Program-made: the position numbers and the translations under genes | In this document: piece by piece, positions 1 to 64,000 of the stretch | Layout of the letters: the number at the start of each line of letters is the position of its first letter | Numbering within the stretch: position 1 is the first letter of the stretch | NCBI RefSeq assembly: GCF_015100155.1 | Contig: NZ_JACKZA010000007.1 | Location: 1-64,000 of the forward strand | Length of the DNA: 64,000 nucleotides | Direction of reading: 5' to 3' | From: Acidithiobacillus sp. HP-2 | GTDB taxonomy: Bacteria > Pseudomonadota > Gammaproteobacteria > Acidithiobacillales > Acidithiobacillaceae | The notes under the pieces: generated by a model | What the model was told of the DNA's origin: nothing | Seen by the model: the letters and a program-made list of their open reading frames with translations, nothing else | Database searches by the model: none

Positions 1-30
1 GGTGGGCTCGGAGATGTGTATAAGAGACAG
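1..30. other. Residual Nextera adapter / Tn5 mosaic end
   Basis: The contig opens with the Illumina Nextera read-2 adapter: bases 12-30 are the 19-base Tn5 mosaic end (AGATGTGTATAAGAGACAG) and bases 2-11 match the adapter arm before it. This is untrimmed library sequence, not genome. Read in frame it gives the familiar artefact peptide MGSEMCIRDR. True genomic sequence begins about base 31. Confidence 0.96.
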
Positions 31-299
31 GAATCATAGGTGGCTTGTTCCAGTTTACGGCTGGAAAAGACCCCGTTGGCATAGCCGTAGACCAGAATCG
101 CCAGGAGGGTGGCCGGGTGATAGGCCTTATGGCCACGACCTGCATATTGTTGGACCAGTAGCGAGAGATCGAGCTGATCAATGACTTCTACAATAAATCG
201 CGCCAGGTGCCCTTCCGGGAGCCAGTCGTCCATGGAGGGGGGCAGAAGATAATCGGTCTTGCGGTTAGTATCGAGGAAGTGGGCCATGAAATCACTCAT
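31..299 (-). CDS. IS1182-family transposase, N-terminal fragment (runs off contig end)
   Basis: Reading leftward from an ATG at 299 (or the in-frame ATG at 287) gives an uninterrupted frame of 89 codons up to the adapter. The peptide contains DYLLPPSMDDWLPEGHLARF, then a YHPA..L...LVYGYA.GVFSSRKLEQA segment, which is the DUF772-type N-terminal domain of IS1182/IS5-like transposases. Only this domain is visible; the catalytic part would lie beyond the contig end. An IS at a contig end is the usual result of repeat copies breaking an assembly. No terminal inverted repeat could be fixed in the 100 bases before the next gene. Confidence 0.85.
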
Positions 300-399
300 C
301 ACATTGAATTATAAGTAATTATATGATAATTCGACGCAAAGGGAAAGTCCGACAAGCTGCTAGTCAAGCACACGGCCCATTGTAGCATCAGGGCGGCAT

Positions 400-984
400 T
401 CAATCCGTGGGCGGGGCTGAAGGCAGATCGACGCCCGCATAGATGTCCTCTACTGAAAGTGCCAGGTCGACACATTGGCAGCGCAAACGATCGCTTTCCG
501 GGTCATTCAACAACTCGTACCACCAACCTTCAGGATGCCGGCGGAATGCCTCGACAACGATTTTTTCGCTATCCACCAAAACATATTCCTGCAGGCTAGG
601 AAGCGTCTGATAAGCTTGTAGCTTTTCACGACGGTCCACATTCGCCGTGCTCGCCGACAATACTTCGACGATAAGGCAAGGATCTTCCAGATAGAGGGTA
701 TCTCCGGACAAACGCTCGCCACAGCGCAACACCACATCGGGGTAATAAAAGGCATCTACAGCTTCCACCCGCACTTTCATATCGCTGTTCAGAACCTGGC
801 AGTGACTACCACGGGCTTTTTGCCAGAGCAGTCCATACAGATTGCCGACAATCTGGTTATGCCGCAGCTTGGCCCCGGCCATGGCATAAACCTGCCCGGC
901 CACATACTCGTGGCGTATATCGGCGCGCTCCTCACCTTCCAGATACTCTTTGCCAGACACCGGCCGTAACATGGCTATCTGCAT
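400..984 (-). CDS. Uma2-family (DUF820) putative endonuclease
   Basis: The 194-residue protein matches the Uma2/DUF820 pattern: an N-terminal YLEGEERADIRHEYVAGQVYAM segment (about 14-35), AKLRHNQIVGNL, a YYPDVVLRC strand (about 80-88), PCLIVEVLSAST (about 101-112) and REKLQAYQTLPSLQEYVLVD. The E, D and EV residues fit a PD-(D/E)XK nuclease fold. Uma2 proteins are abundant in cyanobacteria and sporadic elsewhere; their role is not settled and they often sit among mobile DNA, as here beside a transposase. The ATG at 984 follows a purine-rich stretch (AGGAGGAAAGG) that serves as a good ribosome site. It is monocistronic, separated by about 115 bases from the next gene. Confidence 0.85.
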   Translation of the reverse strand: MQIAMLRPVSGKEYLEGEERADIRHEYVAGQVYAMAGAKLRHNQIVGNLYGLLWQKARGSHCQVLNSDMKVRVEAVDAFYYPDVVLRCGERLSGDTLYLEDPCLIVEVLSASTANVDRREKLQAYQTLPSLQEYVLVDSEKIVVEAFRRHPEGWWYELLNDPESDRLRCQCVDLALSVEDIYAGVDLPSAPPTD

Positions 985-1099
985 AACCTTTCCTCCTGCC
1001 TCAGCGTATCAACAGCCCCCATCATAAGACTTGGAAGCTTCTGTGTCATCGCCGCAAGATGGCCAGAAATAGCGGGTAGCGCTGGGATCATTCTTCCCC

Positions 1100-2281
1100 T
1101 TAGGGCTTGATGTCGCGCCCCAAGCCATATTTGAGGCGGCGCGCAGGCAGATACCAGAACAAACCATCCAGCAGCATCAGGCAGCCTGCAGCAATCAGAA
1201 TATAATCGGTAAAGCTGTAGGGTGTTGCACCCAGTATTTTGTGCAGGGCCAGGCCCAGACCGATAAATGCCACACCGGTGCGGATCAGCGATAACCCGGT
1301 TCGGGCACGCGCGTAGGAGGCACGGTGACTGGCGGCAATGGTGCGCTGAGCCGCGAGCATATTACGCTCGCGGGCCAGATGGGTGCGCTCCTTGCTGGCC
1401 GGTACCGGGCGCAAAATCGAACAGTAACGGGGAATGGCTGCAGCCAGTCTGGCCAGGGCACTGGCATCTTCTGCCTCAACCGGCGCTTCGGGCAGGTGAT
1501 AGCGATCGGTAAAGCGCACGTTCTCGGTGGTGATATCAATCAAAGCACTTTGGCAGGGTAAATCCATGCGGCTGCCACGCACTTTCAGGTAATCAAACAA
1601 GCCAATCAGTGCCAGGACAATCCCGACCAACAAAATCAACAGATGATAGGATGAGAGGTCGTTGTGGGTGACTTTGGTCAGCACGTTGGCGAGCGCCACC
1701 ATGGCAAGCCCCCAGCGCAGCAACTTCATGGCCGTCCGAGCGCGGGCATGGGCCGTGCGATGCGCAGCCAGCTTGGTGCGCCAGTGCGCCATGGTGTTGC
1801 GCCAATAGGCCAGGCCCGTGCGCTCAATGCCAATGAGCAAGGGCGCCTCAGCATGCTTGTAGTCCTGTATGTACCAGCGTATGTCTTCTTTGAGCGCGAC
1901 ACGAAATTCGTAATGATGGGCCGGGACCAGGTCCTGAACCCGGGCACGCATACTCGGGTTGTTCGGGTCAGCCGCAGCGATAATGACCGTGTCCCCCATC
2001 TGCCGGATCGGAAACCACTCTCCGGCGCGCAAAACCTTGGCATCCAGGCCGGAAAACAGCTGTGGTACGGGCAGGCGTTCATCATATTGCGTGAAAGCGC
2101 AGTCATAATGCCGGGCTAGCGCGTCCAGCAAGGCGCAGCGCGTCATTGCCAATTCCTTCAATAAGATGCGTTCGGCGTCGATACCACGCTTGGCGGCACT
2201 ACGTAGTGCTGACTGGAGCAGGGTTTCACTCAGAATGCCCTGCTCAACCAGGGGATAATAGGGCGATATTTCAGTGTTCAT
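1100..2281 (-). CDS. MshEN-like domain plus two DUF202-like membrane modules
   Basis: This 393-residue protein starts at an ATG (2281) that overlaps the upstream gene by 11 bases. Residues about 8-125 (PLVEQGILSETLLQSALR..., then GEWFPIRQMGDTVIIAAADPNNPSMRARVQDL) resemble the N-terminal domain of GspE/PilB/MshE ATPases, which binds c-di-GMP in MshE; no ATPase follows. The rest holds two DUF202-like modules, each with RT heptads and two or three membrane helices (near 185-235 and 340-385) and ending in the repeated pattern GLFxYL. The last module carries RTGLSLIRTGVAFIGLG, the DUF202 signature. Function is unknown; a membrane sensor or scaffold is inferred. It is presumably co-translated with the gene at 2271-3821, of which it looks like a paralogue. 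Confidence 0.7.
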   Translation of the reverse strand: MNTEISPYYPLVEQGILSETLLQSALRSAAKRGIDAERILLKELAMTRCALLDALARHYDCAFTQYDERLPVPQLFSGLDAKVLRAGEWFPIRQMGDTVIIAAADPNNPSMRARVQDLVPAHHYEFRVALKEDIRWYIQDYKHAEAPLLIGIERTGLAYWRNTMAHWRTKLAAHRTAHARARTAMKLLRWGLAMVALANVLTKVTHNDLSSYHLLILLVGIVLALIGLFDYLKVRGSRMDLPCQSALIDITTENVRFTDRYHLPEAPVEAEDASALARLAAAIPRYCSILRPVPASKERTHLARERNMLAAQRTIAASHRASYARARTGLSLIRTGVAFIGLGLALHKILGATPYSFTDYILIAAGCLMLLDGLFWYLPARRLKYGLGRDIKP

Positions 2282-3821
2282 GTGGATAATGGCTGCGCTT
2301 CCAGGCGCTTTTCGGTTGACTGTAATCGGCATCGGCGATTTCAAAACTACCGTCGATAAGTGGTGAACTGCGCTTGACCCGTTCTGCCGGCAGATACCAG
2401 CGCAGGCCATCGACAATGAGGTACAGACCAATGATCACCAACACGGCATCAAAAACTGTCCAGAGGATGTCTACATGGCCCGTAAATTCGAAATAAATGT
2501 AGAGCCCGGCGCCCACCGTCATGATGCTGAAGCCGGTGCGGATGAAAGCCATGCCGGTGCGCGCCCGGGCCATGACCGTCCGCAGCCGCGACATGACGTT
2601 GCGTTTGTCCGCAAGGGTGGTGCGCTCCAGAGCCAGGCCGGTAGTTGCAAATACTCCTGGGCGCGACTGCCCGGCATTGGCCTCCACTACCGGATCCATT
2701 TTGTGGGTATAAAGGCATAAGGAGGGAAAAATGCGGTCCCAAGGCCCGCGTTTACCGTGGGCATTACTTACCGCTTCCAGCGCACGATTGGCGGCATTCC
2801 GCCCGGGATGGTACCAGAGAAAACCCTCCACCAGCATGAAAAGACCAATCGCAATCAGACTCCAGTCAAAAATCGACCAGGGACCGGCAGGGAATTTGCG
2901 GATGAAGCCAATGCCGATGGCTGCAAAAGCCACACCCGTCCGGGCAAAGGCGAGTCCCGTCCGCGCCTTGGCCATCATCGTCCGCAGATAAGCCAGAATG
3001 GTGCGTTCCTCAGCGAGATTCGTCCGGTCATTCGCCAGGAAACGCCGCCTTTCGACTGGAGAAAGCGCATCCCAGGCCGCGCGCAACCCGGCAGCACCTG
3101 CAACCACCGGACTGCGTCGAAATGCCATCTGCCCGCCCGGATCGATCACATTCAGGGCTGAATAGTTTTCGGGAACCGCGTAGGGGAGATAGGTTTTGAT
3201 GGCGCGCGATTCCCGACGCGCCGGCAGATACCAGAGCAGGCCGTCAATCATGGCCAGAATCCCGAAAACCAGGAGTGGGATTTCAAAAAACAACCAGGCC
3301 CCACCACCAAATAAGCGCAAAAAAGCGACACCAATACTGGTCAACGCGACTCCCGTACGTGCCAGGGCAAGCCCGGTGCGGCTGCGCGCAAAACGGGTCC
3401 GTTGCGCGGAGTAGCGGGTGCGTTCTCCGGCCAGATAGGTACGGACTTTAGCCAGGGGTGTACGCCCGCCATAAACGGGAAAATCGTCATTCAGATCGGC
3501 GCTGTTTTCAATCAGACGAATGAGGTCGGGGCGCGTAGCCACCCTGAGAGTAAGGTTTTCGACACCAAGGGTTTGCCGGATATGCGCCAGCAAAGCGGGA
3601 TCATCCGGCGTACAGGCTATGACTTCGGCGCTTTCCGCCGTCCAGGCCACAGGCAACCATAACTCGTTTCTGAGCGTGTCCACGTCGAGTCGGCGGAGAA
3701 TTGCCTGCGATGCAACCAGCCCCTCGTCGTATTCGGCTACAGGACAACCATAGCGGTCCTTCAAGTCATCAATCAGTTTCTCTTTAGGCAATGCGTCTAT
3801 CGTAATACCCCAAATGAACAA
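2271..3821 (-). CDS. MshEN-like domain plus three DUF202 membrane modules
   Basis: A 516-residue membrane protein. Residues about 10-105 (ELWLPVAWTAESAEVIACTP, then ATRPDLIRLI) look like a shortened GspE/MshE N-terminal domain. Three DUF202 modules follow at about 120-203, 262-341 and 397-480. Each begins with four to five RTxxxxx heptads (for example RTRYSAQ RTRFARS RTGLALA), runs into GVAF or similar, and has further membrane helices ending in DGLxWYLP or EGFLWYHP. Normal DUF202 proteins (YidH) have one module and about 110 residues. The start used is TTG at 3821, the first possible after an in-frame stop; the N-terminal region that the partner protein has before CALLDALARHYD is missing, so the start could be wrong or the 5' end damaged. 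Function unknown. Confidence 0.7.
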   Translation of the reverse strand: MFIWGITIDALPKEKLIDDLKDRYGCPVAEYDEGLVASQAILRRLDVDTLRNELWLPVAWTAESAEVIACTPDDPALLAHIRQTLGVENLTLRVATRPDLIRLIENSADLNDDFPVYGGRTPLAKVRTYLAGERTRYSAQRTRFARSRTGLALARTGVALTSIGVAFLRLFGGGAWLFFEIPLLVFGILAMIDGLLWYLPARRESRAIKTYLPYAVPENYSALNVIDPGGQMAFRRSPVVAGAAGLRAAWDALSPVERRRFLANDRTNLAEERTILAYLRTMMAKARTGLAFARTGVAFAAIGIGFIRKFPAGPWSIFDWSLIAIGLFMLVEGFLWYHPGRNAANRALEAVSNAHGKRGPWDRIFPSLCLYTHKMDPVVEANAGQSRPGVFATTGLALERTTLADKRNVMSRLRTVMARARTGMAFIRTGFSIMTVGAGLYIYFEFTGHVDILWTVFDAVLVIIGLYLIVDGLRWYLPAERVKRSSPLIDGSFEIADADYSQPKSAWKRSHYPHEH

Positions 3822-3977
3822 CCATCAGCAGCTCAGTGCTCACTGCACTGCGCAGACACATTCCTGCGCAGATATGCAGATGCAAACCGCCTATTATAAA
3901 CAAATCGCGGCAGCAGTGACCAGCCGTAGTCGCGGGCAATAAAATTTCTGGATAGATAGATTATGAATTGATCCATT

Positions 3978-4015
3978 AAAAAAGGATGCATGGACAGCAA
4001 GCTGTCTTATGCACC
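3978..4015 (-). terminator. Intrinsic terminator of the porin-DsrE operon
   Basis: On the minus strand a stem GGTGCAT-AA-GACAGC / GCTGTC-C-ATGCATCC with a two-base loop is followed by six T residues. It sits about 30 bases past the DsrE-like stop codon. The stretch from here to the DUF202 gene (3822-3977) shows nothing else recognisable. Confidence 0.8.
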
Positions 4016-4046
4016 CTAAGGACGGAAGAACGATCGCAGAATGTTA

Positions 4047-4565
4047 TCAGGGCTTGATATAGCTGAAGCCGGCATGCTCCAGCTGCATGATGCGGACGAT
4101 TCCTGCCGGCACAATAACCACAGAGTGATCCAGCTTGGGAAGATGGCCAGTTTTCTTCTTGAACTCTTCCATGCTGTTATGGCACACATCGAACTCCACC
4201 CCCTCAGCATTAATCGCGGCAATGCGACTCGCCACCGGGCTGTTGGGAAGATACATTTTGATGCCCGGCCCAAATGCCACGACAACAATCTGAACCTTTT
4301 CCTGACCAAAATAATTGAGCAGGTTTTGCGCATTATTCAAAGTAAGATTCCAGCGGGCCGGATTATCCTGACTGACCTGGATCACCACATGATGCTCGGC
4401 AAAAGGCAAGTCATGTATAAAAGCAGGGTGATTAAAATGAAAATCATGGAGCATCGAAACATTGGCTGAATCGACATTGGCCGAAGCAGTGGCCATGCCC
4501 AACATGCCCATCACCGGCAAAACGCTGGCCAATACGGCCACCTTCAAAAAGCTCTTCAATAACAT
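4047..4565 (-). CDS. Secreted DsrE/DsrF-like protein
   Basis: The 172-residue product has a signal peptide (LLKSFLKVAVLASVLPVMGML...ASA) and then a DsrE-like fold: HVVIQVSQDNPARWNLTLNN (about 78-97), KVQIVVVAFGPGIKMYL, and GVEFDVCHNSM with the single conserved cysteine. Related exported proteins occur in many sulfur-oxidising bacteria, but cytoplasmic DsrE sulfur carriers are the characterised ones, so a sulfur-transfer role is inferred only. The start is set at the ATG at 4565, six bases after AGGAG; two nearby upstream starts (4571, 4598) are less well placed. It follows the porin by 22 bases and shares its terminator. Confidence 0.8.
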   Translation of the reverse strand: MLLKSFLKVAVLASVLPVMGMLGMATASANVDSANVSMLHDFHFNHPAFIHDLPFAEHHVVIQVSQDNPARWNLTLNNAQNLLNYFGQEKVQIVVVAFGPGIKMYLPNSPVASRIAAINAEGVEFDVCHNSMEEFKKKTGHLPKLDHSVVIVPAGIVRIMQLEHAGFSYIKP

Positions 4566-4587
4566 CACCATCTCCTCGTTATCTTCA

Positions 4588-5913
4588 TCAAAAGGCAATC
4601 ATCGCCTGCATGGCAAATTCATTATCCACGGCATCGGAAATACTATTCGCAACAGGATTAGGCTGATGCGGTACACCCAGCGTCCGGAAGTAGTAACCGG
4701 CCATGATTTTGGTCAGTGGCGTGAAGTGATACTGCAGACCAATGGCCCAGGTTTTGAATATGCGTTGCTGTGCCGGATCATTCGGCAAGCGGTCGTAATA
4801 GTCATAACGTAAATTCGCTTCAATATGCCTGGTCAAAAACAAGCCGCCTTCCAGCATGTAACCATTGGCCGTGTTCTGGCTGCCGGGATAAAGTTGGGTG
4901 TTGGTCAGTGGCGCAGCCAGACCAGGGGCGCTGCTGAATGCCGAAGCTGCCGATATCCAGCCGGTACCACGCATATACTGGAAGCGGAATTGCCGGCCCC
5001 ATTGGTGCATATAGCCTTGCAAATACTGCACATCCACGCCGTAGCGATTCATACTGTAACTGGCGTCATTCAATTCAGGACTGGCATGCTGATACCAGAT
5101 ACCCGCCTGCACATCGCTACGGAAGGGTCCTTTCCCCCCGAATATATAAGCTTCCTGCAGACGCGCAGCATAAAGGGGACTGCTCGATTGGTTACCGGCA
5201 GCCACGGTTCCAAACATTCCGATCATGGCGCCATAGGTAAATTCCCAATGACCGTTACGGAACCAGTCAAAAGCCATGATGCCTGGATAGCGGAAGGCAT
5301 TAACACCCAGAGTCTGTTGACCATTAATCAAATAGGCGTTCAGGTCAGGATTGATTTTGTAAGGATTGCTGGAGTTATACATTGGTTGCTGCATCAATTG
5401 CCCAATCATTGTCGATGACAACACAAAGTTATAACTCATAAATCCTTGCATGGCTCCTTCGGCGCTTGGTGCACGAATAAGACCTGCTTCAATTCTGGCC
5501 CCTGGAATATAACTGAAGGTAAAATGCCCATCAATGAGGCCAGGTTGATAACCGCCACGCACACGCGTGAAACCATTATCACCAAACTCCCCACCAAAAA
5601 AATAGGAAATATGCTTGTTCAGGTTTCCGCGAAACATGATTCGCGCCCGCAGAATATTAGCGGTAGTGCTTTGGGAAAATCCTGGAGCTATGAGATCAAT
5701 ATGCGGAATCTGATTTTTTTCAAGGCTGTCTTCCTGGCCGGATTGTGCATATAAACTCGGCTCAATAAATCCCGAAACACCAAATAACGGGGCTTTGGCA
5801 GGAGAAGTTCCCTGCAACTCGAACCAGTTGGCGGCATGGGCTAGCGGGGATAACCCAAGCATGGCTGCTGCGACAATAAGTGTATTTCTGGAAATTTTAT
5901 GGCCGTGATACAT
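4588..5913 (-). CDS. Outer-membrane porin, beta-barrel
   Basis: A 441-residue outer-membrane protein. It has a signal peptide (NTLIVAAAMLGLSPLAHA), then alternating beta-strand patterns rich in aromatic girdle residues (HISYFFGGEFGDNGF, RYDYYDRL) and ends in a C-terminal phenylalanine (QAMIAF), the barrel-assembly signal. Overall it resembles the phosphate-selective porin O/P or carbohydrate-porin type, but the solute cannot be told. The start is the ATG at 5913, eight bases after GAGG; a GTG nine bases upstream is the alternative. It is first in a two-gene operon with the DsrE-like protein. The upstream 170 bases are AT-rich and contain a 7-bp inverted repeat (CCACAAT...ATTGTGG, 6031-6057) of unknown meaning. 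Confidence 0.82.
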   Translation of the reverse strand: MYHGHKISRNTLIVAAAMLGLSPLAHAANWFELQGTSPAKAPLFGVSGFIEPSLYAQSGQEDSLEKNQIPHIDLIAPGFSQSTTANILRARIMFRGNLNKHISYFFGGEFGDNGFTRVRGGYQPGLIDGHFTFSYIPGARIEAGLIRAPSAEGAMQGFMSYNFVLSSTMIGQLMQQPMYNSSNPYKINPDLNAYLINGQQTLGVNAFRYPGIMAFDWFRNGHWEFTYGAMIGMFGTVAAGNQSSSPLYAARLQEAYIFGGKGPFRSDVQAGIWYQHASPELNDASYSMNRYGVDVQYLQGYMHQWGRQFRFQYMRGTGWISAASAFSSAPGLAAPLTNTQLYPGSQNTANGYMLEGGLFLTRHIEANLRYDYYDRLPNDPAQQRIFKTWAIGLQYHFTPLTKIMAGYYFRTLGVPHQPNPVANSISDAVDNEFAMQAMIAF

Positions 5914-6084
5914 GTTTATCACCTCGCGATGTTTTGGCTGAATATTTATATTTTGAAATAAACGACGACCAACAACGTGGGAATGCCGTTGACCTTCGCC
6001 TTACGGACAAAAAGGTTAGCAATGTTCGTGCCACAATGAAACCCATGCTTATTGTGGAAGAGGATTCGCCAATGCGGACAAAAT

Positions 6085-6102
6085 AGCACAAGGACTTGTG
6101 CT
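6085..6102 (-). terminator. Probable terminator of the MFS transporter gene
   Basis: A perfect 8-bp stem AGCACAAG / CTTGTGCT with a two-base loop lies 35 bases past the transporter stop codon and is followed on the minus strand by ATTTTGT. The T run is short, so efficiency is uncertain. Confidence 0.6.
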
Positions 6103-6136
6103 TAAAAGAACACAACAAATAATCCATATTCCTCTA

Positions 6137-7507
6137 TTAAGGAATACTAATAAATTGTCGCTCTATTTCTTCGAGACTCAGGCCTTTGGTTTCTGGCACC
6201 AGCTTCAGGGTGAACAGTATGGCCAAAAAAGTCATGAGGGCGTAAATCAGAAAAGTTGCACCACGGCCAATGGCGCCAACGAGATCCAGAAAAACTCCAG
6301 CCACCAGCATGTTAGCCAGCCAGTTGATCACCGTGGCCAGACTCATGGCGCGACCACGAATAGCCAGCGGGAAAATTTCAGAAATCAACAACCAGAATAT
6401 CGGCCCTAAACTCATCGCGAAAAAAGCGACAAATACCGCCGAGGTCACAACGATGAGCGCAGCCCCCAACGCTCCCTGCAAATTCGTTAAAAACTCCAGC
6501 GAGAGGCCCAGCAAGCTGAACAGCATGCCCCACAATCCCCATAACAACAATTTGCGACGTCCCAGACTATCCAAAAAGCGCATGGAAATGATGGTCGCCA
6601 GGACATTCACCAAGCCAATGCCGCCCGTCGCCAGAATGGCCATGAAAGGAGAAGACAATCCAGTCTCCTGCAAAATCTTCGGCGCATAGTACAAAACGAT
6701 ATTGATGCCGGTGATCTGCTGAAAAACGGCCAGGCCCACAGCGATGACCATCAGGCGACGCAGTTTCCGGTTATTGAACAGGCTACGCAACGCCATAGGC
6801 TCGGTGTTCGCATTGCCCAGCTGTAAGGATTCCAGCTCTTCTGCCACCAGCGCCGTACTGCGCAAATACTGCAAAGCGGATTTGGCCCGATCGATGAGCC
6901 CTTGCCTGATGAGCCAGCGCGGACTCTCCGGCAACATCCACATTCCCACAAAAAGAATAAGCGCGGGCAAGGCTCCCAACCCCAGCATCCAGCGCCAGCC
7001 ACTGCCAAGGTCGCTAAACAGGAGATCTACCCCATAGGAAATGAAAATCCCGATGCTGATGTAAAGCTGATTAATGGTGACAATGGCCCCGCGCCGCTCT
7101 GGCGTGGTAATTTCAGCCAGGTAAAGCGGGGTCACCGTTGAAGCCACCCCAATAGCCAGTCCCAGAAAGGCGCGCCCCAGAAAAAGGAGTGCCACACTGT
7201 TGGCAGACGCTGCCAAAAGACTTCCGAAAACAAACAGTGCGGCAGTTGCCAGCAAAATCCGGCGCCGTCCCCATCGGTCTGCCAGCAACCCGGAAATAGC
7301 GGCGCCCAACGCGGCACCAGCCAAGGCCACCGCCACGAACAATCCCTGCATGCTGCCATTGAGCTGGAAGTCATGCGCCAGAAAGAGCAAAACCCCCGCA
7401 ACCACCCCGGTTCCATAACCAAACAGGAGGCCACCCAGACCAGCTATCACAGCAATCAGCACAAATCGCCAATCCCGATGTTTTACTGACCGTTCGGGCT
7501 GCAGCAT
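6137..7507 (-). CDS. Sugar-porter family MFS transporter
   Basis: The 456-residue protein has twelve predicted membrane segments and all the sugar-porter marks: GYGTGVVAGVLLF in helix 1, the loop motif LADRWGRRR (about 81-89), PLYLAEITTPERRG, PESPRWLIRQG in the central loop, QQITGINIVLYYAPKI in helix 7, LGRRKLL, and the closing PETKGLSLEEIE. Proton-coupled sugar or polyol uptake is the family role; the substrate cannot be read from sequence. The ATG at 7507 follows GGGGG by four bases. It is monocistronic. A sugar importer in an apparent autotroph would feed mixotrophic growth or compatible-solute uptake. Confidence 0.9.
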   Translation of the reverse strand: MLQPERSVKHRDWRFVLIAVIAGLGGLLFGYGTGVVAGVLLFLAHDFQLNGSMQGLFVAVALAGAALGAAISGLLADRWGRRRILLATAALFVFGSLLAASANSVALLFLGRAFLGLAIGVASTVTPLYLAEITTPERRGAIVTINQLYISIGIFISYGVDLLFSDLGSGWRWMLGLGALPALILFVGMWMLPESPRWLIRQGLIDRAKSALQYLRSTALVAEELESLQLGNANTEPMALRSLFNNRKLRRLMVIAVGLAVFQQITGINIVLYYAPKILQETGLSSPFMAILATGGIGLVNVLATIISMRFLDSLGRRKLLLWGLWGMLFSLLGLSLEFLTNLQGALGAALIVVTSAVFVAFFAMSLGPIFWLLISEIFPLAIRGRAMSLATVINWLANMLVAGVFLDLVGAIGRGATFLIYALMTFLAILFTLKLVPETKGLSLEEIERQFISIP

Positions 7508-7546
7508 GCTACCCCCAATACTTCCTGAATCGCGCGTTTCTGGCGC

Positions 7547-10219
7547 TTAATGCTGGGTACAATGGCCACCCTTCATCTCCCTCTCTTCGACATAGACCAA
7601 ACTACGCAGCTCCTTAATCATCTTATTGTTTTCACACTCAAGAACTGAGCCCAGATAGAGAGCATTGACCATATCTCCGTTATCCAGCGCCAGTTTTGAC
7701 TGGCGTGCCAGATGATGTATTTTTTCATGGCGCTGCAAAATCTGTAAAAACTCGGACTGATCGCCAAAACGCAAGGATCCGTCCCCCTTCAGCCAGCGTC
7801 CAAGATGGCATTTTTCTTCGGCATCCTGTTCCAATACATGTTGCGGAATGGATTTTTGTTCGCGCATGGCCAGCAGAAAATTCTCGGTCCGTTGTCCATG
7901 ACCTTCCAGCAAAGTCGGCAAAATATCAATGGAAGAATGGCTGAGCATACTCAAATTCAGACTTTTGAACTGCCGCAGCCAAAGGGGAATATCTTCTCCG
8001 GGCATGGGCTTGGCAAACAGATATCCCTGCAAGTGACCACAACCCATTTTCGCCAGTAATTTGGCATGGGCTTCTGTTTCCACCCCTTCCGCAATCACAT
8101 CCAGACCCAACATACGACTGGCAGTAATCACAGCTGCCACAATAGCCAGATCCTTGGGGTCGTTGATCATGTCGCGGACAAAGCTTTGATCCAGCTTGAC
8201 GGACTGGGCGGGGAGCTGCTGAAGATAGGTCAAAGAAGCGTTCCCCGTTCCAAAGTCATCCAGCGCCACGCGCACACCCAAATCATTGCAGGCCGCCAGT
8301 CGCTCCTGGGCATGAATGAGATCCTTAAGTGGTGCTGATTCGGTAATTTCGATTTCGATCTGCTCAGCAGGTAAACCGGGATATTTTCGTAGAGCTTTTT
8401 CCAGATCGTCCAGGAAACGTGCATCCAGTAAATGATGGGCACTGATATTAACGGAAACACGCAAGGCAAGTCCTTGTTGCTGCCAGATTTGACCTTGCCG
8501 AAAAGCGGCATCCATCACAAAAATACCCACGTCCCGGGCATAACGATGATGATCCAGACCGGCCCAGAAAGCTGCGGGACCCAGCAAACCCCGTTCAGGA
8601 TCAAGAATCCGAAGCAAAGACTCAACCCCCGATACGCCACCAAAACTGTTGACGATTGGCTGGTAATGCAACACCAACTGATGATTTTTAAGTCCCCTTT
8701 CGAGCAGCAGTCGCATATTGGCCGCATTTTGTGCGGCCTCATCCAGAGTCAGACTGTACAGACTGAGCTGATCCCCTCCCTGTTTTTTTGCCGCATATAA
8801 TGCCATATCCGCATGCGCCAGAAGGGTTTCTACGGATACTTCATCCAGAGGATATAACGTCACGCCCAGACTGGCACTCACATGAATCCACTCACCATCG
8901 ATTTCCACAGGCGTACGCACGGCTTCCAAAATCCGTCCACAAATGAAGTCCAGGTCGTCTATGGAACCCAGCGACGGAAAAAGCAGACCGAATTCGTCCC
9001 CTCCCAATCTTCCCAAGGTGTCGCCAGAACGCAAGCATTGACGAATCCGCTGGGTGACAGAAAGCAGCAAACGATCACCGGCGCCATGTCCAAAACGGTC
9101 ATTGACCGGCTTGAAAGCATCCAGATCCAGCAGCACTACCCCGAGTAAAGTCTCGTCTCGACTGGCCTGCCGGCGGGCGATTTCCAGGCGATCCATAAAT
9201 AAAAGACGGTTGGGAACCTGAGTCAAGGGATCCCGGAGCATGCGATTACGTAATTGCAAAACGATCTCGCCGAGATGGGCAAACGCCTCAAAATAATCTG
9301 ACCCGATTCTTTTAAAATATCCTTTTGCCCGAGCGCCAATAAAACCTAAACCTTGCAAGTCACCCGACGAAAAAGGCAGAAACACCATTTCCTGAACGCG
9401 GGGTCGCAATTTCCGGATCCATTCCGGTGCTGCAGGATCATCACTTGAGTAAACCAGGACCTGGTTTTGTTGTAAGGCCTGCCAACAGGGATCTTCTGCA
9501 GAATAAGGTAGATAGGGCATGGACAAGCGCAAACCGGCCGAAGCTTCCAGAGTTAATAGATCATTGACTCTACTGGAGCACAGAAAATAGCCAGCCAGGG
9601 TGATATAACGACTTTTACGCGGCAAGCGCTCACATAACACCTGTAAAAGACTGGTGTTATCGGTATCTTTTTCAATACGGGTGCTTGCCAGGGTATCCAG
9701 CAACACATCAAAAACGGCGCTTCGCTCACCATCCGTTTCCCGCGCTGCCTGGGCGTAGCCGCTTAACTGACTCATCAAGTCACCCATCAGCAGGCTGATG
9801 AGGATTTGTCCCAGACGCGAATGGTGTTCGGTTGGGACATGCTTTTCCAAAATCGGCTGCCAATGCCGCCAGTAGATGGTGTAGCCACCGGCCAGCCAGG
9901 CAGGATCAATGCCTAAATGGTGATGCTTGGCACCCAGTTGCTGCATGGCAGTCTGCCAGGAAGGGTTCAGTTGGTTGTTCAGAAGATCATATCCATGCTC
10001 CGCCTGACGCTGAACCAGGGCTTCAATCTGTGCTTCTGAAAAGTTTCTGAAAGCTGCGGCGGTAGCCGGATGTGAAAACAGATAGTTATAAAAATCCCGG
10101 GCCAGCTGTTCTGCACTTTGGGCAAATAAACCCCAATACTGGTCTAATAAAATGAAATCTTCACGATCCAATCCCAAAAAACTGACCAGATTATCTGAAC
10201 TTTTAAAGGAGCTATTCAT
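7547..10219 (-). CDS. Globin-coupled GAF-GGDEF-EAL-CZB c-di-GMP enzyme
   Basis: An 890-residue cytoplasmic signalling protein with five domains. Residues about 15-130 are a globin-sensor domain with a HHHLGIDPAW segment supplying the likely haem-proximal histidine (99-101). About 170-325 resembles a GAF domain. The GGDEF domain (about 330-490) keeps GGDEF (406-410) and an inhibitory RSGD site five residues before it. The EAL domain (about 505-755) has ESLLR for EALLR, so the metal-binding Glu remains, plus SVNISA, ITES, DDFGTG and IAEGVET. The last about 110 residues match the zinc-binding CZB domain: Cys in CHLGRWL and HEKIHH. Both catalytic activities are plausible. The start overlaps the preceding small gene by eight bases (ATGAATAG), implying coupled translation; a start at 10264 is possible. 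Confidence 0.88.
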   Translation of the reverse strand: MNSSFKSSDNLVSFLGLDREDFILLDQYWGLFAQSAEQLARDFYNYLFSHPATAAAFRNFSEAQIEALVQRQAEHGYDLLNNQLNPSWQTAMQQLGAKHHHLGIDPAWLAGGYTIYWRHWQPILEKHVPTEHHSRLGQILISLLMGDLMSQLSGYAQAARETDGERSAVFDVLLDTLASTRIEKDTDNTSLLQVLCERLPRKSRYITLAGYFLCSSRVNDLLTLEASAGLRLSMPYLPYSAEDPCWQALQQNQVLVYSSDDPAAPEWIRKLRPRVQEMVFLPFSSGDLQGLGFIGARAKGYFKRIGSDYFEAFAHLGEIVLQLRNRMLRDPLTQVPNRLLFMDRLEIARRQASRDETLLGVVLLDLDAFKPVNDRFGHGAGDRLLLSVTQRIRQCLRSGDTLGRLGGDEFGLLFPSLGSIDDLDFICGRILEAVRTPVEIDGEWIHVSASLGVTLYPLDEVSVETLLAHADMALYAAKKQGGDQLSLYSLTLDEAAQNAANMRLLLERGLKNHQLVLHYQPIVNSFGGVSGVESLLRILDPERGLLGPAAFWAGLDHHRYARDVGIFVMDAAFRQGQIWQQQGLALRVSVNISAHHLLDARFLDDLEKALRKYPGLPAEQIEIEITESAPLKDLIHAQERLAACNDLGVRVALDDFGTGNASLTYLQQLPAQSVKLDQSFVRDMINDPKDLAIVAAVITASRMLGLDVIAEGVETEAHAKLLAKMGCGHLQGYLFAKPMPGEDIPLWLRQFKSLNLSMLSHSSIDILPTLLEGHGQRTENFLLAMREQKSIPQHVLEQDAEEKCHLGRWLKGDGSLRFGDQSEFLQILQRHEKIHHLARQSKLALDNGDMVNALYLGSVLECENNKMIKELRSLVYVEEREMKGGHCTQH

Positions 10220-10418
10220 CGCTGCAAAAAGCCGTACAACCTCCCTGTTTGGACAGAACCGCATCCAGCACCAGGCTTTCCAGCGTTTCCGTCGGGCTTA
10301 CCCCATAGAAAACACTCAGCTCCTTGAGCATTACCCATGCCCACTCTGAGAGTGCCACTTGCTTTATAAGCGCCGCTTTTTGCCCTACCTGATCATTATC
10401 AGGTTTTGTAGTAGACAT
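10212..10418 (-). CDS. Small hypothetical protein coupled to the c-di-GMP enzyme
   Basis: A 68-residue protein starting at an ATG eight bases after GGAG. The core (LSEWAWVMLKELSVFYGVSPTETLESLVLDAVL) is predicted helical and resembles the helices of ribbon-helix-helix regulators, but no firm family can be named. Its stop codon lies inside the first codons of the globin-GGDEF-EAL gene, so the two are probably one operon and may work together. The C-terminus has two cysteines (GGCTAFCSDE). The 200 bases upstream (10419-10660) are AT-rich with no other gene seen. Confidence 0.6.
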   Translation of the reverse strand: MSTTKPDNDQVGQKAALIKQVALSEWAWVMLKELSVFYGVSPTETLESLVLDAVLSKQGGCTAFCSDE

Positions 10419-10660
10419 AACTTTTACTCCAACCTCACTACGTTTATTCTGATAGCCATTATATTTTTTCCAGACAACCAGCCTGGACTTGTAATGAAAA
10501 TGATACAAGTTCTGGGAGGGAAGAGCAAACAGAGAAACGAAGGTTTTTCTTATATATCATAAATGTAACGCAAAGTAACAGCACATTATAATAATATCAT
10601 TATTTTCTTAATCTGTTATTCAACGAATTTCATGAAAAATTAAGCAATCAAAATTTTTTA

Positions 10661-11431
10661 TTAAAAAATGCGCGTATTTCTCGAGTATTCCGGGCGCTTC
10701 TGAATTTCCTCGGCTTTTTTACATAAATATAAGTGTTCGGCACGTTTTTTTTGATCGCGGGTGAGAGACATCCGGATTCCGACCAGGCACTGACCCGCTG
10801 GAGCCCCTTCTTCTTGAATACGAACAACAGTAACCACCGTTTCACAGGTTCCACAGTCAGCAATGGTAAATTCAGCAAGCACATTTTCACCAGGCCGAAA
10901 CAATCCTTTGGGCGCAAAAAAGCTGGCACCGCTGGGACTGAAATCGTGTAGCCGCCCTACCAGTTCAGCACCACCCGCCTTGCGTATGGTAATAGCACCA
11001 TCCAACTTGACACGTTTGGCTCTACGCGAGGCTCTGCGGTAGATCATACGCGGCACATCAAAATAATAACGCCCTTCAAACATGTATTTCAGATCCGAAA
11101 AAAACATATAAATAAAGTCACCCAATTCAAGAAAAATCAGGGCTTTCTTATAGTCTTCCTGCGCAAGAACACCCTTCAAGCGGAAAAGCAGATTCTCCGA
11201 TTCACAGCCATCAAAATAAAAGTGTGCGCCAGAATCATTGCTGTCTGCCGAAAAAATTACGGCATCTCCCAGCCCCTCCGCAGACCTCTCTGAACATAGC
11301 ATCGCCGGGATATTTTCAAAGACAGCTTCACCAAACTCCTCAACCAGAATTTGCTGATATTCTGCAATACTGAGCCCGCTTCTCAACGGTAGCATCATAC
11401 CCAACTCTGTATCGTCAGAAGTCAGTCCCAT
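10661..11431 (-). CDS. PilZ-domain protein, probable c-di-GMP receptor
   Basis: The 256-residue protein has a C-terminal PilZ domain with both binding motifs: RRASRR (the RxxxR element) at about 134-139 and DFSPSGASFF (D/NxSxxG) at about 163-172. The N-terminal about 120 residues form a separate alpha/beta region, possibly a YcgR-like N domain, which I cannot assign with confidence. The start is the ATG at 11431, five bases after GGAGGG, rather than the frame extension to 11482. It lies on the same strand as, and upstream of, the globin-GGDEF-EAL locus, so it may read the signal that protein makes. The region 11432-11681 before ettA holds divergent promoters but no gene. Confidence 0.85.
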   Translation of the reverse strand: MGLTSDDTELGMMLPLRSGLSIAEYQQILVEEFGEAVFENIPAMLCSERSAEGLGDAVIFSADSNDSGAHFYFDGCESENLLFRLKGVLAQEDYKKALIFLELGDFIYMFFSDLKYMFEGRYYFDVPRMIYRRASRRAKRVKLDGAITIRKAGGAELVGRLHDFSPSGASFFAPKGLFRPGENVLAEFTIADCGTCETVVTVVRIQEEGAPAGQCLVGIRMSLTRDQKKRAEHLYLCKKAEEIQKRPEYSRNTRIF

Positions 11432-11681
11432 ATACCCTCCAAAAACAAGTGGATAGGCCCCATAATCCGGGCGAGCAGACAAAGGAGTAATCCAGAAAAA
11501 TTCAATGAAAACTTACACGTGAATATTTTAGAAACTTTATTACCAAAAATGTTACACCTAATGTCACAAAGGAACAAACACCGCTGGCTAACGCAACCTG
11601 TCGGGAGGGTGTCCACAAGTCCTCCGGTCTGCGCTACACTGCCCCGCAATCAACCCACCACGCTCCCGGATGGAACCCGCC

Positions 11682-13349
11682 ATGGCCCAATATGTATTTA
11701 CCATGAATCACCTGAGTAAAACCGTACCGCCCAAGCGTGCGCTGCTCAAAGACATCTCTCTGTCTTTTTTCCCTGGCGCGAAAATCGGGGTCTTGGGGCT
11801 GAATGGCTCGGGGAAATCCACCTTGATGAAAATCATGGCCGGTGTGGATCGGGAGTTTGAGGGCGAAGCCCTGCCCATGCCGGACCTGAAAATTGGTTAT
11901 CTGCCTCAGGAGCCCGATGTCGATCCCAACAAGACCGTGCGTCAGGTGGTGGAGGAAGGACTCGGCGAAATCATCGACGCGCAACAACAACTGGAAGCCG
12001 TTTATGCCGCTTATGCCGAACCGGACGCTGATTTTGATGCCCTGGCCACCGAGCAGGGACGACTGGAAGCCATTGTCGCCGCCAGTGACGGGCATCAGGC
12101 AGAACTGCAGATGGAAGTGGCCGCTGATGCTTTGCGCCTGGCTCCCTGGGATGCGCTGGTGGGCCCTCTTTCCGGTGGCGAAAAGCGTCGTATTGCCCTC
12201 TGCCGCCTGCTGATCAGTCGTCCCGACATGCTGCTTCTCGACGAGCCCACCAACCATCTGGATGCCGAGTCGGTAGATTGGCTGGAACAGTATCTGCAGC
12301 GCTTCAGCGGGACCGTGGTGGCGGTCACCCATGACCGCTATTTCCTGGACAACGCTGCCGAATGGATTCTGGAGCTGGATCGCGGTCGTGGCTTTCCCTA
12401 TAAAGGCAATTACTCGGCATGGCTGGAGCAGAAAGAAAAACGTCTGGAACAGGAAGCACGCAGTGAAGCTTCGCGCCTCAAAGCCATGCAACAGGAACTG
12501 GAATGGGTGCGTCAGAATGCCAAGGGCCGGCAAAGCAAAAGCAAGGCGCGCCTGGCCCGCTTTGAAGAACTCAGCTCCTACGAGTACCAGACGCGCAATG
12601 AAACTTCGGAAATTTTCATTCCCGTTGCCGAACGACTGGGTAATGAAGTCATTGAATTCAAGGATGTCAGCAAAGGCTTCGGCGACAAGCTTCTGTTTGA
12701 GAATCTCAGCTTCAAGATTCCTCCGGGTGCCATCGTCGGCGTGATTGGTCCCAATGGCGCCGGTAAGTCCACTTTTTTCCGGATGATCATTGGACAGGAA
12801 CAGGCCGACAGCGGCGAAGTAAGTATCGGCGCTACCGTCAAACTGGCTTACGTGGATCAGTCCCGCGATGCCCTGGCGGCCAAAAACAATGTCTGGGAAG
12901 AAATTTCGGGAGGCCTGGATATTCTCACCGTTGGTAAATTCGAGATCCAGTCCCGCGCCTATTGTGGTCGCTTCAATTTCAAGGGGAACGACCAGCAGAA
13001 ACTGGTGGGCCAGTTGTCGGGTGGGGAGCGCGGTCGCCTGCATCTTGCGAAAACGCTGATTGCCGGTGGTAACGTGCTGCTGCTGGACGAACCGTCTAAT
13101 GATCTGGATGTGGAAACCTTGCGGGCCCTGGAAGATGCCCTGCTGGAATTTGCCGGTAGCATCCTGGTCATTTCCCACGATCGCTGGTTTCTGGATCGCA
13201 TCGCCACCCATATCATCGCCTTTGAAGGCGATGGTCATGTCGAATTTTTTGCCGGCAACTACCATGAATACGAAGCCGACAAAAAACGTCGACTCGGCGA
13301 AGAGGGAGCCAGGCCCCATCGCTTGCGCTTCAAGCCGATTGTTCGCTGA
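11682..13349 (+). CDS. ettA: Energy-dependent translational throttle protein EttA (ABC-F)
   Basis: A 555-residue ABC-F protein, the same length as the E. coli enzyme. It has two ATPase domains: Walker A GLNGSGKST and GPNGAGKST, signatures LSGGEKRR and LSGGERGR, and Walker B LLLDEPTNHLD and LLLDEPSNDLD, joined by the linker with the EttA arm region (about 240-290). EttA binds the ribosomal E site and gates early elongation by ATP/ADP ratio. The ATG at 11682 gives the family-typical MAQYVFTM; an ATG 12 bases earlier is in frame but atypical. It stands alone and is convergent with the TonB receptor gene. Confidence 0.95.
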   Translation: MAQYVFTMNHLSKTVPPKRALLKDISLSFFPGAKIGVLGLNGSGKSTLMKIMAGVDREFEGEALPMPDLKIGYLPQEPDVDPNKTVRQVVEEGLGEIIDAQQQLEAVYAAYAEPDADFDALATEQGRLEAIVAASDGHQAELQMEVAADALRLAPWDALVGPLSGGEKRRIALCRLLISRPDMLLLDEPTNHLDAESVDWLEQYLQRFSGTVVAVTHDRYFLDNAAEWILELDRGRGFPYKGNYSAWLEQKEKRLEQEARSEASRLKAMQQELEWVRQNAKGRQSKSKARLARFEELSSYEYQTRNETSEIFIPVAERLGNEVIEFKDVSKGFGDKLLFENLSFKIPPGAIVGVIGPNGAGKSTFFRMIIGQEQADSGEVSIGATVKLAYVDQSRDALAAKNNVWEEISGGLDILTVGKFEIQSRAYCGRFNFKGNDQQKLVGQLSGGERGRLHLAKTLIAGGNVLLLDEPSNDLDVETLRALEDALLEFAGSILVISHDRWFLDRIATHIIAFEGDGHVEFFAGNYHEYEADKKRRLGEEGARPHRLRFKPIVR

Positions 13350-13371
13350 GGCGACGAATCTGCAAGCAGGT

Positions 13372-15639
13372 TCAGCGGTAATGCCAACGTAAAGTCAACC
13401 CAATGGTTCGCGCTGGTAGAGGGTAGAAATTGGCGCCGCTGTCCACGGTAATGCCACCGGTATTGATCAAACCAATTCCCTGATTTTGCAAAAGGTTATA
13501 GACCCACAAGTCGACATCCAGTGACTGGTGTGGACCATTCCAGGTGTGACCCAGGTTGAGATCCGTCAGGAAATAGCCAGGAACAGGTTCCCTGTGCAAA
13601 CTGTCTGCCCAACGTGGACCAAGATACCTTTCCTGCATGGAGACGCGCCATTGTGGGCTGTCGTACTGCAAAAAGGCATTTGCGGACCACCTGGGCGTAT
13701 CTGGCGTCTGCAAACCGGCTACTGGAAGTAATGTACCGCCGACCCCCTGCACATTTTGCGAAAAAACGCTGCGTGTATAACTTCCGTTGCCGGTGAGTGA
13801 CCAGTTTCTGGCAAATCGCCATTGACTACTGAGACTCGCCCCATAGCTGCGCCCATTTCCGACATTTTGCGGATAGGTAAGACCGGAGAGCGCATCATAT
13901 ACCGAGATGGATTTGTTCTGAAAAGTACCGTAATACCCCAAAGCTTCCATATATCCCGCATCGGAAGCCCAACGCAAGGCCATATCTCCCTGATTGCTGC
14001 GAATCAGGCGCTGGGCATTCCAAAGATTCTGGATTTGCAGACCTGCACGATTAAAGGCTGCGGCGTTCTGCTGATAAGCCGGCCACAAATCAAATCCCGG
14101 GGAGGCTACGTTACTCCCTGCACTGGCACGCAACAGCCAGTGCTCGCGCAGTAAAAAACGCAATCCCAGGTAAGGCAGAAAGGCTGTCAATGTCCGGCCT
14201 CTCACTGACTGACGAGCGATCAGCGCAGACTGAGCCAGCGCCTCATCCAGTACATCCGTCGTCAGTTTACTGGGATCAAAGGCCTGCAATCCCGGAAGGG
14301 TATCCCAGACATATCTGCCACCCCAATCCATGGTCAGCCGGCCCCAGTGCCAGCTTTGTTGCAGATAAAAACTATCGTAACGTTCCGGACTGCCCGGTGC
14401 ACTCAGCAAGGACCAGCGCAGAAACTGCAGCCCTCCATTTGCAGTGGGCTGATATAAGGCACTGTTGGTGAGCGGATGGGGCGGGATTTTTTCGTCATGC
14501 CAATACCCGGCCCGCCAGTCCCAGACTCCGGAATGCTTTTCCCAATCAAGACGCAAGCCCCAGCGCCAGGCATTGAGATCCGCCCGCTGTACCAGCCCCT
14601 GACCATTTTGTACGATGCCACGCCAATATGCTCCGCTTTCCTGCATCGCGTAAGGAGATAAATGCAAACTTCCGTAAATCCCCAAATGCTGACGCCACTC
14701 CAGCAATAACGCATTGTCAGTGAAGCGCTGATGATTATAGCCCTGGTATAGGGAAGCCTCCGGAGAAAATGGATTACTGGCGGGATTGCGGGCATAGGCG
14801 AGCCGCCCGTAGCGCTTTAAATCAAGCGTTTCACGGTAATTCAGTGGTCGGTAATTGCTGCTGCGATAATCGGCATGTACATAAAACAGGCGCAGAAGAC
14901 CCGAGGCGTATGGCTGTTGCCATCCGATAGCGGCGTTGCTTCTTCCTTCGGGAGCCGCACCCCAGCCCCGCCATTGGCCTGCCCGGGTGAACGATCCTGA
15001 AAGAAAGAGCGTCGACCCGCCAGGCAGGGCGCCACTATCCCAACGCAGGAAACTCCGGGAAAAGCCTTTACTACCAACACTCTGACTGAACAACCACGCA
15101 GTCTGTGCTTGTGGCCATAAAATACGACTATCTACCACCCCGGCCAGACTACCAGGGCTCGGCAGGGAGGGCGGCACCGCACCCATAAATAACTGCAGGG
15201 ACTGTATGTCCTCCTGGTCCACCAACCACTGACCCGGCCCGGAAAATCCAGCCACCAGTGGTAACCCGTCCAGCAGATCACCGGCACCATGCTGGGCAGT
15301 CTCACCGCGTACCCGCAAGCCCTTACTGGCACTTTGCACATTGGCAAGATTAAGGGCGTCTGCGGCGTTATAGCTAACTCCCGGCAAAAAACCCAGTGCT
15401 GCTTCGCTGTTGGCGCCTCCCGGACCCGCCAGCGCCGCGACCTGTTTTTGATCCAGGCGAAAAACCGTAGCACTTCTTGTCGACGATTGCCCGATCTGGA
15501 CGGGCAGGACCGCCGCCTCTTCGCGACGGACCGTACCCAGATCTTCTGCTTCTGCCGTTTCGCTAAAAAACCCAATAGATAAAGGAAAAACTCCACCCAG
15601 TAACCATAAAAAATGAAAATCAGCCCAACGAATGACCAT
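13372..15639 (-). CDS. TonB-dependent outer-membrane receptor
   Basis: A 755-residue receptor. A signal segment (FLWLLGGVFPLSIGFFSETAEA) leads into a plug domain: LGFLPGVSY, SKGLRVRGE, DLLDGLPLV and DIQSLQLFMGAVPPSL are plug strands. The remainder has the alternating strands of a 22-strand barrel and ends with LTLRWHYR, lacking the usual terminal Phe/Trp but with aromatic residues just before it. Substrate is unknown (ferric siderophore, cobalamin or other). The start is the ATG at 15639, seven bases after AGGGAG. No TonB/ExbBD or ABC importer is adjacent, so it must share energisation elsewhere. Confidence 0.88.
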   Translation of the reverse strand: MVIRWADFHFLWLLGGVFPLSIGFFSETAEAEDLGTVRREEAAVLPVQIGQSSTRSATVFRLDQKQVAALAGPGGANSEAALGFLPGVSYNAADALNLANVQSASKGLRVRGETAQHGAGDLLDGLPLVAGFSGPGQWLVDQEDIQSLQLFMGAVPPSLPSPGSLAGVVDSRILWPQAQTAWLFSQSVGSKGFSRSFLRWDSGALPGGSTLFLSGSFTRAGQWRGWGAAPEGRSNAAIGWQQPYASGLLRLFYVHADYRSSNYRPLNYRETLDLKRYGRLAYARNPASNPFSPEASLYQGYNHQRFTDNALLLEWRQHLGIYGSLHLSPYAMQESGAYWRGIVQNGQGLVQRADLNAWRWGLRLDWEKHSGVWDWRAGYWHDEKIPPHPLTNSALYQPTANGGLQFLRWSLLSAPGSPERYDSFYLQQSWHWGRLTMDWGGRYVWDTLPGLQAFDPSKLTTDVLDEALAQSALIARQSVRGRTLTAFLPYLGLRFLLREHWLLRASAGSNVASPGFDLWPAYQQNAAAFNRAGLQIQNLWNAQRLIRSNQGDMALRWASDAGYMEALGYYGTFQNKSISVYDALSGLTYPQNVGNGRSYGASLSSQWRFARNWSLTGNGSYTRSVFSQNVQGVGGTLLPVAGLQTPDTPRWSANAFLQYDSPQWRVSMQERYLGPRWADSLHREPVPGYFLTDLNLGHTWNGPHQSLDVDLWVYNLLQNQGIGLINTGGITVDSGANFYPLPARTIGLTLRWHYR

Positions 15640-15657
15640 CCTATCGCTCCCTTTATA

Positions 15658-15672
15658 TGCAACTTTGTTGCA
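15658..15672 (-). promoter_or_regulatory. Inverted repeat upstream of the TonB receptor
   Basis: TGCAAC-TTT-GTTGCA is a perfect 6-bp inverted repeat only 18 bases upstream of the receptor start codon. It could be an operator for a metal or nutrient regulator, or a 5'-leader hairpin. No known box matches closely. Confidence 0.35.
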
Positions 15673-15757
15673 ATAATAGATCATTCTTCGCGAGACTCAA
15701 CCTGCTTCTTCACGCAGACCAAGCGCTGGTCATACCAATAAAGGGCTTGCAGACACC

Positions 15758-15786
15758 TTGACTTTCGGACAGCATCTCCTTATCTT
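15758..15786 (+). promoter_or_regulatory. Sigma-70-like promoter of the rpmH operon
   Basis: TTGACT (15758-15763) and TATCTT (15781-15786) are separated by 17 bases, close to the housekeeping consensus, and lie 37 bases before rpmH. No other candidate in this 180-base gap is as good. Confidence 0.55.
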
Positions 15787-15822
15787 CTCAGCCCTTAGGA
15801 TTTACCCGCAGGAAGTGTTCCA

Positions 15823-15957
15823 ATGAAGCGTACTTTTCAACCCAGCATTACCCACCGCAAGCGGACTCACGGCTTTCGTGCCCGCATGGCGACCAAGTCC
15901 GGGCGTCTTGTTCTGAAACGTCGGCGCGCCAAGGGCCGTCAGCGTCTCTGTCCGTAA
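15823..15957 (+). CDS. rpmH: 50S ribosomal protein L34
   Basis: The 44-residue protein begins MKRTFQPS and continues with [23 protein letters not shown], the unmistakable L34 sequence. Length is normal. It heads the rpmH-rnpA-yidD-yidC-mnmE series and is separated from rnpA by four bases. Normally this gene lies next to dnaA and points away from it; here dnaA is 16 kb to the right and the gene points toward it. Confidence 0.98.
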
Positions 15958-15961
15958 GTTT

Positions 15962-16312
15962 ATGCATCCGGCGCAGGCGCATCCTCATCGCTTTACCCGC
16001 GAGGATCGCCTCCGTCAGAAAGCGTTGATTCAGCGCACCATTAAACAAGGGCGCAAAAAAGTTTTTCCCGAGTTGGTCATGTATACCCTCCCCAATACTG
16101 TTTCTCATCCCCGGCTGGGTTTGGCCGTGAGCCGCAAGGTAGGTAACGCCGTCATTCGTAACCGGGTCAAACGTCGTCTGCGCGAGGCCTTTCGCCTGCA
16201 GCAAACGCGCTCGGCAGGACAGGATGTCATGGTGGTTGCCCGGAATGGGGCCAGACAACTCAGTATGCGCGTTATGGGTGGTTATTTCCGGCAACTGCTG
16301 GGGAAAGCATGA
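15962..16312 (+). CDS. rnpA: Ribonuclease P protein component
   Basis: A 116-residue basic protein that helps RNase P RNA trim the 5' ends of tRNA precursors. The family signature is clear: [10 protein letters not shown] near the N-terminus, [28 protein letters not shown] (about 51-78) with the RNR motif, and a C-terminal helix. It overlaps the next gene (yidD) by four bases (ATGA). Confidence 0.96.
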
Positions 16313-16524
16313 GCGCGCGCCGCGCAGCCGTGCTGGCGGTTCGTACCTATCAATATGCCATCAGTCCCTTGCTGGGCCATCATTGCCGCTTTTATCCGAC
16401 CTGCTCCGAATATACCTGTCAGGCCATTGAACGCTATGGCATCGCCAAGGGTTCGTGGCTGGGTATCAAACGCATCGGCCGCTGCCATCCCTGGCACGCG
16501 GGCGGTGTTGATCCCGTTCCTTAA
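16309..16524 (+). CDS. yidD: Membrane protein insertion efficiency factor YidD
   Basis: The 71-residue protein has the YidD pattern [22 protein letters not shown] followed by AIERYG and [20 protein letters not shown], with the conserved cysteines. It is thought to assist YidC-dependent membrane insertion. It lies between rnpA and yidC as in most bacteria. Confidence 0.96.
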
Positions 16525-16538
16525 TACTCTGGGGCTCC

Positions 16539-18134
16539 ATGGAAAATCAGAAAACTTTTCTTGTCATTGCACTGGCCGTGGTCTTTTTTCTGCTGTTTCA
16601 GGCCTGGCAGGAGCAAAATGCGCCGAAAACCGTGACGCCCGCAACCAGCACCGCCAGCAAGGCAGTCGCTCCCGTCACCGCCCCGACGGTTTCACCCATT
16701 ACCACGACGGTACCTGCAGCCGTCAGTCAGGCCATGGCTCCGGCGCGCGGCCCCTCCGTGCCTTTCAGCACCAGGGTGTTTACCGGTCATATCGGCCTGC
16801 ATGGTGGAGACATCCAGAATCTTGGCCTGCGTGCCTACCCTGTAGCCACCGATAATCCTGCTCCTTACCCTATTCTGGACACAAGCTCCGCCAAACTGAC
16901 GACCCAACAAAGTGGATTTTTGGGAAGAGACGGACAATTACTCATTCCCCAGTTTGCGGAAGAAAAGCCCTCTTCGGATACGGACAGCCCGATCGTCCTG
17001 AAGGGCAAGGCCGGACCTTTGACGATCACCAAAACCTGGGTTTTCCAGCCCGATAGCTATCTTGCTGAAGAGCACATCCAGGTAACCAACAGCGGAACCC
17101 AGCCCTGGAACGGCAGCTACTTTGATCAGATTCTGCGCAATGATCGCGCCGAAAGTCACATGTTCATGTCCATTTTTACGGGCGCCGTACTGATGCATGG
17201 CGGAAACTTCAGTGAAGTCAGTTTTGGCGACATGCGTGACCACCCCCACACGGAAGCAGGGCCTGGCTGGGCCGGAATGATGGACCATTATTTTCTGGCA
17301 GCCGTTCTGCCCGCCGAACAGGCGCAGCATGTGCAGGTTTATGCCCGACCCTCCGGCAGTAATTATGTGGCGGGGGTAAATACGCCTCTACCCACCCTGG
17401 CTCCGGGGCAGAGTACCACCATTACCCAGCAGATTTTTCTGGGTCCCAAACAGCAAAGTCGCCTGGCGGCACTGGGTCGGGGTCTGGAGCAGACGGTTGA
17501 TTATGGCTGGTTTGCCATTATTGCCGAACCCATGCATCTGGTACTCAAATGGTTTCATGGTCTGGTCGGCAACTGGGGTCTGGCCATTATTCTCCTGGTC
17601 ATCGTCATCAAGGCGATCTTCTTCTATCCCTCGGCCATCAGTTACCGGTCCATGGCCAACATGCGCAAGCTCCAGCCCAAACTGGAAAAACTGAAAAAAG
17701 AATGTGGTGATGATAAGCAGAAACTGGGCGCGGCCATGATGGAGCTTTACCGTACGGAAAAGGTCAATCCGATGGCGGGCTGTTTGCCCATTCTTCTGCA
17801 AATGCCTTTTTTCATTGCCCTTTACTGGGTTCTGGTAGAAAGCGTATCACTCCGCCAGGCACCCTTCATCCTCTGGATTCATGATCTGGCGGTGCCCGAT
17901 CCTTATTACATCCTGCCGCTGCTCATGGGCATTTCCATGTTTTTCCAGCAGCGCCTCAACCCTGCGCCCGTCGATCCAATGCAGAAAAAAATCATGTCGG
18001 CTCTGCCGGTCATTTTTGCGGTGTTTTTCTCTTTTTTCCCGGCAGGTCTGGTACTCTACTGGTTGACCAACAACGTCGTTTCCATTGGTCAGCAATACCT
18101 GATCACCCGACACATCATGGCCGCCAAAGACTAG
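16539..18134 (+). CDS. yidC: Membrane protein insertase YidC
   Basis: A 531-residue inner-membrane insertase. Residues about 6-24 form the first membrane helix; about 60-320 is the large periplasmic domain typical of Gram-negative YidC, preceded by an Ala/Thr/Pro-rich linker. The conserved insertase core follows (GNWGLAIILLVIVIKAIFFYPS, then MQKKIMSALPVIFAVFFSFF) with five helices and a short tail. It inserts membrane proteins with or without Sec. Start ATG at 16539 yields the usual MENQ. Confidence 0.97.
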   Translation: MENQKTFLVIALAVVFFLLFQAWQEQNAPKTVTPATSTASKAVAPVTAPTVSPITTTVPAAVSQAMAPARGPSVPFSTRVFTGHIGLHGGDIQNLGLRAYPVATDNPAPYPILDTSSAKLTTQQSGFLGRDGQLLIPQFAEEKPSSDTDSPIVLKGKAGPLTITKTWVFQPDSYLAEEHIQVTNSGTQPWNGSYFDQILRNDRAESHMFMSIFTGAVLMHGGNFSEVSFGDMRDHPHTEAGPGWAGMMDHYFLAAVLPAEQAQHVQVYARPSGSNYVAGVNTPLPTLAPGQSTTITQQIFLGPKQQSRLAALGRGLEQTVDYGWFAIIAEPMHLVLKWFHGLVGNWGLAIILLVIVIKAIFFYPSAISYRSMANMRKLQPKLEKLKKECGDDKQKLGAAMMELYRTEKVNPMAGCLPILLQMPFFIALYWVLVESVSLRQAPFILWIHDLAVPDPYYILPLLMGISMFFQQRLNPAPVDPMQKKIMSALPVIFAVFFSFFPAGLVLYWLTNNVVSIGQQYLITRHIMAAKD

Positions 18135-18199
18135 GGCGGCAAGGCTTTTCGCAGCTGGGTTGTCTCATCGGTTCCTGAATCGTGGCGAGGATCTTATAG

Positions 18200-19558
18200 A
18201 TGCGCTATCAGCAGGGAGATACCATCGTCGCCATTGCGACGCCGCCCGGAGAGGGGGGCGTCGGCATTTTGCGCCTCTCTGGTCCAGCCGCCCTGCGCAT
18301 TGCCAAGGCCCTCTGCGGACTGGCCCCGGAAAGCCCGAACTGGTCCGCCCGACATGCCCGTTTCCGGCATTTTTACGGCCGCGATGGCCAGGGCATAGAT
18401 CACGGTATTACCCTTTATTTCCCTGCACCGCACAGCTATACCGGTGAAGACGTGGTCGAATTACAGGGACATGGGAGTCCTCTGGCACTGGCCACCTTGA
18501 TGCAGGAATCGGTCGCTCATGGCGCCCGTGCAGCGCGGGCAGGTGAGTTTACCGAACGCGCTTTTCTCCATGGCCGTCTGGATCTGGCCCAGGCGGAAGC
18601 CGTGGCAGACCTCATTCATGCGCGCAGCGAAGCACAGGTACGTGCCGCTTCGGCAAGTCTCGAAGGCGCTTTTTCCAAGGCTGTCGACGCCATCTATTGG
18701 CAATTATTGCAACTTCTTGCCCTGGTGGAGGCCGGGCTGGATTTCAGCGAGGAAGACCTCGGCACTGCGCACGACAGCGCGGTTCATCATGGTCTCGAAA
18801 CCTTGCAGAAGCAGCTGCTTCACTTGCAACAGCAAGCCCGGCAAGGTGCACGTCTCGCCAGGGGTGGCCGCGTCATTCTTGCCGGTCGCCCCAATGTTGG
18901 CAAATCCAGCCTGATGAATGCGCTGGCTCAACGGGATGCGGCCATTGTTACCCCGGTTCCCGGAACTACCCGTGACTTGCTGCGCGAGGAAATCCTGCTC
19001 GACGGCCTGCCCGTAGAACTCATTGATACGGCCGGGCTCCGGGAGTCACAAGATGTGGTAGAGGCGGAAGGCATTTCCCGGGCGCGGCAGATTTTGCAAA
19101 GTGCCCAGCTGATATTGCTGGTTGCGGACGCCCACGCCGGCTGGCAAGCCGAAGACCAGACTATTCTCGAATCCCTGCCGTCCATACCCAGACTGATTAT
19201 CTGGAACAAGCAGGATCTGGTAACCCGCCTCCCCAACGCACCGGCCCACGAAGCCTGCCTGGCCATTTCTGCGCTGGCGGGAGATGGTTTGGATGCCCTG
19301 AAAGCAGAAATCATGCTGCAGATGGGCATGGAAAACAGCGCCTGTGCCTTCAGTGCCCGGCAGCGCCACGTGGAGGCACTGGCCGACACGACAGAAAAAG
19401 TGACGGATGCGCTACACCTGCAAATAACCGCCGCCCCCCCGGAGATCCTGGCGCAAACCTTGCGGGAAGCCGCCAATGCCCTGGCGCAAATTACCGGAAA
19501 AATTGATGTGGAAGATATTCTCGGAGAGATTTTTTCGCGCTTCTGTATCGGTAAATAA
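18200..19558 (+). CDS. mnmE: tRNA uridine-5-carboxymethylaminomethyl GTPase MnmE
   Basis: The 452-residue protein (with MnmG) modifies the wobble uridine of certain tRNAs. The N-terminal tetrahydrofolate-binding domain has DTIVAIATPPGEGGVGILRLSG; the GTPase domain has Walker A GRPNVGKSSLMN (about 231-242), a switch with PGTTRD and DTAGLRE, and NKQD; the C-terminus ends FCIGK, the catalytic-cysteine motif. All key parts are present. It ends the rpmH series and is followed by a strong terminator. Confidence 0.97.
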   Translation: MRYQQGDTIVAIATPPGEGGVGILRLSGPAALRIAKALCGLAPESPNWSARHARFRHFYGRDGQGIDHGITLYFPAPHSYTGEDVVELQGHGSPLALATLMQESVAHGARAARAGEFTERAFLHGRLDLAQAEAVADLIHARSEAQVRAASASLEGAFSKAVDAIYWQLLQLLALVEAGLDFSEEDLGTAHDSAVHHGLETLQKQLLHLQQQARQGARLARGGRVILAGRPNVGKSSLMNALAQRDAAIVTPVPGTTRDLLREEILLDGLPVELIDTAGLRESQDVVEAEGISRARQILQSAQLILLVADAHAGWQAEDQTILESLPSIPRLIIWNKQDLVTRLPNAPAHEACLAISALAGDGLDALKAEIMLQMGMENSACAFSARQRHVEALADTTEKVTDALHLQITAAPPEILAQTLREAANALAQITGKIDVEDILGEIFSRFCIGK

Positions 19559-19578
19559 ACGCAGATCTTCATAATATA

Positions 19579-19608
19579 AAAAGGGCTGGATAACCCTCCA
19601 GCCCTTTT
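19579..19608. terminator. Bidirectional intrinsic terminator between mnmE and hsp20
   Basis: A perfect 12-bp stem AAAAGGGCTGGA / TCCAGCCCTTTT with a six-base loop is followed by a T-rich run on the plus strand and by TTTT plus AT-rich sequence on the minus strand. It serves the convergent mnmE and hsp20 genes. Confidence 0.9.
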
Positions 19609-19631
19609 ATTTTTTCAACTATTGCTAAACC

Positions 19632-20084
19632 TCATTCGACGCTGATTTTCCGTCTTTTGGCAGATTCCGCCTTGGGTAAGACCAGCTCCAGAACGCCATC
19701 TTTATAGGCTGCCTTACTCTGGCTGGCATCCACATCAACAGGCAACTGTACCGTCCGTGAAAAATCACCATAACGGCGTTCACGATAAATATACTTGCCT
19801 TCTTCTTCCGTCTTGTTTTCTTCCTTGCTGCCGCTGATATATACCTGGTTACCATGAACCTGGACATCCAGCTTTTCCTTATCCATACCGGGTACTTCGG
19901 CGCGAATGACTATTTCGTTATCGCGGTCCAGAACATCAATATGAGCAATATGTGCGCGCACTGAACCATTCTGATTACCGTTATTTACCGGACGAAAAAC
20001 GCCGGGCAAAAGGGAATCAAAAAACTGCTCTACCGGATCCACAGAACGCACCGACTGTACTGAAGAATTCTTTTCATCAACCAT
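19632..20084 (-). CDS. Small heat-shock protein (Hsp20/alpha-crystallin)
   Basis: A 150-residue chaperone that holds unfolding proteins in solution. The alpha-crystallin domain spans about 45-140: IVIRAEVPGMDKEKLDVQVHG, the RRYGDFSRTVQLP strand and the AAYKDGVLELVLPK segment with the A-x-x-x-x-G-V-L motif. The ATG at 20084 follows AAGGAG by eight bases. A sigma-32-like promoter lies upstream. Confidence 0.95.
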   Translation of the reverse strand: MVDEKNSSVQSVRSVDPVEQFFDSLLPGVFRPVNNGNQNGSVRAHIAHIDVLDRDNEIVIRAEVPGMDKEKLDVQVHGNQVYISGSKEENKTEEEGKYIYRERRYGDFSRTVQLPVDVDASQSKAAYKDGVLELVLPKAESAKRRKISVE

Positions 20085-20132
20085 GGAATAATCTCCTTAA
20101 TTCATCCCGGTGACCTAATCACCATGCTCCAG

Positions 20133-20162
20133 TTAATGGGGCTGCGAAAAACCATTTTCAAG
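20133..20162 (-). promoter_or_regulatory. Sigma-32 (heat-shock) promoter of hsp20
   Basis: On the minus strand CTTGAAA (20162-20156) is followed after 14 bases by CCCCATTAA (20141-20133). This matches the RpoH consensus CTTGAAA-N11-16-CCCCATNT. It is about 50 bases before the hsp20 start codon. Confidence 0.85.
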
Positions 20163-20192
20163 CCCTGAGAGAAATATTGTTGAAGAAATACT

Positions 20193-21116
20193 TCAGTATG
20201 GATAATCCCAGCCTTCCGGCTGATCCTTGAAACGACGATGCACCCACCAGTATTGTTCCGGGGCCTTGCGAATAGCGGTTTCCAGCACGGTATTCATGGC
20301 CGTGGCGTCTGCCACCGCTGCACCCGCAGGAAAATTTTCGGGCATGGGCACAAACTCCAGTCGAAATCCCTGACCACGGGGCAGACGGTAGGCAAACAGA
20401 CCGAACACCGGGCTCTGCCGACGCAGGGCCAGCCGCCCCAGCAAAGGAGTGGTACAGGCGGGTCGCCCAAAAAAAGGGGCATAGTCTCCTTCCCGGGGAT
20501 CCACATTCTGATCCGGCAAAATACCCACCACCTGGTGCTGCTGCAAAGTATGCAAAAGAGGACGAATGCCCTCTTCCTTGGACGTCAACCGTGCGCCACT
20601 GCGTCCCCGACCTGCCGCCATCAATGCATTCAGAGCCGGATTGCGGGTGTCCATATACAGCACCGTCACTGGCCAGCGATGACCAATATATTGCACGGCC
20701 GCTTCCCAGGCCCCCAGGTGGGCGGTAAACAAAATGACACCGCGTCCTTCTGCCAGCGCAGCATCCACCTGTTCCACACCGCGCACCTCACGAATCAGCC
20801 CCAAAGCCCGGGGCAAAGGCCAGAACCACAGGGGTCCCAGTTCCAGGGCGGCCTGACCCAGGGCGCGAAAATGCCGGCGTTGCAAATCGTGGCGCTGCAC
20901 CAAAGAAAGATCGGGAAAAGCAATGGCCAGATTTGCGTCCACCACCTGGCGGGGTCGCCGCATAATCCGCCGGGCGACATCGCCGAGCGCGGAACCCAAC
21001 GCCGCCCGCCATGAACCCGGCAAAACGGCTGCACCACGCAGCAGGGCGACAATCAACCACACCTGCGACTGCTGTCCGGGGCTTGCCCTGGAGGATTCGA
21101 CCGATGATTTAGCCAC
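20193..21116 (-). CDS. lpxL: Lipid A biosynthesis lauroyl-type acyltransferase
   Basis: The 307-residue protein belongs to the LpxL/HtrB acyltransferase family, which adds secondary acyl chains to lipid A precursors at the inner membrane. The catalytic H-x4-E motif is in FTAHLGAWE, followed by [11 protein letters not shown], the substrate-loop [10 protein letters not shown] and [19 protein letters not shown]; the C-terminus ends WWVHRRFK. The GTG at 21116, five bases after AGGA, is chosen; the open frame extends further but only into the divergent nadD gene. LpxM cannot be excluded. Confidence 0.88.
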
Positions 21117-21215
21117 CTGATTCCTGATCTGTTCCGCAAAGCGCACATCATAAACGCGGGACCGGCCTTTTGTCGCTGCCTTCCCCCCGTTCCCAGCCTT
21201 GGTTATATTCCGGTA

Positions 21216-21872
21216 ATGGATAATGTTACCGATAATGATCTGGTTATTCTGGGGGGGACTTTCGATCCCATCCACTACGGGCATCTGCGCGCCGTAGAGG
21301 AAGTCCGTCAGGCCCTCAAGACTGCCGAGGTGATGCTGATTCCTGCAGGTCATCCGCCGCATCGTCAAAGTCCCTGGGCTGCCGCCCGACATCGTCTGGC
21401 CATGGCCCGCATTGCCGTCGCCCACCACCCCCGTTTTGCCGTCAGTGATCGGGAGGTGGGACGTGAGGGGCCGTCCTATACCGTGGACACCCTCCGCGCC
21501 CTGCGTCTGGAACGCCCGGATGCCTTACTGGCCATGGTCATTGGCATGGATGCCTTTTTGCGTTTTGATACCTGGCGCGACTGGCAACAGATTCTGGAAT
21601 TAACCCATCTTATCGTCACCGGACGACCGGGCTGGCCGGCTGCCGAACTTCCCGAAGCCTTGCGGCAAACCCTCTATCAACGGCGTTGCGACGATATCCG
21701 CCAGCTCCACCAACAACCCGCCGGCTTCATTTTTTTTCAGACCATCACCGCACTGGAAATCTCCGCGACCAGTATTCGCAGCCTGTTGGCCAACGGCCAA
21801 AGTCCGCGCTTCCTGTTACCCGACGAAGTATTGGATTATATTGAGAGCAAGGGGCTCTACCAAAGCCCGTAA
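21216..21872 (+). CDS. nadD: Nicotinate-nucleotide adenylyltransferase
   Basis: The 218-residue enzyme joins nicotinate mononucleotide and ATP in NAD synthesis. It has the nucleotidyltransferase motif [12 protein letters not shown] (13-24), [19 protein letters not shown] and the C-terminal [10 protein letters not shown]. It opens a run of seven closely spaced or overlapping genes ending with rng. The start is divergent from lpxL with about 100 bases between. Confidence 0.95.
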
Positions 21873-21895
21873 ATCGACTCAAAGGATTATTGCAC

Positions 21896-22252
21896 TTGGC
21901 GACAGCAGAAAATCTCCGCGACATTATTGTGACTGTTCTTGATGAACACAAAGCCCTCGATATCAAAGCCATCGACGTCCGTAAACAGACCGACATTACG
22001 GATTATCTGATTATTGCCTCTGGCACCTCCGACCGTCATCTCAAGGCCCTGGCTGATCATGTCATGGCCCGCATGCGCGAAGAGGGCGTTCGGCCACTGG
22101 GAAAAGAAGGGCTCAGCGTGGGTGATTGGGCACTGGTAGATCTCGGCGATGTGGTGGTTCACGTCATGCGCCCTGAGGTGCGCGATTTTTATCAGCTCGA
22201 ACGGCTCTGGGGAGAACTTCCCCAGATGCGTGGGCAAAACGAACGCCGCTGA
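21896..22252 (+). CDS. rsfS: Ribosomal silencing factor RsfS
   Basis: A 118-residue protein that binds L14 and blocks subunit joining during starvation. It shows the DUF143 pattern: DIKAIDVRKQTDITDYLIIASGTSDRH and DWALVDLGDVVVHVM, EVRDFYQLERLW. No ATG is available; TTG at 21896 is nine bases after AAGGA and gives a natural start, whereas TTG at 21890 is too close to the ribosome site. nadD-rsfS-rlmH is a widespread order. Confidence 0.93.
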   Translation: MATAENLRDIIVTVLDEHKALDIKAIDVRKQTDITDYLIIASGTSDRHLKALADHVMARMREEGVRPLGKEGLSVGDWALVDLGDVVVHVMRPEVRDFYQLERLWGELPQMRGQNERR

Positions 22253-22258
22253 TTATCG

Positions 22259-22732
22259 ATGCGGCTCCGGATTCTTGCCATCGGCAACAAAATGCCAGTC
22301 TGGGTGGAAAACGGTGTCGCTGAATATGCAGCCAGAATGCCGCCACAGTGTCGGGTGGAATGGCGCGCCCTGCCAATGGCCAAAAGGGGGCGCAGTGGCG
22401 ACCCGATCCGGTGGCGGCGTGAAGAAGGCGAGCGAATACGGAGTGCCACGCCTGCAGGGTCCGAGAAAGTCGCTCTGGAAGTGGGTGGCAAAGTACTGAG
22501 CAGTGAGGCCTTGGCGCAGCGGATGGATGCCTGGTTTCTGGGTGGCCGCGACGTCACCTTCTGGATCGGCGGGCCGGATGGACTGGACCCCGAACTACAG
22601 GCTGACTGGCAATGGTCACTGTCGGCATTAACTATGGCACATCCTGTTGTGCGGGTAGTTTTAGCGGAACAATTATATCGGGCCTGGAGCATTCAGGCCG
22701 GATTACCTTATCATCGTGGCGCAGAGGAGTGA
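22259..22732 (+). CDS. rlmH: 23S rRNA pseudouridine-1915 N3-methyltransferase RlmH
   Basis: A 157-residue SPOUT methyltransferase. LRILAIGNKMPVWVENGV opens the protein; the knot region FWIGGPDGLDPEL (about 101-113) and the C-terminal LAEQLYRAWSIQAGLPYHR are the RlmH signatures. It methylates pseudouridine 1915 of 23S rRNA. Six bases follow rsfS. Confidence 0.95.
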   Translation: MRLRILAIGNKMPVWVENGVAEYAARMPPQCRVEWRALPMAKRGRSGDPIRWRREEGERIRSATPAGSEKVALEVGGKVLSSEALAQRMDAWFLGGRDVTFWIGGPDGLDPELQADWQWSLSALTMAHPVVRVVLAEQLYRAWSIQAGLPYHRGAEE

Positions 22733-22739
22733 CGCTGAC

Positions 22740-23177
22740 GTGAAGCAAATGTGGATAAAACCGGGAGTCATCCGGATAAGTATGGCCCTGACCCTGAGTC
22801 TCGGGCTGAGCGCCTGTGCGCAAATGGTCGAAGTCAGCCCCCAGCAGAGCAGTTCGGATGCCATTGCCGTGCAGGCAGGGCGGGAGCACATTCTGGCCCT
22901 TTCACCTGCCGTCAATGATGCCCAGCTTGCACCGGTTAAAAGCGCATTGACAGCGGCTCAATCCGCGCAGTCCCGGGGCGATTATCTCCTGGCAGAGCGC
23001 GAGACCCTGCTGGCAAAAGTATTACTGGATAATATTCAGGTTCGTCTCAAGAGCTCTCCCGGCAGCAGTCAGCGCCAGGCCCTGCAGAGCCAGATCGCCA
23101 ATCTGCAAAGCCAGATCGCCGCAACCCACCAGCAAATAGATGCCACCAAGGCACAAATCGCCAAGGAGTCTCAATAA
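22740..23177 (+). CDS. Small coiled-coil lipoprotein
   Basis: A 145-residue protein with a lipoprotein signal: hydrophobic stretch SMALTLSLGLSACAQ with lipobox LSAC. The mature part is Gln/Ala-rich and predicted coiled-coil near its end (QALQSQIANLQSQIAATHQQ). GTG at 22740 is used, ten bases after GAGGAG; ATG at 22749 is the alternative. It precedes the OmpA-like coiled-coil protein with a shared TAATG, so the two are probably made together and may form an envelope complex. No named family. Confidence 0.7.
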   Translation: MKQMWIKPGVIRISMALTLSLGLSACAQMVEVSPQQSSSDAIAVQAGREHILALSPAVNDAQLAPVKSALTAAQSAQSRGDYLLAERETLLAKVLLDNIQVRLKSSPGSSQRQALQSQIANLQSQIAATHQQIDATKAQIAKESQ

Positions 23178-24082
23178 TGCGCGCCCACGCCCTGCTTGCT
23201 GCCGCCCTGTTGTTGTCATTTCCCGCGCTGGCCAGTGCCGATGTCGCAACCACCCGGGTATTACAACAATCCCTGCAACGCCTGCAGAATGCCCAGCGCA
23301 GCGGACCCGCCATTTCACCCACTACCTTGTCGGGCTTGCAGGAATCCCTGCAAATGATGACCCGTGATCAGGTCAACCCGGCCATCTTTCAGGTCGACAA
23401 AGCCATTTTTGACGCCCGGATGGCCGGCCTGCAGGAACAACGCCAATCTATCCATCAGCAGACCAGCCTGAGTAAGCTACAACAGCAGGTTCAATCGCTG
23501 ACCAGCCAGCATCAGGCCCTGCAGAACGAATATGCGCGACTGCGCCAGCAACTGGCCAGCAAAACCATGACCGGCGCGCAAACCCAACATTTGCAGGCAG
23601 AAATTCAACAACAAAAACAGATGCTACAGGCCGAAGAAAAACATCTCGCCAGCCTTGCCAAACAACCACCAGGTTCGCTAAACGGCTTATCCAGCAGTAC
23701 CGCCATTACCAGCACCACGAGCCTGCCAGCTTATGGCAAGGCTTTGACCGTATATGCCCGGGTGCAGGCCGCCAGCGATGGCGTGCACGTCTCCATGCCC
23801 GCCGATAGCCTTTTTGGCAGCGATAACCGCCTCAGTAGTGATGGTGAACAACGTTTGCAGGCTATTTCCCGTATTCTCAAGCAAAGTAATGCCCATGAAA
23901 TTCTGGTGCGGGTAGCGCCCCAGCCGCTGGGAGCCAATGCGGCCACCCAGCGCGCCGAAGCCATTTTGCGCAACCTGCGGCGTAATGGCGTCCCCGACCA
24001 GTCTCTGGCCCTGGCAACGGGTTCCGGCCTGGCAGCGGGAACCGCCGAGCTGCTTCTGGTGAATGCCAGCCCCACTTCGTGA
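23177..24082 (+). CDS. Exported coiled-coil protein with a degenerate OmpA-like domain
   Basis: A 301-residue protein: signal peptide (LLAAALLLSFPALASA), a long Gln-rich coiled coil (about 75-160), a Ser/Thr linker and a C-terminal domain (about 205-298) patterned like OmpA: DSLFGSDNRLSSDGEQRLQAISRIL, ILVRVAPQP, RAEAILRNLRRNGVPDQSL. The diaminopimelate-binding Asp of the usual GHTD/NxxLSxxRA region is not apparent, so peptidoglycan binding is doubtful. It overlaps the lipoprotein gene by one base and maf by four. Confidence 0.68.
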   Translation: MRAHALLAAALLLSFPALASADVATTRVLQQSLQRLQNAQRSGPAISPTTLSGLQESLQMMTRDQVNPAIFQVDKAIFDARMAGLQEQRQSIHQQTSLSKLQQQVQSLTSQHQALQNEYARLRQQLASKTMTGAQTQHLQAEIQQQKQMLQAEEKHLASLAKQPPGSLNGLSSSTAITSTTSLPAYGKALTVYARVQAASDGVHVSMPADSLFGSDNRLSSDGEQRLQAISRILKQSNAHEILVRVAPQPLGANAATQRAEAILRNLRRNGVPDQSLALATGSGLAAGTAELLLVNASPTS

Positions 24083-24666
24083 GCAAGCTGATTCTGGCAT
24101 CGGCTTCTCCCCGGCGACTGGCCCTGCTCCGGCAACTGGGCTATGACCCGCAGGTGCAGGTTGCGGATGTCGATGAAACCGCACAGGCCGGTGAACGCCC
24201 GGAAAATCTGGCGCAGCGCCTGGCGCGCAGCAAAGCCACGGCCCTGGCCGGAAGTCATCCAGAAAATCTGATCCTTGCCGCCGATACGGTGGTTGCCCTG
24301 GCCGGACAAGCATTTGGCAAGGCCCGCGACGCTGCCGACGCCTATGCCATGTACGCGAAACTCGGCGGGAAAGACCATCAGGTACATACGGCAGTTGCCC
24401 TGCTGCATGATGGACAGGTCGATGCAATCCTGCACAGCAGCACCGTGCGCCTGCGCAACATGAGCCCCCAGGAAATGGCGGATTACTGGGCCAGCGGGGA
24501 ACCTGCAGACAAGGCGGGGGCCTATGCCATACAGGGCCTGGGTGCGGTTTTTGTCGAACATCTTCAGGGCTCGTTCAGTGGCGTCATGGGCTTGCCCCTT
24601 TTTGAAACGGCCCGGCTTTTAACGCAGTGCGGCTTTCCGCCACCCGCATTTTCAGGATCCACATGA
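24079..24666 (+). CDS. maf: Maf-like nucleoside triphosphate pyrophosphatase
   Basis: A 195-residue Maf/HAM1-fold enzyme: LILASASPRRLALLRQLGY at the N-terminus, ADVDETAQAGERPENLAQRLA, then ILAADTVVAL, GKARDAADAYAMYAKLGGKDHQVHTAV, and GAYAIQGLGAVFVEHLQGSFSGVMGLPL. Maf proteins hydrolyse non-canonical or modified nucleotides; substrate subtype is not assigned. GTG start at 24079 overlaps the previous stop. It overlaps rng by four bases. Confidence 0.92.
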   Translation: MSKLILASASPRRLALLRQLGYDPQVQVADVDETAQAGERPENLAQRLARSKATALAGSHPENLILAADTVVALAGQAFGKARDAADAYAMYAKLGGKDHQVHTAVALLHDGQVDAILHSSTVRLRNMSPQEMADYWASGEPADKAGAYAIQGLGAVFVEHLQGSFSGVMGLPLFETARLLTQCGFPPPAFSGST

Positions 24667-26153
24667 GCGAAGAACTTCTCATCAATGTCACTCCCCAGGA
24701 AATCCGCGTCGCCCTGGTAGATAACGGCGTACTCCAGGAACTGCAGGTAGAACGCAGCGGCCATCGCGGACTGGTCGGGAATATATACAAAGGCGTCGTG
24801 CGCCGGGTATTACCCGGCATGCAGGCCGCCTTCGTCGATGTCGGACTGGATCGCACCGCCTTTTTGCATGCTGCCGACATTCAGGATGACAGCGAGGAAC
24901 TGAATGGCGAAACCGACATTGAAACACGCCCCGGTCATCATGAAGTCCGCAATGTCTGTACCCTGTTGCACGAAGGTCAGGAAGTTCTGGTACAGGTCAT
25001 CAAGGATCCGGTCGGCAGTAAGGGCGCGCGGCTGACAACGCGGATTACCTTGCCGGGAAGATACCTTGTTTACATGCCCTTTGTGCCCCGTATCGGGGTT
25101 TCCACCCGCATTGAGTCGCCGGAAGAACGATCCCGGCTCAAGGACGAACTCAAAGCCGCCATTCCTGCTGATGAAGCCGGTGGCTATATCATCCGTACCC
25201 TGGCAGAAGGGGTTGAACATCAGGACTTTGTCGGGGACATTGATTTTCTGCGCCGCCTGTGGAGTTCGATCCGCCGCCAGTTGGAAAACAGCAGTGCGCC
25301 CTGCCAGATTCACAGTGATTTGAATCTCGCCATGCGCATGATGCGCGATGTCATGTCGGACAACATCGAACGGGTGCGCATTGATTCCCGCGAGACTTAT
25401 GAGGCGGCAGTGGGTTTTTGCCAGCGCGTCATTCCGGAAGTCGCCGACCGCATGGAGCACTATAGCGGCGAACGCCCCCTCTTTGATCTCTACAATGTGG
25501 AAGACGAAATTGAAAGGGCCTTGCAAAGCCGGGTCACCCTCAAATCCGGCGCTTACCTGATCATTGACCAGACCGAGGCCCTCACAACGGTGGATGTAAA
25601 TACCGGGGGATTTGTCGGGCGTCGCAATCAGGAAGACACCATTTTCAAAACCAATCTGGAAGCTGCCGCTGCCATTGCCCGACAAATGCGCCTGCGCAAT
25701 ATTGGCGGCATGATCATCATTGATTTTATCGACATGAATGATGAAGAACACAAAAGACGGGTGCAGCGCGCTCTGGAAAAAGCCATTCAGAATGACCGCA
25801 CCCGCTGCAATATCACCCAGATTTCAGCCTTGGGCCTGGTGGAAATGACCCGCAAGCGCACCCGCGAAAGCCTCCGCCAGACCCTGTGCGAACCCTGCTC
25901 TTATTGTCATGGTCGGGGTTTTCTGAAAACGGCAGAAACCATCTGCTACGAAATCCTGCGGGAAATTGTCCGGGAAAGCCGGGCTTATCCTGCCGAGCGT
26001 TTCGTCGTATTGGCTTCACCCATGGTTATGGAAAAACTGCTCGACGAAGAAAGCACCAGCCTTGCGGCACTTGAGGAATTCATCGGCCGCCCCATCAAGG
26101 TCCAGGCGGAAGCCACCTATACCCAGGAGCAGTACGACATCATTTTGATGTGA
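24663..26153 (+). CDS. rng: Ribonuclease G
   Basis: The 496-residue endonuclease matures 16S rRNA 5' ends and degrades mRNA. An S1 domain near the N-terminus (GLVGNIYKGVVRRVLPGMQAAFVDVG) is followed by the RNase E/G core with the catalytic acidic motifs IDQTEALTTVDVNTGGFVG and MIIIDFIDM, and the zinc-link CEPCSYCHGRG. Length fits RNase G rather than RNase E. The start at 24663 gives MSEELLINVTPQE. Its 3' end overlaps the convergent comEA-like gene by 37 bases. Confidence 0.95.
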   Translation: MSEELLINVTPQEIRVALVDNGVLQELQVERSGHRGLVGNIYKGVVRRVLPGMQAAFVDVGLDRTAFLHAADIQDDSEELNGETDIETRPGHHEVRNVCTLLHEGQEVLVQVIKDPVGSKGARLTTRITLPGRYLVYMPFVPRIGVSTRIESPEERSRLKDELKAAIPADEAGGYIIRTLAEGVEHQDFVGDIDFLRRLWSSIRRQLENSSAPCQIHSDLNLAMRMMRDVMSDNIERVRIDSRETYEAAVGFCQRVIPEVADRMEHYSGERPLFDLYNVEDEIERALQSRVTLKSGAYLIIDQTEALTTVDVNTGGFVGRRNQEDTIFKTNLEAAAAIARQMRLRNIGGMIIIDFIDMNDEEHKRRVQRALEKAIQNDRTRCNITQISALGLVEMTRKRTRESLRQTLCEPCSYCHGRGFLKTAETICYEILREIVRESRAYPAERFVVLASPMVMEKLLDEESTSLAALEEFIGRPIKVQAEATYTQEQYDIILM

Positions 26154-26440
26154 ATATTGGACCTTGCGTGATAATCTGTGGCCGCAGGCGGGCATATAAT
26201 TTTCGGGCTTAATATGGCACCCAGGGCGGCCGGCCCCGGAAAGGGACCATGTGCTTCGCGAAAAGCGATAATGGCCGCAGCACGCTTTACTCCCACACCT
26301 TTCAAACAACGCAACTGTTCGATACCGGCCTGGTTGATATTCACTTGGGGTGGACAGTTTTTACCTTTACCCCAGGCCATGTTGACACCCAGCAAGGTTG
26401 TCAGAAACAGCACCAAAACATAGCGCCACAACGACGGCAT
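26117..26440 (-). CDS. ComEA-like helix-hairpin-helix protein, atypical C-terminus
   Basis: A 107-residue protein with an N-terminal hydrophobic export segment (RYVLVLFLTTLLGVNMAWG) and one good helix-hairpin-helix: VNINQAGIEQLRCLKGVGVKRAAAIIAFREAHGPFP. ComEA proteins bind incoming DNA during competence. The second half (from about residue 70) no longer looks like the usual second hairpin (normally ending in a GIG motif), so it may be truncated or shifted. It is last in the thiD-thiE-hemL-HIT operon and overlaps rng. Confidence 0.65.
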   Translation of the reverse strand: MPSLWRYVLVLFLTTLLGVNMAWGKGKNCPPQVNINQAGIEQLRCLKGVGVKRAAAIIAFREAHGPFPGPAALGAILSPKIICPPAATDYHARSNIHIKMMSYCSWV

Positions 26441-26447
26441 GCTAGCC

Positions 26448-26843
26448 TCAGCCCTCTAAGGCCGCCCGAATCTGATCTCCCATGGCAGCCAGCTCCGCTG
26501 CCGGAGTATCCGTAGCATGGGCAAAATTCAGGTCCGGAATAGCGTTCATGGGAATCAGATGGACATGGGTATGGGGAACTTCCAGTCCGGCAACCATCAT
26601 CCCGACCCGCTTGCATCCGGTGACTTTTTCCAGCGCCGGAACCACGCGTTTGGCAAAGGGTAATAGTCCGGCGAGGGTCTGATCATCCAGGGTGAAAATA
26701 TAATCATGCTCCTTTTTGGGAATAACCAGGGTATGTCCGGGACGGACTGGGCGGATATCCAGAAAAGCCAGATAATGTTCGTCTTCCAGCAGCTTCTGGG
26801 CAGGGATTTCGCCGGCGATAATACGGGTAAATAAAGTGGTCAT
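26448..26843 (-). CDS. HIT-family nucleotide hydrolase (HinT-like)
   Basis: The 131-residue protein has the histidine triad [10 protein letters not shown] (about 90-99) and N-terminal [39 protein letters not shown]. HinT-type proteins cleave adenosine phosphoramidates. The initial ATG overlaps hemL's stop (ATGA). Length is normal. Confidence 0.92.
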
Positions 26844-28132
26844 GCTTCCTCCTTCAATTGTGCCAAAACCAATTCTGCAGCATCCAGGGTGGCCTTGATT
26901 TCAGCATCACCATGCGCCGCAGAAACAAACCCGGCTTCGTAGGCACTGGGTGCCAGATAGACGCCTTGCGCCAACAGCCCATGAAAAAAACGCGCATAGC
27001 GCTGGCTGTCGGCACGCATGACCGCATCAAATCCGCGTACAGGTTCGTCGCTGAAAAACCAGCCAAACATGGCCGGAACCTGATTAATCTGTAACGGGAC
27101 AGAGGCAGCCTTGGCGCGCTCCGCCAGTCCGTCGCACAATTTTCGGGTTTGCACGGCCAGTTTGTCATGAAATCCCGGCTCGCTCAGCAATTGCAAAGTC
27201 TTTAGGCCCGCCGCCATCGCCACCGGATTCCCCGACAGGGTCCCCGCCTGATAAACCGGGCCGTTAGGGGCCAGATATTCCATGATTTCCCTGGGACCGC
27301 CCAGTGCCCCCACCGGCAATCCGCCGCCGATGATTTTCCCGAAAGTCGTCAAATCCGGACGCACCCCATAAAGGCTCTGGGCACCTCCCAACGCCACCCG
27401 GAAACCGGTCATGACTTCATCAAATATCAGGATCGTTTCATACTGGTCACAAAGGGTCCGCAGCCCTTCCAGAAAACCCGGTTCGGGAGGAACACAACCC
27501 ATGTTGCCCGCTACCGGCTCGACGATGATGGTGGCCACATCAAAACCATATTGCTGCATCATTTGTTCTACAGCAGACAAATCGTTGTAAGGCAGAACCA
27601 GGGTATCCTGACTGACTTCCCGGGGAATCCCGGCACTGGAGGGCTGCCCCAGGGTCAGGGCGCCGGAACCTGCCTTAACCAACAAACTGTCACTATGGCC
27701 GTGGTAATTCCCCTCAAACTTGATGATTTTATCCCGGCCGGTATAACCCCGGGCGAGGCGAATAGCCGACATCACCGCTTCGGTGCCACTGGAGGTCATA
27801 CGCAGCAACTCAATACCCGGGACCAGCCGGCAAACCATCTCGGCCATGTCTACTTCAATGGCCGTGGGGGCACCAAAGCCCAAACCCTTATCCACCTGAG
27901 CATGAACGGCGGCCCGGACCTCAGGATGATTATGACCGAGAATCATCGGCCCCCACGAGCCTACATAATCCAAATAGCGTTTGCCTTCCACATCCCAAAA
28001 ATACGCGCCTTCGGAATGGTCCATAAAGATGGGATCTCCGCCCACACCACGAAAAGCCCGTACCGGAGAATTCACGCCGCCGGGAATACACTGCCGGGCT
28101 GCCTTGAATAAATCGTGAGAAGTCTGGGTCAT
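26840..28132 (-). CDS. hemL: Glutamate-1-semialdehyde 2,1-aminomutase
   Basis: A 430-residue PLP enzyme making 5-aminolevulinate for haem by the C5 route. It shows [27 protein letters not shown], the PLP Asp in [11 protein letters not shown] and the Schiff-base Lys in [15 protein letters not shown]. The ATG at 28132 follows GGAG within the thiE stop region. Confidence 0.97.
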
Positions 28133-28134
28133 TA

Positions 28135-28806
28135 TTACTCCTTGGGAATATTTCCGGGATGATCAAATAATACCGCAAAGCGCCGGGCGGCCGCTTCTAC
28201 CTGTTCCGAGGCAAACACCCCGGAAATCACTGCCAGGGCATCCGCACCTGCAGCAATCAGCGCTCCGCCATTATCCTCGGTAATTCCGCCAATGGCGACC
28301 AGTGGAATATTCAGTTCCGCTCGGGCCTTTCGCAAAACCTGCAGATCTACGCGAGGGGCCTGCGGCTTGCTCGGCGAGACAAAAAAAGCACCAAAAGCCA
28401 CATAATCCGCCCCGGCACTGACAGCTTCCCGGGCTTTATCCAGCGAAGCATAGCAGGATACGCCAATGCACAGATCACGACCAAAGGCCTGGCGCAATTC
28501 GGCCACAGGCGCATCTTCTGCGCCGACATGCAGAGCCGGAGCCTGAACCGCTCTCACCAGATCGGGGTCATCATTCACCACAAACAGGGCACCATACTGT
28601 GTGCAAAGTTCACGCAAGGCACCCGCCTGCCGCCGTCGCCGCGCATGGTCCTGCCGGACGTCGCCCTTATCGCGATACTGCAGGATCCTTGCCCCACCCC
28701 GTAAAGCGGCTTCGGCCTTGTCCAGAAAAACCGCTTCCGGCATCCAGTGCGGATCGGTAATGACGTATAAACCGGCAATGGCCGGCTGCAACTCATTCCC
28801 GCCCAT
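28135..28806 (-). CDS. thiE: Thiamine-phosphate synthase
   Basis: A 223-residue TIM-barrel enzyme joining the pyrimidine and thiazole parts of thiamine. Motifs: [66 protein letters not shown], and [11 protein letters not shown]. The ATG at 28806 overlaps thiD by 14 bases; a longer frame runs back inside thiD and is not used. No TPP riboswitch is visible upstream of thiD. Confidence 0.95.
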
Positions 28807-29617
28807 GGCTGCCTTGAGGATGACCAAATCGGTTAGGGAAAAACTGGCCCCGTCCCAAAGGATAGGCCGTACGCAGCGCTGCATGGGTGAAATCAAGAGC
28901 GGCTTCTATGGCCTGCAGCATGTCCAGGCCCTTGGCCAGACCCGCAGCAACCGCTGAAGCCAGGGTGCAGCCTGAACCGTGATATTGATGCGGGAGGCGT
29001 TCCTGAATAAAAGTCTGCTGCAGAATGCCCCCCCGAAAAACCAGGTTTTCCAGCTTCGGACCTTCGCCATGCCCCCCGGACAATAAAACCCATTGGGCAC
29101 CCTGCGCATTGAGCAGGACTGCGGCGGCCCGCAAGTCTGCTGCACCCGTCAAAGCCAGCGCCTCAGGACCGTTGGGCGTGATAATGGTCACCCTGGGTAA
29201 AAGTTCGGTGCATATGGCCTCCCGCAATCCCATGCCCGCCAAAGAAGTACCCCCACCAGCCGTCATGACCGGGTCCAGCACCACAGGAATCTGCGGGTAA
29301 GCATCCAGGAGTTCAGCCAAGGCTCTGACCATCTCAGCGGAGCCCAACATCCCGATCTTGATCACCCGAACCGGAATATCATCCAGTATGACCTGAGCCT
29401 GCTGCAGGCATTCCGCCGGGTCCACCAGACTAAAGCGCTCAACATTGACTGAGTCCTGAATGGTCAGTGCGGTAATGGCGGTACAGGCGTGGACACCAAG
29501 ACGGGCACAAGTTAACAGATCAGCCTGTATGCCTGCGCCAGCACTGGGGTCGGAACCGGCAATACTGAGCACAACGGGAGGTATTTCAGCGCGTTCGGGC
29601 ATTAATATATTGTGCAT
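28793..29617 (-). CDS. thiD: Hydroxymethylpyrimidine (phosphate) kinase
   Basis: The 274-residue ribokinase-fold enzyme phosphorylates HMP-P for thiamine. Motifs: SIAGSDPSAGAGIQADL (20-36), VVLDPVMTAGGG, ITPNGPEALALTG and HQYHGSGCTLASAVAAGLA with the catalytic Asp position replaced by the GSGC loop typical of this family. ATG at 29617, seven bases after GAGG, is chosen. It heads the thiD-thiE-hemL-HIT-comEA operon and is divergent from the haem-c protein. Confidence 0.94.
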   Translation of the reverse strand: MHNILMPERAEIPPVVLSIAGSDPSAGAGIQADLLTCARLGVHACTAITALTIQDSVNVERFSLVDPAECLQQAQVILDDIPVRVIKIGMLGSAEMVRALAELLDAYPQIPVVLDPVMTAGGGTSLAGMGLREAICTELLPRVTIITPNGPEALALTGAADLRAAAVLLNAQGAQWVLLSGGHGEGPKLENLVFRGGILQQTFIQERLPHQYHGSGCTLASAVAAGLAKGLDMLQAIEAALDFTHAALRTAYPLGRGQFFPNRFGHPQGSHGRE

Positions 29618-29703
29618 GGACAAACCTCAAATCCGGCAGGAAAATTGCTTTCACTTGCCACGCAAATCCTATCCTAACGACATCATTCATGGAGGAAAAC
29701 CAC

Positions 29704-30438
29704 ATGCGGCAATTGCCGGAGTTGAGTCTAGCAGAAAAACTGGTCCATACGGGATTTATTTTCCTGGTGGGGTTGGGCCTTTTGGTCGCAGAAGCCTATG
29801 TATATGTTACAGTAGGTGGTAATAATGGCTTTACCGTACATGCTGTTGCCGAACATTATTATGGCAATCGCAGTTCCAGCACGCTGCAAACTGTCCTGCC
29901 GCGCATGATGGGTTACGCAGGGATGTCGGCAGCCGATAAACCGAAAATGGTTGCCGCCGTCAATCACTGGATTGCTTCGGGCGAAACCGAGGCAGATTAC
30001 AATTCGGCCATCAAACCCTTGATCGCCGGAAACTGTTTGAAGTGTCACAGTGTTGCCATGACCAAGGTCCTCCATAACCCGCCTTTGGTTACTTACGGTG
30101 ATGTCAAAACCGTGGCCAGGGTCGATACGGGGATGAGCCTCAGTACCATGCTGCTGAACGGTATGATTCACCTGACCATGCTCGGCGTCATTTTTTGGGT
30201 GGCTGGCTGGATATTCAGCAAATCGCGCTTCCCCAACAGCATCAAATACCCTCTGATCATCCTGCCTTTTATTGCCATGCTTGTGGATTTCAGTGGCTGG
30301 TTCCTGACCCATCAGAATCCGGCTTTCGTCTGGCTGGTTCTGATTGGTGGAGCACTGTCCTGTCCAGTTGCCTTGCTGGAAATGCTCCTGAGCCTGATCC
30401 AGATGTGGTTTGTGAAACCGCGACTTCAAGCTGCCTGA
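29704..30438 (+). CDS. Four-helix membrane protein with a haem-c motif
   Basis: A 244-residue protein with a membrane helix at about 13-35, a periplasmic stretch with a CxxCH haem-c site (CLKCH, 111-115) and three C-terminal helices (about 145-170, 180-200 and 208-235). His residues occur in the loop and helices (HAVAEHYY, MIHLTML). The combination suggests a membrane-tethered monohaem cytochrome for electron transfer, but I recognise no named family. The start is the ATG eight bases after GGAGG. A hairpin follows the stop. It sits between thiD and the DnaA-box region. Confidence 0.7.
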   Translation: MRQLPELSLAEKLVHTGFIFLVGLGLLVAEAYVYVTVGGNNGFTVHAVAEHYYGNRSSSTLQTVLPRMMGYAGMSAADKPKMVAAVNHWIASGETEADYNSAIKPLIAGNCLKCHSVAMTKVLHNPPLVTYGDVKTVARVDTGMSLSTMLLNGMIHLTMLGVIFWVAGWIFSKSRFPNSIKYPLIILPFIAMLVDFSGWFLTHQNPAFVWLVLIGGALSCPVALLEMLLSLIQMWFVKPRLQAA

Positions 30439-30460
30439 TCAAATTGCCTCCCCCCAGAAA

Positions 30461-30486
30461 TGTCAGCCCCCGCATGGGGGCTGACA
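30461..30486 (+). terminator. GC-rich hairpin after the haem-c gene
   Basis: TGTCAGCCCCC-GCAT-GGGGGCTGACA is a perfect 11-bp stem just after the stop codon. No T-run follows, so it may act as an RNA-stabilising hairpin or weak terminator. Confidence 0.6.
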
Positions 30487-30503
30487 GGCTGTGCTGTATT
30501 TTC

Positions 30504-30685
30504 TGTGGATAACTTTGTGGATATATACCGCAGAACCCAGAATTTTAAGCTTTGTTCCATTACTGAAACAGGTTTTGCCTATTTTGTAACTTTATTTCTC
30601 TTTAAAAACCAATAAATTAAAAAACATACCGAAAGCATGTTAAGAACAAAGTGCCATAACCTCCTTATAAACACTTTGTGGAAAA
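30504..30685. other. DnaA-box cluster, candidate origin part 1
   Basis: Within the gap 30439-30726, TGTGGATAA (30504-30512) is a perfect DnaA box (TTATCCACA) on the minus strand, TGTGGATAT (30516-30524) has one change, and TGTGGAAAA (30677-30685) is a common variant. They flank an AT-rich stretch (about 30541-30670). No gene is seen in the gap. Confidence 0.7.
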
Positions 30686-30726
30686 CTTATTCATTCCACT
30701 GCGGTTTCAGGGTGCCTGAACAGAAC

Positions 30727-31512
30727 TCAAACGCCTTGCGCAGAGCCGGTTTTCCGAGCCTTCCCTGCAACCCGGGCAAACAGCCGATCATAAAGAGCAA
30801 TGGGTAAATGCCGCAAAATCATTCCCACTATCCCCATCTGCCAGGGCACAACCAGCCAGGCCTGACCACGGTCGATGGCCCTGCGCATTCTCTGCGCCGC
30901 CTTCTCCGGAGCCATCAGCCAGGGCATGGGATAGTGATTAGCGGCCGTCATCGGGGTGGCAATGTAACCTGGAGCGATACAACAGACGCGGATACCCTGA
31001 ACCCTCAATTCCAGTCGCAGACTTTCCAGATAGGCAATCACCCCCGCCTTGGATGCACAATAGGCAGCCGCTCCAGGCAGGCCGCGAAACCCGGCGACAC
31101 TGGCAATTCCGGCAATGCGCCCACCCTGCGCCATATAGGGCAGGAAGGCCGTACAGGTGTTATCCATCCCGAGCAAATTGGTGGTGATGATTTCGGCAAA
31201 AACCGGACGATCATCCCGCTCCCTGGCCAGAGTCCCATGACTGATTCCTGCATTGGCAATCAACACGTTGATTTCACCAAATTCATCCGAAAAATTTAGC
31301 GCGGCCAGATCCAGCGTTGTCACATCACCCACATCAACTTTCAGCACCCGCACAACAGCCCCTCGCGACCGCGCCAGAGTCGCCGTAGCTTCAAGGCTCT
31401 GCAGACTGCGCCCCAGGAGTAACAACGGCCGGTCCGGTTCCGCATAAGCCAGCGCCAAGGCCTGTCCGATCCCACTGCCCGCTCCGGTAATTACGACAGA
31501 TCCCTTCGCCAT
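30727..31512 (-). CDS. Short-chain dehydrogenase/reductase
   Basis: A 261-residue SDR: NAD(P)-binding TGAGSGIG (about 9-16), DVGD, NAG (ANAGISHG) and the catalytic Ser-Tyr-Lys in IASVAGFRGLPGAAAYCASKAG. The C-terminal tail (WQMGIVGMILRHLPIALYDRLF) is hydrophobic and may associate with membrane. Substrate unknown. It separates the two blocks of DnaA boxes. Confidence 0.9.
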   Translation of the reverse strand: MAKGSVVITGAGSGIGQALALAYAEPDRPLLLLGRSLQSLEATATLARSRGAVVRVLKVDVGDVTTLDLAALNFSDEFGEINVLIANAGISHGTLARERDDRPVFAEIITTNLLGMDNTCTAFLPYMAQGGRIAGIASVAGFRGLPGAAAYCASKAGVIAYLESLRLELRVQGIRVCCIAPGYIATPMTAANHYPMPWLMAPEKAAQRMRRAIDRGQAWLVVPWQMGIVGMILRHLPIALYDRLFARVAGKARKTGSAQGV

Positions 31513-31559
31513 AAAATTTCTTCCTTTGTAAGATCAGCAAGATACCACAGTTAATGAAT

Positions 31560-31760
31560 TGACCTGTTCCACTTCCAAAACAGGTCATAAATTATTATAT
31601 AAAATATCATAAAAAATTATTTTTATTACTGTTAATTAATTATTTTTTTGTAAAATTTATAAAATAAAATAAATAAATAAAATATTTAAAAACATGATGG
31701 TAAACTATTAATATTGAGCTTTACAGGGATAAATAAAAAAATTTAGCAACGTTCAGTTAA
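31560..31760. other. Very AT-rich stretch upstream of dnaA
   Basis: Nearly all bases in about 31580-31740 are A or T, including runs such as TAATTAATTATTTTTTTG, in an otherwise GC-rich neighbourhood. It contains no DnaA box but lies in the 368-base gap before dnaA and could be a DNA-unwinding element or a promoter region. The rest of the gap (to 31880) holds the dnaA promoter. Confidence 0.65.
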
Positions 31761-31880
31761 CAAATCCCGGCTGGCCAGATTATATACTGGCGCAGATCGT
31801 GTCACTTGGCTATACTGCAGCAACTGATTGTCGTGTCCAAACATCACGATTTTACCGCCCAGCACTCGACCAGGTTACGT

Positions 31881-33239
31881 ATGAGCCGTGATTCAAACTT
31901 ATCCGCGCTGCACAACGGAGATGCCCTCTGGGAAGCGCTCTGCATACAGCTGCAGGAACAGACAACACCTCAGCAGTTCAATACCTGGCTTCGCCCTTTG
32001 CGTGGCGAGCTGCATGGTAACGAATTTCATCTGTTTGCCCCCAACCCTTTTGTCATGCAGTGGGTCAGGGAACGGCTGATGGATTTGCTGGAGGCCGTTC
32101 TCGCCGAGCTGGCTCCGGGGATGCTGCTCCGCTTCAATCTGGATACGACAGCGGCGGCTCCTGCACCGGAGCCCCAAAGCAGCGCTGCGCCCAGCCCGGT
32201 CAGTACAGACCCGCGTAACGGCAATCGCCTCAATCCCGGCTTTTCCTTTCAATCCTACGTTGAGGGCAAGTCCAACCAGCTCGCCGTAGCAGCAGCGCGA
32301 CAGGTTTCCGAGCATCCGGGTAAATCCTACAATCCCCTGTACATATATGGGGGAGTCGGCCTGGGTAAAACCCATCTCATGCAAGCCGTTGGCAATGCCA
32401 TCCTCCAGCGTAACGCAGACGCCAAAGTGCTTTATGTCAGCGCCGAGGGTTTCATCATGGACATGGTGCGTTCTCTGCAACATAACACCATCAACGATTT
32501 CAAGCAGCGTTATCGCAAGCTCGATGCCCTACTTATTGATGATATTCAGTTTTTTGCTGGCAAGGATCGCACCCAGGAAGAGTTTTTCCATACTTTCAAC
32601 GCGCTGTTTGACGGTGGCCGACAAATCATCATTACCTGTGATCGTTACCCCAAGGAAGTCGAACATCTGGAAGAAAGACTCCAGTCGCGTTTCGGTTGGG
32701 GTCTCACCGTCGCCATTCAGCCGCATGATCTGGAAACCCGTATGGCGATTGTTCTATGCAAGGCTGAAGAAATTGGCATAGAACTGCCCGAAGAAGTAGC
32801 TTTTTTCATTGCCGAAAAAATCCGCTCCCATGTTCGTGAACTGGAAGGCGCGTTAAGGCGGGTCGTCGCCCACGTCAACTTTACCCATAAGCCGTACAAT
32901 CTGGATACTGCCAGGGAAGCCTTGCGGGATCTCATTGACGTCCAGAAACGCATGGTCAGCCTGGAAAACATCCAGAAAGTCGTTGCCGAATATTTTCATA
33001 TACGTGGCTCTGACATGCAGTCCAAGCGGCGGAGTCGTAATATTGCCCGCCCCCGCCAAGTCGCCATGTCGCTCACCAAGGAACTCACCAATCACAGCCT
33101 GCCGGAAATTGGTGAGGCCTTTGGTGGTCGCGATCACACCACCGTACTGCATGCCTGCCGACAAATTGAAAAGCTTCGTCAGGAAGACTCTCAAATCAAT
33201 GAAGATTATAACAATTTGCTACGGATACTGGGCGCATGA
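31881..33239 (+). CDS. dnaA: Chromosomal replication initiator protein DnaA
   Basis: A 452-residue AAA+ initiator. Domain I (about 1-90), a short linker, then Walker A in GGVGLGKTHLM, Walker B LLIDDIQFF, and the C-terminal DNA-binding domain with the signature GGRDHTTVLHACRQI. The ATG at 31881 gives MSRDSNLS and follows CCAGGT; an in-frame extension to 31806 is unlikely. Confidence 0.97.
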   Translation: MSRDSNLSALHNGDALWEALCIQLQEQTTPQQFNTWLRPLRGELHGNEFHLFAPNPFVMQWVRERLMDLLEAVLAELAPGMLLRFNLDTTAAAPAPEPQSSAAPSPVSTDPRNGNRLNPGFSFQSYVEGKSNQLAVAAARQVSEHPGKSYNPLYIYGGVGLGKTHLMQAVGNAILQRNADAKVLYVSAEGFIMDMVRSLQHNTINDFKQRYRKLDALLIDDIQFFAGKDRTQEEFFHTFNALFDGGRQIIITCDRYPKEVEHLEERLQSRFGWGLTVAIQPHDLETRMAIVLCKAEEIGIELPEEVAFFIAEKIRSHVRELEGALRRVVAHVNFTHKPYNLDTAREALRDLIDVQKRMVSLENIQKVVAEYFHIRGSDMQSKRRSRNIARPRQVAMSLTKELTNHSLPEIGEAFGGRDHTTVLHACRQIEKLRQEDSQINEDYNNLLRILGA

Positions 33240-33492
33240 CCGGATTAGGGAACAAGCTGTGGAAAAGCCCATGGAAAAGTACGGTGCTGAGCATGTATGA
33301 AAACTACCGCTCATTTTTATCCCCGATCATACCTGCTTATCCACAGCTTGCCGGCGCGATGTCTAGTGCAATAAAAATATTACTAACAAGGGCTTATATC
33401 GGTTTCCCACAGGCCTTCAGGGCCTTAATAATAATAATAGTTAAAAAGAAGAATATAATTTATTTAATTAATACCATAAGGAGCATTTCCTG
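33240..33492. other. dnaA-dnaN gap with DnaA boxes, candidate origin part 2
   Basis: The gap has TGTGGAAAA (33258-33266, a box variant), a near box TTATCCCCG (33317) and a perfect TTATCCACA (33337-33345). An AT-rich stretch (about 33425-33485) follows. Boxes beside an AT-rich unwinding region are the usual oriC layout. Confidence 0.75.
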
Positions 33493-34590
33493 ATGAAACT
33501 CACCATGGATCGTGAAGACATACTGCCCATTTTGGCGAATATGGCGAATATTGCCGATCGCAGACCCATTCAACCCATTCTTGCCCATGTGCTGATCGAA
33601 GCTGCCGGACAACATTGCCGCTTCATCGCCACGGATCAGGAAGTGCAGCTCAGTGTAGACAAGGATCATCCCGTAGATACTCCCGGAACTTGCGCGGTTC
33701 CTGCCCGTAAACTTTATGATATTTGCCGGGCATTACCCGAACACACCCCTCTGGAGTTTCACAAGGATGGCGAAAAACTGTTACTGAAAGCCGCTAAAAG
33801 TCGCTTTACCCTGCATGTACTGCCCGCTGAACAATTTCCCTATCTCAATATTCACAGCAGTCGCTGCCAGGGTGATTGCGAAGCCGCTTTATTGCGGGAA
33901 GCCCTGGCCGTAACCGCCAACACCATGGCGCAAAATGACGCCCGCATCTTTCTGAATGGGGTACTTCTCGAAGTACAAGGTCAGGAAATGCGCCTGGTAG
34001 CCACCGATGGTCATCGCCTTTCCATGATGACCCTGCCATTTGCCAATAGTCTGGAAGAAGAAAGTTTCCAGTGCATTCTTCCCCGCAAAGCCGTCATGGA
34101 ATTACTGCGTATTGTCAACGGTGGTAATATTCATCTCTCTCTTTCTGATACCAGTTTTGTACTGGATGATGGTTATCAGCAATTTGCCTGTAAACTGATC
34201 GATGCCAAGTACCCTGATTATCGGCGGGTTATTCCGCAAGGACATCCTTTTTTCGCAATACTTGATCGCCAAAGCTTCAAAAGCGCCCTGCAACAAAGTG
34301 AAGTACTGGTCAGCGACCGTAATCCCACCACCCAGGTCCATCTGGGCAAAAATCTGATGACCTTGAGCAGTCGTAACGAAGAACAGGAAGAAGGAGAAAT
34401 CGAACTTTCTGTAGAATATCAAAATGATGAAATGAACATTGCCTTCAACAGCCGCTATCTCACCGATAGTATCCAGATTTTTTCTCAGGAAAATATTCGC
34501 ATGCGCATCAAGGACGGCAACAGTGCAGCCGTTTTCACACCGCTGGACTCAGATAACCCGGTTTATATTTTGATGCCGGTGCGGCTCTGA
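33493..34590 (+). CDS. dnaN: DNA polymerase III beta sliding clamp
   Basis: The 365-residue processivity clamp has three tandem domains. Clear motifs: LANMANIADRRPIQPILAHV, RLVATDGHRLSMMTLP, FNSRYLTDS near the C-terminus and the ending VYILMPVRL. It follows the dnaA gap in the usual dnaA-dnaN-recF-gyrB order; an ATAAGGAG ribosome site precedes the ATG. Confidence 0.97.
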   Translation: MKLTMDREDILPILANMANIADRRPIQPILAHVLIEAAGQHCRFIATDQEVQLSVDKDHPVDTPGTCAVPARKLYDICRALPEHTPLEFHKDGEKLLLKAAKSRFTLHVLPAEQFPYLNIHSSRCQGDCEAALLREALAVTANTMAQNDARIFLNGVLLEVQGQEMRLVATDGHRLSMMTLPFANSLEEESFQCILPRKAVMELLRIVNGGNIHLSLSDTSFVLDDGYQQFACKLIDAKYPDYRRVIPQGHPFFAILDRQSFKSALQQSEVLVSDRNPTTQVHLGKNLMTLSSRNEEQEEGEIELSVEYQNDEMNIAFNSRYLTDSIQIFSQENIRMRIKDGNSAAVFTPLDSDNPVYILMPVRL

Positions 34591-34614
34591 TCCAGTCCTG
34601 AAAAAACCTGCCTG

Positions 34615-38069
<3,455 letters not shown>

Positions 38070-38083
38070 CCGGTAAACCGGCT

Positions 38084-38875
38084 TCAGGCGGCGACATCCT
38101 GATCAAAACGCAACGTGATGGGCCAGTGGATAATTTCCATCCGGCCATCCATGTGTTCGACCAGCGCCGTACAGCTTTCTACCCAATCGCCATCATTGTA
38201 GTAAAGTATTCCGTCAATGCTTTTTTGTTCAGCATGATGAATATGGCCACAAATAACCCCAGCATAACCCCGGCGGGCGGTTTCTTCGGCAAGCAGATGT
38301 TCGTAGTCGTTGATAAATTGCACGGCCTTTTTGACCCGGTACTTGATGTAGGCACTCAGGGACCAGTGCCGGCGCAGACCCAGACGACGGAAGGCGGATT
38401 GCAGCAGGCGATTGAGCCAGAGTAACAGGGTATAACCATGATCACCCAGATGAATCAGCCAGGTAGCATAGCGCATGGCCGCATCAAATTGATCCCCATG
38501 AATCACCCAGAGTTTTTTTCCATCGGCGGTTTCATGAACCGTCTCACTGAGAATGGCAATATCGCCCAGGGAAATGCTCTCATCATCCTGACCCTGAACA
38601 TAATCAGAGAGCAGCTCATAGACGGGATCATGATTTCCGCGAATATAGCGGACCTTAACACCCGAGCGCGCCAGACGCAGGATTTTCTGGACGACAGTAT
38701 TGTGGCTGCGCGGCCAATACCAGCGTATCTTGAGTCGCCATAAATCAATGATGTCGCCGACCAGATATAATTGCTGGCAGGAATTGTGGCGCAGGAAGTC
38801 GAGCAGACTTTCTGCCTGACAGCCCCGAGTTCCGAGGTGGATATCGGACAGGAAAATACTGCGGTAATGAGACAT
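38084..38875 (-). CDS. LpxH-type UDP-2,3-diacylglucosamine diphosphatase family metallophosphoesterase
   Basis: A 263-residue calcineurin-like phosphoesterase: SDIHLGTRG (about 8-16), GDIIDLW, GNHDPVY, HGD and CGHIHHA, then NDGDWVES. These are the LpxH-like features of the lipid A pathway, though this longer subgroup may have other substrates. ATG at 38875 follows AGGA. It is convergent with gyrB, with 14 bases between. Confidence 0.82.
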   Translation of the reverse strand: MSHYRSIFLSDIHLGTRGCQAESLLDFLRHNSCQQLYLVGDIIDLWRLKIRWYWPRSHNTVVQKILRLARSGVKVRYIRGNHDPVYELLSDYVQGQDDESISLGDIAILSETVHETADGKKLWVIHGDQFDAAMRYATWLIHLGDHGYTLLLWLNRLLQSAFRRLGLRRHWSLSAYIKYRVKKAVQFINDYEHLLAEETARRGYAGVICGHIHHAEQKSIDGILYYNDGDWVESCTALVEHMDGRMEIIHWPITLRFDQDVAA

Positions 38876-38973
38876 GGTTTCGTCCTGAAAACGTGACATG
38901 TGTCTATAATGCCAGCAAAATGTGACAGTTTGATGAAAGTGGATGGCGTGTATGCCTCTGCGCGAATGGGGAG

Positions 38974-41900
38974 ATGCGGGTGCTGAATTTAGTTGGTTTT
39001 GAATATAAAGAACTTTTTACAGATGCGGGCATTGCGCGCCTGGATCAGGAATTTCTCGACAGTCTGAACAAAGCGGATAGTTCACTCGCCGAAGCCCTGC
39101 ATGATTACCGGGCTCAGGGTTTGCTTCCGGCGAGCAAGGAACAAAGCGAATTTCTGCTGCGCCTGGCGCCCCATGTGGAACAGTTTATTACCCGCTTATT
39201 CGCCCTGGAAAAAGAAGTATCCGAATTACAGGCACAAACCCGCAGCCATGATGTGGTCATGGATTTCAAAAAGCATTTTGTGCTGCGTCGCGCCCGGCGT
39301 TATCGCGGAGAATTTCCGGAGACTTTTGCGGATTTGGATCAATGGCTGGATAGCCAGATACGCCAACGCGCCTGGCCGGATACGGATCGTGAGTGGGCGA
39401 TTTCCCGGCTCGGTGAAGATTGGCTTAAGGATGAAAATACCCATGCTGAGGAGATTCAGCGCCTGACCCAATGGTGTGCCCTGATCCTTCAGGATCCCCA
39501 GGCTGCTCTGGCGGTTACAGGTTGGTCGAGCTTCCGTTTGCCCCAGCGCGTAGATCATGAGGCCCTCGTACCACTCAAAAAGCTCGATCAGGTCCCCGGT
39601 ACACCATTTGTGGCGCCCGACGGCACCCTGCGTCGCCGCGACAGTTTTCATCTGACGGATTTGCGCATGGACCCGCGCAGTGTGCAGAGCGAAGTCCATT
39701 ATTGTCTCTATTGTCATGATCATGATGGCGATTTTTGCTCCAGAGGATTCCCCGAGAAAAAAGGCGTGCCGGAACTGGGCCTGAAGGTTGATCCTCTGGG
39801 CGTGACCCTGACGGGCTGTCCTCTGGAAGAAAAAATTTCGGAAATGCAGATTCTCAAACGGGACGGACTGAATCTGGCCGCATTGGCCATGGCCATGGTC
39901 GATAATCCCATGGTTCCCGCTACCGGCCATCGCATCTGCAATGACTGCATGAAAGCCTGTGTGTACCAGAAGCAGGACCCGGTCAACATTCCCCAGGTTG
40001 AAACCCGCATTTTGACGGATGTCCTCAACCTCCCCTGGGGGATTGAGCTTTATGATTTGCTGACCCGCTGGAATCCCTTGCGCGCCGTTCAATTTGCGGC
40101 ACAACCGTATAATGGGCGCAAGGTGCTGGTGGCCGGCATGGGGCCGGCGGGGTTCACCATGGCTCAACACCTGCTGCAGGAAGGCTGTGCGGTAGTGGGT
40201 ATTGATGGTCTGAAAATCGAACCGCTGCCGGAAGCCTGGCTGACCGCGCCGATTCGTGACTGGAGCACCTTGCAGGAAGACCTGGACGAGCGGATTCTGC
40301 TGGGTTTTGGCGGGGTGGCGGAATATGGTATCACCGTGCGTTGGGACAAGAACTTTCTCAAACTCATTTATCTGACTTTAGCCCGGCGTCCCGGCTTCCA
40401 GATTTTTGGGGGCGTGCGTCTGGGTGGCACCATCACCCTGGAAAATGCCTGGTCTCTGGGGTTTGATCATGTCTGTATTGCCACGGGCGCGGGTTTGCCC
40501 AGGGTGGTTCCCATGGGCGAAAGTCTGGCCCGGGGCATGCGTCAGGCCAGTGATTTCCTCATGGCCCTGCAGCTGACCGGTGCCGGGAAAAAGAGCAGTC
40601 TCGCCAATTTGCAGGTCCGTTTGCCCGCCGTGGTCATTGGTGGTGGTCTCACAGCGGTGGATACTGCCACCGAAGTACAGGCCTATTATATTCGTCAGGT
40701 TGAAAAAGTCCTTGCGCGTTATGAGCAGATGTCCCAGCGTGTCGGTGAAGAAAAAATGCGTGCCGGACTTTCTGCCGAAGACACAGAAATTCTCGAAGAA
40801 TTTCTTGCCCACGGGCGCGCTGTCCGCCAGGAGCGGGAACGCGCAGAGGAAACCGGCGAATCCCCGAATTTTGTCCCCCTGATTCAATCCTGGGGCGGGG
40901 TCACGCTGGCCTATCGCAAGGGTATGCGGCAATCCCCGGCGTATACACGCAACCATGAAGAATTGATCAAGGCCATGGAAGAGGGCCTGTATTACGCAGA
41001 GGGTCTGGACCCCCTGCGTGCCGAACTGGACACCTATGGACACATTGCCCACATGGTTTTCCGGCAGATGCGCGAAGCCGAAGGCCGTTGGCTGACCAGT
41101 GATCAGGAGTTGCGTTTACCTGCTCGTGCGGTATTTATTGCGGCGGGAACCGTACCGAATATCATTTATGAAAGGGAGTATCCCGGTACCCTGCTGCTGG
41201 ATGGGGATCATTTTCAGACCCACGTCGCCCACGGCAAGAGCGCTCTCCAGGCAGTGCAGGTGGCTGAACACTGCAAGGCACCCGAAGCCGGCCCGTTTAC
41301 TTCCTACACAGATGGGCAGGCGCATCGCGTCAGTTTCATTGGTGATACCCATCCGGTGTTTCATGGTAGCGTGGTCAAAGCCATTGCCTCGGCAAAAGCC
41401 AGTTATCCGCAGGTCATGCACAGTCTTAATGCCCTCGCTCCGCTAACCCAACATAGGCTGCTGGACTTTCAGGAAAACTTGCGGGATTTGCTGACCATGC
41501 GGGTGCTGCGCGTGGATCGCAGTAATCCGGCGGTAACCGAAATGTGGATTAAAGCCCCTCTGGCCGCCCGCAATTTCCGGCCTGGCCAGTTTTTCCGGCT
41601 GCAGACTTTTGAAAGCCATAGTCCGGTTGTGAATAATACCCGCCTGCAGATTCCGGTTCTGACCGTCAGTGGTGCCGGCGTCGAAGATGATGCGGTGCGT
41701 CTGATGGTACTGCAATGGGGAACCGGACCGCGTCTGGTAGGGAGCCTGGAACCCGGTGATCCCTTGATATTAATGGGTCCCACTGGAGCACCGACAGATA
41801 TTCCCCAGAATAAAACCATTCTGGTGGTGGCAGGACGCTGGGGTGCTGCGGTCATGCTGGATATCGGTCCCGCGCTGCGTGCTGCGGGTAATCGGGTTCT

Positions 41901-42468
41901 GTATGTCGCCGCTTTGGGTAAAGCCAGTGAACTGGATAATCAGGCGGAACTGGAAGAAGCGGCGGATCAGATTATCTGGTGTACGGGGAGTGGTCCCCTG
42001 ATTACAACGCATCGTCCTCAGGACTTGAGTGTTGAAGCCAGTGATATGGTGGAGTTGTTACGTGCTTACGGAGTCGCTGAACTTCCCGGTCAGAGTACGG
42101 TGCTGGGGGCGGTAGCCTTGGATCAGGTGGATCGCTTGATGGTCATGGGCTCTACCGGATTATTAAAAGGCTTTCAGCAGGCCCTGAAAGGATCTCTCAG
42201 TGCTTATTTCCGCAGTGATCTGGAAGCGGTAGCCACGGTAGGAAGCCCGATGCAGTGTATGCTCAAAGGTGTCTGCGCCCAGTGTTTGCAGTGGCAGATT
42301 GATCCGGAAACCGGTAAACGGACCAAAGCAGTATTTTCCTGCGCCGGCCAGGACCAGCCCCTGGCATGGGTGGATCTGGATAATCTGACGGCACGCCAGA
42401 GTCAGAATCGCTTGCTGGAAAGAATATCCAGTCAGTGGCTGGATCATTTGCGCGCTGAGAGTAATTAG
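38974..42468 (+). CDS. Giant fused flavin / iron-sulfur oxidoreductase
   Basis: A 1164-residue protein. Residues 1-240 are helical and of unknown fold. Cys 244, 247, 255 and 282 and Cys 322, 325 and 329 suggest two Fe-S clusters, like the N-terminus of glutamate-synthase small-subunit-type proteins. An FAD/NAD-binding core follows (VLVAGMGPAGF at about 384; VVIGGGLTAVDTATEVQ; AAGTVPNIIYE). The last about 340 residues resemble ferredoxin-NADP reductase/PyrK electron-transfer subunits, with FRPGQFFRL, and a closing [2Fe-2S] set (QCMLKGVCAQCLQW ... SCAGQ). It therefore looks like an Nfn- or GltD-plus-PyrK-type enzyme in one chain. Electron donor and acceptor are unknown. A palindromic repeat starts right after the stop. 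Confidence 0.75.
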   Translation: MRVLNLVGFEYKELFTDAGIARLDQEFLDSLNKADSSLAEALHDYRAQGLLPASKEQSEFLLRLAPHVEQFITRLFALEKEVSELQAQTRSHDVVMDFKKHFVLRRARRYRGEFPETFADLDQWLDSQIRQRAWPDTDREWAISRLGEDWLKDENTHAEEIQRLTQWCALILQDPQAALAVTGWSSFRLPQRVDHEALVPLKKLDQVPGTPFVAPDGTLRRRDSFHLTDLRMDPRSVQSEVHYCLYCHDHDGDFCSRGFPEKKGVPELGLKVDPLGVTLTGCPLEEKISEMQILKRDGLNLAALAMAMVDNPMVPATGHRICNDCMKACVYQKQDPVNIPQVETRILTDVLNLPWGIELYDLLTRWNPLRAVQFAAQPYNGRKVLVAGMGPAGFTMAQHLLQEGCAVVGIDGLKIEPLPEAWLTAPIRDWSTLQEDLDERILLGFGGVAEYGITVRWDKNFLKLIYLTLARRPGFQIFGGVRLGGTITLENAWSLGFDHVCIATGAGLPRVVPMGESLARGMRQASDFLMALQLTGAGKKSSLANLQVRLPAVVIGGGLTAVDTATEVQAYYIRQVEKVLARYEQMSQRVGEEKMRAGLSAEDTEILEEFLAHGRAVRQERERAEETGESPNFVPLIQSWGGVTLAYRKGMRQSPAYTRNHEELIKAMEEGLYYAEGLDPLRAELDTYGHIAHMVFRQMREAEGRWLTSDQELRLPARAVFIAAGTVPNIIYEREYPGTLLLDGDHFQTHVAHGKSALQAVQVAEHCKAPEAGPFTSYTDGQAHRVSFIGDTHPVFHGSVVKAIASAKASYPQVMHSLNALAPLTQHRLLDFQENLRDLLTMRVLRVDRSNPAVTEMWIKAPLAARNFRPGQFFRLQTFESHSPVVNNTRLQIPVLTVSGAGVEDDAVRLMVLQWGTGPRLVGSLEPGDPLILMGPTGAPTDIPQNKTILVVAGRWGAAVMLDIGPALRAAGNRVLYVAALGKASELDNQAELEEAADQIIWCTGSGPLITTHRPQDLSVEASDMVELLRAYGVAELPGQSTVLGAVALDQVDRLMVMGSTGLLKGFQQALKGSLSAYFRSDLEAVATVGSPMQCMLKGVCAQCLQWQIDPETGKRTKAVFSCAGQDQPLAWVDLDNLTARQSQNRLLERISSQWLDHLRAESN

Positions 42469-42667
42469 CCTAAAAACGGCAGTTGCCGTGGGTGCTTTTT
42501 GCTCCATTGTTCCTCGCCTGTTGTTCTATGGCTCATCCTGCTGTCAGGAGAGAACTCGCCCTGCGGGCTCAAACAGCTCTCCTGACGGGCGCAGGATTTC
42601 ACCAAGAACAACAACGGCTCGAAACAAAAGTCGCGGCAAAGCACCAACGGCAACTGCCGTTTTTAGG
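42469..42667. repeat. 199-bp near-palindromic repeat element
   Basis: 30-base ends (42469-42498 and 42638-42667) are inverted copies with one mismatch, starting CCTAAAAACGGCAGTTGCCGT. The arms stay related inward (TGTTGTTCT, ATCCTG, and perfect GTCAGGAGAG / CTCTCCTGAC at 42543-42586). No reading frame fits. It could be a MITE or a long hairpin acting as a terminator between convergent genes. Confidence 0.85.
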
Positions 42668-42681
42668 ATTAAAGCTAAATA

Positions 42682-42733
42682 CAGCCAAAAGCGGCAGTTG
42701 GCCTGGAGGGTGTTTTGCAGCGACTTTGACCTG
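42682..42733 (+). repeat. Diverged third copy of the repeat arm
   Basis: AAAAGCGGCAGTTGG then GGTGTTTTGCAGCGACTTTG resembles the inverted-repeat end plus the next bases of the right arm (AAAAACGGCAGTTGC ... TGCTTTGCCGCGACTTTTG). It is in the same orientation as the left arm. Confidence 0.6.
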
Positions 42734-42749
42734 AGCCTTTGATAAAAAC

Positions 42750-43001
42750 TTAATGCTGATCAGGAAACAGGATGTTCAGCTCCAGCACCTCAAAGTCGCC
42801 TTTACGTTCCATGCTGACCTTGATGTTGTTTTTATCCACGGGAATATACTTGGCAATAACTGTCAGTAATTCTTCTTGCAGGGCAGGCAAAAAATCAGGT
42901 CCCCCTTCCTCCCTTTCATGGGCAAGAATAAGTTTTAAACGGTCTTTGGCCACATTGGCCGTTTTCTTCCTGGAGCCTAGAATATAATCAAGTATGGACA
43001 T
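42750..43001 (-). CDS. minE: Cell division topological specificity factor MinE
   Basis: An 83-residue protein that drives MinCD oscillation. It begins MSILDYILGSRKKTANVAKDRLK and has the anti-MinCD helix and a dimer domain (LQEELLTVIAKYIPVD). ATG at 43001 follows GGAGG by five bases. Last in minCDE. Confidence 0.96.
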   Translation of the reverse strand: MSILDYILGSRKKTANVAKDRLKLILAHEREEGGPDFLPALQEELLTVIAKYIPVDKNNIKVSMERKGDFEVLELNILFPDQH

Positions 43002-43002
43002 G

Positions 43003-43812
43003 TCAGCCTCCAAAAAGCTTTTTGAAAAAACCCACTTTCGGAGCCTGAATAAATCGGAGGGGTTTTTCTTCGCCCAGGAAGCGGGCCACTACATCCTTAT
43101 AGGCTTCAGCCACATCGGTGTTTTCCATGTGCACTGCGGGAATACCCTGGTTGGAAGCCTGCAGTACCACTTCTGACTCGGGAATGACACCCAGCAGTGG
43201 CGTCCTTAATAATTCCTTGACGTCTTCCAGAGAAAGCATTTCACCGTCTTCCACCCGCTTGGCGGAATAACGGGTCAGCAGCAAATGTTCCTTGACGGGT
43301 TCTTCTCCCTGTTCGGCGCGACGTGAGCGTGCAGCAAGAATCCCCAGAATCCGATCGGAGTCGCGCACTGACGAAACTTCCGGGTTGGTGACGACAATCG
43401 CCTCATCGGCATGATACAAGGCCATGAGCGCTCCTGATTCAATGCCAGCTGGCGAATCACAGACAATATAATCAAAGTCTTTGCGCAGTTCGTCCATAAC
43501 CGTGGTAACCCCTTCAACGGTCAGGGCATCCTTATCGCGGGTTTGTGATGTGGGGAGTACATACAGGTTTTCGCAGTGTTTGTCCTTGATCAGGGCCTGT
43601 TTAAGCTTTGCCTCACCCTGAATGACATTGATGAGATCGTAAACCACCCGACGCTCGCAACCCATGATGAGATCAAGATTGCGTAAGCCCACGTCAAAAT
43701 CTATGACGACCGTTTTATACCCGCGCAGCGCGAGACCGCTGGAAAAAGCTGCGCTGGTAGTGGTTTTACCGACGCCACCTTTTCCTGAAGTTATGACGAT
43801 TATTCTGGCCAC
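43003..43812 (-). CDS. minD: Septum site-determining ATPase MinD
   Basis: A 269-residue ParA/MinD ATPase with the deviant Walker A SGKGGVGKTT (about 8-17), DFDVGLRNLDLIMGCERR, VCDSPAGIESG and a C-terminal amphipathic membrane anchor (FFKKLFGG). GTG start after GGAGA. It lies between minC and minE; the minE start is one base past the stop. Confidence 0.97.
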   Translation of the reverse strand: MARIIVITSGKGGVGKTTTSAAFSSGLALRGYKTVVIDFDVGLRNLDLIMGCERRVVYDLINVIQGEAKLKQALIKDKHCENLYVLPTSQTRDKDALTVEGVTTVMDELRKDFDYIVCDSPAGIESGALMALYHADEAIVVTNPEVSSVRDSDRILGILAARSRRAEQGEEPVKEHLLLTRYSAKRVEDGEMLSLEDVKELLRTPLLGVIPESEVVLQASNQGIPAVHMENTDVAEAYKDVVARFLGEEKPLRFIQAPKVGFFKKLFGG

Positions 43813-43831
43813 GTTTCTTGTCTCCGGATCA

Positions 43832-44575
43832 TTATGAATTTAAGGGGGTAATATGCAGTTGCTCGTCGCGGCTGTAAACCTGCGCAGGTTTTCCCCAAAG
43901 AGGGTGGTCCGGTTCGAGGGTTCGATATAACCCTGCGATGGAGACGAGTTCTGCCTCCAGCGCCATGCAAAATATACGGGCATTTTCATCTCCGTTGACG
44001 CCGGCCAAAGCGCGACCACGCAGCGGTCCGTAAACATGAATGTTGCGGTCAGCGATGATTTCGGCTCCGGCGTTGACGGTTGCCATACAGACCAGATCGC
44101 CATTACGCGCATAATTGCGTTGTCCACTGCGCACCGGGTGTTCAACCAGCAGACCGGCAGATGGTGCTGGGTTGGGAGCAGGAGACGGCTGGCTTATGGT
44201 TGCTTCGGGGTTCACCGGAGCGCGCTGGGCCTGTCCACGCAATACCGGAAGGTGAAAGGATGCGGCCAGCAACTGATGGGTTGTTGCGGCATTGCGAATG
44301 CCTACGGGCATCCAGCCTGCGGTCCTTAATACCTGGATGATTTTTTCGAGTGCCAGTGGGGCTTCTTCAGGAATACCGCTCAGATCCAAGACCAGCGGTG
44401 ATTCCTGATGGAATGCCGCAGCAGCAGGATGACGGCGGTGTTCTTCGTCAATGCACGCCTTGAGTAAGGCTGGGTCATTACTTTCCAGCTGTAAAACAGA
44501 AAGCGTAAAGACGCTCCCGCTCAAGCGTAAAGGAGGAAATTCGGGAGAGCCCGCTTCTGTTTTTTTAGCAGACAT
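43832..44575 (-). CDS. minC: Septum site-determining protein MinC
   Basis: The 247-residue FtsZ inhibitor has an N-terminal domain (LSGSVFTLSVLQLESNDPALL), a Pro-rich linker (about 120-145) and the C-terminal beta-helix domain (GDLVCMATVNAGAEIIADRNIHVYGPLRGRALAGVNGDENARIFC). It starts the min operon; a palindrome TGTTTCACGTGAAACA (44574-44589) overlaps the start codon. Confidence 0.93.
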   Translation of the reverse strand: MSAKKTEAGSPEFPPLRLSGSVFTLSVLQLESNDPALLKACIDEEHRRHPAAAAFHQESPLVLDLSGIPEEAPLALEKIIQVLRTAGWMPVGIRNAATTHQLLAASFHLPVLRGQAQRAPVNPEATISQPSPAPNPAPSAGLLVEHPVRSGQRNYARNGDLVCMATVNAGAEIIADRNIHVYGPLRGRALAGVNGDENARIFCMALEAELVSIAGLYRTLEPDHPLWGKPAQVYSRDEQLHITPLNS

Positions 44576-44589
44576 GTTTCACGTGAAAC
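44574..44589 (-). promoter_or_regulatory. 16-bp palindrome TGTTTCACGTGAAACA at the minC start (parS-like)
   Basis: TGTTTCACGTGAAACA is a perfect palindrome and matches the ParB-binding parS consensus (TGTTNCACGTGAAACA) exactly. parS sites cluster near the replication origin, which is about 11-14 kb away. It lies over the minC start codon, so it might also affect minC expression. Confidence 0.9.
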
Positions 44590-44605
44590 ATTTCATGATC
44601 TCCGT

Positions 44606-44932
44606 TTATGCCTCTTTCAGGAGTGGGCGCTTATCCGCTTTGCCGTTCCAGGTTTCTGCATCAGGTAAGGCACTTTTCTTGCGCAAAATCACCGGCCATT
44701 TTTTGGTGAGTTCGGCATTGATGGCGGTGAAGTCGCGCTGGTCTTCCGGCACCTCATCTTCGGCAAAAATGGCATCTGCCGGGCATTCGGGAATACAGGC
44801 GGCGCAGTCAATACATTCGTCAGGATCAATAACCAGAAAATTGGGGCCTTCATGAAAGCATTCTACAGGACACACTTCTGCGCAATCGGTGTACTTGCAC
44901 TGGATACAGTTTTCGGTAACGACGTAAGTCAT
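44606..44932 (-). CDS. fdxA: 7Fe ferredoxin (FdxA-like)
   Basis: A 108-residue ferredoxin with a [3Fe-4S] plus [4Fe-4S] pattern: [18 protein letters not shown] and [16 protein letters not shown]. The C-terminal extension is normal for the FdxA group. ATG overlaps the topA stop (ATGA), so it is co-translated with topA. Confidence 0.93.
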
Positions 44933-47421
44933 GGGTTGTCTACTTTTTTACTGGCGCGCTTGCGTGGTGCGGGCGCGGGTTTGTCTACGGAAGTTGCCGA
45001 GACCTTGGCGGTTTTTTTGGCCGTGGTTTTTTTCGCGGGACTTTTCGCTGCCTTGCTGGCGGCTTTGCGCGCTGGAGCTTTGGCGGGTGCGGCGCGTTTT
45101 TCCCGGGGAGGAGGCGGCGTATAGTCCACCAGCAGTGCTGCAATTTCCGCTTCGCTGGCAGTCACCTGAAAATGGAATCCGCATTCTGGCTGGGGACAGG
45201 CGAGCTGCTCACCCAGTCGTTTTCCACTTTTTTCGATCATGATCGGCCAGGCACAACGTGGACAGGCTTTGGCCACCGGAGGCCCCCAGACAGCATAAGT
45301 GCATTTCGGATAGGTATTACAGGAATAAAATACTTTGCCATAACGACTGCGCTTTTCTACCAGTTCGCCTTCTCCACATTGAGGACAGGTGACGCCGGAA
45401 GACTTGGGCTGGGTCAACGGTTCAATGTGCTTACATTCCGGATAACCACTGCAGGAAATAAAGCGCCCGTAGCGACCGGTTTTATAGACCAGGGGTTTTC
45501 CGCAGTCGGGACAGTCGCGTCCAACTGGTTCAGGGGCTTCCCGGGGCCCGTCCACAGGACGGGTGTACTTGCAATCGGGGTATCCTGAACAGGCGACAAA
45601 ACGACCATGCCGTCCAAGGCGCAGAAATAGAGGCTTTCCACATTCCGGACAATTTTCGTCCATGGCTTCGCTGGTGGCTTCGGCGCGACTGACGTTGGCT
45701 TTTTCATCCAGCAAGGAGCGAAATGGTCCCCAAAATTCGTTCAGTACCGGCCGCCATTGCTTTTCGCCTCGGGAGATGGCATCCAGCTCATCTTCCATAC
45801 CTGCGGTAAAGTTGTAGTCCACATAACGCTCAAAATGATTGGACAGGAAGCGTCCAACGACTCTGCCCAGATCAGTGGGCCTAAAGCGACGTTGTTCCGT
45901 TTCTACATATTCGCGATTTTGCAGGGTCTGGATAATGCTGGCGTAAGTAGAGGGCCTCCCGATGCCGTGGGCTTCCAGAGTTTTTACCAGCGTCGCATCA
46001 CTGTAGCGGGGTGGCGGTTCGGTAAAATGCTGTTCCGGATCTACGGCCTGGACTTGCGGCTGGTCGCCTTGTTCCAGAGGCGGGAGAATACGGTTGTTTT
46101 CATCTTCGTCCGCATCGTCTTTCCCTTCCAGATAAACCGCCATGAAGCCAGGAAAAGTAACGGTCGAACCGTTGGCACGCAGCGTCCAGTGGGTCCCGGC
46201 ATCCATGTCCACAGCGACCATATCCAGGCGGGCCGGGGCCATCTGACAGGCGACGCTGCGTTTCCAGATCAGATCATAGAGCCGCCACAAATCCTTTTCG
46301 AGAATACCCTGCAGCATTTCCGGAGTCCGGCTGATGTCCGTCGGGCGGACGGCTTCATGCGCTTCCTGGGCATTTTTGGTTTTGGTTTTGTAACGGCGCG
46401 GGCTTTCCGGTACAAATTCATGACCATAATGCCCGTCGATGAAACCGCGAATATCGGCAATGGCTTCTTCGGAAAGATTGACGGCATCCGTACGCATGTA
46501 ACTGATCAGGCCGACGGTTTCACTTCCAATGTTTATGCCTTCATAAAGCTGCTGGGCGACGCGCATGGTGCGGCTGGCGTTGAACCCCAGTTTACGGGAG
46601 GCTTCCTGCTGCAGGGTAGACGTTGTAAAAGGAGCGGCAGGCTGACGTTGCCGGCTTTTACGCTCCACTTCGCGGACCTGAAGTGGTTGCTGCTGCATAT
46701 CCGCTTCCATACCGCTGCGTATGGATTCTGCCTGGGTTTCATTGTTGATATCAAATTGTTCCAGTTTTTTGTTTTGCCAGTGCGTCAAACGCCCGGAAAA
46801 CTCATTGTCGGCGTGCAGCAGGCGTGCCGCAATCGTCCAATATTCCTGGCTGACAAAAGCTTCAATTTCATCTTCCCGCTCGCAGATCAGACGCAGGGCG
46901 GCACTTTGCACCCGACCGGCAGAAAGGCCGGGACGCACTTTGCGCCACAGCAGCGGCGACAAATTGAAGCCCACCAGATAGTCCAGGGCGCGCCGGGCCT
47001 GTTGGGCATTGACCAGATCCATGGCGATTTCGCGGGGATTGGCAATGGCTTCCTGTACGGCCTTTTTGGTGATTTCGTGAAAAACCACGCGCTGGGCGGG
47101 CTTGTTTCCCAACTGCTTGCGCTCGCGCAGCAGTTCTACCAAATGCCAGGAAATGGCCTCACCTTCGCGGTCCGGATCGGTGGCGAGCCAGAGTTTATCA
47201 GCCTTGCGCAATGCCTTGATAATGGCCTCTACATGCCGTTCATTGCGCTCGATGGCTTCATAGCGCATGGCAAAATCCTGCTCAGGATCAACGGCCCCTT
47301 CTTTGGGGCGAAGATCACGAACGTGACCATAAGAGGCCAGAACTTCAAAATCATCCCCGAGATATTTCTGGATGGTTTTGGCTTTGGCAGGAGATTCGAC
47401 AATTACGAGCTGATGGGCCAT
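44929..47421 (-). CDS. topA: DNA topoisomerase I
   Basis: An 830-residue type IA enzyme. TOPRIM ([24 protein letters not shown]), active Tyr in [13 protein letters not shown], and four C-terminal zinc-finger-like modules (CPECGKPLF..., CPDCGKPL..., CPQCGEGEL..., CPRCAWPI...) are visible. A Lys/Ala-rich tail follows ([10 protein letters not shown]). It ends four bases into fdxA. Confidence 0.96.
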
Positions 47422-47424
47422 AGG

Positions 47425-47862
47425 TCAGTGCAGTATCCGGGTTCCGTCTGTGTCCAGTAAGGCATCTACCCAGAGTGCTTCCGGGCCGGGATCGTTGGCC
47501 ATTACCATGAAGGCAACCCAGTCAAGGGTTTCCATATCCATATCCTCAAGGTCGAGGGCCAGTAAACGATCAATGATCCGCTCCCGCATGGCGCCGTTAA
47601 TGACGCCCAGGCGCTCCCAGTCATGCAGTTGACCGCGTGCTGCCACAGAAAGATTCTGCAGCTCATAGGGATGATAGGCGCGCAGCGCTCGGGGGCTGGT
47701 ATCTTCCTGTTCTTCAACGGCAAAACCTTCCATCCAGTCGAGGGCGCGCTGAATGTCCGCGTCGGGAAAACCCACGGCACGAAGATGATCTTCGATGACC
47801 GCGTCGTCTTCGTCGTCGAGGTGATCCAGTAGGTATGTAATTATGTCTATGACGTCTTCCAT
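47425..47862 (-). CDS. smg: Smg/DUF494 family protein
   Basis: A 145-residue acidic protein with the Smg pattern: VIDIITYLLDHL at the N-terminus, ERIIDRLLALD and LDWVAFMVM. It sits between dprA and topA, the conserved genomic position of smg. Function is not well defined. Ten bases after dprA. Confidence 0.92.
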   Translation of the reverse strand: MEDVIDIITYLLDHLDDEDDAVIEDHLRAVGFPDADIQRALDWMEGFAVEEQEDTSPRALRAYHPYELQNLSVAARGQLHDWERLGVINGAMRERIIDRLLALDLEDMDMETLDWVAFMVMANDPGPEALWVDALLDTDGTRILH

Positions 47863-47872
47863 GCCAGAGCCT

Positions 47873-48970
47873 TCAGGGTGCAGGAGGGAGGCGACAGAAC
47901 CGGCCGCCGGGGCTGGCCGTGAGGTAACCTGATATTTCCATTTCCAAGAGGATGGCCGAAAGCTCGCCCAGCGTCAATCCACAACGCGCAGCAATTTCTT
48001 CTGTTGTCAGAGGATCAAAGTCCATGGCTGCCCAGACTTTCGCCTGATGGGGATCGTCAGGTTGCCAATGATCCGCTGCTGTTACCGGTCGGGCCTGGCA
48101 TAATGCGCCAAATAGCGGCCCCAGCTCGCTCAACACATCCCCGGCACTTTCCACCAGTTTGGCACCGTCACGAATCAGACGATGCGGACCCCGGGACAGC
48201 GGCGAGTGGATTGAACCGGGTACCGCAAATACTTCTCGCCCCTGTTCCATAGCCAGGCGGGCAGTAATCAGGGAGCCACTGTTTTCCGCCGCCTCAACAA
48301 TCAGTACCCCCAGACTGAGCCCGCTGATGATGCGGTTGCGACGCGGAAACAGGCCATTATGTGGTCCGGTTTCCGGGGCCTGTTCACTGACGAGCAGGCC
48401 ATGCTCGATAATCTGGTGCGCCAACTGTAAATGCGTGCGCGGATAAATCAGATCGGCGCCGGTGCCCAGTACGGCAACAGTGCCACTGACCAGAGCACCA
48501 CGATGGGCCGCAGCATCAATACCCAAGGCCAGGCCGCTAGTGATGATCAGTCCGGTTTCACCAAGACTGCGGGCGAAGGCTTCTGCAGTAGCTGCCCCCA
48601 AAGCCGTTGCCGAGCGGCTGCCGACAATGGCCAGCATGGGCTGGCTCAGACAGGAACGCTGTCCCCGAATAAACAACAGGGGCGGTGGGTCGGGAATTTG
48701 CCGCAGCAAAGGCGGATAATCGGGATCCGTCCAGCGACATAAATCCGTATCGGGACTATTCAGCCAGCGCCGGTCAGCAGGACGGATAAGGTCTTCGGGG
48801 TCTTTTTGTAAGGCCTGAATCTGCTTTGCGGACAAACCGAGGTCCTGCAACAGGCCGGCACCCGTTTGAAAGCAGGCGGCAGCATGGCTAAATCGCGCCA
48901 GTAAAGCCTGTTGGCGCTGTGGCCCCAAACCGTTAATTCGGCAAAGTGCCAGCCAGGCGGCATCAGACAT
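47873..48970 (-). CDS. dprA: DNA processing protein DprA
   Basis: A 365-residue Rossmann protein loading RecA on incoming DNA in transformation. MLAIVGSRSATALG, GLALGIDAAAHRGAL, GTGADLIYPRTHLQLA and FPRRNRIISGLSLGVLIVEAAENSGSL are the DprA core. The C-terminal winged-helix (LTTEEIAARCGLTLGELSAIL) is present. ATG overlaps the LysM stop by one base. Confidence 0.95.
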   Translation of the reverse strand: MSDAAWLALCRINGLGPQRQQALLARFSHAAACFQTGAGLLQDLGLSAKQIQALQKDPEDLIRPADRRWLNSPDTDLCRWTDPDYPPLLRQIPDPPPLLFIRGQRSCLSQPMLAIVGSRSATALGAATAEAFARSLGETGLIITSGLALGIDAAAHRGALVSGTVAVLGTGADLIYPRTHLQLAHQIIEHGLLVSEQAPETGPHNGLFPRRNRIISGLSLGVLIVEAAENSGSLITARLAMEQGREVFAVPGSIHSPLSRGPHRLIRDGAKLVESAGDVLSELGPLFGALCQARPVTAADHWQPDDPHQAKVWAAMDFDPLTTEEIAARCGLTLGELSAILLEMEISGYLTASPGGRFCRLPPAP

Positions 48971-50037
48971 TATTTTTGCACTGTGCCATCGGCTGAGGCA
49001 GGACTGTGGATTTCATCACCCACACGAATGCTCCGACTGGCCATGGTGATGACCGCATAGGAAACCGAGGGGAAAACCCGGAACACCATGATATTGCCGA
49101 TAGTTTGGTCCGGCAGTACAAAGGCCTTGCCGGTAACCGCATTGGTCGTTACCCCGCTGTGCTGGATCTGCAGGATATTACCGGGCTTGAGATCATCCCG
49201 GGCACCCCGATCAATAATGACTACCTGGCCGACGGTCAGCGCCGGGTTCCCATCCAGTTGGCCAATGATATGACCCGCGACAGTATGGAGGGGTGCACTG
49301 GGAAAATAATGAGGGATTGCCGTTGTGACGACGGGTACCAGGCGTGCACCAAGATCAATTTCTTTGCGGAGTTTGGTGATTTGCACCGCAGCGTGATGAC
49401 CACTCTGCGTTACCGTCACTTGCCCCAGGTCTTCCAGAGCATAGCCCAAAGAACGATGGGTTTTGGCCTGGAATAACTCTGGCCCCAGAGTGACGACTTG
49501 GTAGCGGCTGCCAACAGGGGCCTTTTCCAGGCCGACCGTGTAGAGCGTATTTCCGGTTACATAGGTGGGTCTTTGCTTGGCGGCTGCAGCCAGATAAGGC
49601 AGTTGCGCGAAGACTTTTTTACTGTCGATTACTCCGGGAGTACCGAGAAAGGGCATCACTTCACCAGTAGAAACCGAGGGTATGGCATCTTTCGACATTT
49701 GCGGACGCAGCTCCACAAAATTGGTTCCGTTTTCACTGAAAGACGATGCGAGACCCAGTTCGGGTTCACCATTGGCCCCATAGTGGATGACAATGCGATC
49801 ACCGGGATAAATCAGGTTGGGGTTTTGAATGTAGGGATTTTTGTGCCATATCTGTGGCCACTGCCAGGGGTGAACCAGAAAATGGCCGGCAATGCCCCAG
49901 AGGGTATCTCCAGGTTTTACGGTATAACCTTGTTGTGTGCGCAGTTGAATCCCGGCAGGCGCCGCCTGGGCCATTACCGGAGCCAGGGCGCTCAGGCCGA
50001 GGGTAAAAACAAGGTTGCGCCATATGTGGTTGTGCAT
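48970..50037 (-). CDS. Secreted LysM-domain protein
   Basis: A 355-residue protein with signal peptide (LVFTLGLSALAPVMAQA) and one LysM domain (about 38-85: YTVKPGDTLWGIAGHFLVHPWQWPQIW, NPNLIYPGDRIVI), which binds peptidoglycan. The remaining about 260 residues have no name known to me. It lies upstream of dprA and divergent from def, a common place for this protein in proteobacteria. Confidence 0.88.
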   Translation of the reverse strand: MHNHIWRNLVFTLGLSALAPVMAQAAPAGIQLRTQQGYTVKPGDTLWGIAGHFLVHPWQWPQIWHKNPYIQNPNLIYPGDRIVIHYGANGEPELGLASSFSENGTNFVELRPQMSKDAIPSVSTGEVMPFLGTPGVIDSKKVFAQLPYLAAAAKQRPTYVTGNTLYTVGLEKAPVGSRYQVVTLGPELFQAKTHRSLGYALEDLGQVTVTQSGHHAAVQITKLRKEIDLGARLVPVVTTAIPHYFPSAPLHTVAGHIIGQLDGNPALTVGQVVIIDRGARDDLKPGNILQIQHSGVTTNAVTGKAFVLPDQTIGNIMVFRVFPSVSYAVITMASRSIRVGDEIHSPASADGTVQK

Positions 50038-50127
50038 GTAATGATCTCCGCTGGACTTCCGCAGGGGATAGTATTAGTCCAAGATACGTTTTTTGCCGGA
50101 TAGCCCTTCATTAATTTGGTGGTAAAA

Positions 50128-50631
50128 ATGTCGCTCCTGAAAATACTCGAATTTCCCGATCAGCGCCTCAAGAATATGGCGCAGCCTATTGTCCGGGTGG
50201 ACAAGCAGGTCCAGCAGCTTGCCGATGACATGGCGGAAACCATGTACGATGCTCCGGGGATCGGTTTGGCGGCTCCTCAGGTGGCCGCCGGACAACGCCT
50301 GATTGTCGTGGATGTTTCTGAAAATCGCAATGATTTGATGGTCCTGGTGAACCCCGAGATCATCGCCCATAGTGGCGAGGAAGAAATGAAAGAAGGTTGT
50401 CTGTCGGTTCCCGGTGTTCTGGAAACGGTTCGGCGGGCCGAAAAAATTACCCTGCGGGCAACGACGGTGCAGGGGAAACTCATCGAACTCGAAGCTGATG
50501 GCCTGCTGGCGGTGTGCATACAGCATGAAATTGATCATCTCAATGGCACCTTGTTTGTGGATCATCTGTCGCGCCTGAAACAGAATCTGATCCGTCGCAA
50601 GGCGGAAAAGCGGGTGCGTCAGGGTGAGTAA
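50128..50631 (+). CDS. def: Peptide deformylase
   Basis: A 167-residue metalloenzyme removing N-formyl groups. Three motifs: [21 protein letters not shown] and [17 protein letters not shown] at 50128 ([11 protein letters not shown]) is used. It heads def-fmt-rsmB-DUF4390-ntrY-ntrX. Confidence 0.96.
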
Positions 50632-51559
50632 ACGCATTGTTTTTGCGGGAACTCCCGAATTCGCCCGCATTGTTCTTGAAGAATTACTGGCCGGTCCGGA
50701 AGTTCTGGTAGGGGTGTTGACGCAGCCCGACCGGCCTGCCGGGCGCGGCCGCCATCTGCAGGAAAGCCCGGTCAAGCAATTGGCCAGAGAGACGGGTATT
50801 CCGGTTTTTCAGCCGGAGTCCTGCAAAACTCCCGAGGCTCTGGATTTGCTGCGCAGTCTGCAAGCGGATCTCCTGATTGTCGTGGCCTATGGACAGATAC
50901 TTCCGCAGGCAGTTCTCGATATACCCCGCCTTGGCGCCATTAATGTACACGCGAGTCTGTTACCCGCCTGGCGGGGGGCAGCCCCCATTGCCCGCGCCAT
51001 TGCTGCCGGAGACGCGGAAAGCGGGGTGGCCATTATGCAAATGGAAGCCGGGCTGGATTCTGGACCGGTGCTGAACGTACTTACCTGTCCCATACATCCT
51101 GAAGACACGGCGGCCAGCCTCCATGATCGTCTGGCACTTCTCGGCAAAGCCGCCTTGCGGCAGGCCCTGGACGCGCTGTGGGCAGGGACCGCAACAGCCC
51201 TGGTTCAGGATGAAAGCCGGGTAAGCTACGCGCGTAAGCTGAAGAAAGAAGAAGCCTTGCTGGACTGGCGGCTTCCCGCTGCAACGCTGGACCGTCAGGT
51301 GCGTGCCTTTAATCCCAGCCCCATTGCGCATACGCTGTTTCGGGAGAAAGGACTGCGCGTCTGGCAATCCAGACCGATAGCGACAACGGTGGATATTGCG
51401 CCAGGAAGCATCACCGCCATCCACAAGGAGAGTTTCACGGTAGCCTGTGGTGACGGGCAACTCGAATTGTTGCTTTTGCAACCGGCGGGCAAGGGAAAAC
51501 TCAGCGCGGGAGATTTCATCCGTGGGTATCATCCTGCACAGGGAGAAAAGTTGGGATGA
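50624..51559 (+). CDS. fmt: Methionyl-tRNA formyltransferase
   Basis: A 311-residue enzyme making initiator fMet-t[18 protein letters not shown], the formyl-folate site [12 protein letters not shown], and [15 protein letters not shown] identify it. GTG start at 50624 overlaps def by eight bases; the stop overlaps rsmB by four. Confidence 0.96.
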
Positions 51560-52854
51560 GTAAAAAACCAAATCACCATGGAGACCCCGGCATGCCCGGC
51601 GGAACCCTGCTGCGGCAAGCGGCCATCAAGGTATTGCAAGCCGTGGATGAAGGAGAAAAAGTGGATCAGGCCCTGGCCGCTACGACAGTCAGCGGCCCGG
51701 AGCGCGCCACGTTGCAATGGCTGGTGCTGGGAACCTTACGGGAATATCTGTTGCTGCAGAAATTATCCGGATTACTGCTGCGCAAAAGCTGGCGGGAAGA
51801 AGACCGGAATCTGGGTTTTCTTCTGCATCTGGCACTTTTTGAATTGCGGCATGGCCAGCGTCCCGCTTTTGCGGTGGTGAACGATTGGGTGGAGATGGTC
51901 GAAACCCTCCAGAAAACCTGGGCTAAGGGTCTGATGAATGCGGTTTTGCGCCGCTTTCTGCGTGAACGTGAAGCCCTGGAAGCGCAACTAGCGGATCCTG
52001 ATCTGGGTCATCCGGCCTGGCTGGCCGCGCGCCTCAGGGAAGCCTATCCCGAACAATGGCCAGCCATAGCCGCCGCCAACAATCGTCCCGCACCCCTCTG
52101 GCTGCGCGTCAATACGCAGCGGGTCAGCCCGGGAAACTACCGCGAGTTGCTGCTGGCACAAGGTTTGTCCTGTCATGGAGTGGACTGGAGTGACGCCGCC
52201 CTTTGTCTTCCCGAAAGCATTCCGGTCGCCACGCTTCCGGGTTGGGACGCGGGCTGGGTGGCCGTGCAGGATGCGGCGGCCCAGATGGCCGCGCACATTC
52301 TGGCTCCCCAATCCGAAGAACGAATACTGGATGCTTGTGCTGCACCGGGAGGAAAAACCGCGCATCTTTGGGCATTGGGCGCACGCCGTCTGGATGCCTT
52401 GGACCGCTCTGCAGAACGCCTCCAGAAATTACGGGAAGCGCTATTCCGGCAGGGGGCCATCGCCCATCTGCAGGCTGCCGATGCGGGTGATCCGGAAAGC
52501 TGGTGGAATGGTGAACCGTATGACGCCATTCTCCTGGATGCGCCCTGTACGGGTGTTGGCGTCATTCGCCGGCATCCCGATATCCGCCTGCGCCGCCAGG
52601 CCGAGGACGTCCAGCAGGCCGTGGCCCAACAGCAACGCCTTCTGGAGGCATTATGGGGTTGTTTGCGCCCCGGCGGTCGGCTTCTTTATGCGACCTGTTC
52701 GATTCTGCCCGAAGAAAATCTGTTGCAGATTCGGGCGTTTCTGGCACGCCACGAGGATGCCCGCCAGCAGGCCCATCCCCTCACCGGACAACATTTGCCG
52801 GGTCAGAATGACATGGATGGTTTTTACTATGCCCTCCTGGTGAAAGCTGAATGA
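51556..52854 (+). CDS. rsmB: 16S rRNA m5C967 methyltransferase RsmB
   Basis: A 432-residue methyltransferase. The N-terminal NusB-like domain (about 15-145) precedes the SAM domain: ILDACAAPGGKTAHLW, LLDAPCTGVGVIRRHPDI with the active Cys, and LLYATCSILPEEN. Frame overlaps fmt and the next gene. Confidence 0.95.
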   Translation: MSKKPNHHGDPGMPGGTLLRQAAIKVLQAVDEGEKVDQALAATTVSGPERATLQWLVLGTLREYLLLQKLSGLLLRKSWREEDRNLGFLLHLALFELRHGQRPAFAVVNDWVEMVETLQKTWAKGLMNAVLRRFLREREALEAQLADPDLGHPAWLAARLREAYPEQWPAIAAANNRPAPLWLRVNTQRVSPGNYRELLLAQGLSCHGVDWSDAALCLPESIPVATLPGWDAGWVAVQDAAAQMAAHILAPQSEERILDACAAPGGKTAHLWALGARRLDALDRSAERLQKLREALFRQGAIAHLQAADAGDPESWWNGEPYDAILLDAPCTGVGVIRRHPDIRLRRQAEDVQQAVAQQQRLLEALWGCLRPGGRLLYATCSILPEENLLQIRAFLARHEDARQQAHPLTGQHLPGQNDMDGFYYALLVKAE

Positions 52855-53456
52855 CCCCTGTGCTGGTTTCTGCGCGGGCGGGTGGCATGATGCGCAAGCG
52901 CGGCGCGGTTTTGCTGGGCCTGATCCTGGGCTTGTGGTGTTTTGTGGGTTCTGGCTGGGCTTTGGCAGGTACCGCGTTTCACGTGGAACAGTTACAGGTC
53001 GCGCCAGAAATGAACCGGGTGAAAATCAATGCTCAGGTGCAAATCACTAAAGAAGACCTGCTGCAGGAAATTCTCGATCAGGGCCAGACCCTGATCTGGG
53101 TCGTAAAAGCGGAATGGCGGGAACCCGAACCATTTTCCTTTATTACCGGTCTGGGCACCCATGCGCAAAAAGAAGCCCGCTGGCAAATTCACTATTATCC
53201 GCTGACCAATCAATACGCACTGAAAAATGCATCAGGCACCATGCGCTTATTCAATCATTGGCAGGATGTTGTCAGCGTCCTGAAGCAGATTCATGATTTC
53301 GAGTTGCCTTTGCAACAGGGCGCGGCACGGGGACAGGTAGCGCTGCGGGTTTATGTGGATATACAGGCTCTGCCTGTCCCTCTGCGCCTGCGTGCATTGC
53401 TGGATCACTGGAAACTGGAGTCCCCATGGACCGTCAGCGCGCTCCTTTCAAACTGA
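52851..53456 (+). CDS. DUF4390 exported protein
   Basis: A 201-residue protein with a hydrophobic signal (GAVLLGLILGLWCFVGSGWALA) and the DUF4390 core (RVKINAQVQI, ALKNASGTMRLFNHW). It usually precedes ntrY-ntrX, suggesting an envelope role in that system, but function is unknown. ATG 52851 overlaps rsmB; ATG 52887 is possible. Confidence 0.8.
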   Translation: MTPVLVSARAGGMMRKRGAVLLGLILGLWCFVGSGWALAGTAFHVEQLQVAPEMNRVKINAQVQITKEDLLQEILDQGQTLIWVVKAEWREPEPFSFITGLGTHAQKEARWQIHYYPLTNQYALKNASGTMRLFNHWQDVVSVLKQIHDFELPLQQGAARGQVALRVYVDIQALPVPLRLRALLDHWKLESPWTVSALLSN

Positions 53457-55636
53457 GAAACTGGTTACGCGCCCTCAGTGCCGGCGCGGCGCCGGAACGC
53501 CAGAAGGTTGGCCCGCGCTGGGGTGCCATTTTATTGCTTCTGGCCATTTTAGGCTTTCTGGCGATCAATTTTTTTACCAGCGCGGGCGGGCCCCTGAGCC
53601 GCTATTTTGTCCCTATGCTGGTCATTTCAGCAGGCATCGTCCTTTTTTTGCTGGTTTTGGTGCTGGTTTCCGTGGTGGCGCTATTGGTCCGGCTGCGTCG
53701 GGGAGAAGTAGGCAGTCAGCTCGCCACGCGTTTGGTGATCATCATCACCCTGTTGAGTTTTCTGCCTGCGGCCGTGGTTTTCGGATTTTCCTGGCAGTAT
53801 CTGAATCGGGGGGTCGATTCCTGGTTTAGTTCGGCCGTGCAAAGTGCTCTGGACCAGGCTTTGAATGTAGCCAAGGCCGGCATTGACCGTTATCGCAATT
53901 CGACGCTGCTGGCTGCCGAGAGCATCGCCCAGGCTTTGGTGGGTGAATCAGATAGTAACGCCATCCTCACCGTCATTGCCTTGCGTGATCAGTACCATTT
54001 GAGCAGTGTCACCCTGTTTTCTAGTGATAACCGGATTATTGCCACCAGCAGTAATAATCTGGCCCTGGCACCGCGCCTGCCGCGTCAGGAAATCCTGTCT
54101 GATGAAGGGCATCCAACCGCAAATATTGAGCCTGAAGCAGATGGCAGCCTGCTGGTCAAGGCGCTGATTCCCGTTCTGAGCCCACATCTGGGTGAAAGTA
54201 ACCGCATGCTCTATGTGGAGCAGCCCATTCCCGAACAGCTCACCAAGGCGGCAGAAGCCGTACAGGTGGCTTATACCCGCTACCATCAGCTCATGCTGAT
54301 GCGTGAGCCCATGAAAACGGCTTTTCAGCTCAGTCTGGCCGTAGCGCTGCTCCTGGCGGTTTTATCTGCCGTGTGGATGGGGCTGCACCTGGCCCGTCGT
54401 CTGACGGCCCCAATTGCCCGGCTGGCTGCAGGCACCCAGGCCGTAGCCCGAGGCGAATTTATCCCCCTGCAAACCATTGCCAGTCAGGATGAGTTAGGCG
54501 TTTTGCTGCACTCCTTCAACAATATGACGCGCCAGCTTGCCCGTGCCAAACAGCAGGCGGCCGCCGCTCAGGAGCAGGCAGAGCAGCGCCGGCTCTATCT
54601 GGAAACCATGTTGGGACAGTTATCCAGCGGTATTCTCACCTTTGATGGCGAGCATTGTCTGGCAGAAATCAATGCGGCAGCTGTCCAGATTCTGCAGGAA
54701 GATTTACCCAAGGGTCGGGCTTTGCAAGAACTGCAGGATGGGGCCATTCTCGAACCGCTCTGGAAGCTGGTGACCGAGTGGGTGGAGCATCCCCGCACCG
54801 GTATGCAAAAAGAGCTGCAGCTGGAACGCAGTGATGGGCCGCAAACCCTGATTGTGCATGGAGCGCAATTTGCCGACGAAGCCGGCAGTAAAGGCTTTGT
54901 TCTGGTGTTTGATGACATCAGCACCCTGGTTTCCGCCCAGCGTAGCGCCGCCTGGAGCGAGGTAGCCCGCCGCCTGGCCCATGAAATCAAAAATCCGCTG
55001 ACGCCCATCCAGCTTTCGGCCGAACGGCTGCGCCGCAAATATCTGGAACGTCTGGGTGATGAAGGTGAAACCCTGGATCGGGCGACGCGAACCATCATTC
55101 ATCAGGTGGATGCCCTGAAAGTGCTGGTAGATGCTTTCTCCGAATATGCCCGGCAACCGCAAATCGAGCTTCGGCCGCTGGAGATCAATCCTTTGATTCT
55201 CGATGTTCTGGACCTCTATCGAGGGCAGGAAAACGGTATTGAAATCCGTGCGGAGCTGGCTGCGGATTTGCCCAGTATTCGCGCGGATGTGCATCGCCTG
55301 CGCCAGATTCTCAACAATTTGCTGCGTAACGCCATGGATGCGCTGCAAGGTACGGAACAAGGCCCTGCCGGAAAACATATTCTGATTCGTACCGGCTTGA
55401 CGGACAGCGGCTCGGCAAAGATGCTAGAGTTGAGCGTAATGGATGACGGTCCTGGTTTTCCGGCAGAACTCCTGGCCCGGGTATTTGAGCCCTATGTGAC
55501 CAGCAAGGTCAAAGGCTCGGGCTTGGGCCTTGCCATTGTCCGCCGCATTGTCGAAGAGCATGGCGGAGTGATTGTTGCCGATAATCAGGGCCTTAATGGT
55601 GGCGCGCGGATTGTAATGGATTTCCCCCTGGGTTGA
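53426..55636 (+). CDS. ntrY: NtrY-type membrane sensor histidine kinase
   Basis: A 736-residue kinase. Helices at about 30-50, 55-90 and 100-125 precede a periplasmic part and a fourth helix (about 295-315), then a HAMP region, PAS (about 395-500), HisKA with HEIKNPLTPIQL and the ATPase with NNLLRNAMDAL, DDGPGFP and GSGLGLAIV. It likely phosphorylates NtrX. Overlaps DUF4390 by 31 bases. Confidence 0.93.
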   Translation: MDRQRAPFKLRNWLRALSAGAAPERQKVGPRWGAILLLLAILGFLAINFFTSAGGPLSRYFVPMLVISAGIVLFLLVLVLVSVVALLVRLRRGEVGSQLATRLVIIITLLSFLPAAVVFGFSWQYLNRGVDSWFSSAVQSALDQALNVAKAGIDRYRNSTLLAAESIAQALVGESDSNAILTVIALRDQYHLSSVTLFSSDNRIIATSSNNLALAPRLPRQEILSDEGHPTANIEPEADGSLLVKALIPVLSPHLGESNRMLYVEQPIPEQLTKAAEAVQVAYTRYHQLMLMREPMKTAFQLSLAVALLLAVLSAVWMGLHLARRLTAPIARLAAGTQAVARGEFIPLQTIASQDELGVLLHSFNNMTRQLARAKQQAAAAQEQAEQRRLYLETMLGQLSSGILTFDGEHCLAEINAAAVQILQEDLPKGRALQELQDGAILEPLWKLVTEWVEHPRTGMQKELQLERSDGPQTLIVHGAQFADEAGSKGFVLVFDDISTLVSAQRSAAWSEVARRLAHEIKNPLTPIQLSAERLRRKYLERLGDEGETLDRATRTIIHQVDALKVLVDAFSEYARQPQIELRPLEINPLILDVLDLYRGQENGIEIRAELAADLPSIRADVHRLRQILNNLLRNAMDALQGTEQGPAGKHILIRTGLTDSGSAKMLELSVMDDGPGFPAELLARVFEPYVTSKVKGSGLGLAIVRRIVEEHGGVIVADNQGLNGGARIVMDFPLG

Positions 55637-55657
55637 CCCGGATTTTCTGGAGGTGGC

Positions 55658-57061
55658 ATGGAAGCGGCAAGATTGAAGATTCTGATCGTCGATGATGAAC
55701 CCGATATCTGCCAGACCCTGGCGGATATTCTCGAAGATGAAGGGTATCAGGTACAAACGGCGGGGAGTGCGGCGGCGGCAGAAGAATTTCTGCGCGACCA
55801 GATGGTGGATCTGGTCCTGCTGGATATCTGGATGCCCGGTGAAGATGGCATCACCCTGTTGCGGCGCTGGGCGGATGCGGGTCTGGAGCAGCCCGTGGTG
55901 ATGATGTCCGGCCACGCCACCATTGAAACCGCTGTCCAGGCGACCAAGCTGGGTGCTTATGATTTTGTCGAAAAGCCGCTGTCTTTGGACAAAACCCTGC
56001 TGACGGTTGCCCACGCTCTGGAGGCCAGCCGCCTGCAGCGCGAAAATCGCGACCTGCGTGCCCAAACCGGCTGGGTAGAACGGCCCAGCGGGGATAGTCC
56101 GGCTATCCGCCAGTTTCGGGAACAGCTCACCCGAGTCGCTGCGGTTGACTCCTGGGCCCTGTTGCTCGGCGAAGCGGGAAGCGGCAAGGAAGTTGCGGCC
56201 CGTTATCTGCACCGGCAGAGCCGTCGGGCACAGGGGCCTTTTGTGGACCTGCGTGCTGCCGCCATTGCCCGGCCCAATGTGGCTACGGAACTTTTTGGTA
56301 ATGAAACCCAGGGCAAGCTCATTCGTGGACGTCTGGAAGTCGCCCATGGCGGGACCCTGTTCATCGACGAAATAGCCGATATGGATCTGGAAACCCAGGC
56401 CCGTCTGTTTTCAGCCTTGCAGGAAAAACGCATCATTCGGGTGGGGGGCAGTACCCCCGTACCGGTCGATGTGCGGGTCATTGCCGGCAGTGCCCATGAT
56501 TTATCCCAGGCTGTACAAAACGGCCAGTTTCGCAGTGACCTGTACTATCGGCTGAGTGCCTTGCCCTTGCGGGTTCCGCCCTTGTCAGCGCGGACGGCGG
56601 ATATCCCGGTACTCATTGAAGAGTTTGTGCGGTTTTATGGTGCCCGGGATGGCCTGCCCGGCCGTCGTTTTGCGCCGGACAGCATGGATGTTCTCAACCA
56701 CTATCCCTGGCCGGGGAATGTTCGGGAACTGCAGAATCTGGTGGAGCGCCTGCTGATTCTGGCCGAAGGTCCGGAAATCAGTGCGGCAGAAATCGAAGGA
56801 GCGCTGGGTCTGGATAACCGCATGGCTCTCGCCAACAGCAACTTCGACGAGGACGACTTCGGCGGTACCCTCAAACGCGCCCGCGAACGCTTTGAACGGG
56901 CTTTCCTTGAGTATCATCTGGCGCGCAATGACTGGAATATTGCCCGCACCGCTGAAATCGTCGGGCTTGAACGGACCCATCTGTATCGTAAGCTGAAAAA
57001 TCTCAGTATTGCCCTCAAGGGCGAAAGAAGAGTTGGCGAAGACGGCGAAGAAGAGGATTGA
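55658..57061 (+). CDS. ntrX: NtrX-type response regulator lacking GAFTGA
   Basis: A 467-residue regulator: receiver with phospho-Asp 56 (LLDIWMP), AAA+ with Walker A GEAGSGKE (171-178), Walker B GGTLFIDEI, and a C-terminal Fis-type helix-turn-helix (AEIVGLERTHLYRKL). The GAFTGA loop that contacts sigma-54 is missing: ELFGNETQGKLIRGRLEVA runs straight on. So it probably works without sigma-54 or as a repressor/activator of another kind. 21 bases follow ntrY. Confidence 0.93.
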   Translation: MEAARLKILIVDDEPDICQTLADILEDEGYQVQTAGSAAAAEEFLRDQMVDLVLLDIWMPGEDGITLLRRWADAGLEQPVVMMSGHATIETAVQATKLGAYDFVEKPLSLDKTLLTVAHALEASRLQRENRDLRAQTGWVERPSGDSPAIRQFREQLTRVAAVDSWALLLGEAGSGKEVAARYLHRQSRRAQGPFVDLRAAAIARPNVATELFGNETQGKLIRGRLEVAHGGTLFIDEIADMDLETQARLFSALQEKRIIRVGGSTPVPVDVRVIAGSAHDLSQAVQNGQFRSDLYYRLSALPLRVPPLSARTADIPVLIEEFVRFYGARDGLPGRRFAPDSMDVLNHYPWPGNVRELQNLVERLLILAEGPEISAAEIEGALGLDNRMALANSNFDEDDFGGTLKRARERFERAFLEYHLARNDWNIARTAEIVGLERTHLYRKLKNLSIALKGERRVGEDGEEED

Positions 57062-57147
57062 ATTCAATACCAAAAACCCGCTCTATTGCGGATTCCTGTG
57101 ATCCTGCTTACAGTGGGCGCAATATTTTTAGCTACAGGAAGCCCGTT

Positions 57148-59367
57148 ATGACCCAGCAAAATACTTTGCCCACCAATGCCCCCGAGTTTTGTGCGGGAAT
57201 GCTCTACTTTGGTGAGAACTGGCCGGATTTCGACGAATACGGCAAATCCCCTGCCATTGCTGCGGATCATAAGGCGATTGCGAACCCCCAGGCACGGGAG
57301 GCGGTGTACCAGTCGCTGTTGTTGGCCGATGCTCTGCGTTATTGCACGCTGCAGGTCTGTACCGCCAAGTCGTCCGGCCATCCCGGGGGTTTTGCCTCCA
57401 GCGCGGAGGCCTATGCGGCCATGGTCATGCTTGGTCATACCAACATTGTCACGGAAGTGGGGCACCACGCGCCCGGCTTTTACAGTGCCATGTTTCTCGA
57501 CCGCTCCCTGGAAGCCATGGGTATTCAGAACATGAATGACATGATGGCGCGCTTCCGCGAACAGCATGGTCTGCTGGGTCATCTCTCCGGCGCTATTCCG
57601 GGTCTGTTGGCGCCTGCCGGTCCGCTGGGACAGGGGCAACATTTCGCCATGGCCGGGGCGCTGCTGCATCCCGGCACGCTGTTCCCGGTCACCATCGGCG
57701 ATGGCGGCTTTGGCGAACCGTATGTACTGAGCTCCATGAAACATTTTCACTTTGCCTATCCCCGGGTGACCAACTATCTGCCGATTCTGGTCTGGAATGG
57801 TTTCAGCCAGGAACATCATTCCATGGTCTCGCTGATGAGCAACGCGGAAATGATGGCCTACTGGCGGGCGCATGACTTTGATGAGGTCATTCTGGTTGAT
57901 GCCAAGGATTATGATGATGCCGGACAGGAAGGCGCCTATGTGGATTCCACGCGTTTCTCCTTCGGGCAACGCATGGCTTTCATGGAAGCGGTCCTGCGTG
58001 CTGCCGCCAAGGCCGCGCAAAATGCCTTGAATGGTCGTCACACCGCCTTCATCCTCAAACAGTTGAAGGGTGCCGGGGTGCATGTCTCCGGTGCCAAATC
58101 CCACAATTTGTATCCCAAGGACACTTTTGAGTCACCGGAAATCAAAGCTGCTTTGCAAAAGCGCGCGCTGAGTCCGGAGGCCTGGGCGCTGGTCCGCGAC
58201 AATTTCTCCCGTGCCGGAGGTGGTCCTGCTGCCAAAACCGTGGTGACCGAGCATGTGCTGGAAATCGCCCAATTGGGAGAGTTTCCCCTGCAGGATTTTG
58301 CCGTCGGAGAACAGGCCGTGCCGGCCACCGCCATGGGCGCACTGGTCGCCTGGCTGGGACAGCAGGACCCGCGCTTTGTGGTGAGCAATGCCGATGGTAA
58401 TGAAGCTTCAGCCATGAAGAACATTAATGATGCCCTGAAAATCCGCCATCCCACGGAAGATCCGCTCTACAACCAGCAGCCCGGAGGGCAGGTTTACGAG
58501 CCCCTCAACGAAGATGCCTGCGCGGGTCTGGCAGCGGGTCTGGCCCTGTTTGGCAGTCGTTCTCTGTGGTTGTCCTATGAGTCCTTTGCCATCAACGGCT
58601 GGCCGATTATGCAGACGGTGGGTCAGGCGATGGCCGAGCTGCGCCGCAAGACTCCCTCGACGGTATGCATGTTCACGGCGGGAGCCCTGGAGCAGGGCCG
58701 CAACGGCTGGACCCACCAACGTCCGGAAATCGAAAACTATTTCGCCGCGCAAATGCGCAATGGCAATTTGTTTCTGCTCTATCCCACGGATGCCAACGTC
58801 ATCCAGGCCGCCTATGAATACGCCGTGAATAGCGTCAACAAGTCGATGATTATCATTGCCTCGAAAAGCCCGCTGCCCGTGCATCTGAGCATGGCCGAAG
58901 CGCGTGCGGCAGTCCGCAAGGGCGCTGCAGTTCTTTATGAAGGGGCTGGCGGCACGCGCGGCACGGTAACTTTTGCCGTTACCGGAGACATGGTGTTGAT
59001 GCCGGTGTTCGCCGCCCGCGAGATCCTGGAAAAAGAAGGGTACGGGGTGCGTATTGTTTCCGTCATCAATCCCCGTCAGTTGTATCGCCCCTCGGATGTG
59101 GCTGCGCATACCGTATCCGAGCCGGATACGGATTTCATGGCTGATGCGGAATTCCACCAGTTGTTTGCCGGCGACATGTTACTGACCATCGGCGGTGGCG
59201 GTTCCGGAGCGCTGGAGCCGGTGCTCTTACGCAGTCGCGCGGCGTATCGCGATACCCTGGCCTGGCAGCGCGGTGAAACCACCGCCAGCGCGGGTGAACT
59301 GATGGCTTTCAATGGGATTACGGCGGATGCCATTCTCAGCAAGGTGCGGAGTTTTGGTGGGCAGTAA
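57148..59367 (+). CDS. Transketolase/phosphoketolase-like ThDP enzyme
   Basis: A 739-residue thiamine-diphosphate enzyme. The ThDP motif GDGGFGEP...LPILVWNG (about 195-230) and GPLGQGQHF are seen; the central SNADGNEASAM and C-terminal LLYPTDANVI, GYGVRIVSVINP are transketolase/phosphoketolase-like. Similar proteins are called xylulose-5-phosphate 3-epimerase or phosphoketolase by automatic annotation, so the reaction is open. ATG at 57148, eight bases after AGGA, is chosen over the upstream frame to 57058. Confidence 0.78.
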   Translation: MTQQNTLPTNAPEFCAGMLYFGENWPDFDEYGKSPAIAADHKAIANPQAREAVYQSLLLADALRYCTLQVCTAKSSGHPGGFASSAEAYAAMVMLGHTNIVTEVGHHAPGFYSAMFLDRSLEAMGIQNMNDMMARFREQHGLLGHLSGAIPGLLAPAGPLGQGQHFAMAGALLHPGTLFPVTIGDGGFGEPYVLSSMKHFHFAYPRVTNYLPILVWNGFSQEHHSMVSLMSNAEMMAYWRAHDFDEVILVDAKDYDDAGQEGAYVDSTRFSFGQRMAFMEAVLRAAAKAAQNALNGRHTAFILKQLKGAGVHVSGAKSHNLYPKDTFESPEIKAALQKRALSPEAWALVRDNFSRAGGGPAAKTVVTEHVLEIAQLGEFPLQDFAVGEQAVPATAMGALVAWLGQQDPRFVVSNADGNEASAMKNINDALKIRHPTEDPLYNQQPGGQVYEPLNEDACAGLAAGLALFGSRSLWLSYESFAINGWPIMQTVGQAMAELRRKTPSTVCMFTAGALEQGRNGWTHQRPEIENYFAAQMRNGNLFLLYPTDANVIQAAYEYAVNSVNKSMIIIASKSPLPVHLSMAEARAAVRKGAAVLYEGAGGTRGTVTFAVTGDMVLMPVFAAREILEKEGYGVRIVSVINPRQLYRPSDVAAHTVSEPDTDFMADAEFHQLFAGDMLLTIGGGGSGALEPVLLRSRAAYRDTLAWQRGETTASAGELMAFNGITADAILSKVRSFGGQ

Positions 59368-60697
59368 TCCCCGGGAAACCCGTACCAAAATCATCGTCAT
59401 TGATGATGATCCCACCGGCTCGCAGACGGTCCATTCCTGCCTGCTGCTGACCCGATGGGATCCTGAGACCCTGCGGGAAGCCTTGCAGGATGATTCCCCG
59501 CTCTTTTTTGTTTTGAGTAATACCCGGGGCATGAGCGCCGTCCGTGCCGAACAGGTCACCCGGGAAATCTGCCGCAACCTGCATGTGGCTCTGGAGCCGT
59601 TGGCCAATAACGGACAGCCGGTGCAACCATTGCTGGTGAGTCGCTCGGATTCGACCTTGCGCGGCCATTATCCGGTCGAAACTGATGTGATGGCTGAGGA
59701 GTTGGGACCTTTTGATGCGCATTTTCTGGTTCCGGCATTTTTTGAAGGGGGGCGCATTACCCGTGACAGCACCCATTATGTCATCCAGAACGGGGTAGAA
59801 GTTCCCGCCCATGAAACCGAATTTGCCCGGGATTCGGTGTTTGCCTTTCAGCATAGTTATCTGCCCGATTATGTGGCCGAAAAAACCCACGGACGCATTC
59901 CTGCGGAGCAGGTGCAACGCTTGCGTCTGGCGGATTTGCGCGCCGGTTGCCTGGCGCAGCTTTTGGCACTCAAAAATAATACCTGTGTGGTCGTGGACGC
60001 CGTGGAAGCGGCAGATCTGCACACCTTTGCCCGGGATTTGCGGGCTGCTGCCGGGCAGGGCAAGCGTTTTCTGTTCCGAAGTGCGGCCAGCTTGCTGACC
60101 GCACTGGCCGATCTGCCGCCCCAGCTGGTGCCTGCGGAAAACATGGCACAACTGGTACGCGGGGGTAAAGCCGGAGCCATTCTGGTCGGTTCTCATGTGC
60201 GTAAAACCACCGAGCAGCTCAGCCGCTTGCTGGAGGAATCGGGTCTGCAAGGACTGGAGGTAGAGGTGGATGCCTGCAGCGGTGAGGCGGGCAAAAAGCA
60301 GTTAACCCATCTTCTCGATCAGGCCGCCAGGCTTCACGCTCAGGGCCTGGACCTGGTGATTTACACCAGCCGCAGTGAACGCCAGTTTGCCGATCAGGCG
60401 ACACGTCTGGCTTTCGGTGAAACCGTATCGGCTTTTCTCATGGATCTGTTGCGTGGTCTGCCCGAAGATCTGGGTTTCCTCATCAGCAAGGGTGGTATCA
60501 CGTCCAATGATGTTCTGAGTAGCGGGCTGGCGCTGCGCAAGGCGCGGGTCATGGGGCAGATTTTGCCCGGCTGCTCGGTGGTTCAGTGCCCGCATGATCA
60601 TCCACGCTATCCGGATCTGCCGGTGGTGATATTTCCCGGTAACGTCGGGGATGCCGAAAGTCTTGCCTTGGCACGGCGTCGCCTGCGCGGTCGGTGA
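59357..60697 (+). CDS. DUF1537 / four-carbon-acid sugar kinase family protein
   Basis: A 446-residue protein: IIVIDDDPTGSQTVH, FVLSNTRGMS, SRSDSTLRGHYP and C-terminal FLISKGGITSNDVLSSGL, PVVIFPGNVGD. Known members phosphorylate D-threonate or D-erythronate. GTG at 59357 lies five bases after GGAG and overlaps the transketolase-like gene by 11. Substrate here is unknown. Confidence 0.9.
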   Translation: MGSNPRETRTKIIVIDDDPTGSQTVHSCLLLTRWDPETLREALQDDSPLFFVLSNTRGMSAVRAEQVTREICRNLHVALEPLANNGQPVQPLLVSRSDSTLRGHYPVETDVMAEELGPFDAHFLVPAFFEGGRITRDSTHYVIQNGVEVPAHETEFARDSVFAFQHSYLPDYVAEKTHGRIPAEQVQRLRLADLRAGCLAQLLALKNNTCVVVDAVEAADLHTFARDLRAAAGQGKRFLFRSAASLLTALADLPPQLVPAENMAQLVRGGKAGAILVGSHVRKTTEQLSRLLEESGLQGLEVEVDACSGEAGKKQLTHLLDQAARLHAQGLDLVIYTSRSERQFADQATRLAFGETVSAFLMDLLRGLPEDLGFLISKGGITSNDVLSSGLALRKARVMGQILPGCSVVQCPHDHPRYPDLPVVIFPGNVGDAESLALARRRLRGR

Positions 60698-60709
60698 AGG
60701 GCGCAAATC

Positions 60710-62182
60710 ATGGCGGGCAGTCCTGATTCCGAGCATGCCGCATTTCTCAGCGCCCTCCGCGCCCTATTGCCGGACGATGGCCTGCTGACGCAGAGCGAGG
60801 ACCTGCATCCTTACGAATGTGATGGTTTGTCGGTGCTCAGGGAGCTGCCTCTGGCGGTGGTCCTCCCCCGTCATCGAGCAGAGGTACAGGCTGTTCTGAA
60901 AATCTGTCAGCAGTATGCTGTGGCGGTGGTTCCCAGAGGGGCGGGCACCGGCTTATCCGGTGGCGCTCGTCCCTGCGCCGGGGCCATTGTGCTTTCCCTG
61001 GCGCGACTCAAGCAGATTCGGGCGCTGGACACCAGCAACCGTACGGCCCGGGTGCAGCCGGGAGTGCGCAATCTGGCCATCAGTGAAGCAGCGCGGCCCA
61101 TGGGCCTGTACTATGCGCCGGATCCTTCCTCCCAGATCGCCTGTACCATTGGCGGCAATGTGGCAGAAAATTCCGGCGGGGTACATTGTCTGAAATACGG
61201 CTTGACGGTCCACAATGTGCTGGCTCTGGAAGTGCTGGATGCATCGGGCGAACGTCTGGAGATCGGCAGTCAGGCGCCGGACAGTCCCGGCTATGATCTG
61301 CTGGCGCTGATGATGGGTTCGGAAGGATTGCTGGGTATCGTGACCGAATGTACGTTGCGCTTGCTGCCGGTTCCCGAAAATACCCTGGTATTGCTGGCGG
61401 CCTTTGCCTCGGTGGTGGCGGCGGCAGACGCGGTGAGTGCCATCATTGCGGCAGGAATCATTCCGGCCGGGCTGGAAATGATGGACCAACTCGCCATAGA
61501 AGCCGCCGAAGATTTTGTGCATGCCGGTTACCCCCGCGATGCCGCTGCCATTTTGCTCTGCGAACTGGATGGGACCGAGGCAGAACTTCAGGAACGCCTG
61601 CGCGCCGTGGAAAAGTTGTTACAGCGGCAAGGGGCTACCAGCATCCGTATTGCCGCTGATGCCGAAACCCGGCTGTTACTCTGGAAAGGCCGCAAGGCCG
61701 CGTTTCCGGCGGTGGGTCGTCTGGCCCCGGATTATTACTGTATGGATGGGACCATCCCGCGCAAGCGTTTGGCGGAAGTGCTCGAACAAATCGCGATCTG
61801 GTCGGCCGAATATGGTTTGCGGGTCGCCAATGTGTTTCACGCTGGCGATGGCAACCTGCACCCGCTCATCCTCTATGACGCCAATGTGGAAGAGCAGTTG
61901 CATGCTGCAGAAGCCCTCGGTCAACGCATTCTCGAACTGTGTGTGGCGGTCGGTGGCAGTATCACTGGAGAGCACGGTGTCGGCGTAGAAAAACTGGACA
62001 GCATGTGCGCCCAGTTTACGCCTGCCGAGCTGGCCCAGTTGCACCGCATCAAGGCGGCCTTTGATCCCGAAGGGCGGCTGAATCCGGGCAAGGCCGTCCC
62101 CAGTCTGCATCGCTGCGCAGAACTGGGAGCCATGCATGTGCATCATGGTCAATTACCTTTCCCGGAACTGGAGCGCTTTTAA
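60710..62182 (+). CDS. glcD: Glycolate oxidase FAD-binding subunit GlcD
   Basis: A 490-residue FAD oxidase. PCMH FAD-binding domain with VPRGAGTGLSGGA, IGGNVAENSGGVHCLKYG and GSEGLLGIVTE; C-terminal cap with NVFHAGDGNLHP and GEHGVGVEK. It oxidises glycolate or a related 2-hydroxy acid with GlcE and GlcF. Confidence 0.95.
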   Translation: MAGSPDSEHAAFLSALRALLPDDGLLTQSEDLHPYECDGLSVLRELPLAVVLPRHRAEVQAVLKICQQYAVAVVPRGAGTGLSGGARPCAGAIVLSLARLKQIRALDTSNRTARVQPGVRNLAISEAARPMGLYYAPDPSSQIACTIGGNVAENSGGVHCLKYGLTVHNVLALEVLDASGERLEIGSQAPDSPGYDLLALMMGSEGLLGIVTECTLRLLPVPENTLVLLAAFASVVAAADAVSAIIAAGIIPAGLEMMDQLAIEAAEDFVHAGYPRDAAAILLCELDGTEAELQERLRAVEKLLQRQGATSIRIAADAETRLLLWKGRKAAFPAVGRLAPDYYCMDGTIPRKRLAEVLEQIAIWSAEYGLRVANVFHAGDGNLHPLILYDANVEEQLHAAEALGQRILELCVAVGGSITGEHGVGVEKLDSMCAQFTPAELAQLHRIKAAFDPEGRLNPGKAVPSLHRCAELGAMHVHHGQLPFPELERF

Positions 62183-62183
62183 G

Positions 62184-63248
62184 ATGGATCAGCGCGAGCG
62201 TTTGCAGGAACAGGTCCGCGAAGCCTTTCAGCAGTCGCGTCCCCTGCAGATTCAGGGGGCCGGGACCAAGCGCTTTTACGGCAGAAAAACTGCTGATGCG
62301 GAACCGTTGCTATTGCGGGAGCATCAAGGGATTGTGGATTACGAACCCAGTGAACTGTTTGTGACCCTGCGGGCCGGGACAAGCCTGCAGACCTTGCAGG
62401 AACAGTTGGCCGAAGCTGGCCAGATGCTGCCCTTCGAGCCGCCTTTTTTCGGGGCGGAAGCTACCATCGGTGGCACCCTGGCCTGTGGTTTTTCCGGTCC
62501 ACGGCGGCCTTATGCGGGTTCTGCCCGGGATTACGTGCTGGGTGTGCACATGCTCAATGGTCTGGGAGAATCTTTGCGCTTTGGCGGACAGGTCATGAAA
62601 AATGTGGCGGGCTATGATGTATCCCGTCTACTGGTAGGGTCTTTGGGTACCCTCGGCATTTTGCTGGAGGTGACGCTCAAAGTGTTGCCGCGTCCCGAGC
62701 GGGAGCTCACCCTGGTACACGACACCGACATGGCTACAGCCATTGTCCGGATGAATCAATGGGCGGGCCAGCCCCTGCCCTTGTCAGCCAGTGCCTGGGA
62801 TGGGGCCCACTTGTACCTGCGTCTGTCGGGGACGGAGAAAGCCGTCGCAGCGGCGCAGAGCAAAATCGGTGGAGCGGTGCTGGACGAAAACGACGGCATC
62901 CTTTTCTGGAAAAATCTGCGTGAACATCGCCATGTATTTTTTCAGGGAAGCGCAGCACTCTGGCGGCTGGCAGTAGCGCCCGCCACGCCCCCCCTGGCTC
63001 TGCCCGGACAGACGCTTATTGAATGGGGTGGTGGACAGCGCTGGCTGCGCGGTCAACGGGATGCCAGCGCCCTGCAGACGCTGGCGGCTGAGCATGGCGG
63101 ACACGCCACCCTGTTTCGCGGCGGTGACCATGCCAAAGAGGTGTTCCAGCCTTTGCCGCCAGCCCTGTTCGCCCTGCATCAACGCCTGAAAAATGCGTTT
63201 GATCCGCACGGTATTTTGAATCCTGGTCGCCTGTACGCGGCCCTATAG
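62184..63248 (+). CDS. glcE: Glycolate oxidase FAD-binding subunit GlcE
   Basis: A 354-residue GlcE homologue: GAGTKRFYG, FEPPFFGAEATIGGTLACG, and KNVAGYDVSRLLVGSLGTLGI. Smaller than GlcD and without its C-terminal cap, as usual. ATG one base after the glcD stop. Confidence 0.94.
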   Translation: MDQRERLQEQVREAFQQSRPLQIQGAGTKRFYGRKTADAEPLLLREHQGIVDYEPSELFVTLRAGTSLQTLQEQLAEAGQMLPFEPPFFGAEATIGGTLACGFSGPRRPYAGSARDYVLGVHMLNGLGESLRFGGQVMKNVAGYDVSRLLVGSLGTLGILLEVTLKVLPRPERELTLVHDTDMATAIVRMNQWAGQPLPLSASAWDGAHLYLRLSGTEKAVAAAQSKIGGAVLDENDGILFWKNLREHRHVFFQGSAALWRLAVAPATPPLALPGQTLIEWGGGQRWLRGQRDASALQTLAAEHGGHATLFRGGDHAKEVFQPLPPALFALHQRLKNAFDPHGILNPGRLYAAL

Positions 63249-63256
63249 AGAAGCCT

Positions 63257-64000
63257 ATGCAAACCCGGATTGCTCCCCGTTTTGAGAATGACGCCGACAT
63301 TGTCGAAGCGGACAGTATTTTGCGGAGTTGCGTCCATTGCGGTTTTTGCACGGCAACCTGTCCCACCTATCAGCTACTGGGTGACGAACTGGACGGTCCC
63401 CGTGGCCGTATTTATCTCATCAAAGAGTTCCTGGCCGGCACGCCCGCCAGCGCTGAAACCCTCAAACATCTGGATCGTTGCCTGACTTGCCGCGCTTGTG
63501 AAACGACTTGTCCGTCCGGGGTACGCTATGCCCGCCTGGCGGAAATTGGTCGTGAACATCTGGAAAACGAAATTCCGCGTCAGGCCCTCGAGCGCCTGAA
63601 GCGCAATATGCTGCGTGCGGTGGTTCCTCATCCCGCGCGTTTTCGTCTGGCGCTGCAACTGGGGACCCTGTTCAAACCCTTTTTGCCGGAAGCCCTCGCC
63701 CGGAACATACCCGAATGGCCTGGCACAGCGCTTCCGGTGCCGCATCTGCTGCAAGCTGCGACGTCCGACCACCGGCCCACGGTGCTTGCCCTTGCGGGTT
63801 GTGTGCAAAGCGTCATGACGCCGCAAACCGAAGCGGCTCTGGAGCAGATTGCTGACCGGCTCGGTTATCACGTGGAAGTTCCCCCCGAGGCGGGGTGTTG
63901 TGGTGCCCTGAGTTTGCATCTCAACGCCCGCGCCGAAGCGCAGGATTACATGCGTCGGAATATTGATGCCTGGTGGCCGCATATCATAGCCGGTGCGGAG
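63257..64000 (+). CDS. glcF: Glycolate oxidase iron-sulfur subunit GlcF (cut by window end)
   Basis: The first 248 residues are seen. Two [4Fe-4S] motifs: CVHCGFCTATCPTY and CLTCRACETTCPSG, then the CCG-domain segments LALAGCVQSVM and EAGCCGAL. It passes electrons from GlcDE to the quinone pool. The gene continues past 64000. Confidence 0.94.
   Translation, partial: MQTRIAPRFENDADIVEADSILRSCVHCGFCTATCPTYQLLGDELDGPRGRIYLIKEFLAGTPASAETLKHLDRCLTCRACETTCPSGVRYARLAEIGREHLENEIPRQALERLKRNMLRAVVPHPARFRLALQLGTLFKPFLPEALARNIPEWPGTALPVPHLLQAATSDHRPTVLALAGCVQSVMTPQTEAALEQIADRLGYHVEVPPEAGCCGALSLHLNARAEAQDYMRRNIDAWWPHIIAGAE

Follow-up and report, generated by a model that had tools for sequence, protein, structure and literature searches.

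To our knowledge, the yeast VTC complex is the only DUF202-type assembly for which a structure exists. The VTC subunits carry DUF202 (PMC7283521), and three copies of Vtc1 combine with one Vtc3 and one Vtc4 to give fifteen transmembrane (TM) helices. The five TM1s enclose a channel, and its lining includes basic residues seven positions apart, such as K24/R31 (PMC9911596). The second described system of relevance is the MshEN domain, whose c-di-GMP receptors have two 24-residue motifs of the form RLGxx..G..LxxxLxxQ. In MshE of V. cholerae, the two motifs (RLG...LxxxLxxQ) lie in MshEN_N, which is the half that binds c-di-GMP, and hold the ligand there; in XpsE, such contact-residue changes abolish binding (PMC5013675).

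The locus studied here brings MshEN heads and DUF202 modules together. In the window (the whole 64,000-nucleotide stretch of the Acidithiobacillus sp. HP-2 contig NZ_JACKZA010000007.1 that was analyzed), two genes on the (-) strand overlap by 11 nt: gene A (2271 to 3800, with its probable start at ATA 3800-3798), encoding a partial MshEN domain and three DUF202 modules, and gene B (1100 to 2281, starting at ATG 2281; 393 aa), encoding a full MshEN fold with its c-di-GMP contacts replaced and two DUF202 modules. Called mechanically, the A open reading frame runs from TTG 3821 to 2271 and has 516 aa. Both proteins matched the Pfam MshEN family (PF05157) above its cut-off, B at 5e-12 over residues 60 to 145 and A at 4.9e-9 over residues 25 to 106. 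By Pfam and Foldseek, the segment in A (3504 to 3749) is MshEN_C only, and residues 1 to 145 of B (1847 to 2281) comprise both MshEN_N and MshEN_C. Foldseek matched the N-terminal domain of B to MshE (5htl; TM-score by target, 0.70) and the N terminus of A to MshEN-type structures. The fold is therefore shared with the MshEN/GspE-N proteins (MshE 5htl, PilB-N, PilF, and XpsE-N), from which A and B differ in having no ATPase, in having lost the c-di-GMP contacts, and, in the case of A, in retaining only the C-terminal half. No P-loop ATPase domain was matched by Pfam after the MshEN domain in A or B, and DUF202 modules are found there instead.

The Pfam DUF202 family (PF02656) matched several stretches of A (1.3e-14; 54.8 bits against a cut-off of 23.4). 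The window's B scored 19.6 bits, below that gathering cut-off, and its orthologue in locus L105 cleared it at 28.9 bits. The five modules can all be aligned with one another, at 33 to 46% identity to the first. The preliminary description had claimed an MshEN-like head without the ATPase, followed by three and two DUF202 modules; Pfam and Foldseek bear out the former, and the module alignment, Pfam (for A and for the L105 B), and AlphaFold bear out the latter. Its claim that both proteins carry a GspE-N head holds fully for B and only for the C-terminal half in A.

The pair is real and far beyond what chance would produce, recurring at about 60 loci with 29 invariant heptad arginines. B directly follows A in all loci examined except L182, a contig-end fragment, and the 3+2 split of the modules was seen in essentially every one; two copies from metagenome-assembled genomes (MAGs; L081 and L082) are disrupted, either by frame changes or because they are fragmented. 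Within the Acidithiobacillaceae, roughly half of the genomes sampled from the genus have the two genes side by side in a constant order, and so do two other genera. A genome-wide scan also recovered the pair in records titled Acidihalobacter, Nitrospirae/Nitrospiraceae, Actinomycetes/Thermoleophilia, and Syntrophobacterales. Matches occurred in 7 of 369 sampled genomes from the window's class, in 27 of 296 from the L105 phylum, in 12 of 299 from the L097 class, and in 9 of 297 from the L099 phylum, the last figure including two single-module relatives (L184 and L185) that are not A. The adjacency of A and B is obligate, and it extends to several distantly related groups. A search for the architecture across Acidithiobacillia had been suggested, and we did find it there, but it is not confined to that class, as the Nitrospirota, actinobacterial, and deltaproteobacterial records attest.

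When the modules of 16 loci were placed in one tree, each of the five proved monophyletic (support, 0.83 to 0.98). Because this holds across groups, the 3+2 plan must be older than the divergence of these lineages' copies, and each position would seem to have had its own ancient role. The duplication proposed from the window alone is thus upheld and placed before the divergence of the groups that hold the pair. Horizontal transfer between phyla may have occurred, and the antiquity of the plan is unaffected either way. Among the open papers found to mention DUF202, no title or abstract dealt with this architecture. The A/B pair is a new conserved arrangement of known modules.

The start of gene A is unusual. 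At 15 loci, drawn from the Acidithiobacillaceae and a second gammaproteobacterial family, the gene appears to begin at a conserved AUA, AUC, or AUU codon, with an SD-like GGAG, GAGG, or GGGG about 7 to 9 nt upstream; in the window the arrangement is GGGG, a 7-nt spacer, and ATA (3798 to 3812, (-) strand). At 8 of the 15, no ATG, GTG, or TTG lies between the in-frame stop (or, for two of them, a point 28 codons upstream) and the ATA/ATC/ATT codon, and the next canonical start is 12 to 48 codons downstream, mostly inside conserved sequence. Single SD matches are modest, since 1.7 to 10% of random sites are equally good, so the argument for a non-AUG start draws on the conserved position of the SD and start codon and not on individual SD matches. 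Loci L077, L093, L144, and L145 have ATG instead. AUU starts are known, as in infC. For the window, we judge ATA 3800-3798 the more likely start over TTG 3821. A TATAAT conserved in the genus (3893 to 3898, (-) strand) is the likely -10 box of the A-B operon. We also inspected the approximately 250 nt that separate A from the DsrE-like gene for the missing MshEN_N of A in another frame; they hold a promoter-like site and no such domain.

The MshEN heads had prompted the suggestion that this membrane system responds to c-di-GMP, with MshEN as the site of binding, but the contact residues proved to be absent in both A and B. B aligns gap-free to the MshE motif region, with the contact residues replaced family-wide and the hydrophobic core kept. 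Among 55 ungapped B sequences, the Gly of the first motif has become Tyr or Phe in 52 and its Gln has become Ala in 50, while the Arg of the second motif has become Glu or Asp in 46 and its Gly has become Glu in 54. The window's B has no RLG/Gln contact residues, and it scores far below the cut-off of the NCBIfam c-di-GMP motif model NF053729 (16.2 bits against 38). The Acidithiobacillus A starts too late to contain the binding half, MshEN_N; in L101 to L104, A has no MshEN at all, and in L101, L102, and L104, B is without MshEN_N. On the other side, the MshEN fold itself was confirmed, and a Protoglobin-GGDEF-EAL-CZB protein, which may be a c-di-GMP enzyme that senses gas and zinc, is encoded 3.7 kb from gene A in the window (7547 to 10264), although a GGDEF-EAL neighbor was seen at only one other examined locus, L078. 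We consider it very improbable that these heads bind c-di-GMP. Judged from the sequences, the fold has been kept and the c-di-GMP site lost. Since B nevertheless keeps a conserved YDER motif (residues 66 to 69) where its MshEN_C begins, a protein-protein role for the heads is more likely.

The DUF202 modules of the pair carry an arginine ladder. Across 60 A and 59 B sequences, a sample that contains close relatives and so holds fewer than 60 independent observations but spans several major bacterial groups, 29 arginines spaced by seven are invariant with a single Lys exception. They are arranged as five ladders, one per module, all on the (-) strand: in A, module 1 (residues 120 to 206; 3204 to 3464) has R120, 127, 134, 141, 148, and 155, module 2 (255 to 345; 2787 to 3059) has R259, 266, 273, 280, 287, and 294, and module 3 (392 to 482; 2376 to 2648) has R400, 407, 414, 421, and 428; in B, module 1 (150 to 236; 1574 to 1834) has R154, 161, 168, 175, 182, and 189, and module 2 (296 to 384; 1130 to 1396) has R299, 306, 313, 320, 327, and 334. 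At A 393, which makes up the thirtieth place, every sequence has Thr. Pooled, the heptad reads R-T-x-L/M-A-x-x, with frequencies of 0.96 for Arg at a, 0.78 for Thr at b, 0.84 for Leu/Met at d, and 0.90 for Ala at e. Outside the ladder, invariant arginines are few in the alignments of 25 to 26 sequences.

AlphaFold models built on alignments of 25 to 26 homologues (mean pLDDT, 78 for A and 77 for B) predicted long helices at A 121 to 171, 255 to 309, and 392 to 445 and at B 157 to 203 and 295 to 350, each followed by a second, so that A has three units of long helix plus TM helix and B has two, with two TM helices per module and ten in total. In every module, a continuous 47- to 56-residue helix of RTxLAxx heptads runs into TM1. 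Hydropathy and the positive-inside rule place four ladder steps in a cytosolic stalk and the last inside TM1, so that each of the five modules has one arginine embedded in TM1. TM2 of four modules carries an invariant Asp/Glu-Gly-x-x-Trp-Tyr at about the same depth as this embedded Arg (D193, E332, and D471 in A; D372 in B), B module 1 being the sole one without an acidic TM2 residue. Acidic partners for the arginines are otherwise few and are unconserved except in A module 2.

These features invite comparison with VTC. DUF202-type modules total five in both, basic TM1 residues are spaced by seven in both, and there is remote sequence similarity: a profile of short canonical DUF202s plus two window modules had Vtc1 entries of the yeast VTC core (Vtc1/Vtc3/Vtc4) as its four best PDB matches (9umg, 8i6v, and 7ytj), at an E value of only 0.014 to 0.03, and in that marginal match a ladder Arg aligned on Vtc1 Arg31. 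The five-module profile alone did not find Vtc1 and gave no meaningful PDB match, nor did the A sequence alone. VTC was absent from the Foldseek matches of the single chains, the membrane halves of which gave only weak helical matches. A and B also differ from VTC in lacking SPX and the TTM polymerase (PF09359), in having the modules fused into two chains, and in an arginine ladder that reaches far into the cytosol.

The obligate pair has exactly five modules, with Arg in what would be the lumen-facing register, as might be expected of a fused two-chain counterpart of the VTC pentamer. By this analogy, and at a probability of roughly 0.4, we propose that A and B form a five-module VTC-like complex with an arginine-lined anion path. 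The two proteins would form one inner-membrane complex at 1:1, contributing three and two modules, respectively, each a long cytoplasmic RTxLAxx helix continuing into TM1 and followed by TM2. The modules would assemble like the TM modules of yeast VTC, with five TM1 helices surrounding a central path, and heptad position a (Arg in 29 of 30 places) would face the lumen, giving stacked arginine rings that could draw in an anion and either conduct or hold it. The MshEN heads, without c-di-GMP binding, would act as protein-interaction or perhaps gating domains, and outside Acidithiobacillia the complex would be tied to a histidine kinase/response regulator pair. Against this proposal stand the marginal Vtc1 match and the searches that did not recover VTC, the two TM helices of A/B modules against three in VTC, the TM2 Asp/Glu of four modules, which could simply neutralize the membrane-embedded Arg, and the lack of a VTC polymerase in the 16 A/B-bearing genomes searched.

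If the pair worked like VTC, polyphosphate would be the obvious cargo, and both the module count and the basic TM1 residues match that complex. PPK1 is encoded in the Acidithiobacillaceae and in an Acidihalobacter MAG. However, a search for PPK1 (PF02503) had no match in 11 of 16 A/B-bearing genomes, some of them incomplete MAGs; the VTC polymerase (PF09359) was found in 0 of the 16, and no polyphosphate gene lies among the neighbors examined. With PPK1 and the VTC polymerase mostly absent, polyphosphate is a poor candidate for a general cargo, and a bacterial polyphosphate translocator seems quite unlikely.

The gene neighborhood outside Acidithiobacillia speaks to a different interpretation, in which A and B would form a signaling or scaffolding stalk, its polar RTxLAxx coiled coil linking the membrane to cytosolic MshEN heads, a histidine kinase, and a response regulator, with no transport involved. 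Neighboring genes were called by simple ORF picking, so single absences mean little. In Nitrospirota, A and B are typically preceded by Usp, TauE, TIGR02186/Alph_Pro_TM, Usp, and Usp and followed by a histidine kinase, a response regulator, and an approximately 850-aa protein carrying PPDK_N and PEP-utilizer domains, in that order. The series A, B, kinase, regulator, and enzyme recurs at several actinobacterial loci; at others there is a histidine kinase-sigma54 activator pair and, upstream, a small Usp-like gene. The approximately 850-aa protein (L105 9600 to 12182, and orthologues after A-B) has no recognized PEP-binding domain and sits beside the kinase and a stand-alone receiver. That the kinase, regulator, and PPDK_N/PEP-utilizer genes follow the pair at many Nitrospirota and actinobacterial loci favors a stalk, as does the precedent of MshEN-type domains that can be pure interaction domains, such as PilB-N, which binds PilZ (7lko, among the Foldseek matches).

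Single-module relatives point the same way. In L184 (1123 to 2175), 12 RT-heptads and a DUF202 TM pair are fused to a response-regulator receiver, and L185 (1048 to 1827) has 22 heptads. Both share with A and B the RTxLAxx helix running into the DUF202 TM pair, and they differ in having one module, in being glutamate-rich, and in having no MshEN. The short single-module DUF202s (PF02656) of the source genome, three of which are encoded consecutively at G000:C4 88542 to 89380 (L003, L005, and L007), align with A and B over the TM1-TM2 core and the last three heptad arginines (RT..ANERT..RT); those compared have about three heptads, whereas each A/B module has five to six, and the A/B modules are divided 3+2 between two genes and accompanied by MshEN heads. 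Against a stalk, the kinase-regulator-enzyme neighbors are missing at Acidithiobacillus loci, conserved acidic partners of the arginines are few, unlike in an ordinary salt-bridged coil, and the TM1-embedded arginine of all five modules is left unexplained. We regard a stalk as nearly as likely as the five-module anion path.

In the Acidithiobacillaceae, the pair adjoins porin-like and DsrE-like genes in two orientations, together with housekeeping genes. At 4047 to 5922 in the window, the DsrE-like gene (a weak Pfam match) and the porin-like gene overlap; both are linked to A-B across the family while their orientation flips, and the porin-like gene had no Pfam, NCBIfam, or PDB assignment. 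Because of this flipping, and because MarC, AspS, NudB-like, and NadA are housekeeping, we set aside the Acidithiobacillus neighbors as a functional clue. Directly after gene B is a putative Uma2-family endonuclease gene (400 to 984), which was seen close to the pair at just two more of the loci examined. Anti-phage defense was considered and dropped, with no PADLOC match. As for what an anion path might carry, the neighboring anion exporter TauE in Nitrospirota and the DsrE-like and porin neighbors in Acidithiobacillus allow a guess at a small sulfur oxyanion. The most extended form of the five-module proposal is an undescribed, widespread two-subunit bacterial complex, a 3+2 DUF202 pseudo-pentamer in which the five long helices would form a tube of six stacked rings (29 Arg and 1 Thr) and, controlled by a two-component system, would lead an anion out of the cytosol into or across the membrane; taken as a whole, it is more doubtful.

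The A/B pair shows that MshEN can be reused without c-di-GMP, which calls for caution where the domain is annotated without reference to its motifs, and gene A is a conserved candidate for translation starts at AUA, AUC, and AUU. The eukaryotic relatives of DUF202 form the VTC polyphosphate channel, while bacterial DUF202 proteins have no assigned function. An obligate five-module pair with 29 fixed arginines makes the idea of a pentameric anion path for bacterial DUF202 directly testable.
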